Positions 1 to 64,000 of a stretch of 64,000 nt of DNA are shown here, piece by piece. This DNA is from Aequorivita iocasae. GTDB taxonomy: Bacteria; Bacteroidota; Bacteroidia; Flavobacteriales; Flavobacteriaceae. The translations under genes were made by a program, and so were the position numbers. Location: contig NZ_CP068439.1 of the NCBI RefSeq assembly GCF_016757735.1, positions 2,232,001 through 2,296,000 on the forward strand, written 5' to 3'. Under the pieces are notes generated by a model. It did no database searches, was not told the origin of the DNA, and worked only from the letters and a program-made list of their open reading frames with translations. Each line of letters starts with the position of its first letter. Within the stretch, counting starts at the first letter, position 1.

Positions 1-2267
<2,267 letters not shown>

Positions 2268-2289
2268 AAGCCCTGTAAAAACAGGGCTT
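2268..2289 (-). terminator. Rho-independent terminator of rplS
   Basis: AAGCCCTGT-AAAA-ACAGGGCTT forms a 9-bp stem with a 4-base loop; read leftward it is followed by a run of seven Ts. It lies 26 bases past the rplS stop. Confidence 0.85.
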
Positions 2290-2314
2290 TTGAGAGTTTT
2301 CAACAAAGAATAAA

Positions 2315-2665
2315 CTACATGCGTTTTTCTTTGATACGGGCTTTCTTCCCGGTAAGACCTCTAAAGTAGTAAATACGAGCTCTGCGCACGCTACCTTTTT
2401 TGTTGATCTCAATTTTTTGAAGGGCTGGCATATTAAGTGGGAAGATACGTTCCACACCAACGGTACCGCTCATTTTACGGATTGTAAAGGTTTTGGTAAC
2501 ACCTGTTCCCTTAACTTGGATTACAACACCTCTAAAGAACTGGGTTCTTGTTTTTTCACCTTCACGGATTTCATAGTAAACAGTGATTGTATCACCAGCT
2601 CCGAATTCAGGAAATTCTTTTTTCGTAACAAATTCGTCTTGTACAAATTTTAGTAACGCTTCCAT
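2315..2665 (-). CDS. rplS: 50S ribosomal protein L19
   Basis: Structural protein of the large subunit at the 30S-50S interface. The 116-residue product carries the L19 signatures FGAGDTITVYYEIREGEKTR, FFRGVVIQVKGTG, TFTIRKMSGTVGVERIFPL and the basic tail KKARIKEKRM, at full family length. It is preceded by a good TTG-N19-TACTTTTG promoter and followed by a strong terminator, so it appears to be a single-gene transcript. The trmD gene next door is a common partner of rplS across bacteria, although here the promoter lies between them. Confidence 0.98.
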   Translation of the reverse strand: MEALLKFVQDEFVTKKEFPEFGAGDTITVYYEIREGEKTRTQFFRGVVIQVKGTGVTKTFTIRKMSGTVGVERIFPLNMPALQKIEINKKGSVRRARIYYFRGLTGKKARIKEKRM

Positions 2666-2736
2666 TTTGTCAATTTGATATAGTTTAAATTAAAACAACA
2701 TTCACGATTTTCGCCAGAGGTTGGATTAAGTGGGTG

Positions 2737-2766
2737 CAAAAGTAAGGAATTTATGTTATGAAGCAA
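2737..2766 (-). promoter_or_regulatory. Bacteroidota-type promoter of rplS
   Basis: On the minus strand TTG (2766-2764), 19 bases, then TACTTTTG (2744-2737): an exact TTG-N19-TAnnTTTG match. The expected start of transcription is near 2730, giving a leader of about 65 bases. Confidence 0.7.
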
Positions 2767-2797
2767 TGTTTTGTTTTATTTTTATAGAGAAAAATCA

Positions 2798-3472
2798 TTA
2801 CTCCAACAAATCTGGCCTACGCTCTTTAGTGCGTTTATATGCTTGGTCTTCGCGCCATTCCTCAATTTTGGGAGTATTGCCGCTTGTGAGAATTTCAGGA
2901 ACTGCCCAGCCTTTATATTCCGCGGGGCGTGTGTAAATAGGCGGAGCCAACAGATTATCTTGAAAGGAATCTGTAAGGGCACTGGTTTCATTCCCCAACA
3001 CGCCGGGAATCAAGCGGATCACGGCATCGCATACAATGGCTGCGGCAAGTTCACCGCCGCTGAGCACAAAATCGCCCACAGAGATTTCACGGGTTATGAA
3101 ATGATCGCGCACGCGTTGGTCCACACCTTTATAATGCCCGCAGAGAATAATAATATTTTCCTTTAGCGAAAGCTCGTTTGCAGTATGCTGATTGAAAGTC
3201 TTACCGTCTGGCGTCATATAGATTATTTCGTCATAATCCCTTTGGGCCTTCAATTCTGTAATGCATTTATCGATGGGCTCAATCATCATTACCATTCCCG
3301 CGCCCCCCCCAAATTGATAATCGTCTATTTGTTTGTAGGCATTTGTGGAATAGTCCCGAAGGTTGTGCGTGTGTACTTCCACGAGGCCTTTTTCTATGGC
3401 GCGTTTTAAGATGGAGGCCTCAAAGGGACTTTGCAGCAATTCTGGCAATACTGTTATTATATCAATTCGCAT
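2798..3472 (-). CDS. trmD: tRNA (guanine-37-N1)-methyltransferase
   Basis: SAM-dependent methylation of G37 next to the anticodon, which prevents +1 frameshifting. The 224-residue protein has the trefoil-knot SPOUT signatures: [14 protein letters not shown] (54-67), the cofactor loop [10 protein letters not shown] (111-120) and [11 protein letters not shown] (131-141), ending with the conserved C-terminal helix region. Its ATG overlaps the stop of the upstream TPR gene by one base (TAATG), so the two are translationally coupled. Confidence 0.97.
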
Positions 3473-3966
3473 TATAGAAATTCTTTTTTCATTTTACAAC
3501 GGTCTATAGAGCCTTTGGCGCGTTCCAATACACCTTTGTCCAAGGTGTCCATGGCGCATTTTTTATAGTATTCAATCGCTTCGTCCAATTTTCCCTGTTG
3601 TTCATACATAATTGCGTATTCGTTGTAGATGGTGGATTTTGTAATGCCGGGAATATTTATGGCGGTGTCTAGAAGCTCTTTTAATTCATCATATTTTCCA
3701 AGAGTAGAGAGCAGTACGGAATAGTTGTAATAAACAGGCGGATACATGGGGCTTTTTTCTAAACACAACTTGTATAGCGTTTCTCCTTTGTCAAACTCCT
3801 TGAATTTTACCTCATAAAGGTAGCCTAAGTGATTATAGGCTTTTCCGAAGTTTGGGTCCATATCAATTATTTTTTCAAGCTTGTTTGTGGCTTCATCATA
3901 AGCTCCATTTTTTATATCTGTGTTTGCTTGATTTAGTAATTCCTCAAGTTTGGTGAGATGGTCCAT
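3472..3966 (-). CDS. Tetratricopeptide-repeat protein
   Basis: A 164-residue protein without signal peptide, made of about three to four TPR units (for example [20 protein letters not shown] near 47-66 and a unit at 117-136 with [20 protein letters not shown]). TPRs make protein-protein scaffolds; the specific partner is unknown. It is the first gene of a two-gene unit with trmD (TAATG junction). Confidence 0.85.
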
Positions 3967-4012
3967 TTTTCAGAAAATTTAGAGTTGCAAAAATAGGCAA
4001 TTCCTACTGAAA

Positions 4013-5185
4013 CTATCCTTTTCTGGCTTCTTGTTCCTTTTTGCGCTCCGCTCTTCGTTTTTCGCGTTCTTTTTTTCGAAGTTCACGTTTTTGTTCCCGG
4101 GTTAAATTTTCCTGAAAGGCATCCTTAAATTCAATATCATTATCTGTTTCACTGGTAAATGCTTTTATCCAAGCATTTTCAAAAATATTAAAGACTGTGG
4201 GCCATACCCCTGCTTCCACATTATTTAGATCTCCCTCAAAGGGAACTTTGGTGGCCAAAGTATCGGTGCCTTGGTTTTTCAGTATAAACTTAAATAAACC
4301 TACAAAGCCTTCCCATAAAACACCTAAGAAACCATCCTCTTTTCCTATTAATTTTGTATCGGTCAAAAGAGGTTTAACATACCCAACAAGGTGGCCATCT
4401 GCGATGGCTATTTCACTAAAAAGTCCAAAGGTTCCTGACTCAAAATCGATACCGGCATAATGTCTGGTGAAATCATTTAGGGCGGTAACCTGGGCATCCT
4501 GCAATGAAAATGATAGATCCATATCTGGAATTTCCTTTACCAGATTCATATTGCCTTCCAGCGCTACTTTTCCATTGCCCATGGAAACGCCCGTGGCGCG
4601 AATGGGCGAGGGGAGGATGCGGTCTTTTTCAACCACATTCCTAAGGTTGTCTGCGGTAAGCTCTAATTTATCTATCTGTAAATCTATATTGGGCTCTGCG
4701 GTAAGCTGCACAAAGGCCACTTTGCCGTCGTGTACTTCAAAATGGTTGATGTCTATGGGCACAATATCTGTGAGTGCCTTGGTCCAATCATCCACATTTG
4801 CATCGCCGCTTTCCTCTTTTTGGTCTTCAAAAACGTAGATAACCTCGGGGCTGGTCATTATTATTTCGCTCACGATTTTTCCCTTAAACAGCGATTTCCA
4901 CTCGATGGAAATATCGCTTTTGGGAAAATTCAAAAACGGAACCTGGCTTTCTGCCGTTCCTTTGTTCAGGTACATTCCATTGATAACATAGGCGCCGCGA
5001 ATAAGAGCGATATCCACATCTTCCACCTGGCCGTAATAGCCCGGGATATTTGCCAATACCTTATTGATATTGTTTTTTACCAGCGTAGGCAGGTACAGCC
5101 TAAAGGCTATGAGAAGGATTAATATGATAATAGGAACCGTATAGCGTTTCTTTTTGAAGCGGCTTCTTTTTTTGGTCTCAGACAT
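4013..5185 (-). CDS. AsmA/DUF748-like membrane-anchored protein
   Basis: About 390 residues: a basic N-terminus (SETKKRSRFKKKRY), one membrane segment (VPIIILILLIAFRLYLPTLV), then a long beta-rich region with the pattern of the AsmA/DUF748 group (LTADNLRN, KVALEGNMNLVKEIPDMDLS) and a very basic coiled-coil tail from about residue 365 (repeated KKEREKRRAERK). Probably inner-membrane anchored with a periplasmic body; relatives are linked to lipid transport or envelope homeostasis, but no catalytic site is visible. The frame stays open to 5209, but the ATG at 5185 puts the basic residues right at the start of the anchor. Confidence 0.6.
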   Translation of the reverse strand: MSETKKRSRFKKKRYTVPIIILILLIAFRLYLPTLVKNNINKVLANIPGYYGQVEDVDIALIRGAYVINGMYLNKGTAESQVPFLNFPKSDISIEWKSLFKGKIVSEIIMTSPEVIYVFEDQKEESGDANVDDWTKALTDIVPIDINHFEVHDGKVAFVQLTAEPNIDLQIDKLELTADNLRNVVEKDRILPSPIRATGVSMGNGKVALEGNMNLVKEIPDMDLSFSLQDAQVTALNDFTRHYAGIDFESGTFGLFSEIAIADGHLVGYVKPLLTDTKLIGKEDGFLGVLWEGFVGLFKFILKNQGTDTLATKVPFEGDLNNVEAGVWPTVFNIFENAWIKAFTSETDNDIEFKDAFQENLTREQKRELRKKEREKRRAERKKEQEARKG

Positions 5186-5298
5186 AGGTTGCGCAAATGT
5201 TTTTAACAAATTTGATTGAAACCTCAGAAATTATCAGTTAATGAACTCATAAAAATACAAAGGGTTTTTAGGTGCATGCAGGGCAGGCACTTTAAAGT

Positions 5299-5356
5299 AG
5301 GAAAAATCCTGCGTAATAAAAGGGGGATTTCCCCCTTAAAAATCAGGATTTTTCCT
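5299..5356. repeat. Nested perfect palindrome upstream of an unknown gene
   Basis: Outer arms AGGAAAAATCCTG (5299-5311) and CAGGATTTTTCCT (5344-5356) are perfect 13-bp complements. Inside sits a second perfect hairpin, AAGGGGG (5320-5326) and CCCCCTT (5331-5337) with a 4-base loop. There is no T-run typical of a terminator immediately after it. It lies 60 bases before the start of the 5417 gene and could be a leader RNA structure or a protein binding site. Confidence 0.7.
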
Positions 5357-5416
5357 CTTGACACATATTATTTTATTTAAAAAATTGCAACAGTATTAAT
5401 TTTAAAACAAGAACGT

Positions 5417-5905
5417 ATGAGCAACACAAATCAAAACCTACTGAACCAGGTAATTGACGCAAACGTCATGGCAACTATCATGGAAAGTCTTGCAACGGTA
5501 CAGGCCGCCCTGCCCGATAGCACCCTAACGCCAGAACAATGCAGCAGCCTAAACGCCATAAGCGTGGACAACAAGGTGTTTGCCGAAGAGGTGCTAAACG
5601 AGATGGACACCAACCCCCTTGCCGCCGTAAATGCCACTTACAACAGAGACTATCTGGCCAACGACCTGCAACTTTTTGAACAGGGAGAAACCATTGAAAC
5701 CCGGTTGATGGATCTTCTACAACGGGTTCGGGACTTAAAGCGCATGGCTGGGCATGAAAGCTATGGCATGGCCACGGGAGCCTACGGCATGATTGAGGTT
5801 ATGGCCCGCACGGGAGTACCGGGCGCACAGGCAAGCTATGATAGGCTTAAGGTACGCTATGCGGGGCAAGGAGGCAGAAACCCCACTCCGCCATTGCAAG
5901 AGTAA
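5417..5905 (+). CDS. Conserved small protein of unknown function
   Basis: 162 residues, no signal peptide or membrane segment, predominantly helical and acidic in the N-terminal half. It opens MSNTNQNLLNQVIDANVMAT and has a recognisable repeating style: LPDSTLTPEQCSSLNAISVDN, a central ETRLMDLLQRVRDLKRMAGHE and GAYGMIEVMARTGVPGAQA. I recall similar proteins in other Bacteroidota but know no function. Base composition is visibly richer in G and C (GCC, CCC, AAC codons) than flanking genes, which hints at transfer. It has its own terminator and sits directly before the 21-bp repeat array. Confidence 0.75.
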   Translation: MSNTNQNLLNQVIDANVMATIMESLATVQAALPDSTLTPEQCSSLNAISVDNKVFAEEVLNEMDTNPLAAVNATYNRDYLANDLQLFEQGETIETRLMDLLQRVRDLKRMAGHESYGMATGAYGMIEVMARTGVPGAQASYDRLKVRYAGQGGRNPTPPLQE

Positions 5906-5918
5906 AGGTCATGAAAAG

Positions 5919-5941
5919 CAGGTAGCAATACCTGTTTTTTT
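5919..5941 (+). terminator. Terminator of the 5417 gene
   Basis: CAGGT-AGCAAT-ACCTG followed by seven Ts, 14 bases after the stop codon. This separates the gene from the repeat array downstream. Confidence 0.75.
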
Positions 5942-5958
5942 GGAACTGTTAGCTTATT

Positions 5959-6189
5959 GTCTAATAAAATTATATAGGAGTCTAATTAAATAGGATAGTA
6001 GTCTAATTAAATATCATAAAAGACTAATTAAATATCATAATTGTCTAATTAAATATCATAATTGTCTAATTAAATATCATAACTGTCTAATTAAATATCA
6101 TAACTGTCTAATTAAATATCATAACTGTCTAATTAAACACCATAATAGTCTAATTAAATAGCATAACAGTCTAATTAATTTCTATAATT
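5959..6189 (+). repeat. Eleven 21-bp tandem repeats ending at a start codon
   Basis: Exactly 11 units of 21 bp (231 bp) with consensus GTCTAATTAAATATCATAAt(t/c)t. Units 4 to 8 are nearly identical; the outer ones are more diverged. Each carries the self-complementary core TAATTA. Two turns of B-DNA are about 21 bp, so all units face the same side of the helix. The last base of unit 11 is 6189 and the ATG of the next gene is 6190, leaving no space for a Shine-Dalgarno sequence outside the repeats. Likely an operator array or multi-promoter for the downstream regulator-like gene. Confidence 0.95.
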
Positions 6190-6549
6190 ATGAAAACAAA
6201 ATTCATCCAAAAGAACACCTCTCCTCATTTGGGAAAATTGGTTAAAGACCATATTACAAAGCATAAAGTATATAAAAGCTCGCTGTCCCGTTATATGGAG
6301 CGCCAACCTTCCACCATTGAGTATTACCTTAAAAAGCCCACCCTGCAAACAGCCATACTCTGGGAGTTGAGCACCTCCCTAAAGCACAACTTTTTTATGG
6401 ACCTTGCCGCCCAGCTGCCGGCAGACTTTACAACCAACGCCCCAGACCCAACCCTGCCTTTTAAGGAGCGCATTGCCGCGCTGGAGGAGGAGAATAAGAT
6501 ATTGACAACGAAGGTGGAAACGCTTATGGCGGTGGTGGGGAAGCGATAA
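6190..6549 (+). CDS. Small HTH-like protein with C-terminal coiled coil
   Basis: 119 residues. Residues 14-72 (LGKLVKDHITKHKVYKSSLS then RYMERQPSTIEYYLKKPTLQ) look like a degenerate XRE-type helix-turn-helix, followed by LWELSTSLKHNFFMDLAAQL, the place where lambda-repressor-like proteins have their fifth helix. Residues 92-117 (KERIAALEEENKILTTKVET) form a short leucine-zipper-like coiled coil, suggesting a dimer. It starts at the last base-pair of the 21-bp array, so autoregulation through the array is an attractive inference. No enzyme motif is seen. Confidence 0.7.
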   Translation: MKTKFIQKNTSPHLGKLVKDHITKHKVYKSSLSRYMERQPSTIEYYLKKPTLQTAILWELSTSLKHNFFMDLAAQLPADFTTNAPDPTLPFKERIAALEEENKILTTKVETLMAVVGKR

Positions 6550-6601
6550 ATTTATATATTAGCAGATACATGCGAAATAAACTGCATGTTGATATTTACT
6601 A

Positions 6602-6610
6602 GTTGCCAGC
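6602..6610 (+). repeat. Left boundary repeat of a cassette-like unit
   Basis: GTTGCCAGC here is the exact reverse complement of GCTGGCAAC at 7324-7332, directly after the lipoprotein stop codon. The pair brackets the single gene 6622-7320. A small stem ACATGC / GCATGT lies just upstream (about 6569-6590), as expected for a structured intergenic spacer. Confidence 0.6.
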
Positions 6611-6621
6611 AAGCTAAAAAA

Positions 6622-7320
6622 ATGAGAACACTAAAAATAATTTCTCTAATTTCTATATTTTACGTGGCTGTAGCTTGTAATTCTAAATTATCCCACCAAG
6701 AAATTTCAGATAAAGCAAAGAAAATAACACAAGTGATTAACGAAAAGAATATTGATGTTTTTCATAATTGGCAGTTTGAGTATCGTGGAAAAGGGGAAAT
6801 ATGGACTAAATCAATAAATGACAGAACTAATTTTACAGCGTACTATTTTAAAGAAAAGGATAGTACTTCTTTTATGATTTTTTCTCGTGATTTAAAAGGG
6901 TCGGAATATCCTTGTCTGGTAGAAATTGACACATCCCAATATCAATCCAACTTCTGGTTTACAAAAACAGAAAACGGACAAATAGAAATTAGTTCAACAA
7001 AAAAGGATGGAACTGACACAATAATCGGGAAAAACTACTCGGAGAAAGATGTCTTCGGAGAAAATAATCCTTTTAACGAATTAAATAAATTGAGTAATTT
7101 AAAAGATGAGATTGGAGTTGTAAGTATTTATAACAATCAAAGACTTGGAGATTTTACTCAATTTTATATAACTTATGAGGATGTTTTGACATACATTCCT
7201 GATAACCTAAACTTAAATCCAAAGTATAAAGATTTTTGGTTGGGAAATTTTCAAACAGGAAAAACAATTAATAAAAATTGGAATTTAAGGCATCTCGAAA
7301 ATCCAAAGCAAGGAGGATAA
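6622..7320 (+). CDS. Lipoprotein of unknown function in a cassette-like unit
   Basis: 232 residues. The start at 6622 is preferred over the earlier in-frame ATG at 6586 because it gives a clean lipoprotein signal (MRTLKIISLISIFYVAVAC, lipid cysteine at residue 19). The mature part is hydrophilic and rich in N, K and Y, with no family I recognise. It is much richer in A and T than the genes on both sides. It is bracketed by complementary 9-bp repeats (GTTGCCAGC / GCTGGCAAC) and followed by a palindromic spacer now split by an insertion sequence, which suggests that it arrived as a single-gene cassette. Confidence 0.65.
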   Translation: MRTLKIISLISIFYVAVACNSKLSHQEISDKAKKITQVINEKNIDVFHNWQFEYRGKGEIWTKSINDRTNFTAYYFKEKDSTSFMIFSRDLKGSEYPCLVEIDTSQYQSNFWFTKTENGQIEISSTKKDGTDTIIGKNYSEKDVFGENNPFNELNKLSNLKDEIGVVSIYNNQRLGDFTQFYITYEDVLTYIPDNLNLNPKYKDFWLGNFQTGKTINKNWNLRHLENPKQGG

Positions 7321-7384
7321 AGCCAGCTGGCAACAAAGGTAACCGTTGCACAACCCCTTAATTCCGTAAAAGCTGACCCCGTTT

Positions 7385-7411
7385 AAGCCGTTTTAAGCGG
7401 CTTTATTTTTT
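7385..7411 (+). terminator. Terminator at the left end of the insertion sequence
   Basis: AAGCCG / CGGCTT stem (7385-7403) followed by TATTTTTTG on the plus strand. It lies inside the element just past the transposase stop and would block rightward transcription coming from the lipoprotein gene, a known way for insertion sequences to avoid antisense or impinging transcription. Confidence 0.6.
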
Positions 7412-7413
7412 GT

Positions 7414-8979
7414 TCACGCTACAGCGTAGGCACTCTTCGGAAGTATTAAAAACGGGGCTATACATCTCTGAAGGTGCTTTTTCAGTGAAAACGTAAGCGC
7501 AAGGCAGATTGCCCCACTTTTTGACCGTTTCTGGACGAACTTTAGGTATTTTTTAAGGTTGTAGGCCATTGCCGAGAGGTGCATGCACTTGTTGGCCTGT
7601 GCCAGCCCAATGGTATTTACCTTGCCAAGCCCCATAAACTGGGTGAGCGTTCCGAAGACCGGTTCCACCGTACTCTGCCTTTTGCCCTTCATATACCTGC
7701 CCAGTGGGCTGCTTACACGGGCAATGTTACGTTCATATTCCTCTCGATATGCTGTTATGTTGATGCGTTTTTCGTGCGACTTGCCGATGCACTGGGCCTT
7801 GATGGGACAGCCCTTGCAATCGCTCCTCCTGGTGAAATAGTTATCCTTGAGCGTTCCCTTTTCCAGTTTCTGCTTGCGGAAGGTCACCTTTTTTCCCTGT
7901 GGGCACAGCCAGTAATTCCCGCCCTCTATATAGACAAAACCCTCCGGGCCACCTTTGTAGGTGCCGTGGGGCGGGATAAAGCTCTTGATGCCCTGCCTTT
8001 CAAGGAATGCATAGTTCTCGCCGCTGCTGTAGCCCGTGTCGGCCACGCAGTTTTCCCAGACCAGGCCTTGTTTCCCTAGCCGCCGTTTTAATCGCTGTAC
8101 AATGTCCGGCAATTGCTGGTTGTCCTTTCCATCCGCGTGGTAGGCCCTTATATCGCTGATCACGTGGTGGGCGGTGTCCACGCACAGCTGGCTCAGGTAG
8201 TTGAGCTTCCGTGCCTTGCCGGGCTTTACGCTGATGCGGGCATCGGGATCGGTGGGGCTGTAATGGGTCTTGTTGCTGGTATATTTACTTCCCTTGTTTC
8301 CCGCTCCGGGGCGCTGATCTTGGTCTTTGTTCCAGCGTTTGTTTCGTGAGGCAATGGCATTGAGTTCCTTCCCGTTGGCGGTAATAGTACGCTGGCCTTT
8401 ATCTGATCTATCGCCCTTGCTTTTGCGAAAGGGCTTTTCTTTATCCATTGCGCTTATGTGGCGAACCTTACGAAGATGTGATTCCAGCTCTTCTTCCGGA
8501 ACCTTCAGCTCCAGACTGTCCATAGAGGCATTGGCCTTGACCGGGGCGCTGTCCACCGTCTGGGTATGGCCGCTGACCATCCCCACATCCACGCAGAGGG
8601 TGAAGACCTTGGTGAACACTGCTTCAAAGACATCCTCGGGAAAGAGTTGCCGCGTACGGCTGATGGTAGAGTGCCAAGGGAGTTGCTCGTCTATCCCATA
8701 GCCCAAAAAGTAGAGGATATCCAGGCGCATCCCGCAATGTTCCACAAGCTTGCGGTCGCTGGTGATGTTCTCCAAATAACCAACCAGACAAAGCTTGAAA
8801 AATACGATCGGGTCGATGCTCTTTTGGCCGCTGTCGCCATAAAAGTCCCTTGTAAGTGCATATAAATAATTCAGGTCCAAAGCCGATTGTAGCCGACGGT
8901 AAAAATTGTGCTCCGGAACGCGCTCGCTCAAACGGAAATCGTTGAAGAGCTTTTCTTGGTAGATCTTTTTTCCTTGCAT
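7414..8979 (-). CDS. IS1182-family transposase
   Basis: 521 residues, DDE transposase. Family marks: an N-terminal domain with SERVPEHNFYRRLQSALDL and DPIVFFKLCLVGYLENITSD (DUF772-type), the first catalytic Asp region QTVDSAPVKANASMD, the second in WENCVADTGYSSGENYAFLE, a Cys cluster CKGCPIKAQC near 390, and the C-terminal STVEPVFGTLTQFMGLGKV giving the catalytic Glu. Full length with no frameshift, so it may be active. Base composition is richer in G and C than the neighbouring lipoprotein gene. Confidence 0.95.
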   Translation of the reverse strand: MQGKKIYQEKLFNDFRLSERVPEHNFYRRLQSALDLNYLYALTRDFYGDSGQKSIDPIVFFKLCLVGYLENITSDRKLVEHCGMRLDILYFLGYGIDEQLPWHSTISRTRQLFPEDVFEAVFTKVFTLCVDVGMVSGHTQTVDSAPVKANASMDSLELKVPEEELESHLRKVRHISAMDKEKPFRKSKGDRSDKGQRTITANGKELNAIASRNKRWNKDQDQRPGAGNKGSKYTSNKTHYSPTDPDARISVKPGKARKLNYLSQLCVDTAHHVISDIRAYHADGKDNQQLPDIVQRLKRRLGKQGLVWENCVADTGYSSGENYAFLERQGIKSFIPPHGTYKGGPEGFVYIEGGNYWLCPQGKKVTFRKQKLEKGTLKDNYFTRRSDCKGCPIKAQCIGKSHEKRINITAYREEYERNIARVSSPLGRYMKGKRQSTVEPVFGTLTQFMGLGKVNTIGLAQANKCMHLSAMAYNLKKYLKFVQKRSKSGAICLALTFSLKKHLQRCIAPFLILPKSAYAVA

Positions 8980-9025
8980 ACCATGAAATTACGGAAAATC
9001 CTTAACTTGTGCAACAGGCACAAAG

Positions 9026-9133
9026 TATATAAGCTATGGCTTGGGTCTGTCGTCACTTGGAAAATCCTACAGATTTTCCAAAACCAGTTTGCATCAAGAA
9101 ATGTCTGTGCCGAGACACGCCACAGCTCATATA
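9026..9133. repeat. Long imperfect palindrome, tail of the cassette-like unit
   Basis: TATATAAGCTATGGC (9026-9040) pairs at 13 of 15 positions with GCCACAGCTCATATA (9119-9133). Between them is a second perfect stem, TTGGAAAATC / GATTTTCCAA (9057-9081). If the insertion sequence and one ACAAAG are removed, this palindrome follows directly on GCTGGCAACAAAG at the end of the lipoprotein unit, so it is probably that unit's spacer. It ends with ACGTTAACGG, similar in style to the AGTTGCCAGC at the unit's start. Confidence 0.6.
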
Positions 9134-9170
9134 CATAAACGTTAACGGAAAACAACAGAGTTTGCAAAAA

Positions 9171-9198
9171 AAATCCCGCTATAAACATAGCGGGATTT
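9171..9198 (-). terminator. Terminator of gap
   Basis: AAATCCCGCT / AGCGGGATTT, a perfect 10-bp stem with 8-base loop; leftward it continues into a run of Ts. It lies 21 bases past the gap stop codon. Confidence 0.85.
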
Positions 9199-9219
9199 TG
9201 TATTTATAGCTATTTACTA

Positions 9220-10668
9220 TTAATAATAAGTATATCTTCTAACTTGCGCAATATACTTAGCCAAGCGAATAACCTGATGGCTGTAGCCATATTCGTTATC
9301 ATACCACACATACAGCACTACGTTTTTACCATCTTCGGTGGTGATGGTTGCGTTACTGTCATAAATAGCGGGCGCGGAAGAACCAACGATATCACTGGAT
9401 ACCAATTCATTGCTCAATGAGTATTTTATTTGCTCTACCAAATCGCCCTCCAAGGCGTATTTTTTCATTGTTGAATTAATGCCGTCCAAAGTAGTTGGGG
9501 TGGCCAATTCAAGATTCAGAACTACTAACGAGCCGTTGGGAACAGGCACGCGAATGGCGTTGCTGGTAAGTTTACCGGCAAGAACTGGCAACGCTTTTGC
9601 CACAGCGCTTCCGGCTCCAGTTTCGGTAATTACCATGTTTAATGCTGCGGCACGGCCACGACGGTATTTGCTGTGCATATTGTCTACCAAATTCTGGTCG
9701 TTTGTATAGGCGTGGATAGTCTCCAAATGCCCACGAACTACTCCAAAAGAATCCTCCACGGCTTTTAAAATAGGAGTGATAGCGTTTGTGGTGCAAGATG
9801 CTGCTGAAAAAATATCAACTTTATTAGGGTCATAATCGTTTTGGTTTACACCGTGTACAATATTGGGTACGCCTTTTCCGGGAGCGGTAAGCAATACTTT
9901 TGAAGCTCCTTTGGATTTTAGATGACGACTCAATTCCTTATCATCGCGGAAAGCACCCGTGTTGTCAATTACCAACGCATCTTCAATTCCGTATTGTGTG
10001 TAATCGATATCCTCTGGATTGTTTGCAGAAATGATGTGAACTGTTGTTCCATTAATAATCAAAGCACTGTTTTCAAGATCGGTACGCACTGTTCCAGGAA
10101 AGTCACCGTGTACAGAATCATACTGTAATAAGGATGCTCTTTTGTCCAAAACGGTTTGATCCATTTTTCCGCGCACTACAATAGCACGAAGGCGTAATTG
10201 ATTACCCTTCCCCGTACGGGTCATAAGCTCTCGGGCCAGCAAGCGGCCAATTCTTCCAAAGCCATAAAGCACCACGTCTTTTGGAACAATGTTCTTGGTT
10301 TCCTTGGCATCCTTTAATTTATCGGAAACAAAGGAAAGGGCGTTTGAGTATTTGTCATCTTCCAAATGAAACTCATAAGTAAGCTTGCCGATGTCCAGTT
10401 TTGCCGGTGGAAGGTCTAACGTTTTGATAGCCTGTGCAATTTCAACAGAGTCAAAAATTGAGATTGGCTTTTGAACAAATTCGCCCGCATATTCGTGAAG
10501 GTTTAAAATTTCGCTCACGTTGCGGTCTATAAGTTGGTTGCGGAAAAGTACCAATTCAATGGACTTATCGTACCAAAGGTCGCTAATAATTTTTATAAAT
10601 TCTACAGCTGCTTTCCGGCGATCTGTTTGAAAAGAAAGTTCTTTTTCATAAACGTCATCAAAACTCAT
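9220..10668 (-). CDS. gap: Glyceraldehyde-3-phosphate dehydrogenase, long form
   Basis: Converts glyceraldehyde 3-phosphate, NAD(P) and phosphate to 1,3-bisphosphoglycerate. The catalytic core starts near residue 130 with the Rossmann motif YGFGRIGR (135-142) and has the active-site Cys292 in SAASCTTNAI, HAYTNDQNLVDN, and the C-terminal WYDNEYGYSHQV. The protein is 482 residues against about 335 for the classical enzyme: an extra N-terminal segment of roughly 130 residues (FIKIISDLWYDKSIELVLFR) precedes the NAD domain. This long form is one I know from Bacteroidota and some proteobacteria; the role of the extension is not established. Monocistronic with its own promoter box and terminator. 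Confidence 0.96.
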   Translation of the reverse strand: MSFDDVYEKELSFQTDRRKAAVEFIKIISDLWYDKSIELVLFRNQLIDRNVSEILNLHEYAGEFVQKPISIFDSVEIAQAIKTLDLPPAKLDIGKLTYEFHLEDDKYSNALSFVSDKLKDAKETKNIVPKDVVLYGFGRIGRLLARELMTRTGKGNQLRLRAIVVRGKMDQTVLDKRASLLQYDSVHGDFPGTVRTDLENSALIINGTTVHIISANNPEDIDYTQYGIEDALVIDNTGAFRDDKELSRHLKSKGASKVLLTAPGKGVPNIVHGVNQNDYDPNKVDIFSAASCTTNAITPILKAVEDSFGVVRGHLETIHAYTNDQNLVDNMHSKYRRGRAAALNMVITETGAGSAVAKALPVLAGKLTSNAIRVPVPNGSLVVLNLELATPTTLDGINSTMKKYALEGDLVEQIKYSLSNELVSSDIVGSSAPAIYDSNATITTEDGKNVVLYVWYDNEYGYSHQVIRLAKYIAQVRRYTYY

Positions 10669-10702
10669 AAGGAAGGATTTTTAAAGGGTTTAAAATTTGG
10701 TG

Positions 10703-10710
10703 CAAAAGTA
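10703..10710 (-). promoter_or_regulatory. Probable -7 promoter element of gap
   Basis: TACTTTTG on the minus strand fits TAnnTTTG and lies 34 bases upstream of the gap ATG. A clear -33 TTG was not found. Confidence 0.45.
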
Positions 10711-10750
10711 CTTATTTCCATCGGCTTGGGGAAATAAAATTATAAAATAA

Positions 10751-10786
10751 AAACACCGCTGAGGGTTTTGGTTTTCAGCGGTGTTT
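10751..10786 (-). terminator. Terminator of htrA
   Basis: AAACACCGCTGA / TCAGCGGTGTTT, a perfect 12-bp stem, with T-rich sequence on the leftward side. It lies between the htrA stop and the gap promoter. Confidence 0.85.
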
Positions 10787-10807
10787 TAAGGGATTTGCAA
10801 TACTGTT

Positions 10808-12196
10808 TTATCTGAAAATAAATGAATTTATGTTGCCGGCAGTATCCATAAAGGTCATTTTGATTGGTGAGCGATAATCACGCTGTGTCATAATTCGCTT
10901 TACATCATCAATGTCATTAACGGTCTCGTCATTAATTTTGGTAATTATGATTCCTTCTAATTTGTATTGTGCTATTTCTGGCGTAAGGGCGCGTGTAACC
11001 GTAACACCATTTTTAAGGCCCCGTTCCTTTAATTCTTCAGAAGAAGTGTTTTTCACCTCTAACCCCAGATCGTCAATGGAGAAAGTTTCCAATTTTACCA
11101 ACGTTACAGGTATCTTTCTTTCCCGTCCATTGCGAAGAATGGTTACTTCCACCACGTCATTTGGTCTTTTTGAACCCAAATACCCTGAGAGATCCGCAAA
11201 TTTTGAAACTTTATAACCATCCAATTGTTTTATAATATCGCCTTCTTTTATTCCAGCTTTATCTGCGCCGCTACCTTTTTCAATGCCACCTACAAAAACA
11301 CCTTCAGTGTCATTGATGCCATATTTTTCAACAATTTGTGGATTGATATTTCCTACCTGTATTCCTAAAATACCACGCTGCACGTTTCCGTATTCCAAAA
11401 TATCCTCAATCACTTTGCGCGCATTGTTTGAAGGAACAGCGAAGGAATACCCCACATAACTTCCCGTTTCCGAAGTAATGGCGGTATTTATGCCAATCAA
11501 TTCGCCACGGGTGTTGACCAAGGCACCACCGCTGTTTCCACGGTTTACGGCAGCGTCTGTTTGAATAAAGGATTGTGGGTTGCCGTCAAACTGGTTTAAA
11601 TCACGGGCTTTTGCGCTAATTATTCCAGCGGTAACCGTTGAGGTTAAGTTGAAAGGGTTCCCAACGGCAAGCACCCACTCGCCAATTTTTATATTGTTTG
11701 AATCGCCAAAAGGAATAAAGGGAAACTCTTCATCGCCATCAATTTTTACTAGGGCAATGTCGGTGTTTGGATCGGTGCCAATCAATTTTGCCGTATAGGT
11801 TTTGTTGTTGTTTAAGGTAACCTCAAGATTTGTAGCGTTGGCAATTACATGGTTGTTTGTAACAATATATCCATCGGGTGAAATGATTACACCGCTTCCG
11901 CTGCCTACACGGGCCCGGGGTTGACCGCCACCTTGAAAGTATTCAAAAATATTGGTGGGTTGTGTGCTAACACTCATGTTTTTAACATGCACTACTGCAT
12001 GTACTGTTTTTTCCGCAGCATCGGTAAAATCAGTATTCATTTCGGCAGCTGCAGCAGAAAGGTTAGTGGGAATAAAATTTGTACTTTGCTCGGGCTGGAA
12101 AGAAATGTGGTTTTTTGTCTCAAAAAGTTTGTAACCCCCAAGTGTAATGGCTCCGGCAAATAATGCTACTAGAAATAAACGGATCGTTTGCTTCAT
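10808..12196 (-). CDS. htrA: HtrA/DegP-type serine protease and chaperone
   Basis: Periplasmic quality-control protease. 462 residues: an N-terminal signal or anchor (IRLFLVALFAGAITLGGYKL), a trypsin-like domain with catalytic His116 (TNNHVI), Asp146 (NTDIALVK) and Ser222 (RGNSGGAL), a first PDZ domain near 270-360 (RGILGIQVGNINPQIVEKYG) and a shorter second PDZ-like region near 375-455 (LGLEVKN then GIIITKINDETVNDIDDVKR). Full family length. It is transcribed alone, divergently from dapF, with a TTG-N17-TATACTTG promoter about 155 bases upstream and a strong terminator. Confidence 0.95.
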   Translation of the reverse strand: MKQTIRLFLVALFAGAITLGGYKLFETKNHISFQPEQSTNFIPTNLSAAAAEMNTDFTDAAEKTVHAVVHVKNMSVSTQPTNIFEYFQGGGQPRARVGSGSGVIISPDGYIVTNNHVIANATNLEVTLNNNKTYTAKLIGTDPNTDIALVKIDGDEEFPFIPFGDSNNIKIGEWVLAVGNPFNLTSTVTAGIISAKARDLNQFDGNPQSFIQTDAAVNRGNSGGALVNTRGELIGINTAITSETGSYVGYSFAVPSNNARKVIEDILEYGNVQRGILGIQVGNINPQIVEKYGINDTEGVFVGGIEKGSGADKAGIKEGDIIKQLDGYKVSKFADLSGYLGSKRPNDVVEVTILRNGRERKIPVTLVKLETFSIDDLGLEVKNTSSEELKERGLKNGVTVTRALTPEIAQYKLEGIIITKINDETVNDIDDVKRIMTQRDYRSPIKMTFMDTAGNINSFIFR

Positions 12197-12354
12197 TTTT
12201 TAAAAATTTTAATTAATAATGCTTTAAAAAAATTCAAAAACTCTTTTTTCAAGTTTTCCATTTTTCTCTGTTTTAAGAGTTTCCGATCCTGGAAAGAACA
12301 AAGGAAGAAACCCTTTTTTTGAAGAGATAATTTTAATTACTTCAACAAATTTAA

Positions 12355-12382
12355 CAAGTATAGCTTGAAAATAGTATGCCAA
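12355..12382 (-). promoter_or_regulatory. Candidate promoter of htrA
   Basis: On the minus strand TTG (12382-12380), 17 bases, TATACTTG (12362-12355): one mismatch to TAnnTTTG. It would give an htrA leader of about 150 bases. Confidence 0.4.
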
Positions 12383-12443
12383 AAACACTGTTTTAACTTG
12401 CATTTAACGTCAAAACGGCAATGGTACTCGCAATGGCTTTTTA

Positions 12444-12451
12444 TATCTTTG
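12444..12451 (+). promoter_or_regulatory. -7 element of dapF, giving a near-leaderless mRNA
   Basis: TATCTTTG matches TAnnTTTG. The dapF ATG begins only 7 bases after it, so a transcript initiated at the usual distance would have few or no untranslated bases. Confidence 0.5.
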
Positions 12452-12458
12452 CGCAGTT

Positions 12459-13232
12459 ATGGAATTTACCTTTTACAAATATCAAGGCACGGGAAACGAC
12501 TTTGTGATCATCGATAATCGCGAAGAATTTTTTCCCAAAAAAAACACAGGCCTTGTGGCAAAAATCTGTGACCGTCGTTTTGGAGTGGGAGCTGATGGGC
12601 TGCTATTGCTGGAAAAGCATCCTTCGGCAGATTTTAAAATGGTTTACTATAACAGTGATGGAAATCTTAGTTCCATGTGCGGGAATGGCGGAAGGTGCAT
12701 TTCGCATTTTGCAAAGTACTTGGGAATTATTTCAGAAGAAGTAACTTTTGAAGCTGTTGATGGAATGCATGAGGCAACGGTGAAAAATGATTGGGTTTCT
12801 TTAAAAATGAATAACGTTGAAAATGTAAATATTTCTGAAGAATATATTTTTTTGAACACTGGATCACCGCATCATGTGGAAATGGTCTCTAATTTACAGG
12901 ATTTTGATGTGTTTACTTGCGGCAGAAACATTCGGAATAAAATCTACGGAAATGAAGGTGCAAATGTGAATTTTGTGGAACAAGATGATGCTGCCATTTT
13001 TTCAGTCCGAACATATGAACGCGGGGTGGAAAATGAAACTCTTTCCTGTGGCACAGGCGTAACTGCCGTTGCAATCGCAATGTTTGAAACCGGCAGAACT
13101 ACTGAAAATAAAGTACTGCTGAAAACCCCGGGCGGCCAGTTACAGGTTCGTTTTGATAAAATTGGCAATGGCTATAAAAATGTGTATTTGGAAGGGCCGG
13201 CAACGCAAGTTTTTAAAGGAATCTGGAAATGA
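12459..13232 (+). CDS. dapF: Diaminopimelate epimerase
   Basis: Interconverts LL- and meso-diaminopimelate for lysine and peptidoglycan synthesis, without cofactor. 257 residues with both halves of the pseudo-symmetric fold: catalytic Cys74 in SMCGNGGRC and Cys197 in TLSCGTGVTA, plus the N-terminal YQGTGNDFVIIDN and the GADGLLLL region. The stop overlaps the start of the GNAT gene (ATGA). Another gene of the same pathway, dapB, is in this window at 36961. Confidence 0.97.
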   Translation: MEFTFYKYQGTGNDFVIIDNREEFFPKKNTGLVAKICDRRFGVGADGLLLLEKHPSADFKMVYYNSDGNLSSMCGNGGRCISHFAKYLGIISEEVTFEAVDGMHEATVKNDWVSLKMNNVENVNISEEYIFLNTGSPHHVEMVSNLQDFDVFTCGRNIRNKIYGNEGANVNFVEQDDAAIFSVRTYERGVENETLSCGTGVTAVAIAMFETGRTTENKVLLKTPGGQLQVRFDKIGNGYKNVYLEGPATQVFKGIWK

Positions 13233-13801
13233 TTACATTAAAAGGAGAACATATTTTTTTACGTGCCTTGGAACCTTCCGATTTGGATTTTCTATATAAT
13301 CTGGAGAATGATGAAACCCTTTGGGAAGTAAGCAATACCACCACACCCTATTCCAAATATATTTTGAAACAATACCTTGAAAACAGCCATCGCGATATTT
13401 ATGATGTAAAGCAATTACGATTAGTGATTTGCAAAAATGACGACGAAGCGGCTGTGGGCTTTATAGATCTTTTCGAGTTTGACCCCAAAAACAAAAGGGT
13501 AGGGGTTGGGATCGTTATTTTTTCTGAAAAAGAAAAAAGAAAAGGGCATGCTTCGGAAGCATTAAAACTAACCTGCGATTATGCTTTTAAACATTTGAAC
13601 GTACACCAAATATTTGCTGGAATAACAACCGAAAACGAAGGAAGCATCAAACTTTTTGAAAAAGCTGGTTTTGAAAAAAGCGGCATTAAAAAAGACTGGG
13701 TTTTTTCTGAAGGAAAATACAAATCTGAATACTTTTATCAATTAATTCCAAATTCCAAATTCCAAATTCCAAATTCCAAATCCCAAATCCCTAATTCCTA
13801 A
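13229..13801 (+). CDS. GNAT-family N-acetyltransferase, RimJ-like
   Basis: 190 residues; overlaps dapF by 4 bases (ATGA). The GNAT fold is seen in FLRALEPSDLDFLYNLEND, the acetyl-CoA binding stretch GIVIFSEKEKRKGHASEALK (about 93-112) and NEGSIKLFEKAGFEKSGIKK. Substrate unknown; the best general match is the RimJ/SpeG-type group. The last ~16 residues (IPNSKFQIPNSKSQIPNS) are encoded by a short tandem DNA repeat and look like a recent addition after the domain ended near residue 172. Confidence 0.88.
   Translation: MITLKGEHIFLRALEPSDLDFLYNLENDETLWEVSNTTTPYSKYILKQYLENSHRDIYDVKQLRLVICKNDDEAAVGFIDLFEFDPKNKRVGVGIVIFSEKEKRKGHASEALKLTCDYAFKHLNVHQIFAGITTENEGSIKLFEKAGFEKSGIKKDWVFSEGKYKSEYFYQLIPNSKFQIPNSKSQIPNS
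13742..13799 (+). repeat. AATTCCA-type tandem repeat encoding a protein tail
   Basis: Runs of (A)ATTCCAA / ATCCCAA with a 7 to 8 base rhythm occupy the 3' end of the GNAT gene. A similar motif appears as an inverted pair at about 34538-34595, so it may be a dispersed element. Confidence 0.65.
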
Positions 13802-13807
13802 ATTAAA

Positions 13808-14851
13808 ATGTACATAAAAAAAATATTGATAATCATTGTTTTGCTCGGTGCCGTTGGGATGGGCGCATTTGCTTGGTATGTTTACAACACTGCCTTTTCT
13901 GGAAATACAGCTTTCAACAATAAAGAAGCTCACGTTTATATTTCTACCAATGCCACGATAGATGATGTGGCTGAAGAACTGGAGCCGCTTTTGAGGGATA
14001 CTGAATCTTTTATAACCATAGCAAATCAGAAAAAATACAGCTCAAATATCAAACCAGGGCATTTCATTCTAAAAAAGGGAATGACCAATAATGATATTGT
14101 AAATACTTTGCGAAGTAAAAATATTCCGATTAATGTTAAATTCAATAATCAAGAGCGTTTACAGGATTTGGCTGGTCATATTTCAAATCAAATTGAAGCA
14201 GATAGCCTTTCGTTATTGGCGGCAATGCGCGATCCAGAATTTTTGAAAGAAGTAGGTTTAAATGAGGAAACAGCGCTTTCATTGTATATTCCGAATACCT
14301 ATGAGTTTTATTGGAACAGTTCCGCGGAAACCTTTCGCGACCGAATGAAATCTGAATACGAACGATTCTGGAACGAGTCCAGAATGCAAAAGGCCAAAAA
14401 ATTAAATCTTTCCCCCGAACAAGTAATGGCCTTGGCTTCCATTATTCAGAAGGAAACCGCAAAAGTAGATGAACGACCAAGGGTAGCGGGAGTGTATTTG
14501 AATAGATTGAAAGTGGGAATGTTGCTTCAAGCAGATCCAACGGTTATTTACGCAATAAAGCGCACCACCGATGATTACAATCAAATTATTAAAAGGGTAC
14601 TTTATAAAGATTTGGAAATTGATTCTCCATATAATACATACAAATACGCTGGAATTCCGCCGGGCCCAATAACAATGCCCGATATATCTTCAATAGATGC
14701 TGTATTAAACCCAGAAAAACACGAATATTATTACTTTGTTGCAGATGTGAATAATTTTGGATATCACAAATTCGCAAAAAGTTTAGCCCAACACAATGTA
14801 AATAAAGCTGAATACGTGCGTTGGGTTAACAGCCAAGGTTTGAACAGATAA
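13808..14851 (+). CDS. mltG: Endolytic murein transglycosylase MltG
   Basis: Cuts nascent glycan strands in the periplasm and so sets their length. 347 residues: one N-terminal membrane anchor (ILIIIVLLGAVGMGAFAWYV), a LysM-like subdomain, and the YceG catalytic domain with Glu216 in ASIIQKETAK, then YLNRLKVGMLLQADPTVIYA and YNTYKYAGIPPGPI. Full length. It lies 6 bases after the GNAT gene and is probably co-transcribed with dapF. Confidence 0.95.
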   Translation: MYIKKILIIIVLLGAVGMGAFAWYVYNTAFSGNTAFNNKEAHVYISTNATIDDVAEELEPLLRDTESFITIANQKKYSSNIKPGHFILKKGMTNNDIVNTLRSKNIPINVKFNNQERLQDLAGHISNQIEADSLSLLAAMRDPEFLKEVGLNEETALSLYIPNTYEFYWNSSAETFRDRMKSEYERFWNESRMQKAKKLNLSPEQVMALASIIQKETAKVDERPRVAGVYLNRLKVGMLLQADPTVIYAIKRTTDDYNQIIKRVLYKDLEIDSPYNTYKYAGIPPGPITMPDISSIDAVLNPEKHEYYYFVADVNNFGYHKFAKSLAQHNVNKAEYVRWVNSQGLNR

Positions 14852-14864
14852 AATTCAGCCGTAG

Positions 14865-15875
14865 CTAAAGTTTATCTGCTATAATTCTTTTTTCGCGATT
14901 GGCTATCTCCCAGGCGGTATAAAAAATTAGCCGGGCGCGTTTCTCCATTAAATCATATTCTATTTTATCTGGAGTGTCGGTAATTTTATGGTAATCTTCG
15001 TGCACTCCATTAAAATAAAAAATAATAGGAACATTGTTCTTCGCAAAATTATAGTGATCGCTTCGGTAATAGAAACGGTTGGGATCGTTGGGGTCATCAT
15101 ATTTATAATCTAGCTCTAGTTGGGTATATTTTTCATTTACTTCAGAAGAGACATCCTGCAGCTCCTGGCTCAGTTTATTGCTTCCTATGAGATAAATATA
15201 GTTTGGGCTATCTTTTTTTTCTGGATCAATTCTTCCAATCATATCTATATTCAAGTTACAAACTGTATTTTCCAAAGGAAACAGAGGGTTTTCAGTATAA
15301 TATCTGGAACCATACAGACCAATTTCCTCTCCCGTTACGTGAAGAAAAAGGATGGAGCGTTTGGGTCCATTGCCATCTTTAACAGCTTTTTGAAAGGCCT
15401 GGGCTATTTCCAAAATTGCAACCGTTCCGCTTCCATCATCATCTGCACCGTTGAAAACATTGCCTTTGCTATCCATCCCAACGTGATCTAAATGGGCAGA
15501 GATTACAATAATTTCGTCGGGTTTTTCTGAACCTTTAATAAAAGCTACTACGTTTTCGGAAGATTTTGGATCTTTTCTTCCTTCAAAATAACTTTGGGGA
15601 ATATTTTGATAATAATTGTTCTTTTCAATGGGAGATTCTATTCCTTCATCCATATAGAAATTACGGATGTATTCGGCAGCTAATTTTTGCCCCTTGGTTC
15701 CCGTCATACGTCCTTCCATGGCATCACCTGCATAAACATATAAATGCTTTTGAAGGTCTTCGGCGGTTATGGTTTTGGCATACGCTACATTGTCTTTTTT
15801 CTGAGCAGTTGCATTTTGGGCAGAATTGCACGAGAATACGATGGATGAAAAAATCGCGAAAAATAATACTTTCAT
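14865..15875 (-). CDS. M28-family zinc metallopeptidase, lipoprotein
   Basis: Exported aminopeptidase-type enzyme with two metal ions. The frame is open to 15983, but the ATG at 15875 gives a clean lipoprotein signal (MKVLFFAIFSSIVFSC) and is chosen. About 336 residues. Metal ligands are visible in SAHLDHVGM, NGADDDGSGTVA, VTGEEIGLYGSRYY, NIDMIGR and RSDHYNFAK. The fold region starts near residue 80 after a DAMEGRMTGTKG linker typical of flavobacterial M28 enzymes. Converges on mltG with only 13 bases between the stops. Confidence 0.93.
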   Translation of the reverse strand: MKVLFFAIFSSIVFSCNSAQNATAQKKDNVAYAKTITAEDLQKHLYVYAGDAMEGRMTGTKGQKLAAEYIRNFYMDEGIESPIEKNNYYQNIPQSYFEGRKDPKSSENVVAFIKGSEKPDEIIVISAHLDHVGMDSKGNVFNGADDDGSGTVAILEIAQAFQKAVKDGNGPKRSILFLHVTGEEIGLYGSRYYTENPLFPLENTVCNLNIDMIGRIDPEKKDSPNYIYLIGSNKLSQELQDVSSEVNEKYTQLELDYKYDDPNDPNRFYYRSDHYNFAKNNVPIIFYFNGVHEDYHKITDTPDKIEYDLMEKRARLIFYTAWEIANREKRIIADKL

Positions 15876-15891
15876 AAAAATTGAGCTATTG

Positions 15892-16224
15892 TTATTCAAA
15901 AGAAACAAGTTCATAATCCTGCTCAGACAAGCCGCCATCACCCGTTTTCTTATAATTGAACGTATAAGTTTTTGTAACCTCATTACCTTCCCGATCTTGT
16001 GATTTAACGGTTATTTTAACCAAATAACTTACCCCAAAAGATCCTTCTCCGGTCTCAGTTTCTATTACTTCAATATTTTCATCGGTAAATTTTGTGCCTT
16101 CAGGGAGCTGAAGCTTTTCAATTATATCTTTTTTTGCCAAGTCGCGAACTACTTGTTCTTGGTTTTTTTCGGTGCTGCAAGCTACCAAAACGATTGATAA
16201 TAGAATAAAAGCCATTTTTTTCAT
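15892..16224 (-). CDS. Small lipoprotein of unknown function
   Basis: 110 residues with signal peptide and lipobox (MAFILLSIVLVAC). The mature part is a short beta-rich domain (VSYLVKITVKSQDREGNEVT, TYTFNYKKTGD). No family recognised. It lies 16 bases upstream of the M28 peptidase in the same direction and is probably in its operon. Confidence 0.75.
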   Translation of the reverse strand: MKKMAFILLSIVLVACSTEKNQEQVVRDLAKKDIIEKLQLPEGTKFTDENIEVIETETGEGSFGVSYLVKITVKSQDREGNEVTKTYTFNYKKTGDGGLSEQDYELVSFE

Positions 16225-16344
16225 CTGGAGTATCTATTTTAGGTTATTGGGTAAAGATAAAATAAGTTAAAAGTCTTAATGCAAAATTTATGTGAAAAAT
16301 GTAAGATTGAATATTTCATGATAAAATTTAGAAAATACAATACC

Positions 16345-16352
16345 TATCTTTG
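16345..16352 (+). promoter_or_regulatory. Probable -7 element of the CstB-like gene
   Basis: TATCTTTG, an exact TAnnTTTG match, 17 bases before the ATG at 16370. Confidence 0.45.
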
Positions 16353-16369
16353 CCGAAAATGGACATACT

Positions 16370-17752
16370 ATGAAAGTTGAACAGATTTATACAGGCTGCC
16401 TATCGCAAGGCGCATATTATATTGAAAGTAATGGTGAAGCCGCTATTATAGATCCTCTGCGCGAAACAAAGCCATATTTGGATCGTGCCAAAAACGACGG
16501 AGCCAGAATTAAATATATTTTTGAGACACACTTCCATGCAGATTTTGTGAGCGGCCATATTTCGCTTGCACAACAAACGGACGCTTCCATTGTTTATGGA
16601 CCCAATGCCGATCCGTCTTTTGAAACAATCTTGGCAAAAGATGGTGAAACTTTCCACGTGGGGAATGTAACCATTACAGCTTTACACACTCCCGGCCATA
16701 CCATGGAAAGCACCACCTACTTACTTAAGGATGAAAGCGGAAAGGATTATGCGATTTTTAGTGGCGACACCCTTTTTTTAGGAGATGTGGGCCGTCCAGA
16801 TCTAGCGCAGAAAGCAAATGAAGTTACTCAAGAAGATCTTGCGGGTATTCTTTACGATAGTCTCCGCAATAAAATAATGCCCCTGGCGGATGATGTAATA
16901 GTTTACCCTGCCCACGGCGCAGGTTCCGCTTGCGGAAAAAATATGATGAAAGAAACTGTGGATACGCTTGGTAACCAAAAGAAAATGAATTATGCCCTTC
17001 GGGCCGATATGACCCGGGAAGAATTTATAGAGGAAGTAACTGAGGGGTTGGCGCCACCTCCCATTTATTTTCCCATGAATGTTAAAATGAACAGGGAGGG
17101 GTACACCGCTTTTGACGAAGTAATAGCTCAGGGAACCACGCCCTTGAGTGCTTCTACATTTGAAGCAGTTGCGAATGAAACCGGCGCGGTGGTACTGGAT
17201 GTTCGTAACCAAAAAGATTTTATAGAGGGGCATATTCCAAGATCAATATTTATAGGATTGGATGGTGGTTTTGCTCCGTGGGTAGGTGCTCTATTGGCAG
17301 ATGTGGAACAAAAAATTTTATTGGTAGTTCCTTCAGGAAGGGAAGAAGAAGCCATTACCAGGCTTTCACGTGTAGGTTTTGATAGAGCTCTGGGCTATTT
17401 GCAAGGCGGAATAGAAGCTTGGAAAGCTGCCGGAAAAGAAATAGATACTTTAGAATCTGTTGATGCGGAGACTTTGAAGAAAGAGCTAGAAAACAATGCC
17501 CCAGTTTTTGATGTTCGAAATGACGGCGAATATTCCACGGCACATCTTCCAACCGCCAAACATACCCCTCTCACATTTTTAAATGAATATTTAAAGGAGT
17601 TTCCTGTGAAAGATAAATTCTATTTGCATTGTGCCGGCGGATATCGTTCTGTGATCGCGGCTTCAATTTTAAAAAATAGAGGCATTCATAATGTTGTGGA
17701 TGTTGCGGGTGGTTTTGCAGCAATAAAAAATGCAGACATCCGTATAGTTTAA
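16370..17752 (+). CDS. MBL-rhodanese fusion, CstB-like persulfide dioxygenase/sulfurtransferase
   Basis: Predicted to oxidise low-molecular-weight persulfides and move sulfane sulfur. 460 residues: metallo-beta-lactamase domain (1 to about 230) with the iron ligands in ETHFHADFVSGH (His54, His56, Asp58, His63), LHTPGHTMES, SGDTLFLGDVGRPDL and YPAHGAGSACG; a middle rhodanese-like domain (about 255-355) whose catalytic Cys position is replaced (VVPSGREE); and a C-terminal rhodanese with Cys421 in HCAGGYRS. This architecture matches CstB. A paralogue lies at 54944. It stands alone between a promoter box and a terminator. Confidence 0.85.
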   Translation: MKVEQIYTGCLSQGAYYIESNGEAAIIDPLRETKPYLDRAKNDGARIKYIFETHFHADFVSGHISLAQQTDASIVYGPNADPSFETILAKDGETFHVGNVTITALHTPGHTMESTTYLLKDESGKDYAIFSGDTLFLGDVGRPDLAQKANEVTQEDLAGILYDSLRNKIMPLADDVIVYPAHGAGSACGKNMMKETVDTLGNQKKMNYALRADMTREEFIEEVTEGLAPPPIYFPMNVKMNREGYTAFDEVIAQGTTPLSASTFEAVANETGAVVLDVRNQKDFIEGHIPRSIFIGLDGGFAPWVGALLADVEQKILLVVPSGREEEAITRLSRVGFDRALGYLQGGIEAWKAAGKEIDTLESVDAETLKKELENNAPVFDVRNDGEYSTAHLPTAKHTPLTFLNEYLKEFPVKDKFYLHCAGGYRSVIAASILKNRGIHNVVDVAGGFAAIKNADIRIV

Positions 17753-17775
17753 GTTTTTAATAATATTTAATTGAA

Positions 17776-17806
17776 AAGTCCCAATCGTAGTTTTGGGGCT
17801 TTTTTG
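17776..17806 (+). terminator. Terminator of the CstB-like gene
   Basis: AAGTCCCAA / TTGGGGCTT stem (one G-T pair) followed by six Ts, 24 bases after the stop. Confidence 0.75.
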
Positions 17807-17922
17807 TTTTTATAATACATTGTATTTCAATGAATAAAGATTTTTTGTTAAACTTTTATAAAAAAAGATTAAACAAAATAATTAATTCTTAGTTTTACTC
17901 CGAACTAAAAACTCTATGTATT

Positions 17923-18927
17923 ATGAAAAAATTATTACCAATCTTTGCAATTGCATTATTTTCAATTGCTTCAATTGCACAAACAGCTCGTGTACAAGTG
18001 ATACACAACTCAGCCGATGCGGCTGCAGCAGAAGTGGATGTTTATATAAACACTGATTTAGCGTTAGATGATTTTGCTTTTAGAACAGCAACACCTTTTC
18101 TTGATCTTCCAGCAGGTGTAGAAATTAATATTGGCATCGCACCCGGAAATAGTACCGATGTAGGCGATGTGTTATTAACAGTGCCCGTAACACTTACGGC
18201 CGATGAAAAATACATTGTCGTGGCAGACGGAATTGTTAGTCCAACAGGTTACAACCCTGCACCTCCATTGACTTTGCAGGTTTATCCAATGGCCCGTGAA
18301 ATGGCTTCAAACCCAGCAAATGTGGATATATTGGTACATCACGGTTCTACAGATGCTCCAACTGTGGATGTGGTTGAGACTGGCGTAGGCGCAGGGACCA
18401 TTGTGGATGATATAAGTTATACTGAATTTCAAGGATACCTTGAATTGCCTACCGCAGATTATGTGGTTGAAATAAGAGATGCAAGTGGCACGGTGGGGGT
18501 AGCTGCTTACCAAGCTCCTTTAGCAACTTTGGGTCTTGATGGCGCAGCATTGACCGTATTGGCATCTGGATTTTTGGATCCTTCACAAAATTCAAACGGT
18601 CCGCAGTTCGGTTTGTTTGTGGCAAGCCCCCTTGGTGGTGACCTTTTGGAGCTTCCATCTGCACCCTTAGGAGTAAATGAGTTTAGTGATGCATCTTTCT
18701 CAATCTATCCAAACCCTGTAAACGATAGACTGTATATTAGTGCAAATAATATAGATTTAAGCCAATATTCCGTAGCTATAACAGATATGCTTGGGAGGAT
18801 ACTTACAAATGATGTATTAAACATTGATAACACTGTGAAAGTGGATAACTTAAGTGAAGGAATTTATAACCTTACGATTTTAGACGGAAATAGAATAGTG
18901 ATTAGTAAGAAGTTTGTTAAAAATTAA
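17923..18927 (+). CDS. Secreted DUF4397 protein with type IX sorting domain
   Basis: 334 residues: signal peptide (LLPIFAIALFSIASIAQ), then a DUF4397 region with two similar halves (about 20-130, with VQVIHNSADAAAAEVDVYIN, and 130-235, with VDILVHHGSTDAPTVDVVET), and a C-terminal Por/type IX secretion sorting domain from about 262 (FSIYPNPVNDRLYISA, ending YNLTILDGNRIVISKKFVKN). Exported across the outer membrane by T9SS and probably attached to the surface. DUF4397 has no known activity. Confidence 0.9.
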   Translation: MKKLLPIFAIALFSIASIAQTARVQVIHNSADAAAAEVDVYINTDLALDDFAFRTATPFLDLPAGVEINIGIAPGNSTDVGDVLLTVPVTLTADEKYIVVADGIVSPTGYNPAPPLTLQVYPMAREMASNPANVDILVHHGSTDAPTVDVVETGVGAGTIVDDISYTEFQGYLELPTADYVVEIRDASGTVGVAAYQAPLATLGLDGAALTVLASGFLDPSQNSNGPQFGLFVASPLGGDLLELPSAPLGVNEFSDASFSIYPNPVNDRLYISANNIDLSQYSVAITDMLGRILTNDVLNIDNTVKVDNLSEGIYNLTILDGNRIVISKKFVKN

Positions 18928-18950
18928 ACAAACATTAGTTAAATTGAAAA

Positions 18951-18984
18951 AGTCCTGGAAATTTATATTCCAGGACTTTTTTTT
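18951..18984 (+). terminator. Terminator of the DUF4397 gene
   Basis: AGTCCTGGA / TCCAGGACT, a perfect 9-bp stem, followed by eight or more Ts. It may serve both converging genes. Confidence 0.85.
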
Positions 18985-19002
18985 TAAACTTGAAAAAAGG
19001 AA

Positions 19003-19482
19003 TTAATCGTCTGCAAGATCTTCAAGCGTTTTAACACGATTTAATGTTGTATGAATTTCGGATGCTTGCTTTTGTAACAGATTTGAAATTTTCGGTGGAA
19101 AATTATAATTTTTCAGCTTATCCTCATATTCTTCCCAACTTGCTTTTTCACCTCTTATGCATTCTTCCAAAACCGCTTCGTCATCATTTCCTGATACGGC
19201 GCTTTTAATGTCAATCCATGTGCGATGAAGATCGCCGGTAAAACTTCCGCTATCTTTTGGTTTTTCGTTGAGATTTATAATCTCCTGCGATAGCTCATTG
19301 GTAAAGCGCCCTCTTTGCGCAGCTTGTTGTTGAAGAAAAGTTTTCAATCTTGAATTTTCTGCATCTTTCATTGCCTTTGTAAATCCTTTTTCGGCATCAT
19401 AATTTTTCTCCAAGAGTTCTTGTAGATTGTCTACAAGCTTTTCGTGGTTGTGTTCTTTTGCTTTTTCATGAGTTGTTTTCAT
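19003..19482 (-). CDS. PA2169/DUF2383-type four-helix-bundle protein
   Basis: 159 residues from the ATG at 19482, which has a good AAAGAAAAG-like upstream sequence; an earlier in-frame ATG at 19524 exists. All-helical and charged, with KLVDNLQELLEKNYDAEKGF, QAAQRGRFTNELSQEI and a final helix of the ferritin-like DUF2383 group. Members of this group are often found in stress-related clusters; function is not established. Converges on the DUF4397 gene. Confidence 0.8.
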   Translation of the reverse strand: MKTTHEKAKEHNHEKLVDNLQELLEKNYDAEKGFTKAMKDAENSRLKTFLQQQAAQRGRFTNELSQEIINLNEKPKDSGSFTGDLHRTWIDIKSAVSGNDDEAVLEECIRGEKASWEEYEDKLKNYNFPPKISNLLQKQASEIHTTLNRVKTLEDLADD

Positions 19483-19648
19483 ATCTTTTCTTTTTTTAAA
19501 ATTCAAATTAAAGATACTTTTCATAAGGGCGAGAGCATCTTATCATTATCACAATTGAGAACTTTTTAACGATTGCCGGAGATATTATAAATAAATATTA
19601 AAGAGAAAGCATTCCTGATGCAGATTGCTTAAATTTCAATAAAAAAAT

Positions 19649-20848
19649 ATGGAAGTACGCTCCAACGAGCCTTTTTGGCTTATCAAAAATTCCTTACCCC
19701 AAAGCTATCCTTCATTGAGACAATCAATTTCTTCGGAAGTTCTAATCATCGGCGCAGGAATTACGGGAGCTTTGATTGCCCATAAACTTATGAAGGAGGG
19801 TAAAAAAGTGATTATGGTGGACCGTCGCGATGTTTGTAACGGTAGTACGGCTGCAAGTACCTCCATGCTTCAATATGAAATAGACGTTCCTTTGCACACA
19901 TTGATTAAAAAAGTAGGTCTTACCTGTGCCGTCTCCAGTTATCAAAATTGTGAAAAAGCAATTAGCGATTTAAAGGAGATTGTGAAAGAAATTTGTTCCG
20001 ATTGTGGTTTTCAGCAAAAATACAGTTTGTATTTTGCCTCTTCAAAAAAAGATGTCTCTTTTCTGAAAGATGAATTTAAAGCAAGGCAACAGCATGGTTT
20101 TAAGGTGAAATGGTTAACAAAAGAGGAACTAGATACGCTGGGCCTTAAAGCCTATGCAGCTATTGAATCAAAATCGGGTGCAGTAATGGACGTTTATACA
20201 CTGGCAAATGACCTATTAAAATTTAACCTTAAAAATGGGCTACAGATATACGATCGAACAGAAATAGACAGCATAAAGTCCCAAAATGAAAAATTAATTG
20301 CCAAAACAAAAAACGGTTTTAGCATCGAAGCGGAAGATGTGGTGCACTGCACAGGCTATGAAAGTACCGAAACGGTTAAGGAAAATATAGTTGCCTTAAA
20401 GAGTACCTTCGCCTTGGCTTCTGAAGCTTTTGAAAAAATTCCAAAACCATTTGCTAAAAGAATTTATTGGAATACTGATTCACCCTATCTTTATTTTAGA
20501 AGCACAGATGATGGCCGTATTGTAATGGGCGGCGGCGATCGGGATTTTAAAAATGCCACCCGTCGTGACGCCATGCTCTCGCGAAAGGAAAAGGAGCTTA
20601 CTAAACGTTTTCAAAAATGCTTTCCGGACGTTCCTTTCGTGGCAGATTATTCTTGGGCGGGCACCTTTGGGGAAACAAAAGACGGATTACCATATTTTGG
20701 CAAACCGGATCCAGATAAAAACGAGCATTATATTTTGGGTTTTGGCGGAAATGGCATTACCTTCAGCGTTATGGGGATGGAAGCGATTGTCCATTCCATC
20801 AATAAAACACCGCACCCCTTTTTGGAATATTATAAATTTAACAGATAA
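19649..20848 (+). CDS. FAD-dependent oxidoreductase, DAO family
   Basis: 399 residues. An internal (not N-terminal) dinucleotide-binding motif EVLIIGAGITGALIAHKL (about 30-47) is followed by VIMVDRRDVCNGSTAASTSM, and the C-terminal half has YLYFRSTDDGRIVMGGGDRD and FGGNGITFSVMGMEAI, typical of glycine oxidase/D-amino-acid-dehydrogenase-like flavoproteins. It lacks the C-terminal Rieske domain that some relatives carry. Substrate unknown, probably an amine or amino acid. Followed after 26 bases by a DUF421 gene. Confidence 0.85.
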   Translation: MEVRSNEPFWLIKNSLPQSYPSLRQSISSEVLIIGAGITGALIAHKLMKEGKKVIMVDRRDVCNGSTAASTSMLQYEIDVPLHTLIKKVGLTCAVSSYQNCEKAISDLKEIVKEICSDCGFQQKYSLYFASSKKDVSFLKDEFKARQQHGFKVKWLTKEELDTLGLKAYAAIESKSGAVMDVYTLANDLLKFNLKNGLQIYDRTEIDSIKSQNEKLIAKTKNGFSIEAEDVVHCTGYESTETVKENIVALKSTFALASEAFEKIPKPFAKRIYWNTDSPYLYFRSTDDGRIVMGGGDRDFKNATRRDAMLSRKEKELTKRFQKCFPDVPFVADYSWAGTFGETKDGLPYFGKPDPDKNEHYILGFGGNGITFSVMGMEAIVHSINKTPHPFLEYYKFNR

Positions 20849-20874
20849 ATGAATTAATAACTAAATCGACTGAA

Positions 20875-21396
20875 ATGATAAAATGGTTTGAAGCATCTAC
20901 CACATCTATTGTTGCAATTATTCTTACGGCCATAGGAATTTATGCTGCCACAATCATATTTACAAGATTGGCAGGCAAACGCAGCTTTTCAAAAATGAGC
21001 AGTTTTGATTTTGCTATGACGGTGGCCATTGGCTCTATAATTGCCACTACGGTTTTATCAAAATCGGTCAGTTTGGTTCAGGGAGTGGTCGGTTTGGCGG
21101 CAGTGTACATACTCCAAATTTCAGTGGCAATGGTTAGACGGTTTAAAATTGTACAAACATTAATTGACAACGAACCCCTGCTGTTAATGGATGGGCAGCA
21201 CATACTTTACGAAAACTTAAAAAAGGCAAGAGTCACTGAAACCGATTTACGCTCCAAACTTCGCGAAGCAAATGTTTTGGAGCTCTCACAGGTGCGTGCC
21301 GTAATATTTGAATCTACTGGAGATATTGCAGTGCTTCACAGTAAGGATGAAGATGTAAAATTGGAAGAATGGCTGCTTGAAGGTGTGGAGCGTTAG
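20875..21396 (+). CDS. DUF421/YetF-like membrane protein
   Basis: 173 residues with two to three membrane segments at the N-terminus (SIVAIILTAIGIYAATIIFT, VAIGSIIATTVLSKSVSLV, VVGLAAVYILQISVAMV) and a soluble C-terminal domain with RVTETDLRSKLREANVLELS and VRAVIFESTGDIAVL, the hallmark of the YetF family. Function unknown. Shares an operon direction with the FAD enzyme upstream. Confidence 0.88.
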   Translation: MIKWFEASTTSIVAIILTAIGIYAATIIFTRLAGKRSFSKMSSFDFAMTVAIGSIIATTVLSKSVSLVQGVVGLAAVYILQISVAMVRRFKIVQTLIDNEPLLLMDGQHILYENLKKARVTETDLRSKLREANVLELSQVRAVIFESTGDIAVLHSKDEDVKLEEWLLEGVER

Positions 21397-21473
21397 GTGT
21401 TAATTCTGTTTTAATTTTTTGATTGGCAGCGATAGATTCTGTACCTTATCATTTCATCATAAAAATAAAAGTT

Positions 21474-21617
21474 ATGGAAAAGAAAGAAAAAAACCTTGAA
21501 CAGGAAAAACAGAGCAAAAAAGAACAAGCAATCAATAAGAGTGCTACACACGGGAAAGATATAAATTACCAAGAGAAGGAAAGAAAAGAAAAGCACCAAC
21601 CACGGGATACAGCTTGA
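21474..21617 (+). CDS. Very short charged protein (47 residues)
   Basis: MEKKEKNLEQEKQSKKEQAI and onward: almost entirely K, E, Q and N, predicted disordered or helical, no membrane segment. An upstream in-frame ATG exists at 21423, but 21474 gives a consistent charged product. It has its own terminator 11 bases later, which supports expression. Similar tiny charged proteins occur near stress genes in flavobacteria, but I assign no function. Confidence 0.45.
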   Translation: MEKKEKNLEQEKQSKKEQAINKSATHGKDINYQEKERKEKHQPRDTA

Positions 21618-21628
21618 AAAAAAAATTA

Positions 21629-21665
21629 AAAAGCGCGATAAAATAATTTTCTATGGCGCTTTTTC
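21629..21665 (+). terminator. Terminator after the short charged ORF
   Basis: AAAAGCGC / GCGCTTTT arms with a 19-base loop that has further partial pairing, followed by T-rich sequence. Confidence 0.6.
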
Positions 21666-21749
21666 ATTTTGATCCAATTTTACTATGCAAAACCCAATTT
21701 TGCTTTACGATTTTTCTTTTGTGGGAATTGAATAGAATAATTTATTGAA

Positions 21750-22232
21750 TCAATTTTGAACATAGGAGCCACAGCCTTTAAAGTTTTGAAAATCTGATCC
21801 GTTATTCAATTTTATGGAAACTTTTACTTGGTGGGTCATTTCTTTTCCGTTCATGTCCCCAATACACTTTTCTTCTATAAGCATCACTTTTATAGTCCCC
21901 TTATCTGGATTTGAAGTGAAGGTAGTGGTTTTGCCTGTAATTTCAGGGGTTGCTATAGACGCAGAAAAAGATTTTAAGCTCTCAACGGCCGATTCAAAAT
22001 GAATTTTATCTGCATCCAAAGTTACACTCCAAAAAGGCTCCCCACCACTTCCTTTAAAAACACGTGTTAACTCACGGTTTTCGGGAATTGTATCCAGCCT
22101 ATTTTCATTGTATTCCATGGTAGCTTTCGTATCGGTCGGGATGATGGGTTCCTCATCTTCCTTTGTCGAATTTTTACAGGAAAAAAAAGCTAAACCTAAG
22201 AGTGTAAGCACAATTAAGACTTTAATTTTCAT
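21750..22232 (-). CDS. COG3650-like lipoprotein
   Basis: 160 residues with a lipoprotein signal (VLIVLTLLGLAFFSC). The core motif GSGGEPFWSVTLDADKIHFE, followed by a conserved pair EEKCIGDMNGKEMTHQVKV and a final GCGSY, is that of the COG3650 group of predicted periplasmic proteins. The two Cys residues of the mature part could form a disulfide. No activity known. Confidence 0.65.
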   Translation of the reverse strand: MKIKVLIVLTLLGLAFFSCKNSTKEDEEPIIPTDTKATMEYNENRLDTIPENRELTRVFKGSGGEPFWSVTLDADKIHFESAVESLKSFSASIATPEITGKTTTFTSNPDKGTIKVMLIEEKCIGDMNGKEMTHQVKVSIKLNNGSDFQNFKGCGSYVQN

Positions 22233-22320
22233 AATGGTGTTTTTATAAATTTACATAAAGCTAAAAAAATCAAGTGGCTTAAAAAACCACTTATGGTTAT
22301 TTTAACACTGAAGAAAGATT

Positions 22321-22887
22321 CTATGAAATCTTTTTTAAAATTTTCCGCGCCCTGGCTTGGTACCCAGCACTTTTGTGTGGGGCATTTGTAATGAGAATAT
22401 CTCGCAATTCTGGATAAATCCATATTTTGTCGTTATCCCATCCCAAATAATAAAGACATTGCATTGCAGGAGCTTGGCAAGCTACTTTTTGATCTGTAAT
22501 GAGCCAATCAAAACAGCACTCTGTTATAATTTTTCGTTCATTTTTGTTTAATACTTCATAAAATACCCCGCAGCTTTTCATAAAATGATAATGGCAAAGC
22601 ATTTCACAAATTTTTGCACAAGAGCGCAAGGCGGAATCATTTTTAATGGTCGGGAGTTTTTCAAAAAACAAATGCATGTATTTAAAGAAATTTTTTGCCT
22701 TGTATTCACAAATAATTTCCAGCACCCAAGCGGATTGAACCAAAAGTTCACTATCCTCAGCAAAACACCATTGCAGTGTTTCGCGAACATAATGGGTTTT
22801 TTTTGTTACCCACATAGCAATTTCCACGCGCTTGGTTTTACTGCTATCAACCTCCATCAATTTTTGCTTTAAATCTTCAGGCAACAT
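22321..22887 (-). CDS. HEAT-like helical protein of unknown function
   Basis: 188 residues, all alpha, with successive antiparallel helix pairs (ETLQWCFAEDSELLVQSAWV, ALRSCAKICEMLCHYHFMKS, VACQAPAMQCLYYLGWD) and a C-terminal HKSAGYQARARKILKKI typical of HEAT-type solenoids. Unusually rich in Cys for a flavobacterial protein (ten). Six bases separate it from the sirtuin gene, so it is probably co-transcribed. Confidence 0.6.
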   Translation of the reverse strand: MLPEDLKQKLMEVDSSKTKRVEIAMWVTKKTHYVRETLQWCFAEDSELLVQSAWVLEIICEYKAKNFFKYMHLFFEKLPTIKNDSALRSCAKICEMLCHYHFMKSCGVFYEVLNKNERKIITECCFDWLITDQKVACQAPAMQCLYYLGWDNDKIWIYPELRDILITNAPHKSAGYQARARKILKKIS

Positions 22888-22892
22888 AATTT

Positions 22893-23564
22893 TTAATTTA
22901 GAAGTTCAACTACTTTTGGAACACCTATAGATGCTTTTTCAGCAAAAACCATAATTTTTTTACTTTCTGAAATGGATGGTTTTGGATCCACAAAATAGAT
23001 CTGAGCATCTGGTTTGGCATATTGAATCAAACCAGCTGCAGGATAAACTTGCATGGAGGTTCCCACAATTATAATGGCATCTGCTTTTTCAACAACTTCT
23101 GCAGCAACTTCAATCATCGGCACCATTTCACCAAACCAAACAATGTGTGGTCGAAGTTGGTGGTTGTTTTCGCATACATCGCCCCAATTCAGATCTTCTT
23201 TCCATTCCATCACTAAGCCTTCATCAAAGGTGCTTCTAGCTTTCAACAATTCGCCGTGAAGGTGAATCACATTTGTGCTGCCGGCGCGTTCGTGCAGATC
23301 GTCTACGTTTTGTGTAATGATTGCCACATCATGTGCTTTTTCAAGCGCTGCTAATGCCCTGTGCGCAGGGTTTGGTTGAACGGTCAATAATTGTCTGCGG
23401 CGTTGGTTGTAAAAATCCAGAACAACTTCCGGATTTCTTTTAAAACCTTCGGGAGATGCAACCTCCATTACATCGTGCCCTTCCCAAAGTCCTCCACTGT
23501 CGCGAAACGTTTTTATACCACTTTCCGCGCTCACACCTGCGCCAGTCAATACTGCTATTTTCAT
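22893..23564 (-). CDS. cobB: Sirtuin, NAD-dependent protein deacylase
   Basis: 223 residues. NAD-binding motifs TGAGVSAESGIKTFRD (7-22), TQNVDDLHERAG (84-95), catalytic His103 in HLHGEL, FGEMVP and GTSMQVYPAAGL. Tyr52 and Arg55 (FYNQRRRQ) match the Tyr-x-x-Arg pair that marks class III sirtuins such as SIRT5 and CobB, so desuccinylase or similar deacylase activity is expected. The zinc-binding segment is degenerate: only Cys131 remains where four cysteines are usual. Confidence 0.92.
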   Translation of the reverse strand: MKIAVLTGAGVSAESGIKTFRDSGGLWEGHDVMEVASPEGFKRNPEVVLDFYNQRRRQLLTVQPNPAHRALAALEKAHDVAIITQNVDDLHERAGSTNVIHLHGELLKARSTFDEGLVMEWKEDLNWGDVCENNHQLRPHIVWFGEMVPMIEVAAEVVEKADAIIIVGTSMQVYPAAGLIQYAKPDAQIYFVDPKPSISESKKIMVFAEKASIGVPKVVELLN

Positions 23565-23689
23565 AATTAATTATTGAATTACTAAGTTATTTAAAAATTG
23601 CGGTTTTAAGAAAGAAACTATTAACCCAATAACTTTTATATTAGCGAAATCGAAATTCGATATTTTTTCAACCAAAAATCTTTTCCGCT

Positions 23690-24352
23690 TTGGATTTAGC
23701 ATTGTTTCAATATTTACAAACCTATCTCACCGAACGAAGGACTGCCTTGTTTAAAAAAGTGCTGTCTGAACGAACCCGCCATTTTACCGTAGCTACTGAA
23801 GATGTATACCAGCTCCACAACACCAGCGCGGTAATGCGTACCTGCGATGTTTTTGGGATTCAGGATCTGCACGTTGTGGAAGAACGCTTGGGAAAACGTG
23901 TAGATAAGGAAATTGCGATGGGCGCGCAGAAATGGGTAAGTTTAAAGCGGTACCATTCCATCACTGAGTGTATTAAAAATTTACGGAATTCAGGCTATCA
24001 AATTATTGCTACCACGCCCCACGACAATTCTACCATGCTCCATAAATTTGACGTTTCAAAAAAGAGCGCCTTTTTCTTCGGAAAAGAAAGCGACGGACTT
24101 AGCGATACGGTAATGAATGCAGCTGATGGCTATCTTAAAATCCCGATGTATGGCTTTACCGAAAGCTTAAATATTTCAGTTTCCGCGGCAATTATTTTGC
24201 AAAGCGTGGTTTCAAAAATGAAGCAGAGCAAAATAAATTGGCAGCTTTCCGATACAGAAAAATTCGAGATTGAAATGGAATGGATGAAAAAGACTATTAA
24301 GGCTTCAGAAGAGATAATTGAACGGTATTATCTTGAAAACTCGAAGCAATGA
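23690..24352 (+). CDS. trmH: tRNA (guanosine-18-2'-O)-methyltransferase
   Basis: SPOUT methyltransferase of the TrmH/SpoU family. 220 residues: YQLHNTSAVMRTCDVFGI (motif 1, with the conserved N and R), FFGKESDGLSD (motif 2) and LKIPMYGFTESLNISVSAAI (motif 3). The start is TTG at 23690: the frame has no ATG between the upstream stop and motif 1. The next gene overlaps its stop by 4 bases. Confidence 0.93.
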   Translation: MDLALFQYLQTYLTERRTALFKKVLSERTRHFTVATEDVYQLHNTSAVMRTCDVFGIQDLHVVEERLGKRVDKEIAMGAQKWVSLKRYHSITECIKNLRNSGYQIIATTPHDNSTMLHKFDVSKKSAFFFGKESDGLSDTVMNAADGYLKIPMYGFTESLNISVSAAIILQSVVSKMKQSKINWQLSDTEKFEIEMEWMKKTIKASEEIIERYYLENSKQ

Positions 24353-24699
24353 TTGCTGAAAAGATGATTTTGCGAACTCATCCATTATTTGAAATTGAAT
24401 TTAGAAGAGATGGATTTAATGTGGTAGATAATTCAAAATTCAATACAAATCGGTTTTATCATTTTGACCTTATAAGTGAAATAGAAGCGAAGATAAAATC
24501 AACAAATTTTTTTATCACGGCAATTAATTTTATACTTTTTGCAGGTCCTAAATATCATTATTACGATAGGCAACAACTCAAATTTAAATATGAAAAAGAA
24601 GAGGTTGCTATTTTCATCGAAAGTTGTGATTTTGAAACACTTCTGCAAATTTCAGAAAAAATAAAATCTCGCATCTCAAATCTAAATACTCAACACTAA
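24349..24699 (+). CDS. Hypothetical protein
   Basis: 116 residues, overlapping trmH by ATGA and 3 bases before rdgB, so it is inside a tight operon. One moderately hydrophobic stretch (FFITAINFILFAGPKYHYY, about 50-68) might be a beta hairpin rather than a membrane segment. No family recognised. Confidence 0.7.
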   Translation: MIAEKMILRTHPLFEIEFRRDGFNVVDNSKFNTNRFYHFDLISEIEAKIKSTNFFITAINFILFAGPKYHYYDRQQLKFKYEKEEVAIFIESCDFETLLQISEKIKSRISNLNTQH

Positions 24700-24702
24700 A
24701 AA

Positions 24703-25275
24703 ATGAAACTCGTCTTCGCCACCCACAATAAAAACAAGTTCACCGAAGTAAAAACAATGCTTCCGAAACATATTGAATTGTTAAGCCTGGACGATATAGG
24801 CTGCCAAGAAGACATTGCCGAAACGGCAGATACAATAGAAGGCAACGCCATTTTAAAAGCAAACTACGTGCGTGCCAATTACAATTTAAACTGTTTTGCC
24901 GATGATACCGGTCTGGAAGTACAATCATTAAATGGAGAACCGGGAGTTTACAGCGCCCGCTATGCTGGCGTTTCACACGATTCTGCTGCAAATATTAAAA
25001 AACTGCTGAAAAATCTTGAAGGCAAAGAGGATAGAAGCGCCCGTTTCAAAACAGCCATTGCACTGAATATGGAACACGAAGAAATTATGTTTCTGGGCAT
25101 TTGCGAAGGCGAAATAATTAAAGAACTCCGAGGCGACTCAGGCTTTGGCTACGACCCAATTTTCCAACCGAAAGGTTTCAATAAAACCTTTGCAGAAATG
25201 ACACTTCAGCAAAAAAGTGAAATTGGCCATCGCGGAAAAGCAATGCGGCAATTGATTGATTATCTTTCTAAATAA
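24703..25275 (+). CDS. rdgB: Non-canonical purine NTP pyrophosphatase (RdgB/HAM1)
   Basis: Hydrolyses ITP, dITP and XTP to the monophosphate, keeping deaminated bases out of nucleic acids. 190 residues with FATHNKNKFTEVKTML, FADDTGLEVQSLNGEPGVYS, GDSGFGYDPIFQP and the C-terminal KSEIGHRGKAM. Full length. Third gene of the trmH operon. Confidence 0.96.
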   Translation: MKLVFATHNKNKFTEVKTMLPKHIELLSLDDIGCQEDIAETADTIEGNAILKANYVRANYNLNCFADDTGLEVQSLNGEPGVYSARYAGVSHDSAANIKKLLKNLEGKEDRSARFKTAIALNMEHEEIMFLGICEGEIIKELRGDSGFGYDPIFQPKGFNKTFAEMTLQQKSEIGHRGKAMRQLIDYLSK

Positions 25276-25586
25276 GTCACAGTTTGCAGTCACAGTTCAC
25301 AGTTTTAGACCTCAATGGTTAACCCTTTGAAGTCAATTGTTTTAGACAAAAGACTACCAACTGCGACTGAATACTGAAAACATTTTTAAAGTTTCACAAA
25401 AAACTGCTAACAGTGACTACTAACTGAAAACTTTAAGTTACTTTTGCGCCCTTGAAAAATCAATAGCCATTGCTTATGGTTTTCAGGAAAAATCCTCAGG
25501 GTGAGGAGTGTTATAGTGAAGCTGTCCGTTTTTTATATGTCCAGTAGCTTCCCATTAGCACGCATATAAAAACTTTATTATAAAAA
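25276..25586. other. Intergenic region and long leader before a DEAD-box helicase gene
   Basis: No gene seen. The first ~165 bases are a low-complexity mixture of CACAGTT/CAGTTT words with partly complementary copies (25277-25310 against 25390-25430), resembling a degraded dispersed repeat. The last ~120 bases before the helicase ATG (CAGGAAAAATCCTCAGG hairpin near 25480-25500) could be a structured 5' leader; cold-shock helicases often have long leaders. Confidence 0.4.
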
Positions 25587-27401
25587 ATGACAGCATTTAA
25601 AGCACTCGGCTTGGAAGAAAATCTTCTAAAAGCCATCGCCGACATGGGTTTTGAAACCCCTTCGGAAGTACAAGCAAAAGCAATCCCAATCCTTTTAGAG
25701 CGTGAAACCGACATGGTTTCCCTGGCCCAGACAGGAACGGGAAAAACCGCAGCATTTGGTTTTCCAATGTTGCAAAAAATTGACGTGAACAGCCGCACCA
25801 CACAAGGGCTTATTCTTTCGCCAACGCGCGAACTTTGTCTTCAGATTACAAATGAAATGATAGCTTACGGCAAGTATTTGCCAGGGCTAAACGTTACCGC
25901 CATTTATGGTGGTGCAAGTATTACGGACCAAGCCCGCCAGATTAAAAAAGGTTCTCAGATTATTGTTGCAACCCCTGGTAGAATGAAAGATATGATTGGT
26001 CGGGGTCTTGTAGATATTTCAAAAATTGAATACTGCGTGCTCGATGAGGCAGATGAAATGCTCAACATGGGCTTTTACGAAGACATCACGGAAATTCTTT
26101 CACATTCACCAAAAGACAAAAGCACTTGGCTTTTTAGCGCAACGATGCCCAAAGAGGTATCCACCATCGCCAAAAAGTTTATGCACACGCCTGTGGAAAT
26201 TACCGTAGGGACAAAAAACGTGGGGTCTGACCAAGTTTCACATGAATATTATTTGGTAAATGCACGCGATCGTTACAATGCCTTAAAGCGTTTGGCAGAT
26301 GCAAACCCCGATATTTTTTCGGTAGTTTTTTGCCGAACAAAACGCGACACCCAAAAAGTGGCGGAACAATTAATTGAAGATGGCTACAATGCAGCTGCAA
26401 TACACGGAGATTTAAGTCAGAACCAACGCGACTTGGTAATGAAATCTTTCAGAAACCGTCAAATCCAAATGCTTGTAGCAACCGATGTTGCTGCCCGTGG
26501 TATTGACGTTGATGATATTACACACGTAATAAATTACCAACTTCCAGATGAAATAGAAACCTACACCCACCGAAGCGGCCGTACGGGTCGTGCCGGTAAA
26601 ACAGGTGTTTCCATCGTTATTGTTTCAAAAAGTGAAGTTCGAAAAATAAAAAGCATCGAAAAAATTATCCAGAAACAATTCGTTGCAAAGGAAATACCTT
26701 CAGGTATGGAAATCTGCGAAGTGCAAATGTTTCATTTGGCCAATAGCATCAAGGATACCGAGATTAACCCTGAAATAAATTCATACCTTCCAAATATCAA
26801 CGAGGTATTGGCAGATTTTTCGAAGGAAGAACTTATTAAAAAAGTATTCTCCGTAGAGTTTACACGTTTCTTGAATTACTATAAAAACAGTAAGGACCTA
26901 AACATTTCCGGAGAGCGCAACTTTTCTGACGAAGATGCAAAAGACAGTACGCGGTATTTCATAAATATCGGTAACAAAGATGATTTTGATTGGATGAGCC
27001 TTAAGGATTTCCTTCGCGATTTGTTACAACTTGGGAAAGACGATGTTTACAAAGTTGACGTAAAAGATAGTTTCTCCTTTTTCAACACAGATACTACCCA
27101 CCAAGAATTGGTGATGGGTATTTTTAAGGATTTTAAACTTGACGGAAGACAGATCAACATTGAAATATCCAAAGATACAGGACGCAGCAAAGGTAGAAGT
27201 GGTGGCGGCGGACGCGATCGCGGTAGAAGAAGAGGTGATAGAAATGATCGTGGCGACGGCGGCGGAAGAAAAGGCGGTTTTAAAAAACGTAGTGGCGGTT
27301 TTGATGGAGGTGACAAGCCAAAATTCAAAGGCAAGAGCCGAAGGGGTGCACCGCGTCCAGAAGCAAAGGGCACGGGCGGAAGACGCCGAAGAAAAGGATA
27401 A
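25587..27401 (+). CDS. deaD: DEAD-box RNA helicase, CsdA/DbpA-like, with RGG tail
   Basis: 604 residues. RecA domain 1: Q motif FETPSEVQAKAIP, Walker A AQTGTGKT (47-54), PTRELCLQI, DEAD, SAT. RecA domain 2: VVFCRTKRDTQKVAEQL, ATDVAARGIDVDDITHVINY, HRSGRTGRAGKTG. A DbpA-type RNA-binding domain occupies about 460-530 (ARYFINIGNKDDFDWMSL type sequence), and the last 70 residues are an Arg-Gly-rich basic tail that binds RNA nonspecifically. Likely roles are ribosome assembly and mRNA unwinding in the cold. Confidence 0.95.
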   Translation: MTAFKALGLEENLLKAIADMGFETPSEVQAKAIPILLERETDMVSLAQTGTGKTAAFGFPMLQKIDVNSRTTQGLILSPTRELCLQITNEMIAYGKYLPGLNVTAIYGGASITDQARQIKKGSQIIVATPGRMKDMIGRGLVDISKIEYCVLDEADEMLNMGFYEDITEILSHSPKDKSTWLFSATMPKEVSTIAKKFMHTPVEITVGTKNVGSDQVSHEYYLVNARDRYNALKRLADANPDIFSVVFCRTKRDTQKVAEQLIEDGYNAAAIHGDLSQNQRDLVMKSFRNRQIQMLVATDVAARGIDVDDITHVINYQLPDEIETYTHRSGRTGRAGKTGVSIVIVSKSEVRKIKSIEKIIQKQFVAKEIPSGMEICEVQMFHLANSIKDTEINPEINSYLPNINEVLADFSKEELIKKVFSVEFTRFLNYYKNSKDLNISGERNFSDEDAKDSTRYFINIGNKDDFDWMSLKDFLRDLLQLGKDDVYKVDVKDSFSFFNTDTTHQELVMGIFKDFKLDGRQINIEISKDTGRSKGRSGGGGRDRGRRRGDRNDRGDGGGRKGGFKKRSGGFDGGDKPKFKGKSRRGAPRPEAKGTGGRRRRKG

Positions 27402-27452
27402 TAACCAATTATTAAACTTTAGTACCACTTTAACGTCTATATAAGTATATTT

Positions 27453-27481
27453 ACGGGCCTTTTAATCGAAGCCCGTTTTTT
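27453..27481 (+). terminator. Terminator of the helicase gene
   Basis: ACGGGC / GCCCGT stem followed by seven Ts; the next gene starts 8 bases later. Confidence 0.75.
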
Positions 27482-27488
27482 TAAGCTT

Positions 27489-28109
27489 ATGCAAACCTTC
27501 AACTTTCTGCAGGAATACATACTGGAAAACGACCGTGTGCGGCTGAGACCCCTGCACCATAAAGACTTTGAGTTGCTGCTTCACTTTTCTGAAGAACAAC
27601 CAGAGCTTTGGAAGTACTCCCTGCAACCGGCCAGTGGTTCTGATAATCTAAAGGCCTATATTGATTCTGCCATACTCGGTAGGAAGCAAGAAACGGCATA
27701 CACTTTCATCGTTTTTGACAAACGTACCCAGCAAATTGCGGGCAGCACCCGTTTTTATGATTTTCAGAAAAACCACAACACCGTACAATTAGGGTATACT
27801 TGGTACGGCAAGGAATTTCAGGGAACCGGAATAAACAAACAATGCAAAATGTTGATGCTTGAATTTGCCTTTGAAACTTTATATCTAGACCGTGTTGAGT
27901 TTCGTGCAGATGCTATAAACCAGCGTAGCATTGCTGCGATGAAAAGCATAGGTTGTACTGTTGAAGGCATCTTGCGTAATAACTGTGCGGCGCCAACGGG
28001 TAGAAGGGACAGTATTGTCCTCAGCATCCTAAATGACGAATGGTTTGGCGGGGTCAAGGAAAAATTGAAAGCTAAAATTGAAATCGAAAGAAAGGTTTCG
28101 CCCCAGTGA
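27489..28109 (+). CDS. GNAT-family N-acetyltransferase, RimL-like
   Basis: 206 residues. RLRPLHHKDFELLLHFSEEQ at the N-terminus, QLGYTWYGKEFQGTGINKQC in the acetyl-CoA site and EFRADAINQRSIAAMKSIGC near 140-160 match the RimL/RimJ group. Substrate unknown. Unrelated in detail to the GNAT at 13229. Ends where the carboxypeptidase-regulatory-like gene begins. Confidence 0.9.
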   Translation: MQTFNFLQEYILENDRVRLRPLHHKDFELLLHFSEEQPELWKYSLQPASGSDNLKAYIDSAILGRKQETAYTFIVFDKRTQQIAGSTRFYDFQKNHNTVQLGYTWYGKEFQGTGINKQCKMLMLEFAFETLYLDRVEFRADAINQRSIAAMKSIGCTVEGILRNNCAAPTGRRDSIVLSILNDEWFGGVKEKLKAKIEIERKVSPQ

Positions 28110-28135
28110 AATTTTTCCGTATATTGAAACATTGT

Positions 28136-28900
28136 ATGAAAAGAATACTCCTACTTTTTGCCCTAATGGTAACCGTTGCAAATTCCTTTGCCCAAAACGA
28201 AAATGTCATAAAGGGTACCGTAATGAACGATGCCAACGATAATGTCTTGGAAAATGTAAACATTGTAAACCTTAATCAAGTAAAAGGCACAACTACTAAT
28301 GAAAAGGGTGAATTTGCAATCAAGGCTGCGGTAAATGACACGCTATATTTTTCATATCTGGGCTTTAAATCCCTGCGGGTTCGCGTTACCAATGACTGGT
28401 TGAAGTTTGGCGATATAAAGGTGAAAATGACCGAACTGGGCATCGCCCTCGAAGAAGTAGTGGTAAAGCCGGTTCAACTAACGGGCTATGTAGAGATTGA
28501 TGCAAAACTAATCCCCATTTACGATAATTACCGATACCGTATTTCAGGTTTAAACACGGGTTATGAAGGCGGAAGCAACCAGCCCGGTGCCGTTAGTAAA
28601 GTACTGAGCTCTATCTTTAATCCAGCAGATTTTCTCTATAATGTTTTTGGAAAACGACCGAAACAGATGCGGAAGCTCCGGCAAATGAAGGAAGATGATG
28701 AAATCCGAAATCTCCTTCAAAGTAAGTTTGACCGTGAAACCTTGATGGCCGTGCTCCAGCTGGAACGTGCAGATATTGATGAAATACTGAACAAGTGCAG
28801 CTATTCCAAAGATTTTATACGTACCGCAAACGACCTTCAAATTCTCGACGCCATCAGTGGTTGTTATGAAGAATACAAGATTTTGAATAGGGAGAAGTAG
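28136..28900 (+). CDS. Exported protein with carboxypeptidase-regulatory-like domain
   Basis: 254 residues. The ATG at 28136 gives a signal peptide (KRILLLFALMVTVANSFAQ); an upstream GTG at 28106 is in frame but unlikely. A CarboxypepD_reg-like (DUF4480-type) beta domain follows (VIKGTVMNDANDNVLENVNI then TNEKGEFAIKAAVNDTLYFS, about 22-110), which is also found at the N-terminus of TonB-dependent receptors, but there is no plug or barrel here. The C-terminal half is helical and of unknown role. Confidence 0.8.
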   Translation: MKRILLLFALMVTVANSFAQNENVIKGTVMNDANDNVLENVNIVNLNQVKGTTTNEKGEFAIKAAVNDTLYFSYLGFKSLRVRVTNDWLKFGDIKVKMTELGIALEEVVVKPVQLTGYVEIDAKLIPIYDNYRYRISGLNTGYEGGSNQPGAVSKVLSSIFNPADFLYNVFGKRPKQMRKLRQMKEDDEIRNLLQSKFDRETLMAVLQLERADIDEILNKCSYSKDFIRTANDLQILDAISGCYEEYKILNREK

Positions 28901-28965
28901 CATTTTTCTTCTTTTTTTAACACCATTCAATTTCATTAAAAGTATTTTTAGTGAAAATTGATTCC

Positions 28966-30327
28966 ATGGAACAAATAGTCAAGAAACAACGGGTTTTTTT
29001 CAACACCCACGCAACAAAAAACCTTCCCTTTAGAAAAGCGCAATTAAAAAAACTTCAAACAGCATTAGAAGAAAACGAACCACTTCTGCACGAAGCCATT
29101 TATAAAGATTTCAAAAAGTCAGAGTTTGATAATTACACCACTGAGCTTTCGCTACTCTACAAAGACATTAAAGAAGCCCGCAGCAATATATTTAATTGGG
29201 CGCGTACTAAACCCGTTTCTACAGGCATCCTCAATTTCCCCGCTTCCAGTTACATTATTCCAGAACCTTTGGGCGTCTGTTTGGTCATTGGCGCATGGAA
29301 CTATCCCTACCAACTTTCCTTCGCCCCGGTTATTGCAGCAATTACTGCTGGAAATACTGTAATACTAAAACCTAATGAACTGCCGACACACACCGCAGCC
29401 GCAATGGCAAAAATTGTAAAGGAGAATTTCGATCCAGCTTTTTTCACGGTAGTTGAAGGTGGAGTAGAAGAGACCCAAGAACTTTTGAAGCAGAAATTCG
29501 ACAAAATATTTTTTACCGGTAGTACCAAAGTAGGCAAGATAGTTTACAAAGCCGCCGCCGAAAATTTAACGCCAGTCACACTGGAATTGGGTGGTAAAAG
29601 TCCCGCCATCATTACTGAAAGTTGCAACCTAAAAGTTTCGGTGAAGCGATTGGTTTGGGGAAAATTTTTAAATGCAGGACAAACTTGCATTTCACCTGAT
29701 TATGTTTTGGTTCATAAAAGCATCGAACAAAAATTTCTGGAACAGACAAAGGAGGAAATCATAAATCAGCATTTTGCTTTTGAAAACGATAATTACCTCC
29801 AAATCATAAACAACGATAATTTTGAGCGTCTTAACAAAATGCTCGTACCAGAGAAAATATATTTTGGGGGAGAAAACAATAAAGAAACCCGCTACATCCA
29901 GCCCACAATAATGCAAAATGTAACGATGGAAGACGCCGTAATGCAAGAAGAAATTTTCGGCCCAATCCTTCCCGTTCTCACCTACGAAACTATAGAAGAA
30001 GCCATTGACAAAGTAAACAGCCTACCCAAACCATTGTCTTGTTATCTGTTTACAAAAAGCGCTTCAATAAAGAAGAAAATTTTAAAGGAAATCTCCTTTG
30101 GTGGTGGTGCCATTAATGAAACCGTGATGCACATCAGCAATTCAAACCTGCCCTTTGGCGGCGTTGGCCACAGCGGTATTGGCAACTACCATGGCGAAGC
30201 AGGTTTTAAAACTTTTACCCATTATAAAAGTGTGATGGACAAACCTACCTGGCTCGATCCCTCCATCCGTTATTACCCGCATACTCCTTTTCGATTGAAG
30301 TTGATGCGGTGGTTTATGAGGTTTTAA
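28966..30327 (+). CDS. Aldehyde dehydrogenase, class 3 type
   Basis: NAD(P)-dependent oxidation of aldehydes to acids. 453 residues from the ATG at 28966 (GTG at 28951 also in frame). Motifs: GAWNYPYQLSFAPVIAAITA, FFTGSTKVGK, catalytic Glu207 in LELGGKSPA and Cys241 in NAGQTCISPDYV, with the short-form C-terminus LPFGGVGHSGIGNYHGEAGF of class 3 fatty/aromatic aldehyde dehydrogenases, then a hydrophobic basic tail. Substrate not determinable; coniferyl or long-chain aldehydes are typical. Confidence 0.93.
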   Translation: MEQIVKKQRVFFNTHATKNLPFRKAQLKKLQTALEENEPLLHEAIYKDFKKSEFDNYTTELSLLYKDIKEARSNIFNWARTKPVSTGILNFPASSYIIPEPLGVCLVIGAWNYPYQLSFAPVIAAITAGNTVILKPNELPTHTAAAMAKIVKENFDPAFFTVVEGGVEETQELLKQKFDKIFFTGSTKVGKIVYKAAAENLTPVTLELGGKSPAIITESCNLKVSVKRLVWGKFLNAGQTCISPDYVLVHKSIEQKFLEQTKEEIINQHFAFENDNYLQIINNDNFERLNKMLVPEKIYFGGENNKETRYIQPTIMQNVTMEDAVMQEEIFGPILPVLTYETIEEAIDKVNSLPKPLSCYLFTKSASIKKKILKEISFGGGAINETVMHISNSNLPFGGVGHSGIGNYHGEAGFKTFTHYKSVMDKPTWLDPSIRYYPHTPFRLKLMRWFMRF

Positions 30328-30405
30328 TTTTGAAAGGCATTTAAATGAAAGAAAAATATCTTTAAAATTTCATTAACTTACTCAGCTAAAACAAAATAGT
30401 GACCA

Positions 30406-32052
30406 ATGAAAAAACTTTACATCTTATCATTAATTTTCACTGCCCAATTAACCTTCGCCCAAATACGTTTCCAAAATATCCCCCAAAACGCAATTTATCC
30501 CGAAAGCATGGCGGTTGAAACAATCACCGCAAACATAGCATACCAAGGTTATGACGAAACCCAAGCCTATTTCGGCCAAGGCGAATATGAAATCTATTTA
30601 GACAATGTAGATGGAGTGCTGGACAAACCAATTATAGTCCTAGATGGTTTTGATCCGGGCGATTCCCGTGATATTCCCGGTCTTTATGCAAGCTTAAGTT
30701 TTGATGGACAAAACATGGCAGACATCCTTCGCGATGAAGGTTTTGACATCGTAATTCTCAACGCTCCCCTTTACAATACGGGAGGAAAAGATATTGACGG
30801 CGGCGGCGATTACATTCAGCGAAACGCAATGGTTTTGATAGCAATGATTCAGCAATTAAACGCAGATAAAGTGGGCGATAACGAACTGGTAGTATTAGGC
30901 CCAAGTATGGGAGGTCTTATTGCTCGCTACGCCCTGTCATATATGGAAGATAACAGTTTGGATTCTGAAACGCGTCTATATATTTCTTTTGATGCGCCAC
31001 ATCGCGGGGCAAACATTCCTATCAGCCTTCAATATTTAATAAATTACTTTGCAATTCAAGTAGGTGATGCCACCGCCCAACAAGTTGTTGATCAGTTGCT
31101 GAACTCTCCTGCAGCTAAAGAAATGCTTACAGACCATTTATTAGGGCACTTGCTTGCGGGTTCCGATTATGAACAAGACCCAACAAAAGTATTGCCTTTG
31201 GGCGCCCCAGGTTTTAGAAATGAATTTCAGGCAGAGTTGGATGCCCTTGGCTTTCCCGGCAATGTAAGAAACGTTACCATGATCAACGGTGCAGGCAATG
31301 GAACCACCACGGGTAGCCCAGGAATAACAATTGTTAATACCAACCTTGAAATAGATGCCACTACCGATGTAGATGTGGCACTGAACTTTACGCCAGCCGC
31401 AAATCAAAGCAATACCGTTACAGATGTTACCGTAAACTTTTTTGGTTTTCCTATTAATACATATCAAACAACCGCACAATCGCCAAACAATACAGCAGGC
31501 GTAGACAGCGCTCCGGGCGGAACGGGAAGTATAAGCGATGCGCTTGGCGATGGCGGTGGCAACCAAGTGCTTATTGATTTCATAAATGCACTTCAGCAGG
31601 ACTTATATTCTTTCATTCCAACTATGAGTTCTTTGGCGATAGACAATCCAGATTGGTTTGCAACACCAAATTTGAATGATTCCCCTTTTGTGAATTTTTA
31701 CATTCCAAATGATAATGAACCACACGTTACCGTAACGGCTGAAAGTGCTCAATTCGCTTTGGATGAAATTAGGGATGGGGTACTTTCTGTAGGCGAAAAT
31801 CAGTTTTCAAATCAATTTATTCTAGCTCAAAACCCAGTTCAAAAAAATATCAACATTGTAATTCCAAGCAATACTTCAATACAAAATTTAACGGCGACGG
31901 TTTTCAGCATAACCGGTCAAAGACTGATGCAAAAAACATGGGCACGCCCAAGTATGGAATTAACTTGGAACCATAATCTTTCCAATGGAATTTATTTGTT
32001 GAAATTGGACAACGGTATTTCAACGCAAACCATAAAAATGATTGTAGAGTAA
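30406..32052 (+). CDS. Secreted alpha/beta hydrolase with type IX sorting domain
   Basis: 548 residues: signal peptide (KKLYILSLIFTAQLTFAQ), a lipase-like alpha/beta hydrolase region with the nucleophile elbow GPSMGG (Ser167) and FDAPHRGANIPISLQ, an insert of about 150 residues with TGSPGITIVNTNLEIDATTD, and a C-terminal Por sorting domain from about 475 (FILAQNPVQKNINIVIPS, ending NGISTQTIKMIVE). Probably an exported esterase or lipase placed on the cell surface by T9SS. Confidence 0.88.
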   Translation: MKKLYILSLIFTAQLTFAQIRFQNIPQNAIYPESMAVETITANIAYQGYDETQAYFGQGEYEIYLDNVDGVLDKPIIVLDGFDPGDSRDIPGLYASLSFDGQNMADILRDEGFDIVILNAPLYNTGGKDIDGGGDYIQRNAMVLIAMIQQLNADKVGDNELVVLGPSMGGLIARYALSYMEDNSLDSETRLYISFDAPHRGANIPISLQYLINYFAIQVGDATAQQVVDQLLNSPAAKEMLTDHLLGHLLAGSDYEQDPTKVLPLGAPGFRNEFQAELDALGFPGNVRNVTMINGAGNGTTTGSPGITIVNTNLEIDATTDVDVALNFTPAANQSNTVTDVTVNFFGFPINTYQTTAQSPNNTAGVDSAPGGTGSISDALGDGGGNQVLIDFINALQQDLYSFIPTMSSLAIDNPDWFATPNLNDSPFVNFYIPNDNEPHVTVTAESAQFALDEIRDGVLSVGENQFSNQFILAQNPVQKNINIVIPSNTSIQNLTATVFSITGQRLMQKTWARPSMELTWNHNLSNGIYLLKLDNGISTQTIKMIVE

Positions 32053-32064
32053 AGATTTTTACGG

Positions 32065-32766
32065 ATGAAAAAATTTGTAATTGCTATTGGCGTTTGTTTG
32101 GGTATTTTTTCGTGTGCTCCAAAAAAGCAAAATATAATCGCTATAGATGTGCTTTTGATTCCTTCGGAAGAAATGTATGCACAATCCCTTCAGCTAAACT
32201 CATTTATAAATCAAAACAATCCCGAAACCATACAGCTCGATGAAAACCATGTGCCGCATATCACGCTTCTGCAGTGTTTCATAAAAGAGGAAGATTTAAC
32301 GAGTGTTACTAACGCATTAGAAGTAGATAATATATTTGAAGGGCTTTTTGAAACAATTAAAAACGATTCCTTAAACGCGAAAAGCCTTTTTTATTACGAA
32401 GACAAAGAGGAAAGTTTCGCAATGGTTGCTGTTGAAAAGAGCAATTTTTTAATGAAACTTCACGAAAAAATCATCGAACTTATTCAACCTTATACTGTGA
32501 AAAACGGCTCGCAAGTTTCCTTTATACAAAACCCGGATGGAAGCCCAATTAGTGAATCTACTGTAACTTATGTTCCAGAGTTTATTGACAAGCACAGTTT
32601 TGGAAATTTTGATCCGCACATAAGTCTTGGAGTAGCACAGACCAAACTTTTGGACAGCTTGGCTGAAAATGTTTTTAAACCAATCAAATTTCAGGCTGCC
32701 TCTTTAAGCGTTTACCAATTGGGAGATCACGGTACAGCCCATAAATTGCTTTGGAAAGCTGAATAA
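32065..32766 (+). CDS. 2H-phosphoesterase-like lipoprotein
   Basis: 233 residues with a lipoprotein signal (MKKFVIAIGVCLGIFSC, lipid Cys17). The mature part has two H-x-S/T motifs, HIT (65-67 in NHVPHITLLQ) and HIS (185-187 in FDPHISLGVA), the hallmark of the 2H superfamily (2'-5' RNA ligase, cyclic phosphodiesterase). An envelope location is unusual for such an enzyme. Twelve bases after the secreted hydrolase gene, so probably one operon with it. Confidence 0.75.
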   Translation: MKKFVIAIGVCLGIFSCAPKKQNIIAIDVLLIPSEEMYAQSLQLNSFINQNNPETIQLDENHVPHITLLQCFIKEEDLTSVTNALEVDNIFEGLFETIKNDSLNAKSLFYYEDKEESFAMVAVEKSNFLMKLHEKIIELIQPYTVKNGSQVSFIQNPDGSPISESTVTYVPEFIDKHSFGNFDPHISLGVAQTKLLDSLAENVFKPIKFQAASLSVYQLGDHGTAHKLLWKAE

Positions 32767-32768
32767 AA

Positions 32769-32796
32769 AAGCACCTTTTAAAAGGTGCTTTTTTTT
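32769..32796 (+). terminator. Terminator after the 2H lipoprotein gene
   Basis: AAGCACCTTTT / AAAAGGTGCTT with flanking A- and T-runs; usable in both directions by the converging genes. Confidence 0.85.
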
Positions 32797-32813
32797 ATAA
32801 TCAGAATAGAATA

Positions 32814-33440
32814 TTAAATCTTTTCCAGCGCAGCCTTTATATAAACCTCGCCTTCCAAAATTTCAAAAGTTTTGTTTCTTGCAACAGCATCATCTAACGC
32901 GCCAACGAGTGTTTCTGCAACGTCTCTACGTGGTATTTCTCCGCGCTTGTTCAGTTTGTTGTCCAGTTCAATTTTTCCTTTTCCGTCGTTATTGGTTAGT
33001 GATCCTGGGCGCACTATGCTATATAGAATTCCCAATTGTTTTAGATATTCATCAGCATTGTGTTTTGCCTTTAAATATTCTTGAATTTCGTCAGCTTCCT
33101 CGGGTTTATCAGCACCCATGGAACTTAGCATAACAAATTTTTTCACGCTTTTTGCTTTTGCGGCATCCATCAGCTTTTTGGCACCCTCCTGATCAACTTC
33201 CTTTACTTTTTTTCCGCCTGAACCAGCTGCAAAAATTACCTTGTCAATGCCGTTGGTGGTTTGACTGACATCTTTTTCAAGATCTGCCAAAATGGTTTCC
33301 ACACCTTCATTCTGAAATTGTGAAACCTGCTCTTCCTTTCGAACCATCGCCACCGGCTTGAATTTTTTAGATTCCTTTAAAATTGAAATTATCTTTTTAC
33401 CCGTGGTGCCATGCGCACCTGCTACTAATATTTTTTCCAT
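32814..33440 (-). CDS. NAD(P)H-binding atypical SDR
   Basis: 208 residues with the N-terminal motif VAGAHGTTGKKIISIL, VRKEEQVSQF, and VMLSSMGADKPEEADEIQEY, YSIVRPGSL, matching the YwnB/NmrA-like atypical short-chain dehydrogenases that use NADPH or only sense it. Substrate unknown. Divergent from the SDR at 33643. Confidence 0.9.
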   Translation of the reverse strand: MEKILVAGAHGTTGKKIISILKESKKFKPVAMVRKEEQVSQFQNEGVETILADLEKDVSQTTNGIDKVIFAAGSGGKKVKEVDQEGAKKLMDAAKAKSVKKFVMLSSMGADKPEEADEIQEYLKAKHNADEYLKQLGILYSIVRPGSLTNNDGKGKIELDNKLNKRGEIPRRDVAETLVGALDDAVARNKTFEILEGEVYIKAALEKI

Positions 33441-33642
33441 ATTCTAAATATATTGGTTGTAATTGGGAAAACCGTGTAGTTTCACAACCTTTAACCCTTA
33501 AAAAGCCGTCTTTTAGGGCTTTATTAACTTTCGGGTTTATTTTTCGCAATTAAACCGAAATGTTTCTTGACCATTAAATCTTTCCAACTAATTATTCATT
33601 CCTAATATTACTGCTTATCTTTACAAGCAAACACAAAAATTC

Positions 33643-34524
33643 ATGGATTACACTTCAAAAATGCTTCGCGACGACGCGCTAAAAGGGAAAACAATAGTAG
33701 TAACCGGCGGCGGAAGCGGCCTTGGAAAAGCAATGACAACCTACTTTTTGGAACTCGGCGCAAACGTGGTTATCACTTCCCGAAACCTTGAAAAACTACA
33801 AACGGTAAAAGAAGAATTGGAAACCGCAACCGGTGGAAAAGTATTGCCTGTGCAGTGTGACGTGAGAAATTATGAAGAAGTTGAAGCAATGGTGGAAGCT
33901 TCGGTAAAAGAATTTGGAAAAGTTGACGTTCTTTTGAACAATGCCGCAGGAAACTTCATTTCACCAACGGAACGACTTTCCGCAAACGCTTTTGACACTA
34001 TAATTGACATCGTTTTAAAAGGAACAAAAAACTGCACCCTTGCCTTCGGAAAACATTGGATTGATAAAAAAGAAACCAATAAAACTGTTTTGAATATTGT
34101 TACAACATATGCCTTCACGGGGTCAGCATACGTTGTGCCGAGTGCTACTGCAAAAGCTGGTGTATTGGCTATGACGCGCTCCTTGGCGGTAGAATGGGCA
34201 AAATACGGAATCCGTTTTAATGCCATCGCTCCCGGGCCATTCCCGACAAAAGGCGCTTGGGACAGATTGCTACCGGGCGATTTGAAGGAGAAATTTGATC
34301 CCGCAAAAAAAGTTCCCGTAAAGCGTGTGGGCGAACACCAAGAACTCGCTAATCTCGCCGCATATCTCGTTTCCGATTTTTCAGCGTACATAAACGGCGA
34401 AGTAATAGTTATAGATGGCGGCGAATGGCTAAAAGGCGCTGGGCAAATGAATCTTTTGGAAGAAGTTCCTCAACAAATGTGGGATATGCTGGAGGCGATG
34501 ATACGCGAAAAAAAATCTAAATAA
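33643..34524 (+). CDS. 2,4-dienoyl-CoA-reductase-type SDR
   Basis: 293 residues. Cofactor motif VTGGGSGLGKAMTTYFLELG, NNAAGNF, the active-site stretch TGSAYVVPSATAKAGVLAMT with the Lys but without the classical Tyr-x-x-x-Lys spacing, and IAPGPFPTKGAW. This pattern is that of the eukaryote-type 2,4-dienoyl-CoA reductase (DECR), which removes double bases of polyunsaturated fatty acids during beta-oxidation using NADPH. Confidence 0.87.
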   Translation: MDYTSKMLRDDALKGKTIVVTGGGSGLGKAMTTYFLELGANVVITSRNLEKLQTVKEELETATGGKVLPVQCDVRNYEEVEAMVEASVKEFGKVDVLLNNAAGNFISPTERLSANAFDTIIDIVLKGTKNCTLAFGKHWIDKKETNKTVLNIVTTYAFTGSAYVVPSATAKAGVLAMTRSLAVEWAKYGIRFNAIAPGPFPTKGAWDRLLPGDLKEKFDPAKKVPVKRVGEHQELANLAAYLVSDFSAYINGEVIVIDGGEWLKGAGQMNLLEEVPQQMWDMLEAMIREKKSK

Positions 34525-34537
34525 CAAAACCCAAGCA

Positions 34538-34595
34538 CCAAATTCCAAGACAGTTGAATTTTGATTTTTAAAGATTGATATTTATTTGGAATTGG
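34538..34595. repeat. Inverted pair of CCAAATTCCAA words
   Basis: CCAAATTCCAA (34538-34548) and TTGGAATTGG (34586-34595) are nearly complementary. The words resemble the AATTCCA repeat at 13742 in the GNAT gene. It lies between the SDR stop and parA and may act as a weak terminator. Confidence 0.4.
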
Positions 34596-34711
34596 GGATT
34601 TCAAAATTTGGGATTTTCCCGCAGGGTCATTGTTTACTTCCTGTTAACAAAAATGATTTTCTATCCACATAAATAATTGTACTTTTAACTGCTAAAATTT
34701 CAAGCAAATTA

Positions 34712-35482
34712 ATGGGTAAAATAATTGCAATTGCAAACCAAAAAGGAGGCGTGGGAAAGACCACGACCTCGGTAAATTTAGCGGCCTCACTGGGCGTTTT
34801 GGAGAAAAAGGTTTTACTCATAGATGCAGATCCACAGGCCAATGCCACCTCGGGTTTGGGCATAGACGTTGAAACTGTTGAAATGGGAACCTATCAATTG
34901 CTTGAGCACAGCGCAACGGCAAAGGAAGCAATCGTTTCAACAAATTCTCCAAATTTAGATTTAATACCTTCCCACATAGATTTGGTGGCTATTGAAATTG
35001 AATTGGTAGATGTGGAAAACCGCGAGTATATGCTGAGAAAGGCAATAGAAGGCTTAAAGGCAGATTATGACTATATTCTCATAGATTGCGCACCTTCGTT
35101 GGGCTTATTAACCTTGAATGCGCTTACAGCGGCAGATTCGGTAATCATCCCAATTCAATGTGAATATTTCGCCTTGGAAGGCCTTGGAAAACTTTTGAAT
35201 ACTATTAAAAGCGTTCAGAAAATACACAACGTAAACCTCGATATTGAAGGATTATTGTTGACTATGTACGACCAACGTTTACGTCTTTCAAACCAAGTTG
35301 TGGATGAGGTGAAAAAGCATTTTGATGAAATGGTTTTTGAGACAATCATTCAAAGAAACGTGCGTTTAAGTGAAGCGCCAAGTTATGGTGAAAGCATCAT
35401 CAGTTACGATGCCGCAAGCAAAGGAGCCGATAATTATTTAAGTCTGGCGCATGAATTAATCCAGAAAAACGAAAAAGAATAA
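34712..35482 (+). CDS. parA: Chromosome-partitioning ATPase ParA
   Basis: 256 residues. Deviant Walker A KGGVGKTTTSVNLA (about 9-22), VLLIDADPQANATSGLG, YILIDCAPSLG, ending near AHELIQKN. Moves the ParB-parS complex during segregation. First gene of an operon parA-parB-DUF5683-dapB-lepB; the parB ATG follows its stop directly. The preceding TACTTTTA at about 34680 is a weak -7 candidate. Confidence 0.96.
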   Translation: MGKIIAIANQKGGVGKTTTSVNLAASLGVLEKKVLLIDADPQANATSGLGIDVETVEMGTYQLLEHSATAKEAIVSTNSPNLDLIPSHIDLVAIEIELVDVENREYMLRKAIEGLKADYDYILIDCAPSLGLLTLNALTAADSVIIPIQCEYFALEGLGKLLNTIKSVQKIHNVNLDIEGLLLTMYDQRLRLSNQVVDEVKKHFDEMVFETIIQRNVRLSEAPSYGESIISYDAASKGADNYLSLAHELIQKNEKE

Positions 35483-36382
35483 ATGGCGAAAGCAACCAAA
35501 AAACAAGCCCTCGGCCGCGGACTTTCAGCATTGCTGAAAGATCCGTCCAACGATATAAAATCTGTTGCCGACAAAAATGCCGACAAGGTTGTGGGCAGCA
35601 TTGTAGAGCTGGAATTGGGCAGTATTGAAGTAAACCCTTTTCAGCCTCGAACAAGTTTTAACGAAGAATCACTTCGTGAGTTGGCTTCATCCATTAAGGA
35701 ATTGGGAGTTATACAACCGATTACCGTTCGTAAACTCGATTTCAATAAATACCAATTGGTAAGTGGCGAGCGCCGTTTTCGTGCCTCAAAATTGGTTGGG
35801 CTGGAAACTATTCCCGCGTATATTCGTATTGCCAATGATCAAGAATCCTTGGAAATGGCTTTGGTGGAAAACATCCAGCGCCAAGATTTAGACCCAATTG
35901 AAATTGCACTTTCATACCAACGTTTGATTGAGGAAATAAACGTTACTCAAGAAGAATTAAGTGATAGAGTTGGAAAGAACCGTTCAACAATCGCTAACTA
36001 TTTGCGTTTACTAAAACTGGATCCGATCATCCAAACTGGAATGCGCGACGGCTTCATAAGCATGGGCCACGGCCGTGCGCTTATAAATGTTGATGATTTA
36101 AATGACCAACTCGATATTTACGAAAAGATTTTGAGCCAAAGCCTATCAGTTCGCGATACCGAAGCACTGGTGCGAGGTTATAAAAATCCTGAAAAAAAAA
36201 CTAAGCCACAAAAAGCCACTGCGCCGCCATTTGCCAAAAAGGCAAAGAAGGAATTGACCGATCTTTTTGAGACTTCAGTTGAAGTAAAAGTCGCAAAATC
36301 CGGTAAAGGACAACTAGTTGTTCCCTTCAAAAACAAAGAAGACTTCGAACGTATTTTGAAGCTAATCAAAAGTGAAAAATAA
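35483..36382 (+). CDS. parB: Chromosome-partitioning protein ParB
   Basis: 299 residues. N-terminal LGRGLSALLKD, CTP-binding/ParB box LELGSIEVNPFQPRTSF then GVIQPITVRKL and YQLVSGERRFRASKL, the central HTH with MALVENIQRQDLDPIEIALS and VGKNRSTIANYLRLLKL, and a C-terminal dimerisation domain from about 255. Binds parS and spreads as a CTP clamp. No parS palindrome was spotted by eye in the window. Confidence 0.96.
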   Translation: MAKATKKQALGRGLSALLKDPSNDIKSVADKNADKVVGSIVELELGSIEVNPFQPRTSFNEESLRELASSIKELGVIQPITVRKLDFNKYQLVSGERRFRASKLVGLETIPAYIRIANDQESLEMALVENIQRQDLDPIEIALSYQRLIEEINVTQEELSDRVGKNRSTIANYLRLLKLDPIIQTGMRDGFISMGHGRALINVDDLNDQLDIYEKILSQSLSVRDTEALVRGYKNPEKKTKPQKATAPPFAKKAKKELTDLFETSVEVKVAKSGKGQLVVPFKNKEDFERILKLIKSEK

Positions 36383-36953
36383 TTTCCTAAATATTTTTTT
36401 TTTAATCTTCGCCACAGGATTGTTTGCGCAAACTACTGATTCCTTAAAAGTAAAGAAAGAAGAAAGAGTAATGGTGGTGAATGATTCAATTTTACCAAAA
36501 GAGGAATACAATCCGTTGGCTCCTGCAAAAGCTGCATTTTACTCCGCGGTGGTTCCGGGTCTGGGGCAGGTTTACAATAAAAAATACTGGAAAATCCCTA
36601 TTATTTATGCAGGGATGGCGGCTGGAGTTTACTTCTATAAACAGCAAGATGATGAATACGATCGTTTCCGGGATGCTTACAAACGAAGACTTGCGGGCTA
36701 TGACGATGATGAATTTCAAGGAATTTCTGACGACCGATTGATAAATGCCCAAAAATCTGCACAAAAAAACAAGAGCATCAGCATTATTGTTACCGTTGCT
36801 TTTTATTTGCTGAATGTAGTTGATGCCAATGTGGATGCACATTTACGGCAATACGAAGTAAGTGAAGATCTTTCGCTGCAACCCAATTTTGATTACAATC
36901 AATTTAACGCACAACCGCAGTACGGAATATCGCTGACTTATCGACTTAAATGA
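36372..36953 (+). CDS. DUF5683 exported/membrane protein
   Basis: 193 residues, GTG start overlapping parB by 11 bases. Signal peptide (NNFLNIFFLIFATGLFAQ), then PAKAAFYSAVVPGLGQVYNK followed by hydrophobic IPIIYAGMAAGVYFY and, after a charged segment, SISIIVTVAFYLLNVVDANV. This is the DUF5683 pattern found next to parAB and lepB in Bacteroidota; function unknown, probably inner-membrane. Confidence 0.85.
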   Translation: MKNNFLNIFFLIFATGLFAQTTDSLKVKKEERVMVVNDSILPKEEYNPLAPAKAAFYSAVVPGLGQVYNKKYWKIPIIYAGMAAGVYFYKQQDDEYDRFRDAYKRRLAGYDDDEFQGISDDRLINAQKSAQKNKSISIIVTVAFYLLNVVDANVDAHLRQYEVSEDLSLQPNFDYNQFNAQPQYGISLTYRLK

Positions 36954-36960
36954 ATTTTCA

Positions 36961-37671
36961 ATGAAAATAGCACTTCTCGGTTATGGAAAAATGGGCAAGA
37001 CAATTGAAAAATTGGCTTTGGAAAAAGGTCATTCCATCGTTTTTAAAAGCTTGAGTAAAACTGCTGAAGGGAAATTTGAAGACGCAGATATCGCCATTGA
37101 TTTTTCATCCCCAGAAGTGGCTATTAAGAATATTTCAAAAGCATTGGAAGCTGGAACACCAATTGTTTCCGGTACAACAGGCTGGCTTGATAAATATGAT
37201 GAAATGGTAAAGTTGTGTGAAAATCGTAACGGAAGCTTCATCTATGCGTCCAACTTCAGCGTTGGGGTAAATCTTTTTTTCAGCATAAATGAGTATGCCG
37301 CAAAGTTGATAGCGCCGTGGAAAGAATATAACGTTTCAGTGGAAGAAATACATCACCTTCAAAAGAAGGATGCTCCCAGCGGCACGGCCATTACCATTGC
37401 CGAGGGAATTTTGAAACACAGCGATAAAAAGGATTGGAAGCTAAATACTTCCGAAGAAAATACTTTAAATATTACAGCAAAACGGGAAGAAGATGTAAAA
37501 GGAACACATATAGTTTCCTATGATTCCTCCATCGATACCATTTCATTGAAACACGAAGCGCACAGTCGTGAAGGATTTGCTTTGGGGGCTATTTTGGCAG
37601 CGGAGTTTTTAAAGGATAAAAAAGGTATTTTTACAATGAAAGACGTGTTAGGAATAAAAATTAACGATTGA
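36961..37671 (+). CDS. dapB: 4-hydroxy-tetrahydrodipicolinate reductase
   Basis: NAD(P)H-dependent step of the diaminopimelate/lysine pathway. 236 residues with the Rossmann motif LLGYGKMGKTIEKLA, VSGTTGWLD, and the substrate-site signature EEIHHLQKKDAPSGTAITIA (about 128-147). Complete. Seven bases after the DUF5683 gene. Pathway partner dapF lies at 12459. Confidence 0.96.
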   Translation: MKIALLGYGKMGKTIEKLALEKGHSIVFKSLSKTAEGKFEDADIAIDFSSPEVAIKNISKALEAGTPIVSGTTGWLDKYDEMVKLCENRNGSFIYASNFSVGVNLFFSINEYAAKLIAPWKEYNVSVEEIHHLQKKDAPSGTAITIAEGILKHSDKKDWKLNTSEENTLNITAKREEDVKGTHIVSYDSSIDTISLKHEAHSREGFALGAILAAEFLKDKKGIFTMKDVLGIKIND

Positions 37672-37751
37672 CAATTGTAGATTGCCGAATCCCAAATTAA
37701 CGAATTAACAGCTTTTAATAAAGAATAAAAAACAATAATAAATAATAAACG

Positions 37752-39308
37752 ATGAGTTGGACAGGTTGGTTTATATTTTTTTTGATAGTTCAGGTAATCC
37801 ATTTTGCTGGCACGTGGAAGTTGTACCAAACAGCAGGTAGAAAAGCTTGGGAAGCAGCCGTACCGGTTTACAATGCCGTGGTTTTGATGAAGATTATCAA
37901 ACGCCCCTGGTGGTGGACCATTTTGCTTTTTGTGCCCATCGTAAATTTAATTATGTTTCCAGTGGTCTGGGTGGAAACCTTGCGCAGTTTCGGCCGTAAT
38001 TCCACAACCGATACGGTTTTGGTTTTGCTGACTTTGGGTCTCTATATTTATTACATCAATTACACCCAAAAAGTAACCCACATAAAAGATAGAAGCTTGA
38101 AACCGCGTACTTCCACGGGAGAGTGGGTGAGTTCCATACTTTTTGCGGTAGTTGCCGCCACCATTGTGCATACCTATTTTATGCAGCCGTTTACCATCCC
38201 CACTTCTTCTTTGGAAAAGACCCTTTTAGTTGGTGATTTCCTGTTTGTGAGCAAATTCCATTATGGAGCGCGCACGCCAATGACGCCCATTTCTTTTCCA
38301 ATGGTACACGATACCATTCCCGTAATTAAAACGAAATCATACCTGTCCAAACCACAGATTCCATACTTTAGATTTCCGGGATTCCAGGATATAAAGCGGA
38401 ATGATATTGTAGTTTTCAACTGGCCCGTAGATACGGTAAATGCCTTTCAGCAATATGGAGATGGTAAATATTACTACAAACCAATCGATAAAAAGTCCAA
38501 TTACGTAAAGCGCTGTGTGGGTCTTCCGGGAGATTCTTTGGAGGTTCGCGATGGTTACGTTTTTATCAACGGAAAACAAAATGAACTGCCCGATAGAGCA
38601 AAGCTTCAGTTTAGTTATGATGTGCAGGTTAATAGCCCGCTAAACCCTGAAATGCTTTACAATCGTTATGATATTACCGATCGTTATGGTTTTGGAAATA
38701 ACACATATCGTTTTGGTGGTATTTCGGAAGAGTCCTTAAACATGTTGAAGAACAATCCAAATGTTGTCAATATTTCGCGTTTCCGTGGTGAAAAGGGAGT
38801 TTGGGACGAAGGAATATTTCCGAATAATCAAAACTATCCTTGGAACAACGATTACTTTGGACCTTTATACATTCCCAAAAAAGGCGCCACCGTTTCCATT
38901 ACGCCCGAAACGTTACCACTGTACAAACGAATTATAGAGGTATATGAGGGAAGCGAAATAGGTATTGACAATAAAATAACCCAATCTGGAACTCAAGTTT
39001 TATTAAACGATCAACCAATTACTGATTATACCTTTAAAATGGATTATTATTGGATGATGGGCGATAACCGTAACAACAGTGAGGACGCTCGTACTTGGGG
39101 ATTTGTACCTTTCAACCACGTAGTAGGCAAGCCCGTATTCGTTTGGATGAGTTGGGATGACGTGAATAAAAAGGTGCGTTGGGAAAGACTTTTCACCACC
39201 GTTGGCGGTAGCGGAAAACCGGTTTCTTATTTAATGTATTTCGTAATTGCCGTAATCGGTTGGTTTGCATTTGATTTTTATAGAAAAAGAAAAAAAGGAG
39301 CTAAGTAA
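37752..39308 (+). CDS. lepB: Signal peptidase I, Bacteroidota long form
   Basis: 518 residues. N-terminal part has three to four membrane segments (WFIFFLIVQVIHFAG, WWTILLFVPIVNLIMFPVVW, TVLVLLTLGLYIYYINY, WVSSILFAVVAATIVHT). Catalytic Ser153 in TIPTSSLEKTLLVGD, the Lys region KSNYVKRCVGLPGDSLEV, and box E in MGDNRNNSEDARTWGFVP. An insert of about 130 residues between the Lys and box E regions is usual in this group. A final membrane segment is at the C-terminus. Cleaves Sec signal peptides. Confidence 0.96.
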   Translation: MSWTGWFIFFLIVQVIHFAGTWKLYQTAGRKAWEAAVPVYNAVVLMKIIKRPWWWTILLFVPIVNLIMFPVVWVETLRSFGRNSTTDTVLVLLTLGLYIYYINYTQKVTHIKDRSLKPRTSTGEWVSSILFAVVAATIVHTYFMQPFTIPTSSLEKTLLVGDFLFVSKFHYGARTPMTPISFPMVHDTIPVIKTKSYLSKPQIPYFRFPGFQDIKRNDIVVFNWPVDTVNAFQQYGDGKYYYKPIDKKSNYVKRCVGLPGDSLEVRDGYVFINGKQNELPDRAKLQFSYDVQVNSPLNPEMLYNRYDITDRYGFGNNTYRFGGISEESLNMLKNNPNVVNISRFRGEKGVWDEGIFPNNQNYPWNNDYFGPLYIPKKGATVSITPETLPLYKRIIEVYEGSEIGIDNKITQSGTQVLLNDQPITDYTFKMDYYWMMGDNRNNSEDARTWGFVPFNHVVGKPVFVWMSWDDVNKKVRWERLFTTVGGSGKPVSYLMYFVIAVIGWFAFDFYRKRKKGAK

Positions 39309-39324
39309 TAAAATTAAATAAGCC

Positions 39325-39363
39325 ACGAATTCATGAATGATTCATTAAAATTCGTGAATTCGT
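39325..39363. repeat. Palindromic repeat between converging genes
   Basis: ACGAATTCATGAAT (39325-39338) and ATTCGTGAATTCGT (39350-39363) pair with one mismatch. Sits between the lepB stop and the converging sugar-dehydrogenase stop, so may also terminate. I have seen this wording as a dispersed element in flavobacterial genomes. Confidence 0.65.
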
Positions 39364-39371
39364 AGCTAAAA

Positions 39372-40490
39372 TTATTCAGGAATCAAACTGAATATTCCTT
39401 GTCCTTCAACAGCTATATAAATTAATCCATCAGGACCCATTTTTACATTTCGTACACGACCGATATCCTGTGCGATTTTTTCACGGTTTATAACTTTTTC
39501 ACCTTCCAAAGTGAGCAATTCCACATAGGCAAACTTCAAAGAGCCGACCAATAGTTTTCCTTTCCATTGCGGGTATTTATCACTTGTTACAAAAGCCATC
39601 CCCGAAGGTGCAATTGAAGGTACCCAATAATAAATGGGCGGCTCAATCCCTGGTTTTGTGGTTTGATCGGTAATTTCCGTACCGCTGTAATTGATGCCAT
39701 AAGTAACGATTGGCCAACCGTAATTAGCTCCTTTTTTCACAATATTTATTTCATCGCCACCTTTCGGGCCGTGCTCGTGCAACCAGATTTCTCCCGTTTC
39801 AGGATGCTTCGCCATACCTTGCGGATTGCGGTTTCCGTAGGTGAAAATTGCTTTTTTGGCATTCGGTTTATTGTAAAAAGGATTGTCAGTTGGGATGGTG
39901 CCATCCTCATTCAATCTATAGATTTTTCCGCCATCACGGGTTATGTCCTGTGGATTTACTTCGCGTTCGCCACGTTCCCCAATAGAGAAATATACAAAGC
40001 CATCATTGTCAAACTCAATCCGTGAACCGAAGTGCTGCCCAGCCGTAGTATTGCGCTCCGCTTTGTAAAGGGTTTCTATGTTTGTTAGCGAAGTGCCTTC
40101 CAACTTGCAACGCATCAAAGCTGTGTGCCCCCCTTTTCCTGGACCTTCTTCCGAAGCAAAGGTCATATAAATCCATCCATTTTCACTGTAATTAGGATGC
40201 AATTCAATATCCATCAATCCGCCTTGCCCGCTGTTGTATACCTCGGGGACATTAGCTATTTCTTTTTTTTCACCATTTTTAAAATGAATTAACCGTCCAT
40301 CTTTTTCGGTAATAAGCATACTGCCATCTGGCAGCCACGTCATTCCCCAAGGAATTGAAAGGTTTTTTACCACTTCTTCAATTTTATAAGACTGCGGTTC
40401 GGTTTTTAGCGCTACATCATCTTTCTTTTTCTGCTGGGCGCAGGAAGCAAAAACAACAAATGCGGTAAATAAAAATAAATATCTTTTCAT
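39372..40490 (-). CDS. PQQ-dependent sugar dehydrogenase-like lipoprotein
   Basis: 372 residues with a lipoprotein signal (YLFLFTAFVVFASC). Six-bladed beta-propeller of the soluble glucose dehydrogenase (GSDH) type: SIPWGMTWLPDGSMLITEKD, GGLMDIELHPNY, HFGSRIEFDNDGFVYFSIGE, RNPQGMAKHPETGEIWLHEH, GPKGGDEIN, and VRNVKMGPDGLIYIA. It would oxidise aldose sugars with PQQ in the periplasm; whether this host makes PQQ is not visible here. Confidence 0.9.
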   Translation of the reverse strand: MKRYLFLFTAFVVFASCAQQKKKDDVALKTEPQSYKIEEVVKNLSIPWGMTWLPDGSMLITEKDGRLIHFKNGEKKEIANVPEVYNSGQGGLMDIELHPNYSENGWIYMTFASEEGPGKGGHTALMRCKLEGTSLTNIETLYKAERNTTAGQHFGSRIEFDNDGFVYFSIGERGEREVNPQDITRDGGKIYRLNEDGTIPTDNPFYNKPNAKKAIFTYGNRNPQGMAKHPETGEIWLHEHGPKGGDEINIVKKGANYGWPIVTYGINYSGTEITDQTTKPGIEPPIYYWVPSIAPSGMAFVTSDKYPQWKGKLLVGSLKFAYVELLTLEGEKVINREKIAQDIGRVRNVKMGPDGLIYIAVEGQGIFSLIPE

Positions 40491-40608
40491 AGTAATTGAT
40501 TTTAGCTAAAGATACCAAAAGTTGAAAAGGAATTTTCTAAAAGGATTCCCAATTCCTTTTTGCCGAAACCTCTAACAAACCTTATCTTTAACCAAAATTT
40601 CTAATTTT

Positions 40609-41100
40609 ATGGAAAGCTATCGCATAAGTGTTGATGAAAATTATGAATTCCAATTGAGTGCCAAGGATATTGAAAAAATTGACCAAGCAGAACTTTCGGC
40701 ACAAAAAATTCACCTACTTCACAATAATAAATCTTTCGCAATTGAGCTTTTAAAAAGTGATTTTGTTGACAAAAAATATAGTGTGAAAATAAACGGAAAC
40801 ACTTACGAAGTAAACATTGCCACTCCCTTGGACCAGCTTATTAAGGAAATGGGACTTTCCCTTGGCAATGCTTCGGTGGAGGACGAAATCCATGCTCCTA
40901 TGCCGGGTATTATTTTGGAAGTAAACGTTTCTAAAGGCGATGAAGTTAAAAAAGATGATTTCCTCTGTGTTTTGGAAGCTATGAAAATGGAAAACACCCT
41001 CACGGCACCACGTGACGGCGTTATCAAATCTGTAAACATTGTTAAAGGGGAAACTGTGGATAAAGGAAAACTTTTAATTGAATTTGAGAAGAATGATTAA
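40609..41100 (+). CDS. Biotin carboxyl carrier protein of an acyl-CoA carboxylase
   Basis: 163 residues. The C-terminal biotinyl domain (about 92-161) has the biotinylation motif EAMKMEN with Lys126 as acceptor, and APMPGIILEVNVSKGDEVKK before it. The N-terminal half is the short carrier segment seen in Bacteroidota methylmalonyl/propionyl-CoA carboxylases. First of a three-gene operon; its stop overlaps the biotin carboxylase start by 8 bases. Confidence 0.93.
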   Translation: MESYRISVDENYEFQLSAKDIEKIDQAELSAQKIHLLHNNKSFAIELLKSDFVDKKYSVKINGNTYEVNIATPLDQLIKEMGLSLGNASVEDEIHAPMPGIILEVNVSKGDEVKKDDFLCVLEAMKMENTLTAPRDGVIKSVNIVKGETVDKGKLLIEFEKND

Positions 41101-42535
41101 AAAAATATTAGTTGCCAATAGAGGCGAAATTGCGTTGCGAATAATGAAGACCGCCCGTAATATGGGGATTAAAACGGTTGCCATTTATTCTGAAGCAGAC
41201 AGGAATGCACCACACGTAAAGTTTGCCGATGAAGCAGTATGCATTGGTCCGCCGCCTTCAAATGAATCGTATTTATTGGGGAACAAAATTGTAAAAGTTG
41301 CAATGGAATTGGAGGTAGACGCCATCCACCCAGGTTATGGATTTTTGAGTGAAAACGCTGAATTCGGTGAAAGTGTCGAAAAAAGTGGAATGATTTTTAT
41401 CGGGCCGAAATCGCACGCAATCCGCGTGATGGGAAGCAAACTTGCTGCAAAGGATGCCGTAAAAAAGTACGACATCCCAATGGTTCCCGGTACCGATGAG
41501 GCCATTACCGATGTTTCCGCTGCAAAGAAAATAGCAAAAGAGATTGGCTTCCCAATTCTCATAAAAGCTTCCGCGGGCGGCGGTGGAAAGGGAATGCGAA
41601 TTGTTGAAAATGCAAATGAATTTGAAGACCAAATGAAGCGAGCAATCAGCGAAGCTGAAAATGCTTTTGGCGACGGCTCGGTTTTTATTGAAAAATTTGT
41701 CACTTCGCCGCGCCATATAGAAATTCAGGTTTTGGCAGATAATTTTGGAAATACCGTCTATCTTTTTGAGCGCGAATGTAGTATTCAGCGTCGCCACCAA
41801 AAAGTGGTGGAAGAAGCGCCGTCTTCAGTTTTGACTCCAGAGTTACGCAAACAAATGGGCGAGGCAGCTGTAAAAGTGGCAAAAGCCTGCGATTATGTGG
41901 GTGCTGGAACGGTAGAGTTTCTTTTGGACGACAAGCACAATTTCTATTTTCTCGAAATGAATACTCGCCTTCAGGTGGAGCATCCCGTAACGGAATTAAT
42001 TACCGGTCTTGATCTAGTGGAACAACAAATAAACGTTGCCAATAATGAAAAACTTTCTTTTGCACAGGAAGATCTTGAAATCACAGGACATGCATTTGAG
42101 CTGCGTGTATATGCAGAAGATCCGCTGAACAACTTTATGCCAAGCGTAGGGAAACTGGAAGTGTACCGTCCGCCAAGCGGAAAAAATATTCGCGTGGATG
42201 ACGGGTTTACCGAAGGAATGCAGGTGCCCATCCAATATGACCCCATGCTTTCAAAATTGATAACCTATGGTAAAAATAGAAACGAAGCCATGCAACGCAT
42301 GCTGGAAGCCATTTCAGAATACGATATTGAAGGGGTGAGCACTACGCTGCCTTTTGGAAAATTTGTCTTTGAACATGTGGCTTTTCGCAGTGGAAATTTC
42401 GACACCAATTTTGTAAAGAAATACTATTCCGAAGAAAAGCTAAAAGCTATAAATGAAGAAGAGGCAAAGGTGGCAGCACTTTTTGCTTTAAAACAATTTT
42501 TAAAAGATTCAGAAATGCTTCGTATGCCGAAGTAA
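41093..42535 (+). CDS. accC: Biotin carboxylase subunit
   Basis: 480 residues from the ATG at 41093; a TTG at 41078 is also in frame. ATP-grasp enzyme that carboxylates biotin: KILVANRGEIALRIMKTARN, HPGYGFLSENAEF, the glycine loop ASAGGGGKGMR, EMNTRLQVEHPVTE and the C-terminal AEDPLNNFMPSVGKL. Works with the carrier protein upstream and the carboxyltransferase downstream. Confidence 0.96.
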   Translation: MIKKILVANRGEIALRIMKTARNMGIKTVAIYSEADRNAPHVKFADEAVCIGPPPSNESYLLGNKIVKVAMELEVDAIHPGYGFLSENAEFGESVEKSGMIFIGPKSHAIRVMGSKLAAKDAVKKYDIPMVPGTDEAITDVSAAKKIAKEIGFPILIKASAGGGGKGMRIVENANEFEDQMKRAISEAENAFGDGSVFIEKFVTSPRHIEIQVLADNFGNTVYLFERECSIQRRHQKVVEEAPSSVLTPELRKQMGEAAVKVAKACDYVGAGTVEFLLDDKHNFYFLEMNTRLQVEHPVTELITGLDLVEQQINVANNEKLSFAQEDLEITGHAFELRVYAEDPLNNFMPSVGKLEVYRPPSGKNIRVDDGFTEGMQVPIQYDPMLSKLITYGKNRNEAMQRMLEAISEYDIEGVSTTLPFGKFVFEHVAFRSGNFDTNFVKKYYSEEKLKAINEEEAKVAALFALKQFLKDSEMLRMPK

Positions 42536-42545
42536 AACCTCTGCC

Positions 42546-42588
42546 CTCAGTGCCTCCGTGGTGAAATATTAACCACAAAGACACAGAG
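42546..42588. repeat. Dispersed inverted repeat (ACCACAAAGACACAGAG type)
   Basis: CTCAGTGCCTCCGTGGT and ACCACAAAGACACAGAG (42572-42588) are complementary over most of their length with a short AT loop. This wording is a widespread intergenic repeat in Bacteroidota. It lies in the short space between accC and the carboxyltransferase gene and could affect their relative expression. Confidence 0.7.
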
Positions 42589-42614
42589 AACTCGGAGAAA
42601 AAGAATTCAATTAT

Positions 42615-44156
42615 ATGAGCGATAATAATAAAAAATTGCAAGAACTAATTGCTGAAGCCAAAAAAGGAGGTGGCGAAAAGAGAATTTCAAAACAACACGA
42701 AAAGAAAAAACTCACCGCCCGCGAACGCGTGGAGTATCTCCTCGACGAAGGCTCTTTTGAGGAAATGGGCATCCTCGTAACCCACAGAACCACCGATTTT
42801 GATATGCAAAACGAAGTGTATTACGGCGATGGGGTGGTTACAGGCTATGGTACAATCAACGGTCGTTTGGTATATGTTTTTGCGCAGGATTTTACTGTTT
42901 TTGGCGGCGCACTTTCTGAAACCCACGCAGAAAAAATCTGCAAGGTGATGGACCACGCTGTTCGCGTGGGCGCGCCCATTATTGGATTGAACGATTCCGG
43001 CGGGGCAAGAATTCAGGAAGGCGTTCGCTCACTGGGCGGATATGCCGATATTTTTTACAGAAACGTACAGGCTTCGGGCGTGATTCCACAGATTTCGGCA
43101 ATTATGGGGCCTTGTGCCGGTGGCGCGGTATATTCGCCGGCGATGACCGATTTCACTTTGATGGTGCAGGACAGCAGCTATATGTTCGTTACGGGGCCAA
43201 ATGTGGTGAAAACCGTTACCAATGAAAACGTTACTTCCGAAGAATTGGGCGGCGCGCGTACCCACGCCACCAAAAGTGGCGTTACGCATTTTACGGCTGC
43301 CAATGATATAGTATGTTTGGAGCAAATAAAAACCCTGCTCAGTTACCTTCCACAGAACAATAAATGTGTTGCCGAGAAATTACCTTTTGAGACCGCGGAT
43401 GAGTTTCGGGATGAATTGGAAACTATTGTTCCAGATTCAGCCAATAAGCCTTACGATATGCACGAGGTAATCAAGGGAATAATTGATGCAGATTCTTTTT
43501 TTGAAGTGCATAAAGATTATGCAGATAATATTATAGTGGGTTTTGCACGGCTTGGAGGTAGAAGTATTGGCATTGTTGCAAACCAGCCCATGAGTTTGGC
43601 AGGTGTATTGGACGTTGACAGTTCAAAAAAAGGTGCCCGTTTTACTCGTTTCTGCGATTGTTTTAACATTCCGCTTTTGGTATTAGTCGATGTGCCTGGC
43701 TTTCTTCCGGGTACGGACCAAGAATGGAATGGAATTATTCTAAACGGGGCCAAATTACTTTACGCCTTAAGCGAAGCAACAGTACCGCGTGTTACTGTAA
43801 TTACCAGAAAAGCATATGGTGGTGCCTATGATGTGATGAACAGCAAGCACATTGGTGCAGATATGAATTATGCTTGGCCAACCGCCGAGATCGCCGTAAT
43901 GGGGGCAAAGGGTGCTAGCGAGATTATTTTCAGAAAAGAAATTGCCGAAGCTGCAAATCCGGAGCTGAAACTTTCGGAAAAGGAAGCGGAATATGCCGAA
44001 AAGTTTGCAAATCCGTTTAAAGCCGCGCAACGTGGGTTTATTGATGAGGTAATCCAACCACGGGAAACACGCAGAAAATTGCTGAAAGCTTTTGCAATGC
44101 TTGAAACGAAAGATGTATCAAGACCCAATAGAAAACACGGCAATATACCATTATAA
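42615..44156 (+). CDS. pccB: Acyl-CoA carboxylase carboxyltransferase, propionyl-CoA type
   Basis: 513 residues. Fused N and C carboxyltransferase halves as in PccB/Mmd[55 protein letters not shown] in the first, [40 protein letters not shown] and [20 protein letters not shown] in the second. Transfers CO2 from biotin to propionyl-CoA (or a related acyl-CoA), giving methylmalonyl-CoA. With the carrier and AccC it makes a complete enzyme; it does not resemble the separate AccA/AccD of fatty-acid synthesis. Confidence 0.94.
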
Positions 44157-44168
44157 AAAAGAAAGAAA

Positions 44169-44969
44169 TCAGTTGGTAAACTCTTTGATAATTATGTAGA
44201 TACCCATCAACAACACAAACCAACCGAACCCTTTTTTAAGTTTTTTTCCATCAACGAAAGCATTCAGTTTAATTCCTATAAATATTCCAACAATAGAGAT
44301 TGCGGTAAAAGTTAAAAGAAACATCCACTCAATATCCAAAGTGGCAATATCTCCCGTAAAACCTATCAATGAGTTTATAGCAATAATTAGCAATGAGGTT
44401 GCTACAGCTTTTTTCATTGGTAATTTTGCCAATAAAACCAAAGCGGGTATAATTAAAAATCCTCCACCAGCTCCCACCATGCCGGTTACAAAACCAAGAA
44501 AAATTCCTTGCAGCATAATAAATGGATAATTGTAGGAAACTTTAGCACCCACTTCTGGCTCGGGTCTTTTATTGCTAATCATTGTAATGGAGGCGGCCAG
44601 CATAACAATTGCAAAAAAAAGCATTATTGCAATATCTTTCGTAAATTTAAAATCATTCCATTCAAAAAGATGTTCAGGTATCGCAGGGAGAACGAACCTT
44701 CTGGTTAAATAGACAGCAATAAAAGCAGGAGCAGCAAAAATAAGTGCTGTTTTAAAATCGACGAGCTTTTTTTTCATATTGCGAATGGCACCCACGAGGG
44801 CAGCAGTACCTACCACATATAACGAATAGCCCGTTGCGACAACAGGACTTAAAGAAAAAAGATACACCAATACCGGCACTGTCAAAATTGAACCTCCGCC
44901 ACCTATCAAACCTAAAACAACACCCACCAATAGGGCGCCAAAATAACCTATAATTTCCATAAGCTCCAT
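44169..44969 (-). CDS. TauE/SafE-family membrane exporter
   Basis: 266 residues with about eight membrane segments in two similar halves (GALLVGVVLGLIGGGGSILT and QGIFLGFVTGMVGAGGGFLI), the TauE/SafE (DUF81) pattern. Members export sulfite, sulfoacetate or related anions. Converges on the carboxylase operon with 12 bases between stops. A link to the CstB-like enzymes is plausible, since persulfide dioxygenases release sulfite. Confidence 0.9.
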   Translation of the reverse strand: MELMEIIGYFGALLVGVVLGLIGGGGSILTVPVLVYLFSLSPVVATGYSLYVVGTAALVGAIRNMKKKLVDFKTALIFAAPAFIAVYLTRRFVLPAIPEHLFEWNDFKFTKDIAIMLFFAIVMLAASITMISNKRPEPEVGAKVSYNYPFIMLQGIFLGFVTGMVGAGGGFLIIPALVLLAKLPMKKAVATSLLIIAINSLIGFTGDIATLDIEWMFLLTFTAISIVGIFIGIKLNAFVDGKKLKKGFGWFVLLMGIYIIIKEFTN

Positions 44970-45159
44970 TTGTGCTATGATTTTGGTATTGCAAGGTTAA
45001 CCATTATTTAAAAAAATGTAGCAATATGAATGGACGAATCTCAATTTAAATGGAATAAGTAAGCCTGCAACAAATTTTTCATTGATATTTATCATAGAAT
45101 ATTTGTGGCATTGTGCTTATTTTAACAGATTGAAACTTTAATGATTTTTTATTTCGTCT

Positions 45160-47664
45160 ATGGTAATAGAGAATTTTAACATTCAAGGTCTAACAGATTC
45201 CGAAGTCTTGGCTTCGCGGAAAAAGTTCGGCAGCAACATTCTTGAATCAAAAAAGAAAAACCATTTTATAGAGGCTCTAAAGGGTTTGGTAAAAGAACCT
45301 ATGGTGATTTTACTGCTGGTCGCTGCCACGCTTTATTTTTTTACTGGCAATACTGGTGATGGAATTTTTCTTGCCGTTGCGATTCTTCTGGTCGCAGCCA
45401 TCTCACTCTATCAGGACGCCAAAACCCATAATGCGCTCGAAAAACTCAAGGAACTTTCACAACCCCATTGCAAGGTTATTCGAAATGGAGAAATAGTTGA
45501 AATAAAAAGCCAAAATGTAGTGGTTGGCGATTTTTTAATGGTTGATGAGGGCTCTACGATTGTTGCCGATGGCAGGATTGTGCATTCAAACGATTTTTCA
45601 GTCAATGAGGCTATTTTAACTGGCGAATCCTTTTCTGTCGAAAAAGATTCCTTCTCTAAGGATAGTCAAATTTTTATGGGTACCCAAGTAGCTGGAGGAC
45701 TTGCTATTGCTGAAATATGTGCTATAGGCAATCAAACCAAGGTGGGAAAAATAGGTAAAAGCATAGAAGACATCACTTCCGAAAAATCGACACTCGAACT
45801 CCAAATAAACAATTTTGTAAAAAAGATGGTAATCGTGGGAGCGATTGTCTTTCTTTTGGTTTGGGGCATCAATTATTACAATTCCCAAGATATTTTAGAT
45901 AGTCTTTTAAAAGCACTTACTCTCGCTATGAGCATTTTGCCCGAGGAAATCCCAGTTGCCTTTACCACTTTTATGGCCATAGGTGCATGGCGGTTAATGA
46001 ATCTGGGTGTTATTGTAAAACAGATGAAAACCGTTGAGGCCTTAGGTAGCGCTACGGTGATTTGTGTTGACAAAACGGGAACAATTACGGAGAATAGAAT
46101 GCGCCTTGATAAGGTTTATACCTTGGAAACTGACCAAACCAATTCGGTTGCAGAAACATTAACTCCCAGTGAGAAAGAACTTATTATTACTGCAATGTGG
46201 GCCAGTGAGCCCATTCCATTTGATACCATGGAGCAATCGCTACATAGTTTTTATGAAAGGATTGTTGAAAATGATGAAAGGCCCAATTTCAAAATGGTCC
46301 ACGAATATCCTCTGGGGGGCAAGCCACCCATGATGACCCATATTTTTGAAAATACGGAGGGCTATCGAATCATAGCCGCCAAAGGCGCGCCCGAAGCTTT
46401 GATTGCCGTTTCCAATTTAAGCGAAAATGAAAAGGAAACTTTAAAAAAGAAAACAACTGATTTGGCGGCCCACGGCTATCGGGTTTTGGGGGTTGGAATT
46501 TCGAAATTTGATGGAACCAACTGGCCAAAAAAACAGCAGGATTTCAGTTTTGAATTTAAGGGATTGGTCGCTTTTTACGACCCTCCGAAGGAGAATATAT
46601 CTAAGGTGTTTAACGATTTTTATAATGCAGGAATTGCCGTAAAAATAATCACTGGCGATATTGCAGAAACCACTGCTGCCATTGCGAAAAAAGTAAGCTT
46701 TAAAGGCTCAGAAAAAGTTGTGTCCGGTGATGAACTAGTTGCTTTAAACCCTTCTGAATTACAAAAAATCACTTCAGAGAAAAATATTTTTGCCCGAATG
46801 TTTCCCGAAGCAAAACTAAAAATAATAAAAGCCTTAAAGGCACAGGGGCATATAGTAGCAATGACAGGCGATGGCGTCAATGACGGACCCGCTTTGAAAG
46901 CTGCAAATATTGGCGTGGCAATGGGAACGAAAGGAACTGAAATCGCCAAACAATCAGCCTCTCTGATACTGGCTGATGATGATCTTTCCAAAATGGTGGA
47001 TGCTGTGGCAATGGGCAGAAAAATTTATTCCAACCTTAAAAAAGCCATTCAATATATCATTTCCATACACATACCAATCATACTTACCGTATTTATTCCG
47101 CTGGTTTTGGGATGGGTGTACCCAAATATTTTTACGCCTGTACACGTAATTTTGTTGGAGTTAATTATGGGCCCGACTTGTTCGATAGTTTATGAAAACG
47201 AACCGCTGGAAAAGGATTCCATGCTTCAAAAACCACGGCCTTTTTCCAGCACCTTTTTTAATTGGAGCGAACTTTTCACCAGTATAATCCAAGGGTTGGC
47301 AATTACCGTGGGTGTGCTTACTGTCTATCAAATTGCCATACAAAGCAATGCAAATGAAGCCGTGACGCGAACTATGGTCTTTACCACACTTATAACTGCA
47401 AATATTGCTTTAACATTCGTAAACCGATCATTTATTTATTCCATTTTTACCACTTTTCAATATAAAAACAACTTGGTGCCGATTATCATAGGTATTACTA
47501 TTGCAATTACTTTATCGCTTCTGTTTGTGCCGCCGTTTACTAAATTCTTTGAATTTGAGAGGCTTGACATAAACCTAATTGGCATCAGCGTGGGTGTAGG
47601 CCTAATGAGTGCCCTGTGGTATGAAATTGTAAAATGGTGGAAACGCCAACAAATTTCAAAATAA
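45160..47664 (+). CDS. P-type cation ATPase, P2-like
   Basis: 834 residues. TGES (154-157) in the actuator, phosphorylated Asp304 in DKTGTIT, KGAPEAL in the nucleotide domain, MTGDGVNDGPALKAANIGVA in the hinge. M4 has PEEIPVAF (261-268) where Ca pumps have PEGLPA, so the ion is uncertain; calcium or another divalent cation is a reasonable guess. No N-terminal metal-binding domain, so not a heavy-metal P1B pump. About eight membrane segments. Confidence 0.92.
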   Translation: MVIENFNIQGLTDSEVLASRKKFGSNILESKKKNHFIEALKGLVKEPMVILLLVAATLYFFTGNTGDGIFLAVAILLVAAISLYQDAKTHNALEKLKELSQPHCKVIRNGEIVEIKSQNVVVGDFLMVDEGSTIVADGRIVHSNDFSVNEAILTGESFSVEKDSFSKDSQIFMGTQVAGGLAIAEICAIGNQTKVGKIGKSIEDITSEKSTLELQINNFVKKMVIVGAIVFLLVWGINYYNSQDILDSLLKALTLAMSILPEEIPVAFTTFMAIGAWRLMNLGVIVKQMKTVEALGSATVICVDKTGTITENRMRLDKVYTLETDQTNSVAETLTPSEKELIITAMWASEPIPFDTMEQSLHSFYERIVENDERPNFKMVHEYPLGGKPPMMTHIFENTEGYRIIAAKGAPEALIAVSNLSENEKETLKKKTTDLAAHGYRVLGVGISKFDGTNWPKKQQDFSFEFKGLVAFYDPPKENISKVFNDFYNAGIAVKIITGDIAETTAAIAKKVSFKGSEKVVSGDELVALNPSELQKITSEKNIFARMFPEAKLKIIKALKAQGHIVAMTGDGVNDGPALKAANIGVAMGTKGTEIAKQSASLILADDDLSKMVDAVAMGRKIYSNLKKAIQYIISIHIPIILTVFIPLVLGWVYPNIFTPVHVILLELIMGPTCSIVYENEPLEKDSMLQKPRPFSSTFFNWSELFTSIIQGLAITVGVLTVYQIAIQSNANEAVTRTMVFTTLITANIALTFVNRSFIYSIFTTFQYKNNLVPIIIGITIAITLSLLFVPPFTKFFEFERLDINLIGISVGVGLMSALWYEIVKWWKRQQISK

Positions 47665-47787
47665 TCTGTTTTTACTTTATGAATAGTTTTAAGTTGTTCA
47701 TAAACAGGGCTGGACTGATTTTCGTCATTTTTTAAGTCTTTCTGCTACAGTACTTTTAGTTAATGTTTTTAATTAAACTTTACTGAT

Positions 47788-48366
47788 ATGAAAAAGTTCA
47801 ATTTTTTGGTTTCAATGACAATTTTGTTATTCGCTTTTAACTTGAAAGCGCAAGAAAAATGGTCAGTGGAATTTAGACCAGGCCTCAATTTTCCTACGAG
47901 TGATGTGGGTAATACCGATGCCAAGGTAGGTTTTGGTTTCGAACTTACAGGTGCATATAAAATCTTGCCTTATTTGGTTGCTTATGTAGGTTGGGGCTTA
48001 AACGAGTTTAAAGGTGAAGATAATTTGCTAAAGGAAGATGTTACCCTCAAGGAAACAGGATATACCTTCGGTTTTCAGATGATACATCCCATAGGCACTT
48101 CCTCATTTTCTTACTTAGCACGTGCTGGAGCGATTTATAATCACATAGAAATAGAAAATAACAGTAGCACTTTTAACGCTGATACTGGACACGGATTTGG
48201 ATGGCAAGTGGCCGCTGGAGTAGATTATGAATTTGCTGCAAATCTCGCGCTGCGCCCAATGCTACGCTACCGTTCACTTTCTAGAGATGTAACTATTGAA
48301 AATATTTCTTCGGAATTAAAACTGAATTATATCTCATTTGGAATCGGCTTAGTTTGGGAATTTTAG
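47788..48366 (+). CDS. Outer-membrane beta-barrel protein
   Basis: 192 residues: signal peptide (NFLVSMTILLFAFNLKAQ), alternating strands such as WSVEFRPGLNFPTSDVGNTD, YLVAYVGWGLNEFKG and a last strand ISFGIGLVWEF with the aromatic C-terminus needed for barrel assembly. Eight-stranded OmpW/OmpX-like size. Role unknown; it is not clearly tied to the ATPase upstream. Confidence 0.85.
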   Translation: MKKFNFLVSMTILLFAFNLKAQEKWSVEFRPGLNFPTSDVGNTDAKVGFGFELTGAYKILPYLVAYVGWGLNEFKGEDNLLKEDVTLKETGYTFGFQMIHPIGTSSFSYLARAGAIYNHIEIENNSSTFNADTGHGFGWQVAAGVDYEFAANLALRPMLRYRSLSRDVTIENISSELKLNYISFGIGLVWEF

Positions 48367-48391
48367 ACTGAAATCACGAAAAGTATTTTAA

Positions 48392-49480
48392 ATGAAAATT
48401 GCATTTGCCATTTTTCTGTTGCTTCATGGGCTTATTCACTTGATGGGCTTCTTCAAAGCATTTGGTTTTGCTGAAATTCCGCAGCTTTCACAAAAATTTT
48501 CAAAACCGGAAGGTCTTTTATGGCTCACGGTTTTTTTAGCTTTTGCAGTTGCGGGAGTTTTATTTCTCATGAAAAGTAACTTTTGGTTTTGGGTGGCCAT
48601 AGCCGCTGTAGTAGTATCTCAGGTTTTGATTTTTGTGAATTGGCAGGACGCCAAATTTGGCACTTTCGCCAATTTGATCATTATTATTGTAGCTCTATTG
48701 GCAATAGCTGGCTGGAATTTTGAAAGAAAATTTAAAAAAGATGTTTTCCAATCCTTTGAAAAGGTTGGCATTTCCGAAGAAATAATTTCTGAAAATGATA
48801 TTGCCCAGCTTCCCATTCCGGTTCAAAATTATTTGAAGTATGTAGATGTTATCGGCAAGGCAAAAATCAGTAATGCGAAAGCTATTTTTAAAGGGGAAAT
48901 GCGCGAAAAGGGAAAGGATTGGTTTGCGTTCACTTCGGAACAGTATAATTATTTTGAAGACCCCACGCGCTTGTTTTTTATGAAGGCCAATTTCAAAGGC
49001 TTGCCCACCCAAGGCTATCATCGATATAAAGATAGAAAGGCTTCTATGGATATAAAATTGCTTTCCATTTTTCCGGTAGTAAATATTAACGACCCCGAAA
49101 TGTACAAAACCGAAACCGTAACCTTTTTTAACGATATGTGCCTATTTGCGCCAGCAGCCTTGATTGATGCTAAAATTGAATGGGAAACCATTGATGCACA
49201 TACGGTAAAAGCAACTTATTCCAATATTGGAGCTCCCATTTCGGCAATATTGTATTTCAACGCAAAAGGGCAATTAATAAATTTTGTTTCGGACGATAGA
49301 ATGGATGTAAATTCAAAACAGACCATTCCTTTTTCCACACCGGTACATATATATGGCAAAATCAATGGTTATAATTTACCTGTTGTGGCGGATGCCGTTT
49401 ATCATTTTCCCGATGGCGATTTTGTTTACGGAAAGTTTTATTTACAGGATGTTCAGTATAATTTGAAAAAATTAAATTGA
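48392..49480 (+). CDS. DUF6544-type membrane protein
   Basis: 362 residues. N-terminal membrane part with three segments (IAFAIFLLLHGLIHLMGFFK, LLWLTVFLAFAVAGVLFLMK, FANLIIIIVALLAIAGWNF), then a soluble domain beginning near 130 with LPIPVQNYLKYVDVIGKAKI, RLFFMKANFKGLPTQGYHRY and YGKINGYNLPVVADAVYHFP. This is the DUF6544 arrangement; function unknown. It is 26 bases after the barrel gene and 4 bases before a broken gene. Confidence 0.8.
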   Translation: MKIAFAIFLLLHGLIHLMGFFKAFGFAEIPQLSQKFSKPEGLLWLTVFLAFAVAGVLFLMKSNFWFWVAIAAVVVSQVLIFVNWQDAKFGTFANLIIIIVALLAIAGWNFERKFKKDVFQSFEKVGISEEIISENDIAQLPIPVQNYLKYVDVIGKAKISNAKAIFKGEMREKGKDWFAFTSEQYNYFEDPTRLFFMKANFKGLPTQGYHRYKDRKASMDIKLLSIFPVVNINDPEMYKTETVTFFNDMCLFAPAALIDAKIEWETIDAHTVKATYSNIGAPISAILYFNAKGQLINFVSDDRMDVNSKQTIPFSTPVHIYGKINGYNLPVVADAVYHFPDGDFVYGKFYLQDVQYNLKKLN

Positions 49481-49484
49481 GGAA

Positions 49485-49832
49485 ATGTCGACTTCAAATA
49501 ATAGAAAACTTCTCTTTATAAAAATCGTACATACGGCTATTTGGCTTTTTTTCAATGCGGTGATTTTCTATCTTTTATATGCCGCCATCACAGATAAAAT
49601 TGATATTTGGGTGTGGATTTGCATCGGTCTGGTTATTATTGAAGCATTGGTTTTGCTGGCCTTAAAAATGTTTTGCCCGCTCACGGTTCTGGCCTGAAAA
49701 TATTCCGATTCTACGAGGGACAATTTCGATATTTTTCTTCCCAATTGGTTGGCCAAATACAACAAGCTTATTTACTCTGCAATATTTGGCATTGCAGTTA
49801 TTATCGTGATTTATCGCTTGGTTTCGGGTTGA
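49485..49832 (+). pseudogene. Small membrane protein gene broken by one in-frame TGA
   Basis: The frame from 49485 codes for 70 residues (two membrane segments, IWLFFNAVIFYLLYAAI and IWVWICIGLVIIEALVLLAL) and meets TGA at 49695-49697. In the same frame coding continues for 44 more codons to a second stop at 49830: KYSDSTRDNFDIFLPNWLAK then YNKLIYSAIFGIAVIIVIYR. Together they match a ~115-residue flavobacterial membrane protein I recall with LARKYS at this junction, so AGA to TGA is the simplest explanation. Either a real nonsense mutation or a sequencing error. Confidence 0.8.
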
Positions 49833-49931
49833 AACCCCCGAAGGCTTTAATCTCATCGTCAGTAGGTTAATGATTTATGTCATTTTTTAGGGTATGGGCC
49901 TGTGGTATATTTGGGTTTTCCGTGTTTGAGA

Positions 49932-50714
49932 ATGAATATAGCTAATCCCATATTAATCCGTACCAAGTCCTTCTTTGCTGAAATAGGCGATATGGCCTTT
50001 TTTGCGGCAAGATTTTTTCGGGAAGCATTCACATCTCCTTTTGAATTTAAGGAACTTCTGCGCCAATGCTATAACATGGGCAACCGTTCCTTTTTTTTGG
50101 TGGGAGTTACCGGATTTATTCTGGGCCTGGTTTTTACCCTGCAATCACGGCCAACCTTAATGCAATTTGGTGCCCAATCGTGGATGCCTTCAATGGTCAG
50201 TATTTCCATCGTGCGTGAAATAGGACCCGTAATAATCGCCCTAATCTGTGCGGGCCGCATCGGCTCGGGTATAGGGGCAGAACTTGGTTCTATGCGCGTT
50301 ACAGAACAAATAGACGCTATGGAAGTTTCAGGCACAAACCCATTTAAATACCTAGTGGTTACCCGTATTGCGGCCACAACCTTAATGTTACCCTTGCTAA
50401 TTATTATGGGCGATGCAGTTGCCCTTTTTGGCTCGGCCATAGTTGAAAATTTAAAAGGTGAGGTTTCATATATGCTGTATTTTAATCAGGTTTTTAATGC
50501 TCTCAGCTTTAGCGATATAATTCCCGCCACCATAAAATCCTTCTTCTTTGGTTTTGCCATAGGCCTCGTGGGCTGTTATAAAGGTTATAACTGTTCCACG
50601 GGAACCGTAGGGGTGGGGGAGGCATCAAATGCGGCCGTTGTATATACCTCTATGCTGCTGTTTGTAATAGATTTTATTGCCGTTTTTGTTACCGACATAT
50701 TTATTGAAGTATAA
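49932..50714 (+). CDS. MlaE-type ABC transporter permease
   Basis: 260 residues from the ATG at 49932; an upstream GTG at 49902 is in frame. Five to six membrane segments with the MlaE marks FFLVGVTGFILGLVFTLQS, GPVIIALICAGRIGSGIGAE, LGSMRVTEQIDAMEVSGTNP and GFAIGLVGCYKGYNCSTGTV. Forms a complex with the ATPase and MCE proteins encoded next, moving phospholipids between inner and outer membrane. Confidence 0.93.
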   Translation: MNIANPILIRTKSFFAEIGDMAFFAARFFREAFTSPFEFKELLRQCYNMGNRSFFLVGVTGFILGLVFTLQSRPTLMQFGAQSWMPSMVSISIVREIGPVIIALICAGRIGSGIGAELGSMRVTEQIDAMEVSGTNPFKYLVVTRIAATTLMLPLLIIMGDAVALFGSAIVENLKGEVSYMLYFNQVFNALSFSDIIPATIKSFFFGFAIGLVGCYKGYNCSTGTVGVGEASNAAVVYTSMLLFVIDFIAVFVTDIFIEV

Positions 50715-51467
50715 ATGGATTCTGCGAAAAACATAAAACCCGTTTTGGAATTAAGAGACCTCCATAAAAGTTTTGGGGACAATCACGTATTGAAGGGTTT
50801 TAACCTCAAACTTTATGAAGGTGAAAACTTAGTGGTGATGGGGAAATCGGGTTCGGGAAAATCGGTAATGGTAAAATGCTTGGTCGGTCTTCTTCAGCCA
50901 GATAGCGGAAGTATTAAAATAAAGGATCAGGATATTACCGCAATGGGGCAAAAGGAGCTGGATGTGCTTCGTACCGAAATAGGCTTTCTGTTCCAGGGCA
51001 GCGCATTGTACGATAGCATGACCGTTCGGGAAAATTTGGAATTTCCGCTGCGGCGCCATAAGGATAAAATACAAAATTTTCAGGACACCGAAACCCTGGT
51101 AAAGGAAGCACTGGAAAATGTGGGCCTGGCAAATGCCATAGATTTAATGCCCTCCGAACTTTCCGGCGGAATGCAGCGGCGGGTGGCCTTGGCCAGAGCG
51201 CTCATCCTAAAGCCCCAAATTATTATGTATGACGAGCCAACAACAGGCTTGGACCCAATTACGGCCAAGGAAATTATACAGCTAATGCGGACCATTCAAC
51301 TAAAATATCATACCTCTTCGCTTATAATTACCCACGATGTGGACTGTGCGCGGGTAATATCGAACCGGATGATTTTGTTGGTGGATGGAATCAATTATGC
51401 CGAAGGAACATTTGCGGAACTTTCAAATTCAAAAGATCCGCAAATTCAAGCATTCTTTAAAAACTAA
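50715..51467 (+). CDS. MlaF-type ABC transporter ATPase
   Basis: 250 residues. Walker A MGKSGSGKSV, Q-loop GFLFQGSALYDSMTVRENLE, signature ELSGGMQRRVALARALI, Walker B IIMYDEPTTGLDPITAKE and switch His in ITHDVDCA. The start codon follows the permease stop directly, so the genes are translationally linked. Confidence 0.95.
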   Translation: MDSAKNIKPVLELRDLHKSFGDNHVLKGFNLKLYEGENLVVMGKSGSGKSVMVKCLVGLLQPDSGSIKIKDQDITAMGQKELDVLRTEIGFLFQGSALYDSMTVRENLEFPLRRHKDKIQNFQDTETLVKEALENVGLANAIDLMPSELSGGMQRRVALARALILKPQIIMYDEPTTGLDPITAKEIIQLMRTIQLKYHTSSLIITHDVDCARVISNRMILLVDGINYAEGTFAELSNSKDPQIQAFFKN

Positions 51468-51471
51468 TGTT

Positions 51472-52458
51472 ATGGGAAAATCAACTTCACAAAAAGTACG
51501 GGTCGGCGTATTTGTCGTCGTAGGTACAATTCTGCTCGTTGCCGCGCTTTACTTTATAGGTAACCAACAGCACCTGTTCAGTAAAAATATTGAACTCTAT
51601 GCAACTTTCGATAATGTAAATGGGCTAACCTTGGGCAACAATGTGCGCTATTCCGGAATAAACGTGGGCACGGTGAGCAAGATTGAAATGATTGAGGAAG
51701 GAACCATCACCGTTCAAATGAAGGTGGAGGCCAAGACCTCAAGATTTATAAAAAAGGACGCCATCGCCTCCATTGGGTCAGATGGGTTGGTAGGAAGTAT
51801 GGTTGTGAATATTATTCCTGGAAAAGCTCAAAATACACAACCTGTTATTGCGGGCGATACCATTCAATCATTCAGTAAAATTGGCGCTGATGATATGCTT
51901 TCAACACTAAATACTACTAATGAAAATGCCGCTTTGTTGACAGCAGATTTGTTGAAAATAACCAATAAAATTCTAGAAGGCAAAGGTACCTTGGGCGCCT
52001 TGGTTACAGATACTTTATTGGCACAGGACTTAAGACAGACGGTGGTAGAGCTAAAAAAAACCACTGCGGGAACTTCGGCTACAATTTCACAAATCAATAA
52101 AATTATTTCAAAAGTTAATTATGATGAAAGCGCCGCGGCGGTACTTTTGAGTGATACCGTTGCAGCAAATCAAATAAAAAGTGTTTTTGCTAAGCTTGAA
52201 AAATCCAGTGACGATATTAATGAAATAACCAAAAATCTGGATGATTACATCACCGAAATTAAAACGGGAAATGGCACCTTGAATTATATTACCCAAAATG
52301 CGGTTTTGGTAAAAAATATTGATTCTACAATGATCAACATAAAAGAAGCTGCCGAGAAATTGAATGAAAATATGGAAGCTCTAAAACACAATTTTCTTTT
52401 ACGCGGATATTTCAGAAAATTGGAGCGACAGGAAAAGAAGGAAGGTAAGGAAAACTGA
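51472..52458 (+). CDS. MlaD-type MCE protein
   Basis: 328 residues from the ATG at 51472, 4 bases after the ATPase stop; a longer in-frame start inside the ATPase gene is unlikely. N-terminal anchor VRVGVFVVVGTILLVAALYF, MCE domain with YATFDNVNGLTLGNNVRYSG and GTVSKIEMIEEGTITVQMKV, then a helical tail with repeated asparagine- and threonine-rich helices. Lipid-binding hexamer subunit of the Mla-type complex. Confidence 0.93.
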   Translation: MGKSTSQKVRVGVFVVVGTILLVAALYFIGNQQHLFSKNIELYATFDNVNGLTLGNNVRYSGINVGTVSKIEMIEEGTITVQMKVEAKTSRFIKKDAIASIGSDGLVGSMVVNIIPGKAQNTQPVIAGDTIQSFSKIGADDMLSTLNTTNENAALLTADLLKITNKILEGKGTLGALVTDTLLAQDLRQTVVELKKTTAGTSATISQINKIISKVNYDESAAAVLLSDTVAANQIKSVFAKLEKSSDDINEITKNLDDYITEIKTGNGTLNYITQNAVLVKNIDSTMINIKEAAEKLNENMEALKHNFLLRGYFRKLERQEKKEGKEN

Positions 52459-52460
52459 TT

Positions 52461-52468
52461 TATATTTG
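52461..52468 (+). promoter_or_regulatory. Probable -7 element of the Crp/Fnr gene
   Basis: TATATTTG matches TAnnTTTG, 39 bases upstream of the ATG at 52508. No -33 TTG and no GTAAC-N4-GTTAC site seen close by, so no sign of autoregulation by that motif. Confidence 0.45.
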
Positions 52469-52507
52469 GTATTTTAGTTCTTTAGAAACCAACCAAAAAA
52501 TTCTTCC

Positions 52508-53140
52508 ATGCTCACGGATTTAAAAGAAAATTTCAACAATATTTTTGAAGAGGCCCTTATTGCTGAAATAAATGAGGTTGGTACATTCAAAGAGGTAAAA
52601 GAAGGTGAAAAATTAATAGAGATTGGCGATTACGTTCGCTCCATGCCCTTGCTTATTTCTGGAGCGATAAAAATTTTAAGGGAAGATGATAACGGCGATG
52701 AACTGTTGCTATATTTTTTGGAACGGGGCGATACCTGTGCCATGACCTTAACTTGCTGTCTTGGGCAGACAAAAAGTGAAATTCGTGCTATTGCAGAACT
52801 TGACACAACCTTGATTATGATTCCCATCCAAAAAATGGAGGAATGGACAGGGAAATATAAAAGTTGGCGCAATTTTGTTTTCCAAAGTTATCACGAACGC
52901 CTTACTGAAATGCTTGAGACCATTGATAGCATTGCGTTTTTAAAAATGGATGAGCGCTTAGTGAAATACCTTCAGAACAAAAAAAAAGTCACCAATGACC
53001 CCTTGATTAATTCCACACATCAGGAAATTGCCTATGAGCTTCACACCTCCCGCGTAGTGGTTTCGCGCTTGTTGAAAAAACTGGAATCTATGGGAAAAAT
53101 TGAACTTTACAGAAATAGTATTAAAATAGTTTCGCTTTAA
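52508..53140 (+). CDS. Crp/Fnr-family transcription regulator
   Basis: 210 residues. N-terminal cyclic-nucleotide-binding-like fold (EGEKLIEIGDYVRSMPLLIS, LLLYFLERGDTCAMTLTCCL) with two adjacent cysteines at the end of that stretch, and a C-terminal winged helix with HQEIAYELHTSRVVVSRLLK KLE-type recognition helix (about 175-195). No iron-sulfur Cys cluster at the N-terminus, so not an oxygen-sensing Fnr of the classical type; the effector could be a redox, NO or sulfur signal. The palindrome 53182-53195 right after the gene is its most likely target. Confidence 0.92.
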   Translation: MLTDLKENFNNIFEEALIAEINEVGTFKEVKEGEKLIEIGDYVRSMPLLISGAIKILREDDNGDELLLYFLERGDTCAMTLTCCLGQTKSEIRAIAELDTTLIMIPIQKMEEWTGKYKSWRNFVFQSYHERLTEMLETIDSIAFLKMDERLVKYLQNKKKVTNDPLINSTHQEIAYELHTSRVVVSRLLKKLESMGKIELYRNSIKIVSL

Positions 53141-53181
53141 AATTTCAAATTTAGCGCGCTATCCTCGAATGGGTTTGGAAT

Positions 53182-53195
53182 GTAACTTTTGTTAC
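53182..53195. promoter_or_regulatory. Crp/Fnr-type operator before the cytochrome gene
   Basis: GTAACTTTTGTTAC: perfect 5-bp arms with 4-base spacer, the 5-4-5 layout of Crp/Fnr sites. It starts 36 bases before a TATTTTTG box, so its centre is near -42, the class II activation position. The same site recurs at 57013. Confidence 0.7.
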
Positions 53196-53217
53196 TGTCA
53201 ATAGTGTGTTTTCCCTT

Positions 53218-53225
53218 TATTTTTG
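53218..53225 (+). promoter_or_regulatory. -7 element of the cytochrome gene
   Basis: TATTTTTG fits TAnnTTTG, 27 bases before the ATG at 53253. The -33 element is missing and the operator at 53182 takes its place, as expected for an activator-dependent promoter. Confidence 0.6.
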
Positions 53226-53252
53226 AAGTGTCCACAACTTTATACTCAAAAT

Positions 53253-54278
53253 ATGAAACTTTTAGCCACATTATTTTTGATCAGCTTATTAAGTGCCTGC
53301 AATACCAATCCTCGCAAGGAATATTTGGCGATTGCTGAAAATATTGAGAACACCGCAACCGAAATAAATCAAGAGCATCCCGGCAAGAAGCTTATGGAAA
53401 ACAATTGTTATGCCTGCCACAATCCAAAAACCGCTGAAGAAGCAATGATAGCCCCACCAATGATAGCCGTGAAGATGCACTATATAACTGATGAAACTTC
53501 AAAAGAAGAATTTATTGAGGCAATGGTGGCGTGGGCCAAGAATCCTTCCGAAGAAAAATCAAAAATGCCGGGCGCTGTCAAGAAATTTGGTTTGATGCCC
53601 TATCAATTCTACCCAGAGGAAACTATTGTGCAAATTGCAGATTATATGTTTGATAACCATATAGAAGAGCCCGAATGGTTTGACGCCCACTACAAGCAAA
53701 TGCACGGCAATCGACCCCAAATGAAAGGTAAAATGCGTCGCGGAATGGGCAATGGTAAAGGGATGGGTAAAAACCAAAATACAAATGCTCAACCTTCTGT
53801 AAAGGAGCGCGGCATGCAAATAGCCCAAACCACTAAAGCCGAATTGGGTAAAAACCTGATGGGCCAAATCCAACAAAACGGGGTAATTGCAGCCCTAGAC
53901 TTTTGTAATGTCCAAGCTCTGCACATAACGGACAGTATGGCTACCGTCCATAAAGCATATATTAAGCGCGTTACGGATAAACCGAGAAACCCACAAAACA
54001 AAGCCAATGCAGCAGAGCTACAATATCTTGAAAACTTCAAAAAGCAAGTAGCTGCGGGCGGCGAATTAAATCCCATTATTGTGGAAATGGGCAAGAACAC
54101 AGAATTTTATTACCCAATCATTACCAATTCCATGTGTTTGAAATGCCACGGCACTCCTGGTAAGGAACTTGAAACGCTCACTTTGTCCAAAATTGAGGAA
54201 TTATACCCAACGGATAAAGCTACCGGTTACGGCGAAAATGAAGTACGTGGCATTTGGAGCTTTCGATTTGAAAACTAG
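53253..54278 (+). CDS. Diheme c-type cytochrome lipoprotein with DUF3365 domain
   Basis: 341 residues from the ATG at 53253, which starts a lipoprotein signal (MKLLATLFLISLLSAC, lipid Cys16). One heme site CYACH (52-56) in a small cytochrome domain, then an unusual Met- and Gly-rich linker (about 155-175: RPQMKGKMRRGMGNGKGMGK), then a DUF3365 (Tll0287-like) domain with a second heme site CLKCH (295-299). DUF3365 domains are heme-based sensors or electron carriers. Predicted Crp/Fnr-activated. Acts in the periplasm, anchored to a membrane. Confidence 0.88.
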   Translation: MKLLATLFLISLLSACNTNPRKEYLAIAENIENTATEINQEHPGKKLMENNCYACHNPKTAEEAMIAPPMIAVKMHYITDETSKEEFIEAMVAWAKNPSEEKSKMPGAVKKFGLMPYQFYPEETIVQIADYMFDNHIEEPEWFDAHYKQMHGNRPQMKGKMRRGMGNGKGMGKNQNTNAQPSVKERGMQIAQTTKAELGKNLMGQIQQNGVIAALDFCNVQALHITDSMATVHKAYIKRVTDKPRNPQNKANAAELQYLENFKKQVAAGGELNPIIVEMGKNTEFYYPIITNSMCLKCHGTPGKELETLTLSKIEELYPTDKATGYGENEVRGIWSFRFEN

Positions 54279-54281
54279 CAC

Positions 54282-54863
54282 ATGAATTTTTACGAAACTT
54301 TTTGGAACCACAAATACCTAAGTGGTGAAACAGGCTGGGATATTGGCTACGTTTCTACGCCAATAAAGGAATACATCAACCAACTTTCAGATAAAAATTT
54401 AAAGATTTTGATCCCCGGCGGCGGCAATTCCTATGAAGCGGAATATCTTTTCAAAAAGGGATTTAAGAATGTTTTTGTGGTTGATATTTCTTCTATTCCG
54501 TTAATGAATTTAGCCAAGCGCGTGCCATCATTTCCGAAGGAAAATCTTTTGCATGCAGACTTTTTTGAACTCGAGGATTCCTTCGATCTTATTTTGGAAC
54601 AGACCTTTTTTTGTGCATTAGCCCCCTCACTTCGCGAAGCTTATGCTAATAAGATGCATCAACTACTTAAACCGGAAGGGAGATTGGTGGGGCTTCTTTT
54701 CAATATTCCTTTAAATGACGACAAACCGCCTTTTGGTGGAAATAAAGTGGAATATAAAAAGCTTTTTTCAAAAAAATTCAAGATTGAAAAAATGGAGATT
54801 GCGTATAATTCTGTTGCTCCTCGGGCGGGAAATGAGCTATTTTTCAGACTTAAAAGGAGATAA
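54282..54863 (+). CDS. SAM-dependent methyltransferase, TPMT-like
   Basis: 193 residues, 3 bases after the cytochrome stop. NFYETFWNHKYLSGETGWDI at the N-terminus, the SAM loop LIPGGGNSYEAEYLFKKGFK, and LLHADFFELEDSFDLILEQT with FFCALAPSLREAYA match the thiopurine methyltransferase (TPMT) group, which methylates thiols, selenium or halides in bacteria. A thiol or hydrosulfide substrate would fit the sulfur-related neighbours but is inference. Confidence 0.87.
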   Translation: MNFYETFWNHKYLSGETGWDIGYVSTPIKEYINQLSDKNLKILIPGGGNSYEAEYLFKKGFKNVFVVDISSIPLMNLAKRVPSFPKENLLHADFFELEDSFDLILEQTFFCALAPSLREAYANKMHQLLKPEGRLVGLLFNIPLNDDKPPFGGNKVEYKKLFSKKFKIEKMEIAYNSVAPRAGNELFFRLKRR

Positions 54864-54943
54864 GATTTAAATTTTTGTTAGAATTAAGCTTCTGATTACA
54901 GTATTTGGATAGTCTTTTTTAAATTGAATAAAAATATAGCATT

Positions 54944-56284
54944 ATGAAAATTAAACAATTTGAATACGAGCCCCTTTCACATTTTTCATACGCCATTATC
55001 AGCGATGGCAAAATGGCTCTGGTAGATCCTGAAAGAAACCCAATGCAATACTATAAATATGCCGAAGAAAATGGTGCTAAGATAGTTGCCGTTTTTGAAA
55101 CACACCCACATGCCGATTTTGTGAGCTCACACCTTCAAATTCACAAAGAGACGGGTGCAAAATTGTACTGCAGTGAGAAAACGGGGGCCGATTATCCCCA
55201 CCATGCTTTTGATGATGGCGATGAGGTAAAAATGGGCAATACCATTTTTAGGGCCATAAACACCCCGGGTCATTCCCTCGATAGCGTGACCATTGTTGCC
55301 ACGGAAGAAAACAAAACCGCACTGTTTACGGGCGACACGCTCTTTGTGGGAGATGTTGGCCGTCCCGATTTACGCGAAAAAGCAGGACATATGAAAGCTA
55401 AACGCGAAGAACTTGCAAAGATGATGTATGATACCATTCAAAATAAATTTACCGATTTGCCCGATACTGCATATGTTTATCCCGCCCACGGCGCAGGCTC
55501 TCTCTGCGGAAAGGGAATGAGCGAGGATGCTTCGTCAAGTACGTTGGGCAACGAGCGCATTGGCAATTGGGCATTTAAAAAGCAAACCGAGGAACAATTT
55601 GTAAACAACCTGTTGGATTCCCAACCCTTTATTCCACATTACTTTGGTTACAACGTAGATATTAATAAAAATGGTGCAAAAAACTTGCGTTCCGCTCTAG
55701 GTAAGATTGATTTCAAAATAGCTGTACATGAACCCAAAAACAATGATTTTATAGTTGATATTAGAGGCGAAGAAGTATTTAAAAAGAATCATCTGCCAGG
55801 CAGTATTAATATAATGGCGGTCTCGGAAACATCAAAATTTGAAACCTGGTTGGGTTCCATTGTAAAACCCGAGGAAAAATTTCATATAGTAGTAGATTCA
55901 ATTGAAAACGCAGAAGAAATTCTTGAACGTACCGCAAAAATTGGGTATGAAACAAATGTATTGTCAGTTATTACTATTGACGATGACGCACATGAAAAAT
56001 CGGATAGTTTGAACCTGGAAGATTTTAAAAAGAATACTGAAAAATATACAATTGTTGATATTCGCAACGATAGTGAAGTAGCAGAAGGTAAATTTTTTAA
56101 AAATGCTATTGCAATTCCATTAAACCAATTGCGTGAAAAAGCAAAAGAAATTCCTACAGATAAACCCATCGTAGTACACTGTGCTGGCGGATACCGCAGT
56201 GCGGCAGGATACAGTATTCTTGAAAAAGCGCTAAATAAAAAGAATGTATTTGATTTAAGTGATGATGTAGAGGATTTTAAATAA
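54944..56284 (+). CDS. Second MBL-rhodanese fusion, CstB-like
   Basis: 446 residues, paralogue of the 16370 protein with the same order: MBL domain with ETHPHADFVSSH (His54, His56, Asp58, His63), INTPGHSLDS, TGDTLFVGDVGRPDL, YPAHGAGSLCG; a middle rhodanese-like domain without a catalytic Cys (VVDSIENAEE); a C-terminal rhodanese with Cys413 in HCAGGYRS. Relative to the paralogue it has SS rather than SG in the metal loop and ends soon after the rhodanese. Predicted persulfide oxidation and sulfur transfer. Lies 80 bases after the methyltransferase gene. Confidence 0.85.
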   Translation: MKIKQFEYEPLSHFSYAIISDGKMALVDPERNPMQYYKYAEENGAKIVAVFETHPHADFVSSHLQIHKETGAKLYCSEKTGADYPHHAFDDGDEVKMGNTIFRAINTPGHSLDSVTIVATEENKTALFTGDTLFVGDVGRPDLREKAGHMKAKREELAKMMYDTIQNKFTDLPDTAYVYPAHGAGSLCGKGMSEDASSSTLGNERIGNWAFKKQTEEQFVNNLLDSQPFIPHYFGYNVDINKNGAKNLRSALGKIDFKIAVHEPKNNDFIVDIRGEEVFKKNHLPGSINIMAVSETSKFETWLGSIVKPEEKFHIVVDSIENAEEILERTAKIGYETNVLSVITIDDDAHEKSDSLNLEDFKKNTEKYTIVDIRNDSEVAEGKFFKNAIAIPLNQLREKAKEIPTDKPIVVHCAGGYRSAAGYSILEKALNKKNVFDLSDDVEDFK

Positions 56285-56938
56285 TCACAGTTTTACACCA
56301 AAAGCCAAATCGCCAGCATCGCCCAATCCCGGGATAATGTAACCCCGGCTGTTTAGTTTTTCATCCACTGCGGCAATCCAAAGGTGGGTGTTTTCTGGAA
56401 AAATATCTTTAATATATGCTATTCCGGGCTTGGCGCCGATAATTGAAAGAATGTGAATTTGCTTAGGTGTGCCGTGGGTTTTAAAAGCTTTAAGCACGTT
56501 TTCCAAAGTTTTGCCTGTGGCAAGCATCGGATCCGTTAACAGTAATGTTTTACCTTCAATGGATGGGGATGCCAGATAATTTACAATAACTTCAAAATCA
56601 TAACCGCCCTCCGGATGGTGCCTATATGCTGAAATGTAAGCATTTTCAGCCTTGTCAAAAAAACTTATAACACCTGTGTGGAGCGGCAGAGCGGCTCTTA
56701 AAATGGAGCAGACCACTAAGTCCGTTTCAGGTACGTTCATTTCCTTTTCCCCCAAAGGGGTTTTAACAATTTCCTTTTTATACTGCAAGGTTTTACTCAT
56801 CTCATAACAGAGGATTTCCCCAATGCGCTCAATATTTTTGCGGAAACGCATGGAATCCTTTTGGATAGACACATCACGCATTTCCAAGATAAACTGGTTG
56901 AGAATGGATTTTTCGTTGCTGAAGTCGTGGACAATCAT
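56285..56938 (-). CDS. upp: Uracil phosphoribosyltransferase
   Basis: Salvages uracil with PRPP to make UMP. 217 residues: CSILRAALPLHTGVISFFDK, the PRPP loop LLLTDPMLATGKTL (about 127-140) and IHILSIIGAKPGIAYI, ending IIPGLGDAGDLAFG. Complete. Its stop codon directly adjoins that of the CstB-like gene (convergent, no spacer), so neither has room for its own terminator. Confidence 0.96.
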   Translation of the reverse strand: MIVHDFSNEKSILNQFILEMRDVSIQKDSMRFRKNIERIGEILCYEMSKTLQYKKEIVKTPLGEKEMNVPETDLVVCSILRAALPLHTGVISFFDKAENAYISAYRHHPEGGYDFEVIVNYLASPSIEGKTLLLTDPMLATGKTLENVLKAFKTHGTPKQIHILSIIGAKPGIAYIKDIFPENTHLWIAAVDEKLNSRGYIIPGLGDAGDLAFGVKL

Positions 56939-57012
56939 GATCTAATGGAGTTTATACGAAGTTATAATTTCTTACCGATGAATAGAAAAATTCAATAGAT
57001 ATAATTTGCTGT

Positions 57013-57056
57013 GTAACAAAAGTTACTGATTTTTTTAATAATTAGAATCATTTTTG
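57013..57056 (+). promoter_or_regulatory. Second Crp/Fnr-type operator with -7 box
   Basis: GTAACAAAAGTTAC (57013-57026) is the exact reverse complement of the site at 53182. CATTTTTG (57049-57056, one mismatch to TAnnTTTG) begins 36 bases after the site start, the same spacing as at the cytochrome promoter. Transcription would start near 57062, just ahead of the remnant gene at 57081. Confidence 0.65.
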
Positions 57057-57080
57057 ACTATTCTAATTATTTCATACTAT

Positions 57081-57365
57081 ATGATTCCGGTCATGGTCTT
57101 CTTAAATCACAAGGGCTTTATGGGCAATATGGGCGCAGCGTGTATTGCCTCTGCGGGCTTTGGAATGACCAAGGGCAGTGGGGTAAGTATAACCACTTTC
57201 CCAATTGTTCCAGATTATAAAAAGTACCCAGACACCATGGGAAGAAAGTTAGGTAAGACTTTTGGTGAAATAGGTCTTGCGGGCCACTGGCTCAAACTTG
57301 CATTGCATTATACATTTATTTACCAAGCCAAAATGAAACCTTTTTGGTATTTAATTCCAGAATAA
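57081..57365 (+). pseudogene. C-terminal remnant of a sulfide:quinone oxidoreductase-like flavoprotein
   Basis: 94 residues from the ATG at 57081. GNMGAACIASAGFGMTKGSG, FPIVPDYKKYPDTMGRKLGK and FGEIGLAGHWLKLALHYTFI then AKMKPFWYLIPE resemble, from memory, the C-terminal quarter of NAD/FAD-dependent oxidoreductases of the sulfide:quinone reductase group (normally over 400 residues). The FAD and NAD domains are missing, so the gene looks deleted from its 5' side while the Crp/Fnr promoter remains in front. It could instead be a short independent protein; family assignment needs a search. Confidence 0.5.
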
Positions 57366-57376
57366 AATTTATACTC

Positions 57377-57517
57377 ATGACTAAAATAATATCAAAATTC
57401 AAACGCTTTGTGATGATGAACCCCATCATACAATTTTTTAAATTTATCTTTTTGAGCATTAAAGTATTGCTCATAGTGGCTGGAGCTCATGGCGGAACCC
57501 GAAAAGCTGGATACTAA
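57377..57517 (+). CDS. 46-residue single-pass membrane protein
   Basis: ATG at 57377, stop at 57517. Sequence is a basic N-terminus (TKIISKFKRFVMMN), one membrane segment (IIQFFKFIFLSIKVLLIVAG) and the tail AHGGTRKAGY. It follows the oxidoreductase remnant by 11 bases and probably shared its transcript. The HGGTR ending looks conserved to me, but I know no function. Confidence 0.5.
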   Translation: MTKIISKFKRFVMMNPIIQFFKFIFLSIKVLLIVAGAHGGTRKAGY

Positions 57518-57569
57518 ACTGACGCTCCTCATAAATTATATGAAAAAGAATACATATTTTTGAATCTAA

Positions 57570-57968
57570 TTGAAAACAATTTTCGCCATATCGTTTTCCT
57601 TACTTGTCGTTTTCCAAAGCGTAGGCCTTGGTATGGCTGATGTTTTGCTGCTTGGACGTTTTGTAAAGCACGCTGAATACCATTCTGAAAATTATGGAGA
57701 TGACTTCTTCACTTTTGTGAAAAAACATTACGGTTCCCTAAAAAAGGAACATCAACAAAATCATAATGAGGATGATCAGGAGCATCAAGAACTCCCTTTT
57801 CAGCATATTTCCTGTCACCACGCGTTAACCGATGTGTGGCTAGTTCCCTTTGAAATTTCTATTGTAAAAGTGGAAATAAATGCATTGCAACCACACGTCT
57901 TCCACTATCAAAATTTATATTCTTCTCTTGAAAAATTCGCTATTTTTCAGCCACCTAAGTTTGCATAA
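57570..57968 (+). CDS. His-rich exported protein ahead of a metal-efflux operon
   Basis: 132 residues, start TTG at 57570: a stop codon lies immediately upstream in frame and the next ATG would lose the signal peptide (KTIFAISFSLLVVFQSVGLG). The centre is rich in His, Asp and Glu (EHQQNHNEDDQEHQELPFQH) followed by CHH, a likely metal-binding stretch. It ends 140 bases before the RND pump gene. Similar short His-rich proteins precede CusA/CzcA operons in flavobacteria; a periplasmic metal sensor or buffer is a reasonable guess. Confidence 0.7.
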   Translation: MKTIFAISFSLLVVFQSVGLGMADVLLLGRFVKHAEYHSENYGDDFFTFVKKHYGSLKKEHQQNHNEDDQEHQELPFQHISCHHALTDVWLVPFEISIVKVEINALQPHVFHYQNLYSSLEKFAIFQPPKFA

Positions 57969-58108
57969 CTAAACAGACCTTTCTCGGAAATAATTATTTC
58001 CAATTTCATCTACGGTCACAATTTCCCGTTTTCACAGCGGTCAAAATCATTTTTTTATTTCGTTTTTCAACAATTTTAAGTTGAAGAATTCAAACGTATA
58101 ATTTAGTT

Positions 58109-61100
58109 ATGTTAACAAGAATCATTCAATTCAGTATAAAAAACAAACTGCTCATCGGGCTCTTTACGTTACTGCTTATAGGCTTTGGGGTGTATTCGCT
58201 CACACAGCTATCCATAGGCGCCGTACCCGATGTGACCAACAATCAAGTACAGGTTATTACAACTTCGCGCAATCTTTCCACCCAGGATATGGAGCAATTT
58301 ATTACCTATCCCGTAGAACTGGAAATGGCAAATTTACCAGGAGTAAAGGAAATTCGCTCGGTTTCAAAATTTGGCCTGTCAGTGGTTACCATCGTTTTTG
58401 AGGAAAATCTGGGCACGTATTTGCCACGCCAACTCATAGCCGAAAAAATCCAGGCAGCCACCGAGAATATTCCCGAAGGTTTTGGCACCCCGCAAATGGG
58501 GCCTATAACCACAGGATTGGGAGAAATCTACCAATATATTCTCGATGTAAAGCCTGAGTTTAAGGATACCTATTCCATCACAGAATTACGCACAATCCAA
58601 GATTGGATCGTGAAACGGCAGCTCTCCGGAATTCCTGGGGTAGTAGAAGTGAACACTTGGGGCGGACATTTAAAACAATATGAGGTTGCTATAAATACAA
58701 ACAAGCTAAATGCAATGAATATCACTGCCCAAGAGGTGTTCACAGCATTGGAAAAAAACAATAGTATTTCGGGCGGCGGTTATATTGAAAGGGAAAATCA
58801 AGCTTATTTCATCCGCGGAGAAGGCTTGGCGGCTTCCTTGCAAGATATAGGGAATATCGTGGTAAAAAATGAAAATGGCTTCCCTATTTATATGAAGGAT
58901 ATCGCAAAAGTGCAATTCGGAAGCGCCCCTCGTTTTGGCGCGATTACCGGAAACGGTGAAGGCGAAAAAATCCTCGGACAAGTAATGATGCTGAAGGACG
59001 GCAACTCAAACCAAGTAATTAAAGCCGTTAAGGAGCGCGTTGCTAATATTTCCGAATCGCTGCCAGAAGGGGTTTATATCAACCCCGTTTTGGACCGTAG
59101 CGTTCTCATTGGCAAAACCACTTTTACCATAGCGGAAAATCTCATTCTTGGGGTGCTTATTGTAATCTTTGTAGTGGTGCTCTTATTAGGAAATCTCAGG
59201 TCTGGCCTTGTCGTTGCATCTGTGATTCCACTATCCTTACTTTTCACACTCTCGCTGATGTATCTTGTGGGCGTAGATGCAAATTTGATGAGCCTTGGGG
59301 CAATTGACTTTGGGATAATAATTGACGGAGCGGTAATTATTGTTGAATTTGTAGCATTTCAGATAAGTAAGAACGCAACCAAACTGAACACTTTTTCTTC
59401 GGAAGAAAAGCAATTGGCAAAAGATAAGCTCACCGTAAAAAGTGCTTCGAAAATGATGAATTCCGCCATTTTCGGACAGCTCATTATTTTAATTGTTTTC
59501 ATCCCAATCCTTTCGCTTAGCGGGGTAGAAGGCAAAATGTTTAGACCTATGGCGCTTACATTCAGTTTTGCACTTATTGGAGCCATGGTGCTTTGTTTTA
59601 CATACGTTCCCGTCGCTGCATCTCTATTTTTAAAACCTACGGAAACTTCAAAAAGAAATATTTCAGTTCAAATTATGGCTTTCCTGAACCGTTTTTACGA
59701 GCCAAGTATTCGTTGGGCATTGGGTGCTAAAAAGCTAGTCTTAGGAATGGCAGTACTTATTTTGGCAGCAACTGTATATCTTTTTACAACCATGGGCGGC
59801 GAATTTGTACCAACTTTGGACGAAGGCGATTTTGTAATCCAACCTGTACTTAAAACAGGTACTTCCCTCAAAAATACCATAGCAATTACAACGCAGATTG
59901 AAGAAATTCTGATTGAAAACTTCCCCGAAGTAGATCAGGTAGTCAGCCGTATTGGAGCCGCCGAAGTGCCCACAGACCCTATGTCTATGGAAGAGAGCGA
60001 TATAATAGTTACCCTTAAACCCAAAGACGAGTGGGTGTCGGCCACTAGCAAAAATGAACTTGCCAATAAATTTAAGGATGCCTTGGCAGTAATCCCTGGG
60101 GTGGAGGTGGAATTTACCCAACCCATAGAAATGCGCTTCAATGAACTGATTACAGGTGTTCGTGCAGATATTGCCATCAAGATTTTTGGGGAAGACCTTA
60201 ACGTTTTAAATCGGAAAGCAAACGAAATTAAAAGTCTTGTTGAAAACGTAGAAGGCGCCGATGATATTACCGTGGAAAAGGTGGTAGGCCTGCCAGAGAT
60301 GAATGTAAATTTTAACCGGACAAAAATTGCACGTTATGGACTCAACATTGAAGATTTAAATGAGATGATTGCCATGGGGTTTGCCGGCAAATCTTTGGGA
60401 AGCATTTTTGAAGGGGAAAAACGTTTTGATCTTGTGGTCCGTTTGGATGAAAACAACCGTCGCGACCTTTCAAGCCTTCAAAATCTATATGTAGATACCC
60501 CTTCTGGTGAAAAAGTTCCGTTACGCGAGCTTGCAGATATAAAATACACAAAGGGCGCGGCAAAAATATCACGGGATGATACCAAACGTCGCATTGTTGT
60601 GGGTATAAACGTTCGTAGCCGTGATCTACAAAGCGTGGTGGACGATGTTCAAAAATTGATTGATGAAAACATACAACTTCCCATAGGTTATTCCATAGAT
60701 TATGGGGGGCAATTCGAAAATCTGCAAAGCGCTAAAACCAGACTGATGTTAGCAGTTCCCGTAGCCTTGTTGTTGATTTTCTTCCTGCTTTATTTTGCAT
60801 TCAATTCCATAAAGGAAGCCTTGATGATCTATTCGGCCATTCCTTTGGCAGCGGTTGGTGGGGTATTGTTGCTCTGGTTGCGCAATATGCCTTTTAGTAT
60901 CTCGGCAGGCGTTGGTTTTATCGCTCTTTTTGGAATTGCTGTTCTCAACGGAATTGTTTTAATAGAACATTTTAAGGAATTAAAAAAAGAAGGAATGACA
61001 GATAAAAAAGAACGCATCATTTTAGGTGCAAAAAATCGTTTGCGGGCTGTTTTGCTTACAGCTGCCGCAGCCGCACTTGGTTTTTTACCAATGGCCATTT

Positions 61101-62440
61101 CTACCAATGCAGGGGCGGAAGTACAAAGACCTTTGGCAACAGTAGTTATTGGCGGTTTGGTTACAGCCACGCTTTTAACCTTGATTGTTTTGCCGGTGCT
61201 GTATTCCATTTTTGATTCCGACAAGAAGACAATCCGATTTAAAAGAAAAAGAAAAAAACTACCTGTTGCGGTAATAATTTTTCTGCTAAGTTTTTCGGGT
61301 CTGGCTCAGCAAAGCCCTAAAACCTTAAATGATTTACAGCAAATGGCTTTGGAAAACAATGCGGGATTGAAAGCTGCTTCACTTCAGAAAGCGGAAGCAA
61401 ATGCCTTGATAGGCAATGCTTTCAATTTTGATAAAACAACGGTTTTTTATGAATATGACGAAAATAATTTAGCACCCAACAATGAACCGCTCAAAGTATT
61501 TGGCGTGCAGCAAGGCTTTCTTTTTCCCACGGTTTACTTCGCTGAAAAAAATGTAAACCAGCGGCAGTTTGAAATGCAGAGCAGCCAATATGAGCTTCAA
61601 AAGCGCAGAACGGAAGCTTTAGTTGCCGCAGCATATTATCAATTTCAGTTTGAGAAAAATAAAGAACGCGTTTATTTTAGTCTGGACAGTCTCTATCAAA
61701 ACTTTGCCCGTGCCGCCCACCGCCGTTTTGAACTGGGGGAAACCAATTACTTGGAAAAAATAACCGCCCGCGCCAAACAGCGGCAGTTGGAAACCAATTA
61801 CAGGCAGAGTAGGGAAGAGGTGCAGATTGCATTGGAACGCTTAAAGGCAGCGGTTCAATCAAATGACAGTTTGGTTATTTCCCGACAACCCTTGGAGAAA
61901 TTACAACTTACGCTGGCTACTATGGAAGCACATCCCGCTATAGATTACTATAATAACAGGACCGATTTTTTTGAGGCAAAGCGCAGTCTGGAAAAACAGC
62001 TTTTGCTTCCCGATATCAGTCTTTCGTATTCTTTGGGAAGCAATTCGGGCTTAAGCCAAAATCTCTATGCCTATCAAGTTGGGCTTAAAATTCCATTGCT
62101 TTTCAGCGGAAATGCTTCAAGAATCAAAGCTTCCAAAATTGCTGCTGATGTAAGCCAGCAACAGGCTGAAGACTATAAAATACATCTCAATTCGCGAAAG
62201 GCACAATTGCTCAATGAGCTTTCAAAGTATGGGGAAGCCCTTCAATATTATGAAAATGAGGGAAAAACTCTTTCCGAGGAAATCCTGAAAGCGGCAAATA
62301 GCGGTTTCAAAAATGGAGAAATAGATTTTTTTCAATACATACAAAGCCTTGAAAACGCTTATGAGATTGAACTCCAATATCTCGAAAATCTCAACAATTA
62401 CAATCAGGCGGTCATCGCCCTCAATTATTTAATATTATAA
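58109..62440 (+). CDS. CusA/CzcA-type RND metal efflux pump fused to a TolC-like protein
   Basis: 1443 residues against about 1040 for a usual CusA. Residues 1 to about 1035 form the RND pump: IRSVSKFGLSVVTIVFEENL, the proton-relay TM4 region GAIDFGIIIDGAVIIVE, two large periplasmic loops and a C-terminal TM bundle ending VLPVLYSIFDSD. A basic stretch (FKRKRKKL) and a hydrophobic segment VAVIIFLLSFSGLAQQ (about 1051-1066) look like an internal signal peptide. Residues 1068-1443 are an outer-membrane factor (TolC/CusC) with long coiled-coil helices such as TEALVAAAYYQFQFEKNKER. Exports Cu, Ag, Zn, Co or Cd; which one is not resolved. Confidence 0.92.
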   Translation: MLTRIIQFSIKNKLLIGLFTLLLIGFGVYSLTQLSIGAVPDVTNNQVQVITTSRNLSTQDMEQFITYPVELEMANLPGVKEIRSVSKFGLSVVTIVFEENLGTYLPRQLIAEKIQAATENIPEGFGTPQMGPITTGLGEIYQYILDVKPEFKDTYSITELRTIQDWIVKRQLSGIPGVVEVNTWGGHLKQYEVAINTNKLNAMNITAQEVFTALEKNNSISGGGYIERENQAYFIRGEGLAASLQDIGNIVVKNENGFPIYMKDIAKVQFGSAPRFGAITGNGEGEKILGQVMMLKDGNSNQVIKAVKERVANISESLPEGVYINPVLDRSVLIGKTTFTIAENLILGVLIVIFVVVLLLGNLRSGLVVASVIPLSLLFTLSLMYLVGVDANLMSLGAIDFGIIIDGAVIIVEFVAFQISKNATKLNTFSSEEKQLAKDKLTVKSASKMMNSAIFGQLIILIVFIPILSLSGVEGKMFRPMALTFSFALIGAMVLCFTYVPVAASLFLKPTETSKRNISVQIMAFLNRFYEPSIRWALGAKKLVLGMAVLILAATVYLFTTMGGEFVPTLDEGDFVIQPVLKTGTSLKNTIAITTQIEEILIENFPEVDQVVSRIGAAEVPTDPMSMEESDIIVTLKPKDEWVSATSKNELANKFKDALAVIPGVEVEFTQPIEMRFNELITGVRADIAIKIFGEDLNVLNRKANEIKSLVENVEGADDITVEKVVGLPEMNVNFNRTKIARYGLNIEDLNEMIAMGFAGKSLGSIFEGEKRFDLVVRLDENNRRDLSSLQNLYVDTPSGEKVPLRELADIKYTKGAAKISRDDTKRRIVVGINVRSRDLQSVVDDVQKLIDENIQLPIGYSIDYGGQFENLQSAKTRLMLAVPVALLLIFFLLYFAFNSIKEALMIYSAIPLAAVGGVLLLWLRNMPFSISAGVGFIALFGIAVLNGIVLIEHFKELKKEGMTDKKERIILGAKNRLRAVLLTAAAAALGFLPMAISTNAGAEVQRPLATVVIGGLVTATLLTLIVLPVLYSIFDSDKKTIRFKRKRKKLPVAVIIFLLSFSGLAQQSPKTLNDLQQMALENNAGLKAASLQKAEANALIGNAFNFDKTTVFYEYDENNLAPNNEPLKVFGVQQGFLFPTVYFAEKNVNQRQFEMQSSQYELQKRRTEALVAAAYYQFQFEKNKERVYFSLDSLYQNFARAAHRRFELGETNYLEKITARAKQRQLETNYRQSREEVQIALERLKAAVQSNDSLVISRQPLEKLQLTLATMEAHPAIDYYNNRTDFFEAKRSLEKQLLLPDISLSYSLGSNSGLSQNLYAYQVGLKIPLLFSGNASRIKASKIAADVSQQQAEDYKIHLNSRKAQLLNELSKYGEALQYYENEGKTLSEEILKAANSGFKNGEIDFFQYIQSLENAYEIELQYLENLNNYNQAVIALNYLIL

Positions 62441-62451
62441 AAACATTCGTT

Positions 62452-63618
62452 ATGAGTTATATAAAATCACTTTTGTTGCTTTCCGTTTTGGTTCTGGCAG
62501 CCTGCAACAATTCAAAATCAGAAGAATCTCCTCTTGAAATGACGTCGGAAGAAAACAATTCTGGAATGATCCATCTTTCAAAAGCACAGTTTGAAAACGC
62601 AAAAATGGAGGTGGGGCAACTTTCCGAAAAACCTTTTGCCCAAAAGGTTCAAACCAGCGGCATGATTGACGTGCCGCCACAGAATAAGGCGGTGATAAGT
62701 GCCTTTGCGGGAGGATATATCAAAAACACCCCATTATTGGTGGGTAATAAGGTTACTAAAGGGCAACGGTTGGTAACCCTCGAAAACCCTGAGTTTATTA
62801 CTATGCAGCAAAATTATCTTGAAACTGCCGAACAGCTATCCTATCTAAAATCGGAGTACGAACGGCAACAGATAATGTTTGAAGAAAAAATTACTTCCCA
62901 GAAAAGCTTTCTAAAGGCCGAAAGCGAGTACAAATCAAACTTGGCTCGCTATAACAGTTTGAAGAAAAACCTTGAAATACTAAACATAAATCCTGCATCG
63001 GTTCAGGCTGGCAATATTGTTTCAGCAGTAAATATCTACAGCCCCATTGACGGCAACGTGACCCAGATATTTGTGAATACGGGCACCTACGTCTCGCCAG
63101 CCGACAAGATTATGGAAATTATGAACACCGACCATATTCATTTGGAACTAAAGGTTTTTGAAAAGGATCTCCTACAGCTTAAAAAAGAACAGGAAATACT
63201 TTTTACCGTTCCCGAAGCCTCCAAAGAAGTATTCAAAGGCGAGGTGCATTTGGTGGGAACATCCATTGACCCCAATATGCGAATTGCCATGGTGCACGGG
63301 CACATAGACGAAAAGGACGAGCACAACTTTACCGCTGGCATGTTTGTGGAGGCACAGATTGTTACAGGCACCTCAGACCAATGGGCGCTTCCGGAAAACG
63401 CCGTGGTGGAAATGGAAGGTAAAAACTACATTTTAAAGATTGAAAACGAGAATGCAGAAGAATTGGAAATCCTTCCCGTGGAAGTAGAAATTGGAGAGAC
63501 TTACAATGGCTTCACGGCGATTGAGAAATCTGAGAAATTTAAACCTGAAACTAAGTTTTTAACCAAAGGTGCATTTGTGCTCTTACAGGAAGATGCTGGT
63601 GGCGGGCATGGTCATTAA
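62452..63618 (+). CDS. RND periplasmic adaptor subunit, lipoprotein
   Basis: 388 residues, 11 bases after the pump gene. Lipoprotein signal (LLLLSVLVLAAC), barrel-sandwich hybrid domain (AVISAFAGGYIKNTPLLVGN, VNIYSPIDGNVTQIFVNTGT), a helical hairpin (about 110-185) and a beta-barrel/MP domain. CusB/CzcB family. It ends GGGHGH, a short metal-binding tail. Links the RND part and the outer-membrane part of the preceding fusion protein. Confidence 0.93.
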   Translation: MSYIKSLLLLSVLVLAACNNSKSEESPLEMTSEENNSGMIHLSKAQFENAKMEVGQLSEKPFAQKVQTSGMIDVPPQNKAVISAFAGGYIKNTPLLVGNKVTKGQRLVTLENPEFITMQQNYLETAEQLSYLKSEYERQQIMFEEKITSQKSFLKAESEYKSNLARYNSLKKNLEILNINPASVQAGNIVSAVNIYSPIDGNVTQIFVNTGTYVSPADKIMEIMNTDHIHLELKVFEKDLLQLKKEQEILFTVPEASKEVFKGEVHLVGTSIDPNMRIAMVHGHIDEKDEHNFTAGMFVEAQIVTGTSDQWALPENAVVEMEGKNYILKIENENAEELEILPVEVEIGETYNGFTAIEKSEKFKPETKFLTKGAFVLLQEDAGGGHGH

Positions 63619-63629
63619 GAAACTACAGG

Positions 63630-63767
63630 CGTCATTGCGAGCGCAGCGAAGCAATCTCTTTGGGTTTAGGTGATAACATGGTTATGGGCATTTTCTCCGG
63701 ACAGATTAACTGCGTTGAATCTTCGATTTGCTTGAATCGCTCCTTAGATTGCTGCTTCGCAATGACG
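63630..63767. repeat. Dispersed CGTCATTGCGAG-type inverted repeat
   Basis: CGTCATTGCGAGCGCAGCGA plus AGCAATCT (63630-63657) and its partner AGATTGCTGCTTCGCAATGA plus CG (63746-63767) are mostly complementary and enclose about 90 bases. This wording is a very common intergenic repeat in many bacteria. The right part lies inside the coding sequence of the next gene. Confidence 0.85.
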
Positions 63768-64000
63768 GCTCACTGTTAGCTTCAGTCGCCACAAAAAAAC
63801 CATCGTTTCCTTGCTTTTGGTATAAGGGCATAAAAATATATGCATCCCATTTACTGTAAACGGGTTTCCCGTTTTGATATGCTAAAAGTTCCCCTTTTTT
63901 AATAGGCTGAAAATTACTGTAGCCGGCTTCCATCCTAAATTCATCCTCGGGTGCTAAGCCATGTCTGTAGCTTATTTCAAAAGTCTTTTGTTTCTTTTTG
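63706..64000 (-). CDS. Aspartoacylase/succinylglutamate desuccinylase-like protein (5' part outside window)
   Basis: The last 97 codons of a leftward gene. FQPIKKGELLAYQNGKPVYS and KWDAYIFMPLYQKQGNDGFF are typical of the C-terminal domain of the zinc-dependent AstE/AspA family. The normal end would be soon after NDGFFVAT; the remaining ~24 residues (EANSEPSLRSSNLRSDSSKS and on) are read from the dispersed repeat that overlaps the 3' end. Zinc ligands and catalytic residues lie outside the window. Confidence 0.75.
   Translation of the reverse strand, partial: KKKQKTFEISYRHGLAPEDEFRMEAGYSNFQPIKKGELLAYQNGKPVYSKWDAYIFMPLYQKQGNDGFFVATEANSEPSLRSSNLRSDSSKSKIQRS

Follow-up and report, generated by a model that had tools for sequence, protein, structure and literature searches.

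Organisation of the locus

The window, which is the whole stretch of 64,000 nucleotides analysed here, lies in the 3.35 Mb, single-contig genome of Aequorivita iocasae. Between an AsmA-like gene and a GAPDH-like gene, names that we assign to these flanks from their sequence, it carries a gene A, a tandem array and a gene B, followed by an attI-like leader and a cassette. The features are as follows.

5417..5905, + strand: gene A, 162 aa, all-helical model, unnamed family
5916..5941, + strand: terminator-like hairpin and T-run between A and the array
5959..6189, no strand: array of 11 x 21 bp, consensus GTCTAATTAAATATCATAAtt, from TRF and the pattern scan
6190..6549, + strand: gene B, 119 aa, XRE-like HTH and long helix 89-116, from the ORF, AF2 and Foldseek
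6380..6557, + strand: block conserved at the DNA level in relatives, from the B tail to just beyond the stop
6555..6562, + strand: TATATTAG, candidate cassette promoter, one base off the Bacteroidetes -7 consensus TAnnTTTG
6568..6601, + strand: attI-like leader, 32 of 34 bases identical to the site directly 3' of the G024 recombinase gene
6602..7334, + strand: first cassette, complementary ends GTTGCCAGC / GCTGGCAAC
6622..7320, + strand: cassette ORF, lipoprotein-like by eye, starting at an internal ATG of the 6586-7320 ORF
7339..9021, - strand: IS inside the attC-like site, with a transposase that we take to be IS1182-type; 4-bp duplication AAAG (7335-7338, 9022-9025)
9022..9147, + strand: rest of the attC-like site, stem TATATAAGCTATGGC / GCCACAGCTCATATA

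Of 19 A-B loci, 14 have a terminator-like hairpin separating A from the array, while after B a hairpin was seen at 1 of 28 loci, namely the window itself, where it is weak. Scans of the AT-rich window for terminators and for sigma-70-like promoters stay at shuffle level. Many relatives carry a promoter-like TATATTTG after the B stop, the place of TATATTAG in the window. The -7 consensus of Bacteroidetes is TAnnTTTG, and no exact copy of it occurs on either strand of 5200-6700.

The array in the window

The array measures 231 bp (5959-6189), that is 11 units of 21 bp, and the next base is the A of the ATG at 6190, exactly as the first-pass annotation had read it. On the window TRF reports period 21, 10.5 copies and 89% matches over 5959-6178, and a window scan with the unit pattern (at most 3 mismatches) gives 9 matches where 0.04 are expected, a number reached by 0 of 100 shuffles. 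Both outer units are degenerate, the first being GTCTAATAAAATTATATAGGA and the last GTCTAATTAATTTCTATAATT, hence the clean portion of the array stops 21 bp short of the ATG. The window unit has no dyad symmetry (p 0.54). In the rest of its own genome the unit pattern finds 14 matches and the reversed pattern also 14; on this lack of enrichment a global regulon was rejected.

The first-pass annotation had suggested that the copy number of the array could vary, and it does so between sister modules: the one in Aequorivita sp. SP75 (L002/L121), with a B that is 93% identical, has 10 units instead of 11. In SP75 the window-type unit and B thus occur together at a locus other than that of the window (L043/L121).

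Simple tandem repeats of 7 bp (AATTCCA and others) occur at 13744-13804 of the window and form a class separate from the 21-bp arrays. They are also found in relatives upstream of smpB and other genes, where what had looked like 21-bp arrays, at smpB and several further genes, proved to be such 7-bp repeats.

Gene B and its family

The AF2 model of B (mean pLDDT 83.4, HTH blocks above 90) places helices at residues 14-24, 29-36, 40-48, 54-64 and 68-74, the five-helix fold of an XRE-type HTH regulator, and ends in a 28-residue tail helix (89-116) that in the model looks like a coiled coil. An HTH-like head and a zipper-like tail had been proposed from the letters alone, and AF2 and Foldseek agree in giving the 119-residue protein a DNA-binding fold. 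Foldseek returns XRE regulators, C.Esp1396I, C.BclI and HipB with a probability of ~1.0; for these matches TMt is at most 0.70, TMq 0.40-0.47 and the best E 0.02, none reaching E 0.001. No Pfam or NCBIfam family matches B over its cut-off, the only matches being Chibby (E 0.022) and DVU0298_fam (E 0.084) respectively, both below it.

Matches to B were found in 22 of 148 genomes, comprising the own genome (4 copies), 17 of 27 same-genus genomes (with G011 counted through a tail fragment only) and 4 of other genera. The order-level sample gave matches in 44 of 395 genomes, many solely via weak HTH relatives, and the phylum sample in 8 of 395 at 1e-8. Halomarinibacterium sedimenti has five copies. 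Across the family, sequence variation is concentrated in the DNA-binding half, and the tail is conserved, as in HNFFxDLAAQLP. In L152 the end of B is seemingly duplicated just 3' of its stop at 5312.

We considered whether the module could be a partition or anchoring device of the KfrA or pSK1 Par kind, moved to chromosomal loci; pSK1 Par we take as a parallel for an HTH and coiled coil acting on a repeat centromere. The HTH head with its long tail helix and the repeats before the protein's own gene are in keeping with this, and KfrA of RA3 is, in the part of the source at hand, an auto-regulator with five 9-bp iterations at its promoter that forms filaments (PMC7821693). However, searches of 72,556 plasmid and 50,697 phage records gave no match to B, and those of viral contigs none that was confirmed, so that a plasmid, phage or viral origin was rejected; moreover the module is without an NTPase and reaches several copies per chromosome. 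Such a device is thus improbable.

Arrays upstream of B homologues

The first-pass annotation had suggested looking for arrays of shared period before the homologues of B. A 20-22-bp array lies within 290 bp upstream in 49 of 52 intact B loci, chosen by hand as intact genes with upstream DNA, and homologues regularly lacking an array, which would have spoken against the proposal, were not what we found. The primary period is 20-22 bp upstream of B in 48 of the 52, compared to 17 of 466 mechanically taken control ORFs, one of these 17 being a gene A. The three loci that fall outside the 49 are L095 with a 43-bp period, L098 with a weak 21/42-bp signal and L104 with nothing above shuffles. Omitted from the 52 were broken or partial copies (L015, L016, L021, L027, L030, the L039 remnants, L141, L144, L145), near-duplicate records, L151 (no upstream DNA), further order-level copies and, as weak relatives, L022 and L153 (neither has an array) and L106-L120. 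The broken copy L016 does have an array; among weak HTH relatives 0 of 15 show a 21/22-bp signal above the shuffle 95% level.

B arrays are typically ~10 units long, and 21 of 47 have dyad-symmetric units (p<0.05). Units are common to close relatives and unrelated between unrelated loci, and the period hardly changes. The array system occurs in many Bacteroidota with a fixed spacing and a mostly locus-specific sequence. The direct contact with the start codon holds in the window (gap 0 bp) but is not a rule, as the gap among the relatives of the 52-locus set is often 0-60 bp and at times larger. Three loci (L058, L086, L087) have B and an array without an adjoining A.

Open frames of heptapeptide repeats run through three arrays: L233 3546-3809 (reverse-complement coordinates), L042 7125-7358 (-) and L056 6265-6591. 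They are probably a by-product of the period of 21.

Two further explanations can be weighed here. According to the first, the array is an RNA-type array as in type III toxin-antitoxin systems, or a coding heptapeptide repeat, for which one can cite that 21 is a multiple of 3, the open frames in L233, L042 and L056, and the position of the repeats before a gene. But arrays of 22 bp and 43 bp exist (L006, L026, L103, L152, L095) and break the frame, and Rfam has no match in the three loci searched (L001, which is the window's module, L039 and L057). Type III toxin-antitoxin was rejected since the gene after the array encodes an HTH fold and not an RNase toxin, and either form of this explanation is scarcely credible. 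The second, a neutral minisatellite kept by replication slippage and without function, could account for the differing copy number of sister modules and has a parallel in the 7-bp simple repeats before several other genes at the examined loci. A 21/22-bp period with unrelated sequences in many genera, linked to A or B, is not what it would lead one to expect, nor is a unit that is not scattered over its own genome, and we regard it as very unlikely.

Gene A and arrays without B

The array and the gene before it had been taken together as a possible undescribed module, a view that gains from the present data. Gene A belongs to an unnamed family. The window A matches nothing in Pfam, NCBIfam, PHROGs or PADLOC, four distant members match no Pfam or NCBIfam family over cut-off, and the A model finds no fold match in the PDB with E under 4. 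Two overlapping phylum samples contain the family in 19 of 247 genomes (at 1e-5) and 24 of 394 genomes (at 1e-8); no A was found on the plasmids searched. We found no description of the A-array-B module in the literature searched, which is no proof of absence.

Downstream of A, within 450 bp, a 20-23-bp array is present in 20 of 34 loci, whereas upstream it is present in 5 of 34 (three of the 34 gave a short or misframed A: L241, L253, L230). Only 2 of the 20 array-positive loci have B. The other 18 belong to the 32 A loci without recognised B; two of these arrays are weak, with about two units (L223, L244), and L233, L234 and L237 are striking. By the period test the remaining 14 of the 32 have no array, three of them with a short or misframed A. 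Hence the array is not simply the operator of B, and the earlier model of an operator for B alone did not hold. This argues that the array also serves some purpose linked to A, and no other observation weighs more heavily against an operator-only model. Among A-only loci, 9 of 13 have a terminator-like hairpin separating A from the array; in a tenth, L233, the hairpin lies inside the array. Dyad-symmetric units (p<0.05) were found in 10 of the 12 arrays tested, which were the clearer ones. The next mechanical ORF after an A-only array is convergent in 10 of 14, which speaks against the array being the promoter of that ORF.

All five of these observations (the downstream position, the arrays without recognised B, the hairpin, the dyads and the convergent neighbour) would be accommodated if the array were primarily the cis partner of A, a widespread A-terminator-array element working independently of B, for instance as a nucleoprotein or topological structure that needs exact helical phase, with B a later reader in some lineages. 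On the other hand, arrays also stand next to B with no neighbouring A, 14 of 32 A-only loci show no array, and A can be 91% identical while the array is replaced, so that A alone hardly reads the sequence. We consider this explanation somewhat less likely than the one that we prefer, in which the array serves B.

Joint replacement of array and HTH

The window locus is collinear on both sides in G017 and G022 and on the left in G005 and G013, for which the DNA examined yielded no right flank; in G005 gene A is absent at the window-type locus. Compared to G013, G017 and G022, the window shows 70-91% identity in A and 74-85% in the B tail while the HTH is only 32-43% identical. Between G000 and G017, at one locus, the values are 91% for A, 32% for the HTH and 83% for the B tail, and the array is replaced. 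With blastn no match at the window-type locus runs from the end of A into the middle portion of B. At one chromosomal locus, the array and the HTH paired with it have been replaced together.

Over five genomes and 10 pairs at that locus, the sole pair with similar HTHs (L004/L024, 67%) has a unit similarity of 0.81, and the remaining nine combine an HTH identity of 22-33% with a unit similarity of 0.49-0.67, the baseline over all pairs having a mean of 0.53 and a 95th percentile of 0.72. Among pairs with a tail identity of at least 0.75, unit similarity tracks HTH identity (rho 0.40 over 135 pairs that are not independent), which is only suggestive of an HTH effect at fixed tail identity. A Mantel test of HTH against unit gives p 0.001, the partial rho being 0.11 (HTH) and 0.13 (tail). 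HTH-specific co-variation was dropped as a proof because after correction the tail correlates equally, and since both explain unit similarity alike, shared descent is not separated from an effect of the HTH. There are also dissimilar HTHs with similar units, such as L094/L099 (37% and 0.88) and the window with L003 (33% and 0.74).

The attI-like leader, cassettes and recombinases

The first-pass annotation missed what follows B, the attI-like leader and the cassettes. In the window the leader also contains a weak 7-bp hairpin before T's, and in many relatives the leader after B ends in GTT. Among 27 hand-picked B leaders, 22 match, above the 99% level of shuffles, a site that adjoins a recombinase. 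When each is compared with the recombinase-linked site of its own genome, 4 of 17 exceed that level (L016, L039c, L047, L051) and the window leader stays below it (score 20, level 27); this mismatch counts against use of the attI in trans. The two sites of G013, one linked to B and the other to a recombinase, are identical but for one base in 44. The 27 leaders, like the 34 cassette sites below, were picked by hand, with remnants and a broken B among them; L054, L139 and sites such as L048, L052, L055, L076 and L084 are not in the leader comparison.

In many relatives a variable gene stands behind the B leader, and then attC-like hairpins. Complementary cassette ends of at least 9 nt are found at 19 of 34 sites compared to 8.9% of 1023 cross-locus pairs, and of at least 10 nt at 12 of 34 compared to 2.3%, where the matching word may lie away from the leader junction. 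The attC-like stems pair in 5 of 6 folded examples, that of L039 being the one that does not. As in integrons, cassettes occur whose R' and R'' ends are complementary and which have attC-like folds. The window cassette ORF (6622..7320) has no family match over cut-off in Pfam or NCBIfam.

There is no integrase gene beside the attI-like leader in the window module, and among the loci examined B adjoins a recombinase only in G001 and G014. G001 shows the classical divergent arrangement of a tyrosine recombinase with an attI-like site and cassettes, and A-array-B lies on the far side of the recombinase; in G014 the recombinase is directly 3' of B. Many other genomes show a recombinase and then at once an attI-like site and a cassette. 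Canonical IntI (TIGR02249 cut-off) was exceeded in 0 of 28 genus genomes, and the matches are split at about 182-238. As the same family is matched below cut-off in 14 of 14 control genomes, mere matches were disregarded. Three recombinases tested score 165-219 bits compared to the cut-off of 265 and are Xer/IntI-like; the genus matches skip the IntI-specific middle segment, and the solved IntI4 structure matches only residues 207-276 of the G001 recombinase. An identity as canonical integron integrases was rejected on these grounds, below cut-off and without the IntI insert. In Aequorivita and relatives A-array-B thus heads an integrase-less, integron-like platform, with the genus recombinase as its candidate enzyme.

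Tyrosine recombinases occur in most same-genus genomes examined (L154 8929-10065, L155, L156, L158, L163, L172-L187), mostly preceding attI-like sites and cassettes in the same orientation, with G001 and G015 divergent. In A. antarctica L039, four B-tail remnants lie in one cassette region (3771-3920, 7808-8098, 10925-11074, 14873-15097), three of which clearly retain the promoter-like site and leader. L042 and L055 carry a second platform between two genes that we recognise as smpB and clpB; the genes behind B differ, with a ParE-like pair in L055. An IS has inserted at the same point, right after AAC of R'', in the window (7339-9021), L040 (423-2105) and L154 (~11220-12902). The three own-genome copies of the IS have 4-bp duplications AAAG, ATTG and AATG, the left junction is also found in L045, L077 and L079, and the IS1182-type element looks attC-targeting.

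Proposed mechanism

Our preferred reading, to which we give a probability of about 0.4, is that the array is a phased row of binding sites for B, whose dimers would regulate B and perhaps the cassettes, with a private specificity for each platform. Regulation of B by its own product, as in the switch that the first-pass annotation proposed, would be part of this reading. Dimers of B, each with an XRE-type HTH and joined by the long tail helix, would read the units along one face of the DNA and coat the ~230-bp row. As in most A-B loci the hairpin closes A before the array and only the array precedes the ATG of B, it is the array, through its occupancy, that would set transcription of B. Acting with the promoter-like sequence at the end of B, it may also feed the captured cassettes behind the attI-like leader; terminators are rare after B (1 of 28 loci), so that read-through into the cassettes is possible, the case being weakest in the window. 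Each platform of a genome would own a private array/HTH pair, a specificity suggested by the joint replacement of array and HTH and by the lack of other sites in the genome. Gene A, too, may have a part in this.

On a wider scale, and this we hold to be doubtful, the module would be a widespread Bacteroidota locus tag, in which A, with or without B, keeps a row of ~10 sites of fixed geometry and free sequence; where B is present, array and HTH would be swapped as a block that serves as a private address, and in Flavobacteriaceae such tags would be the heads of integrase-less integrons, with an IntI-like recombinase that lacks the IntI insert acting on their attI in trans. If this is true, Flavobacteriaceae would possess an integron-like system of gene capture that has gone unrecognised, and an uncharacterised but widespread protein family would have a DNA partner of fixed geometry. 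It would also provide natural orthogonal regulator/operator pairs, with similar tails and swapped HTHs, in which the HTH-DNA code becomes directly testable.

Comparison with known systems

The C proteins of restriction-modification systems have operators before their own gene, with few sites. C.Esp1396I and C.BclI are small XRE proteins like B and among its best fold matches, but C proteins have no long tail helix and few operator sites, whereas here ~10 phased units stand together with A, an attI-like leader and cassettes. KfrA-type proteins, in the part of the source available, resemble B in their HTH head, coiled-coil tail and auto-regulation on operator repeats; they are plasmid-borne and use 9-bp iterations or an inverted repeat, in contrast to a chromosomal 21-bp array with a hypervariable HTH (PMC7821693).

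As far as the consulted part of its description goes, BrickBuilt of P. gingivalis is likewise an intergenic array of tandem units of about two helical turns, with reported promoter activity, but it is known from one species, with a 23-bp unit and a leader and tail with inverted-repeat ends, whereas the present arrays vary in sequence and have a linked gene (PMC4596501). A MITE of that kind was rejected, the window unit being confined to one array in its own genome and the sequences differing between unrelated loci. The TAACTGA repeats lie shortly upstream of start codons, as here, in five Bacteroidetes including an A. sublithincola strain, and unlike the 21-bp arrays have a 7-bp unit of one sequence, according to the section of the source at hand (PMC4679880); we take that strain to be an Aequorivita. 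They are another class, with three-unit runs in 8 of 28 genus genomes and none in the window genome. One such heptamer run, among others, is at G001 C1:1716974-1717036.

The likeness to integrons and CALIN, within the portions of the two sources used, lies in an attI-like site, cassettes with complementary ends and attC-like hairpins (PMC9024848, PMC8618304). Within the Bacteroidetes, the one complete integron that IntegronFinder 2.0 reported, in the part available, is that of Salinibacter ruber M1 (PMC9024848). Whereas integrons have intI at their head, and the recombinases tested here are without its specific middle segment, the place at the head of these cassettes is taken by A-array-B.
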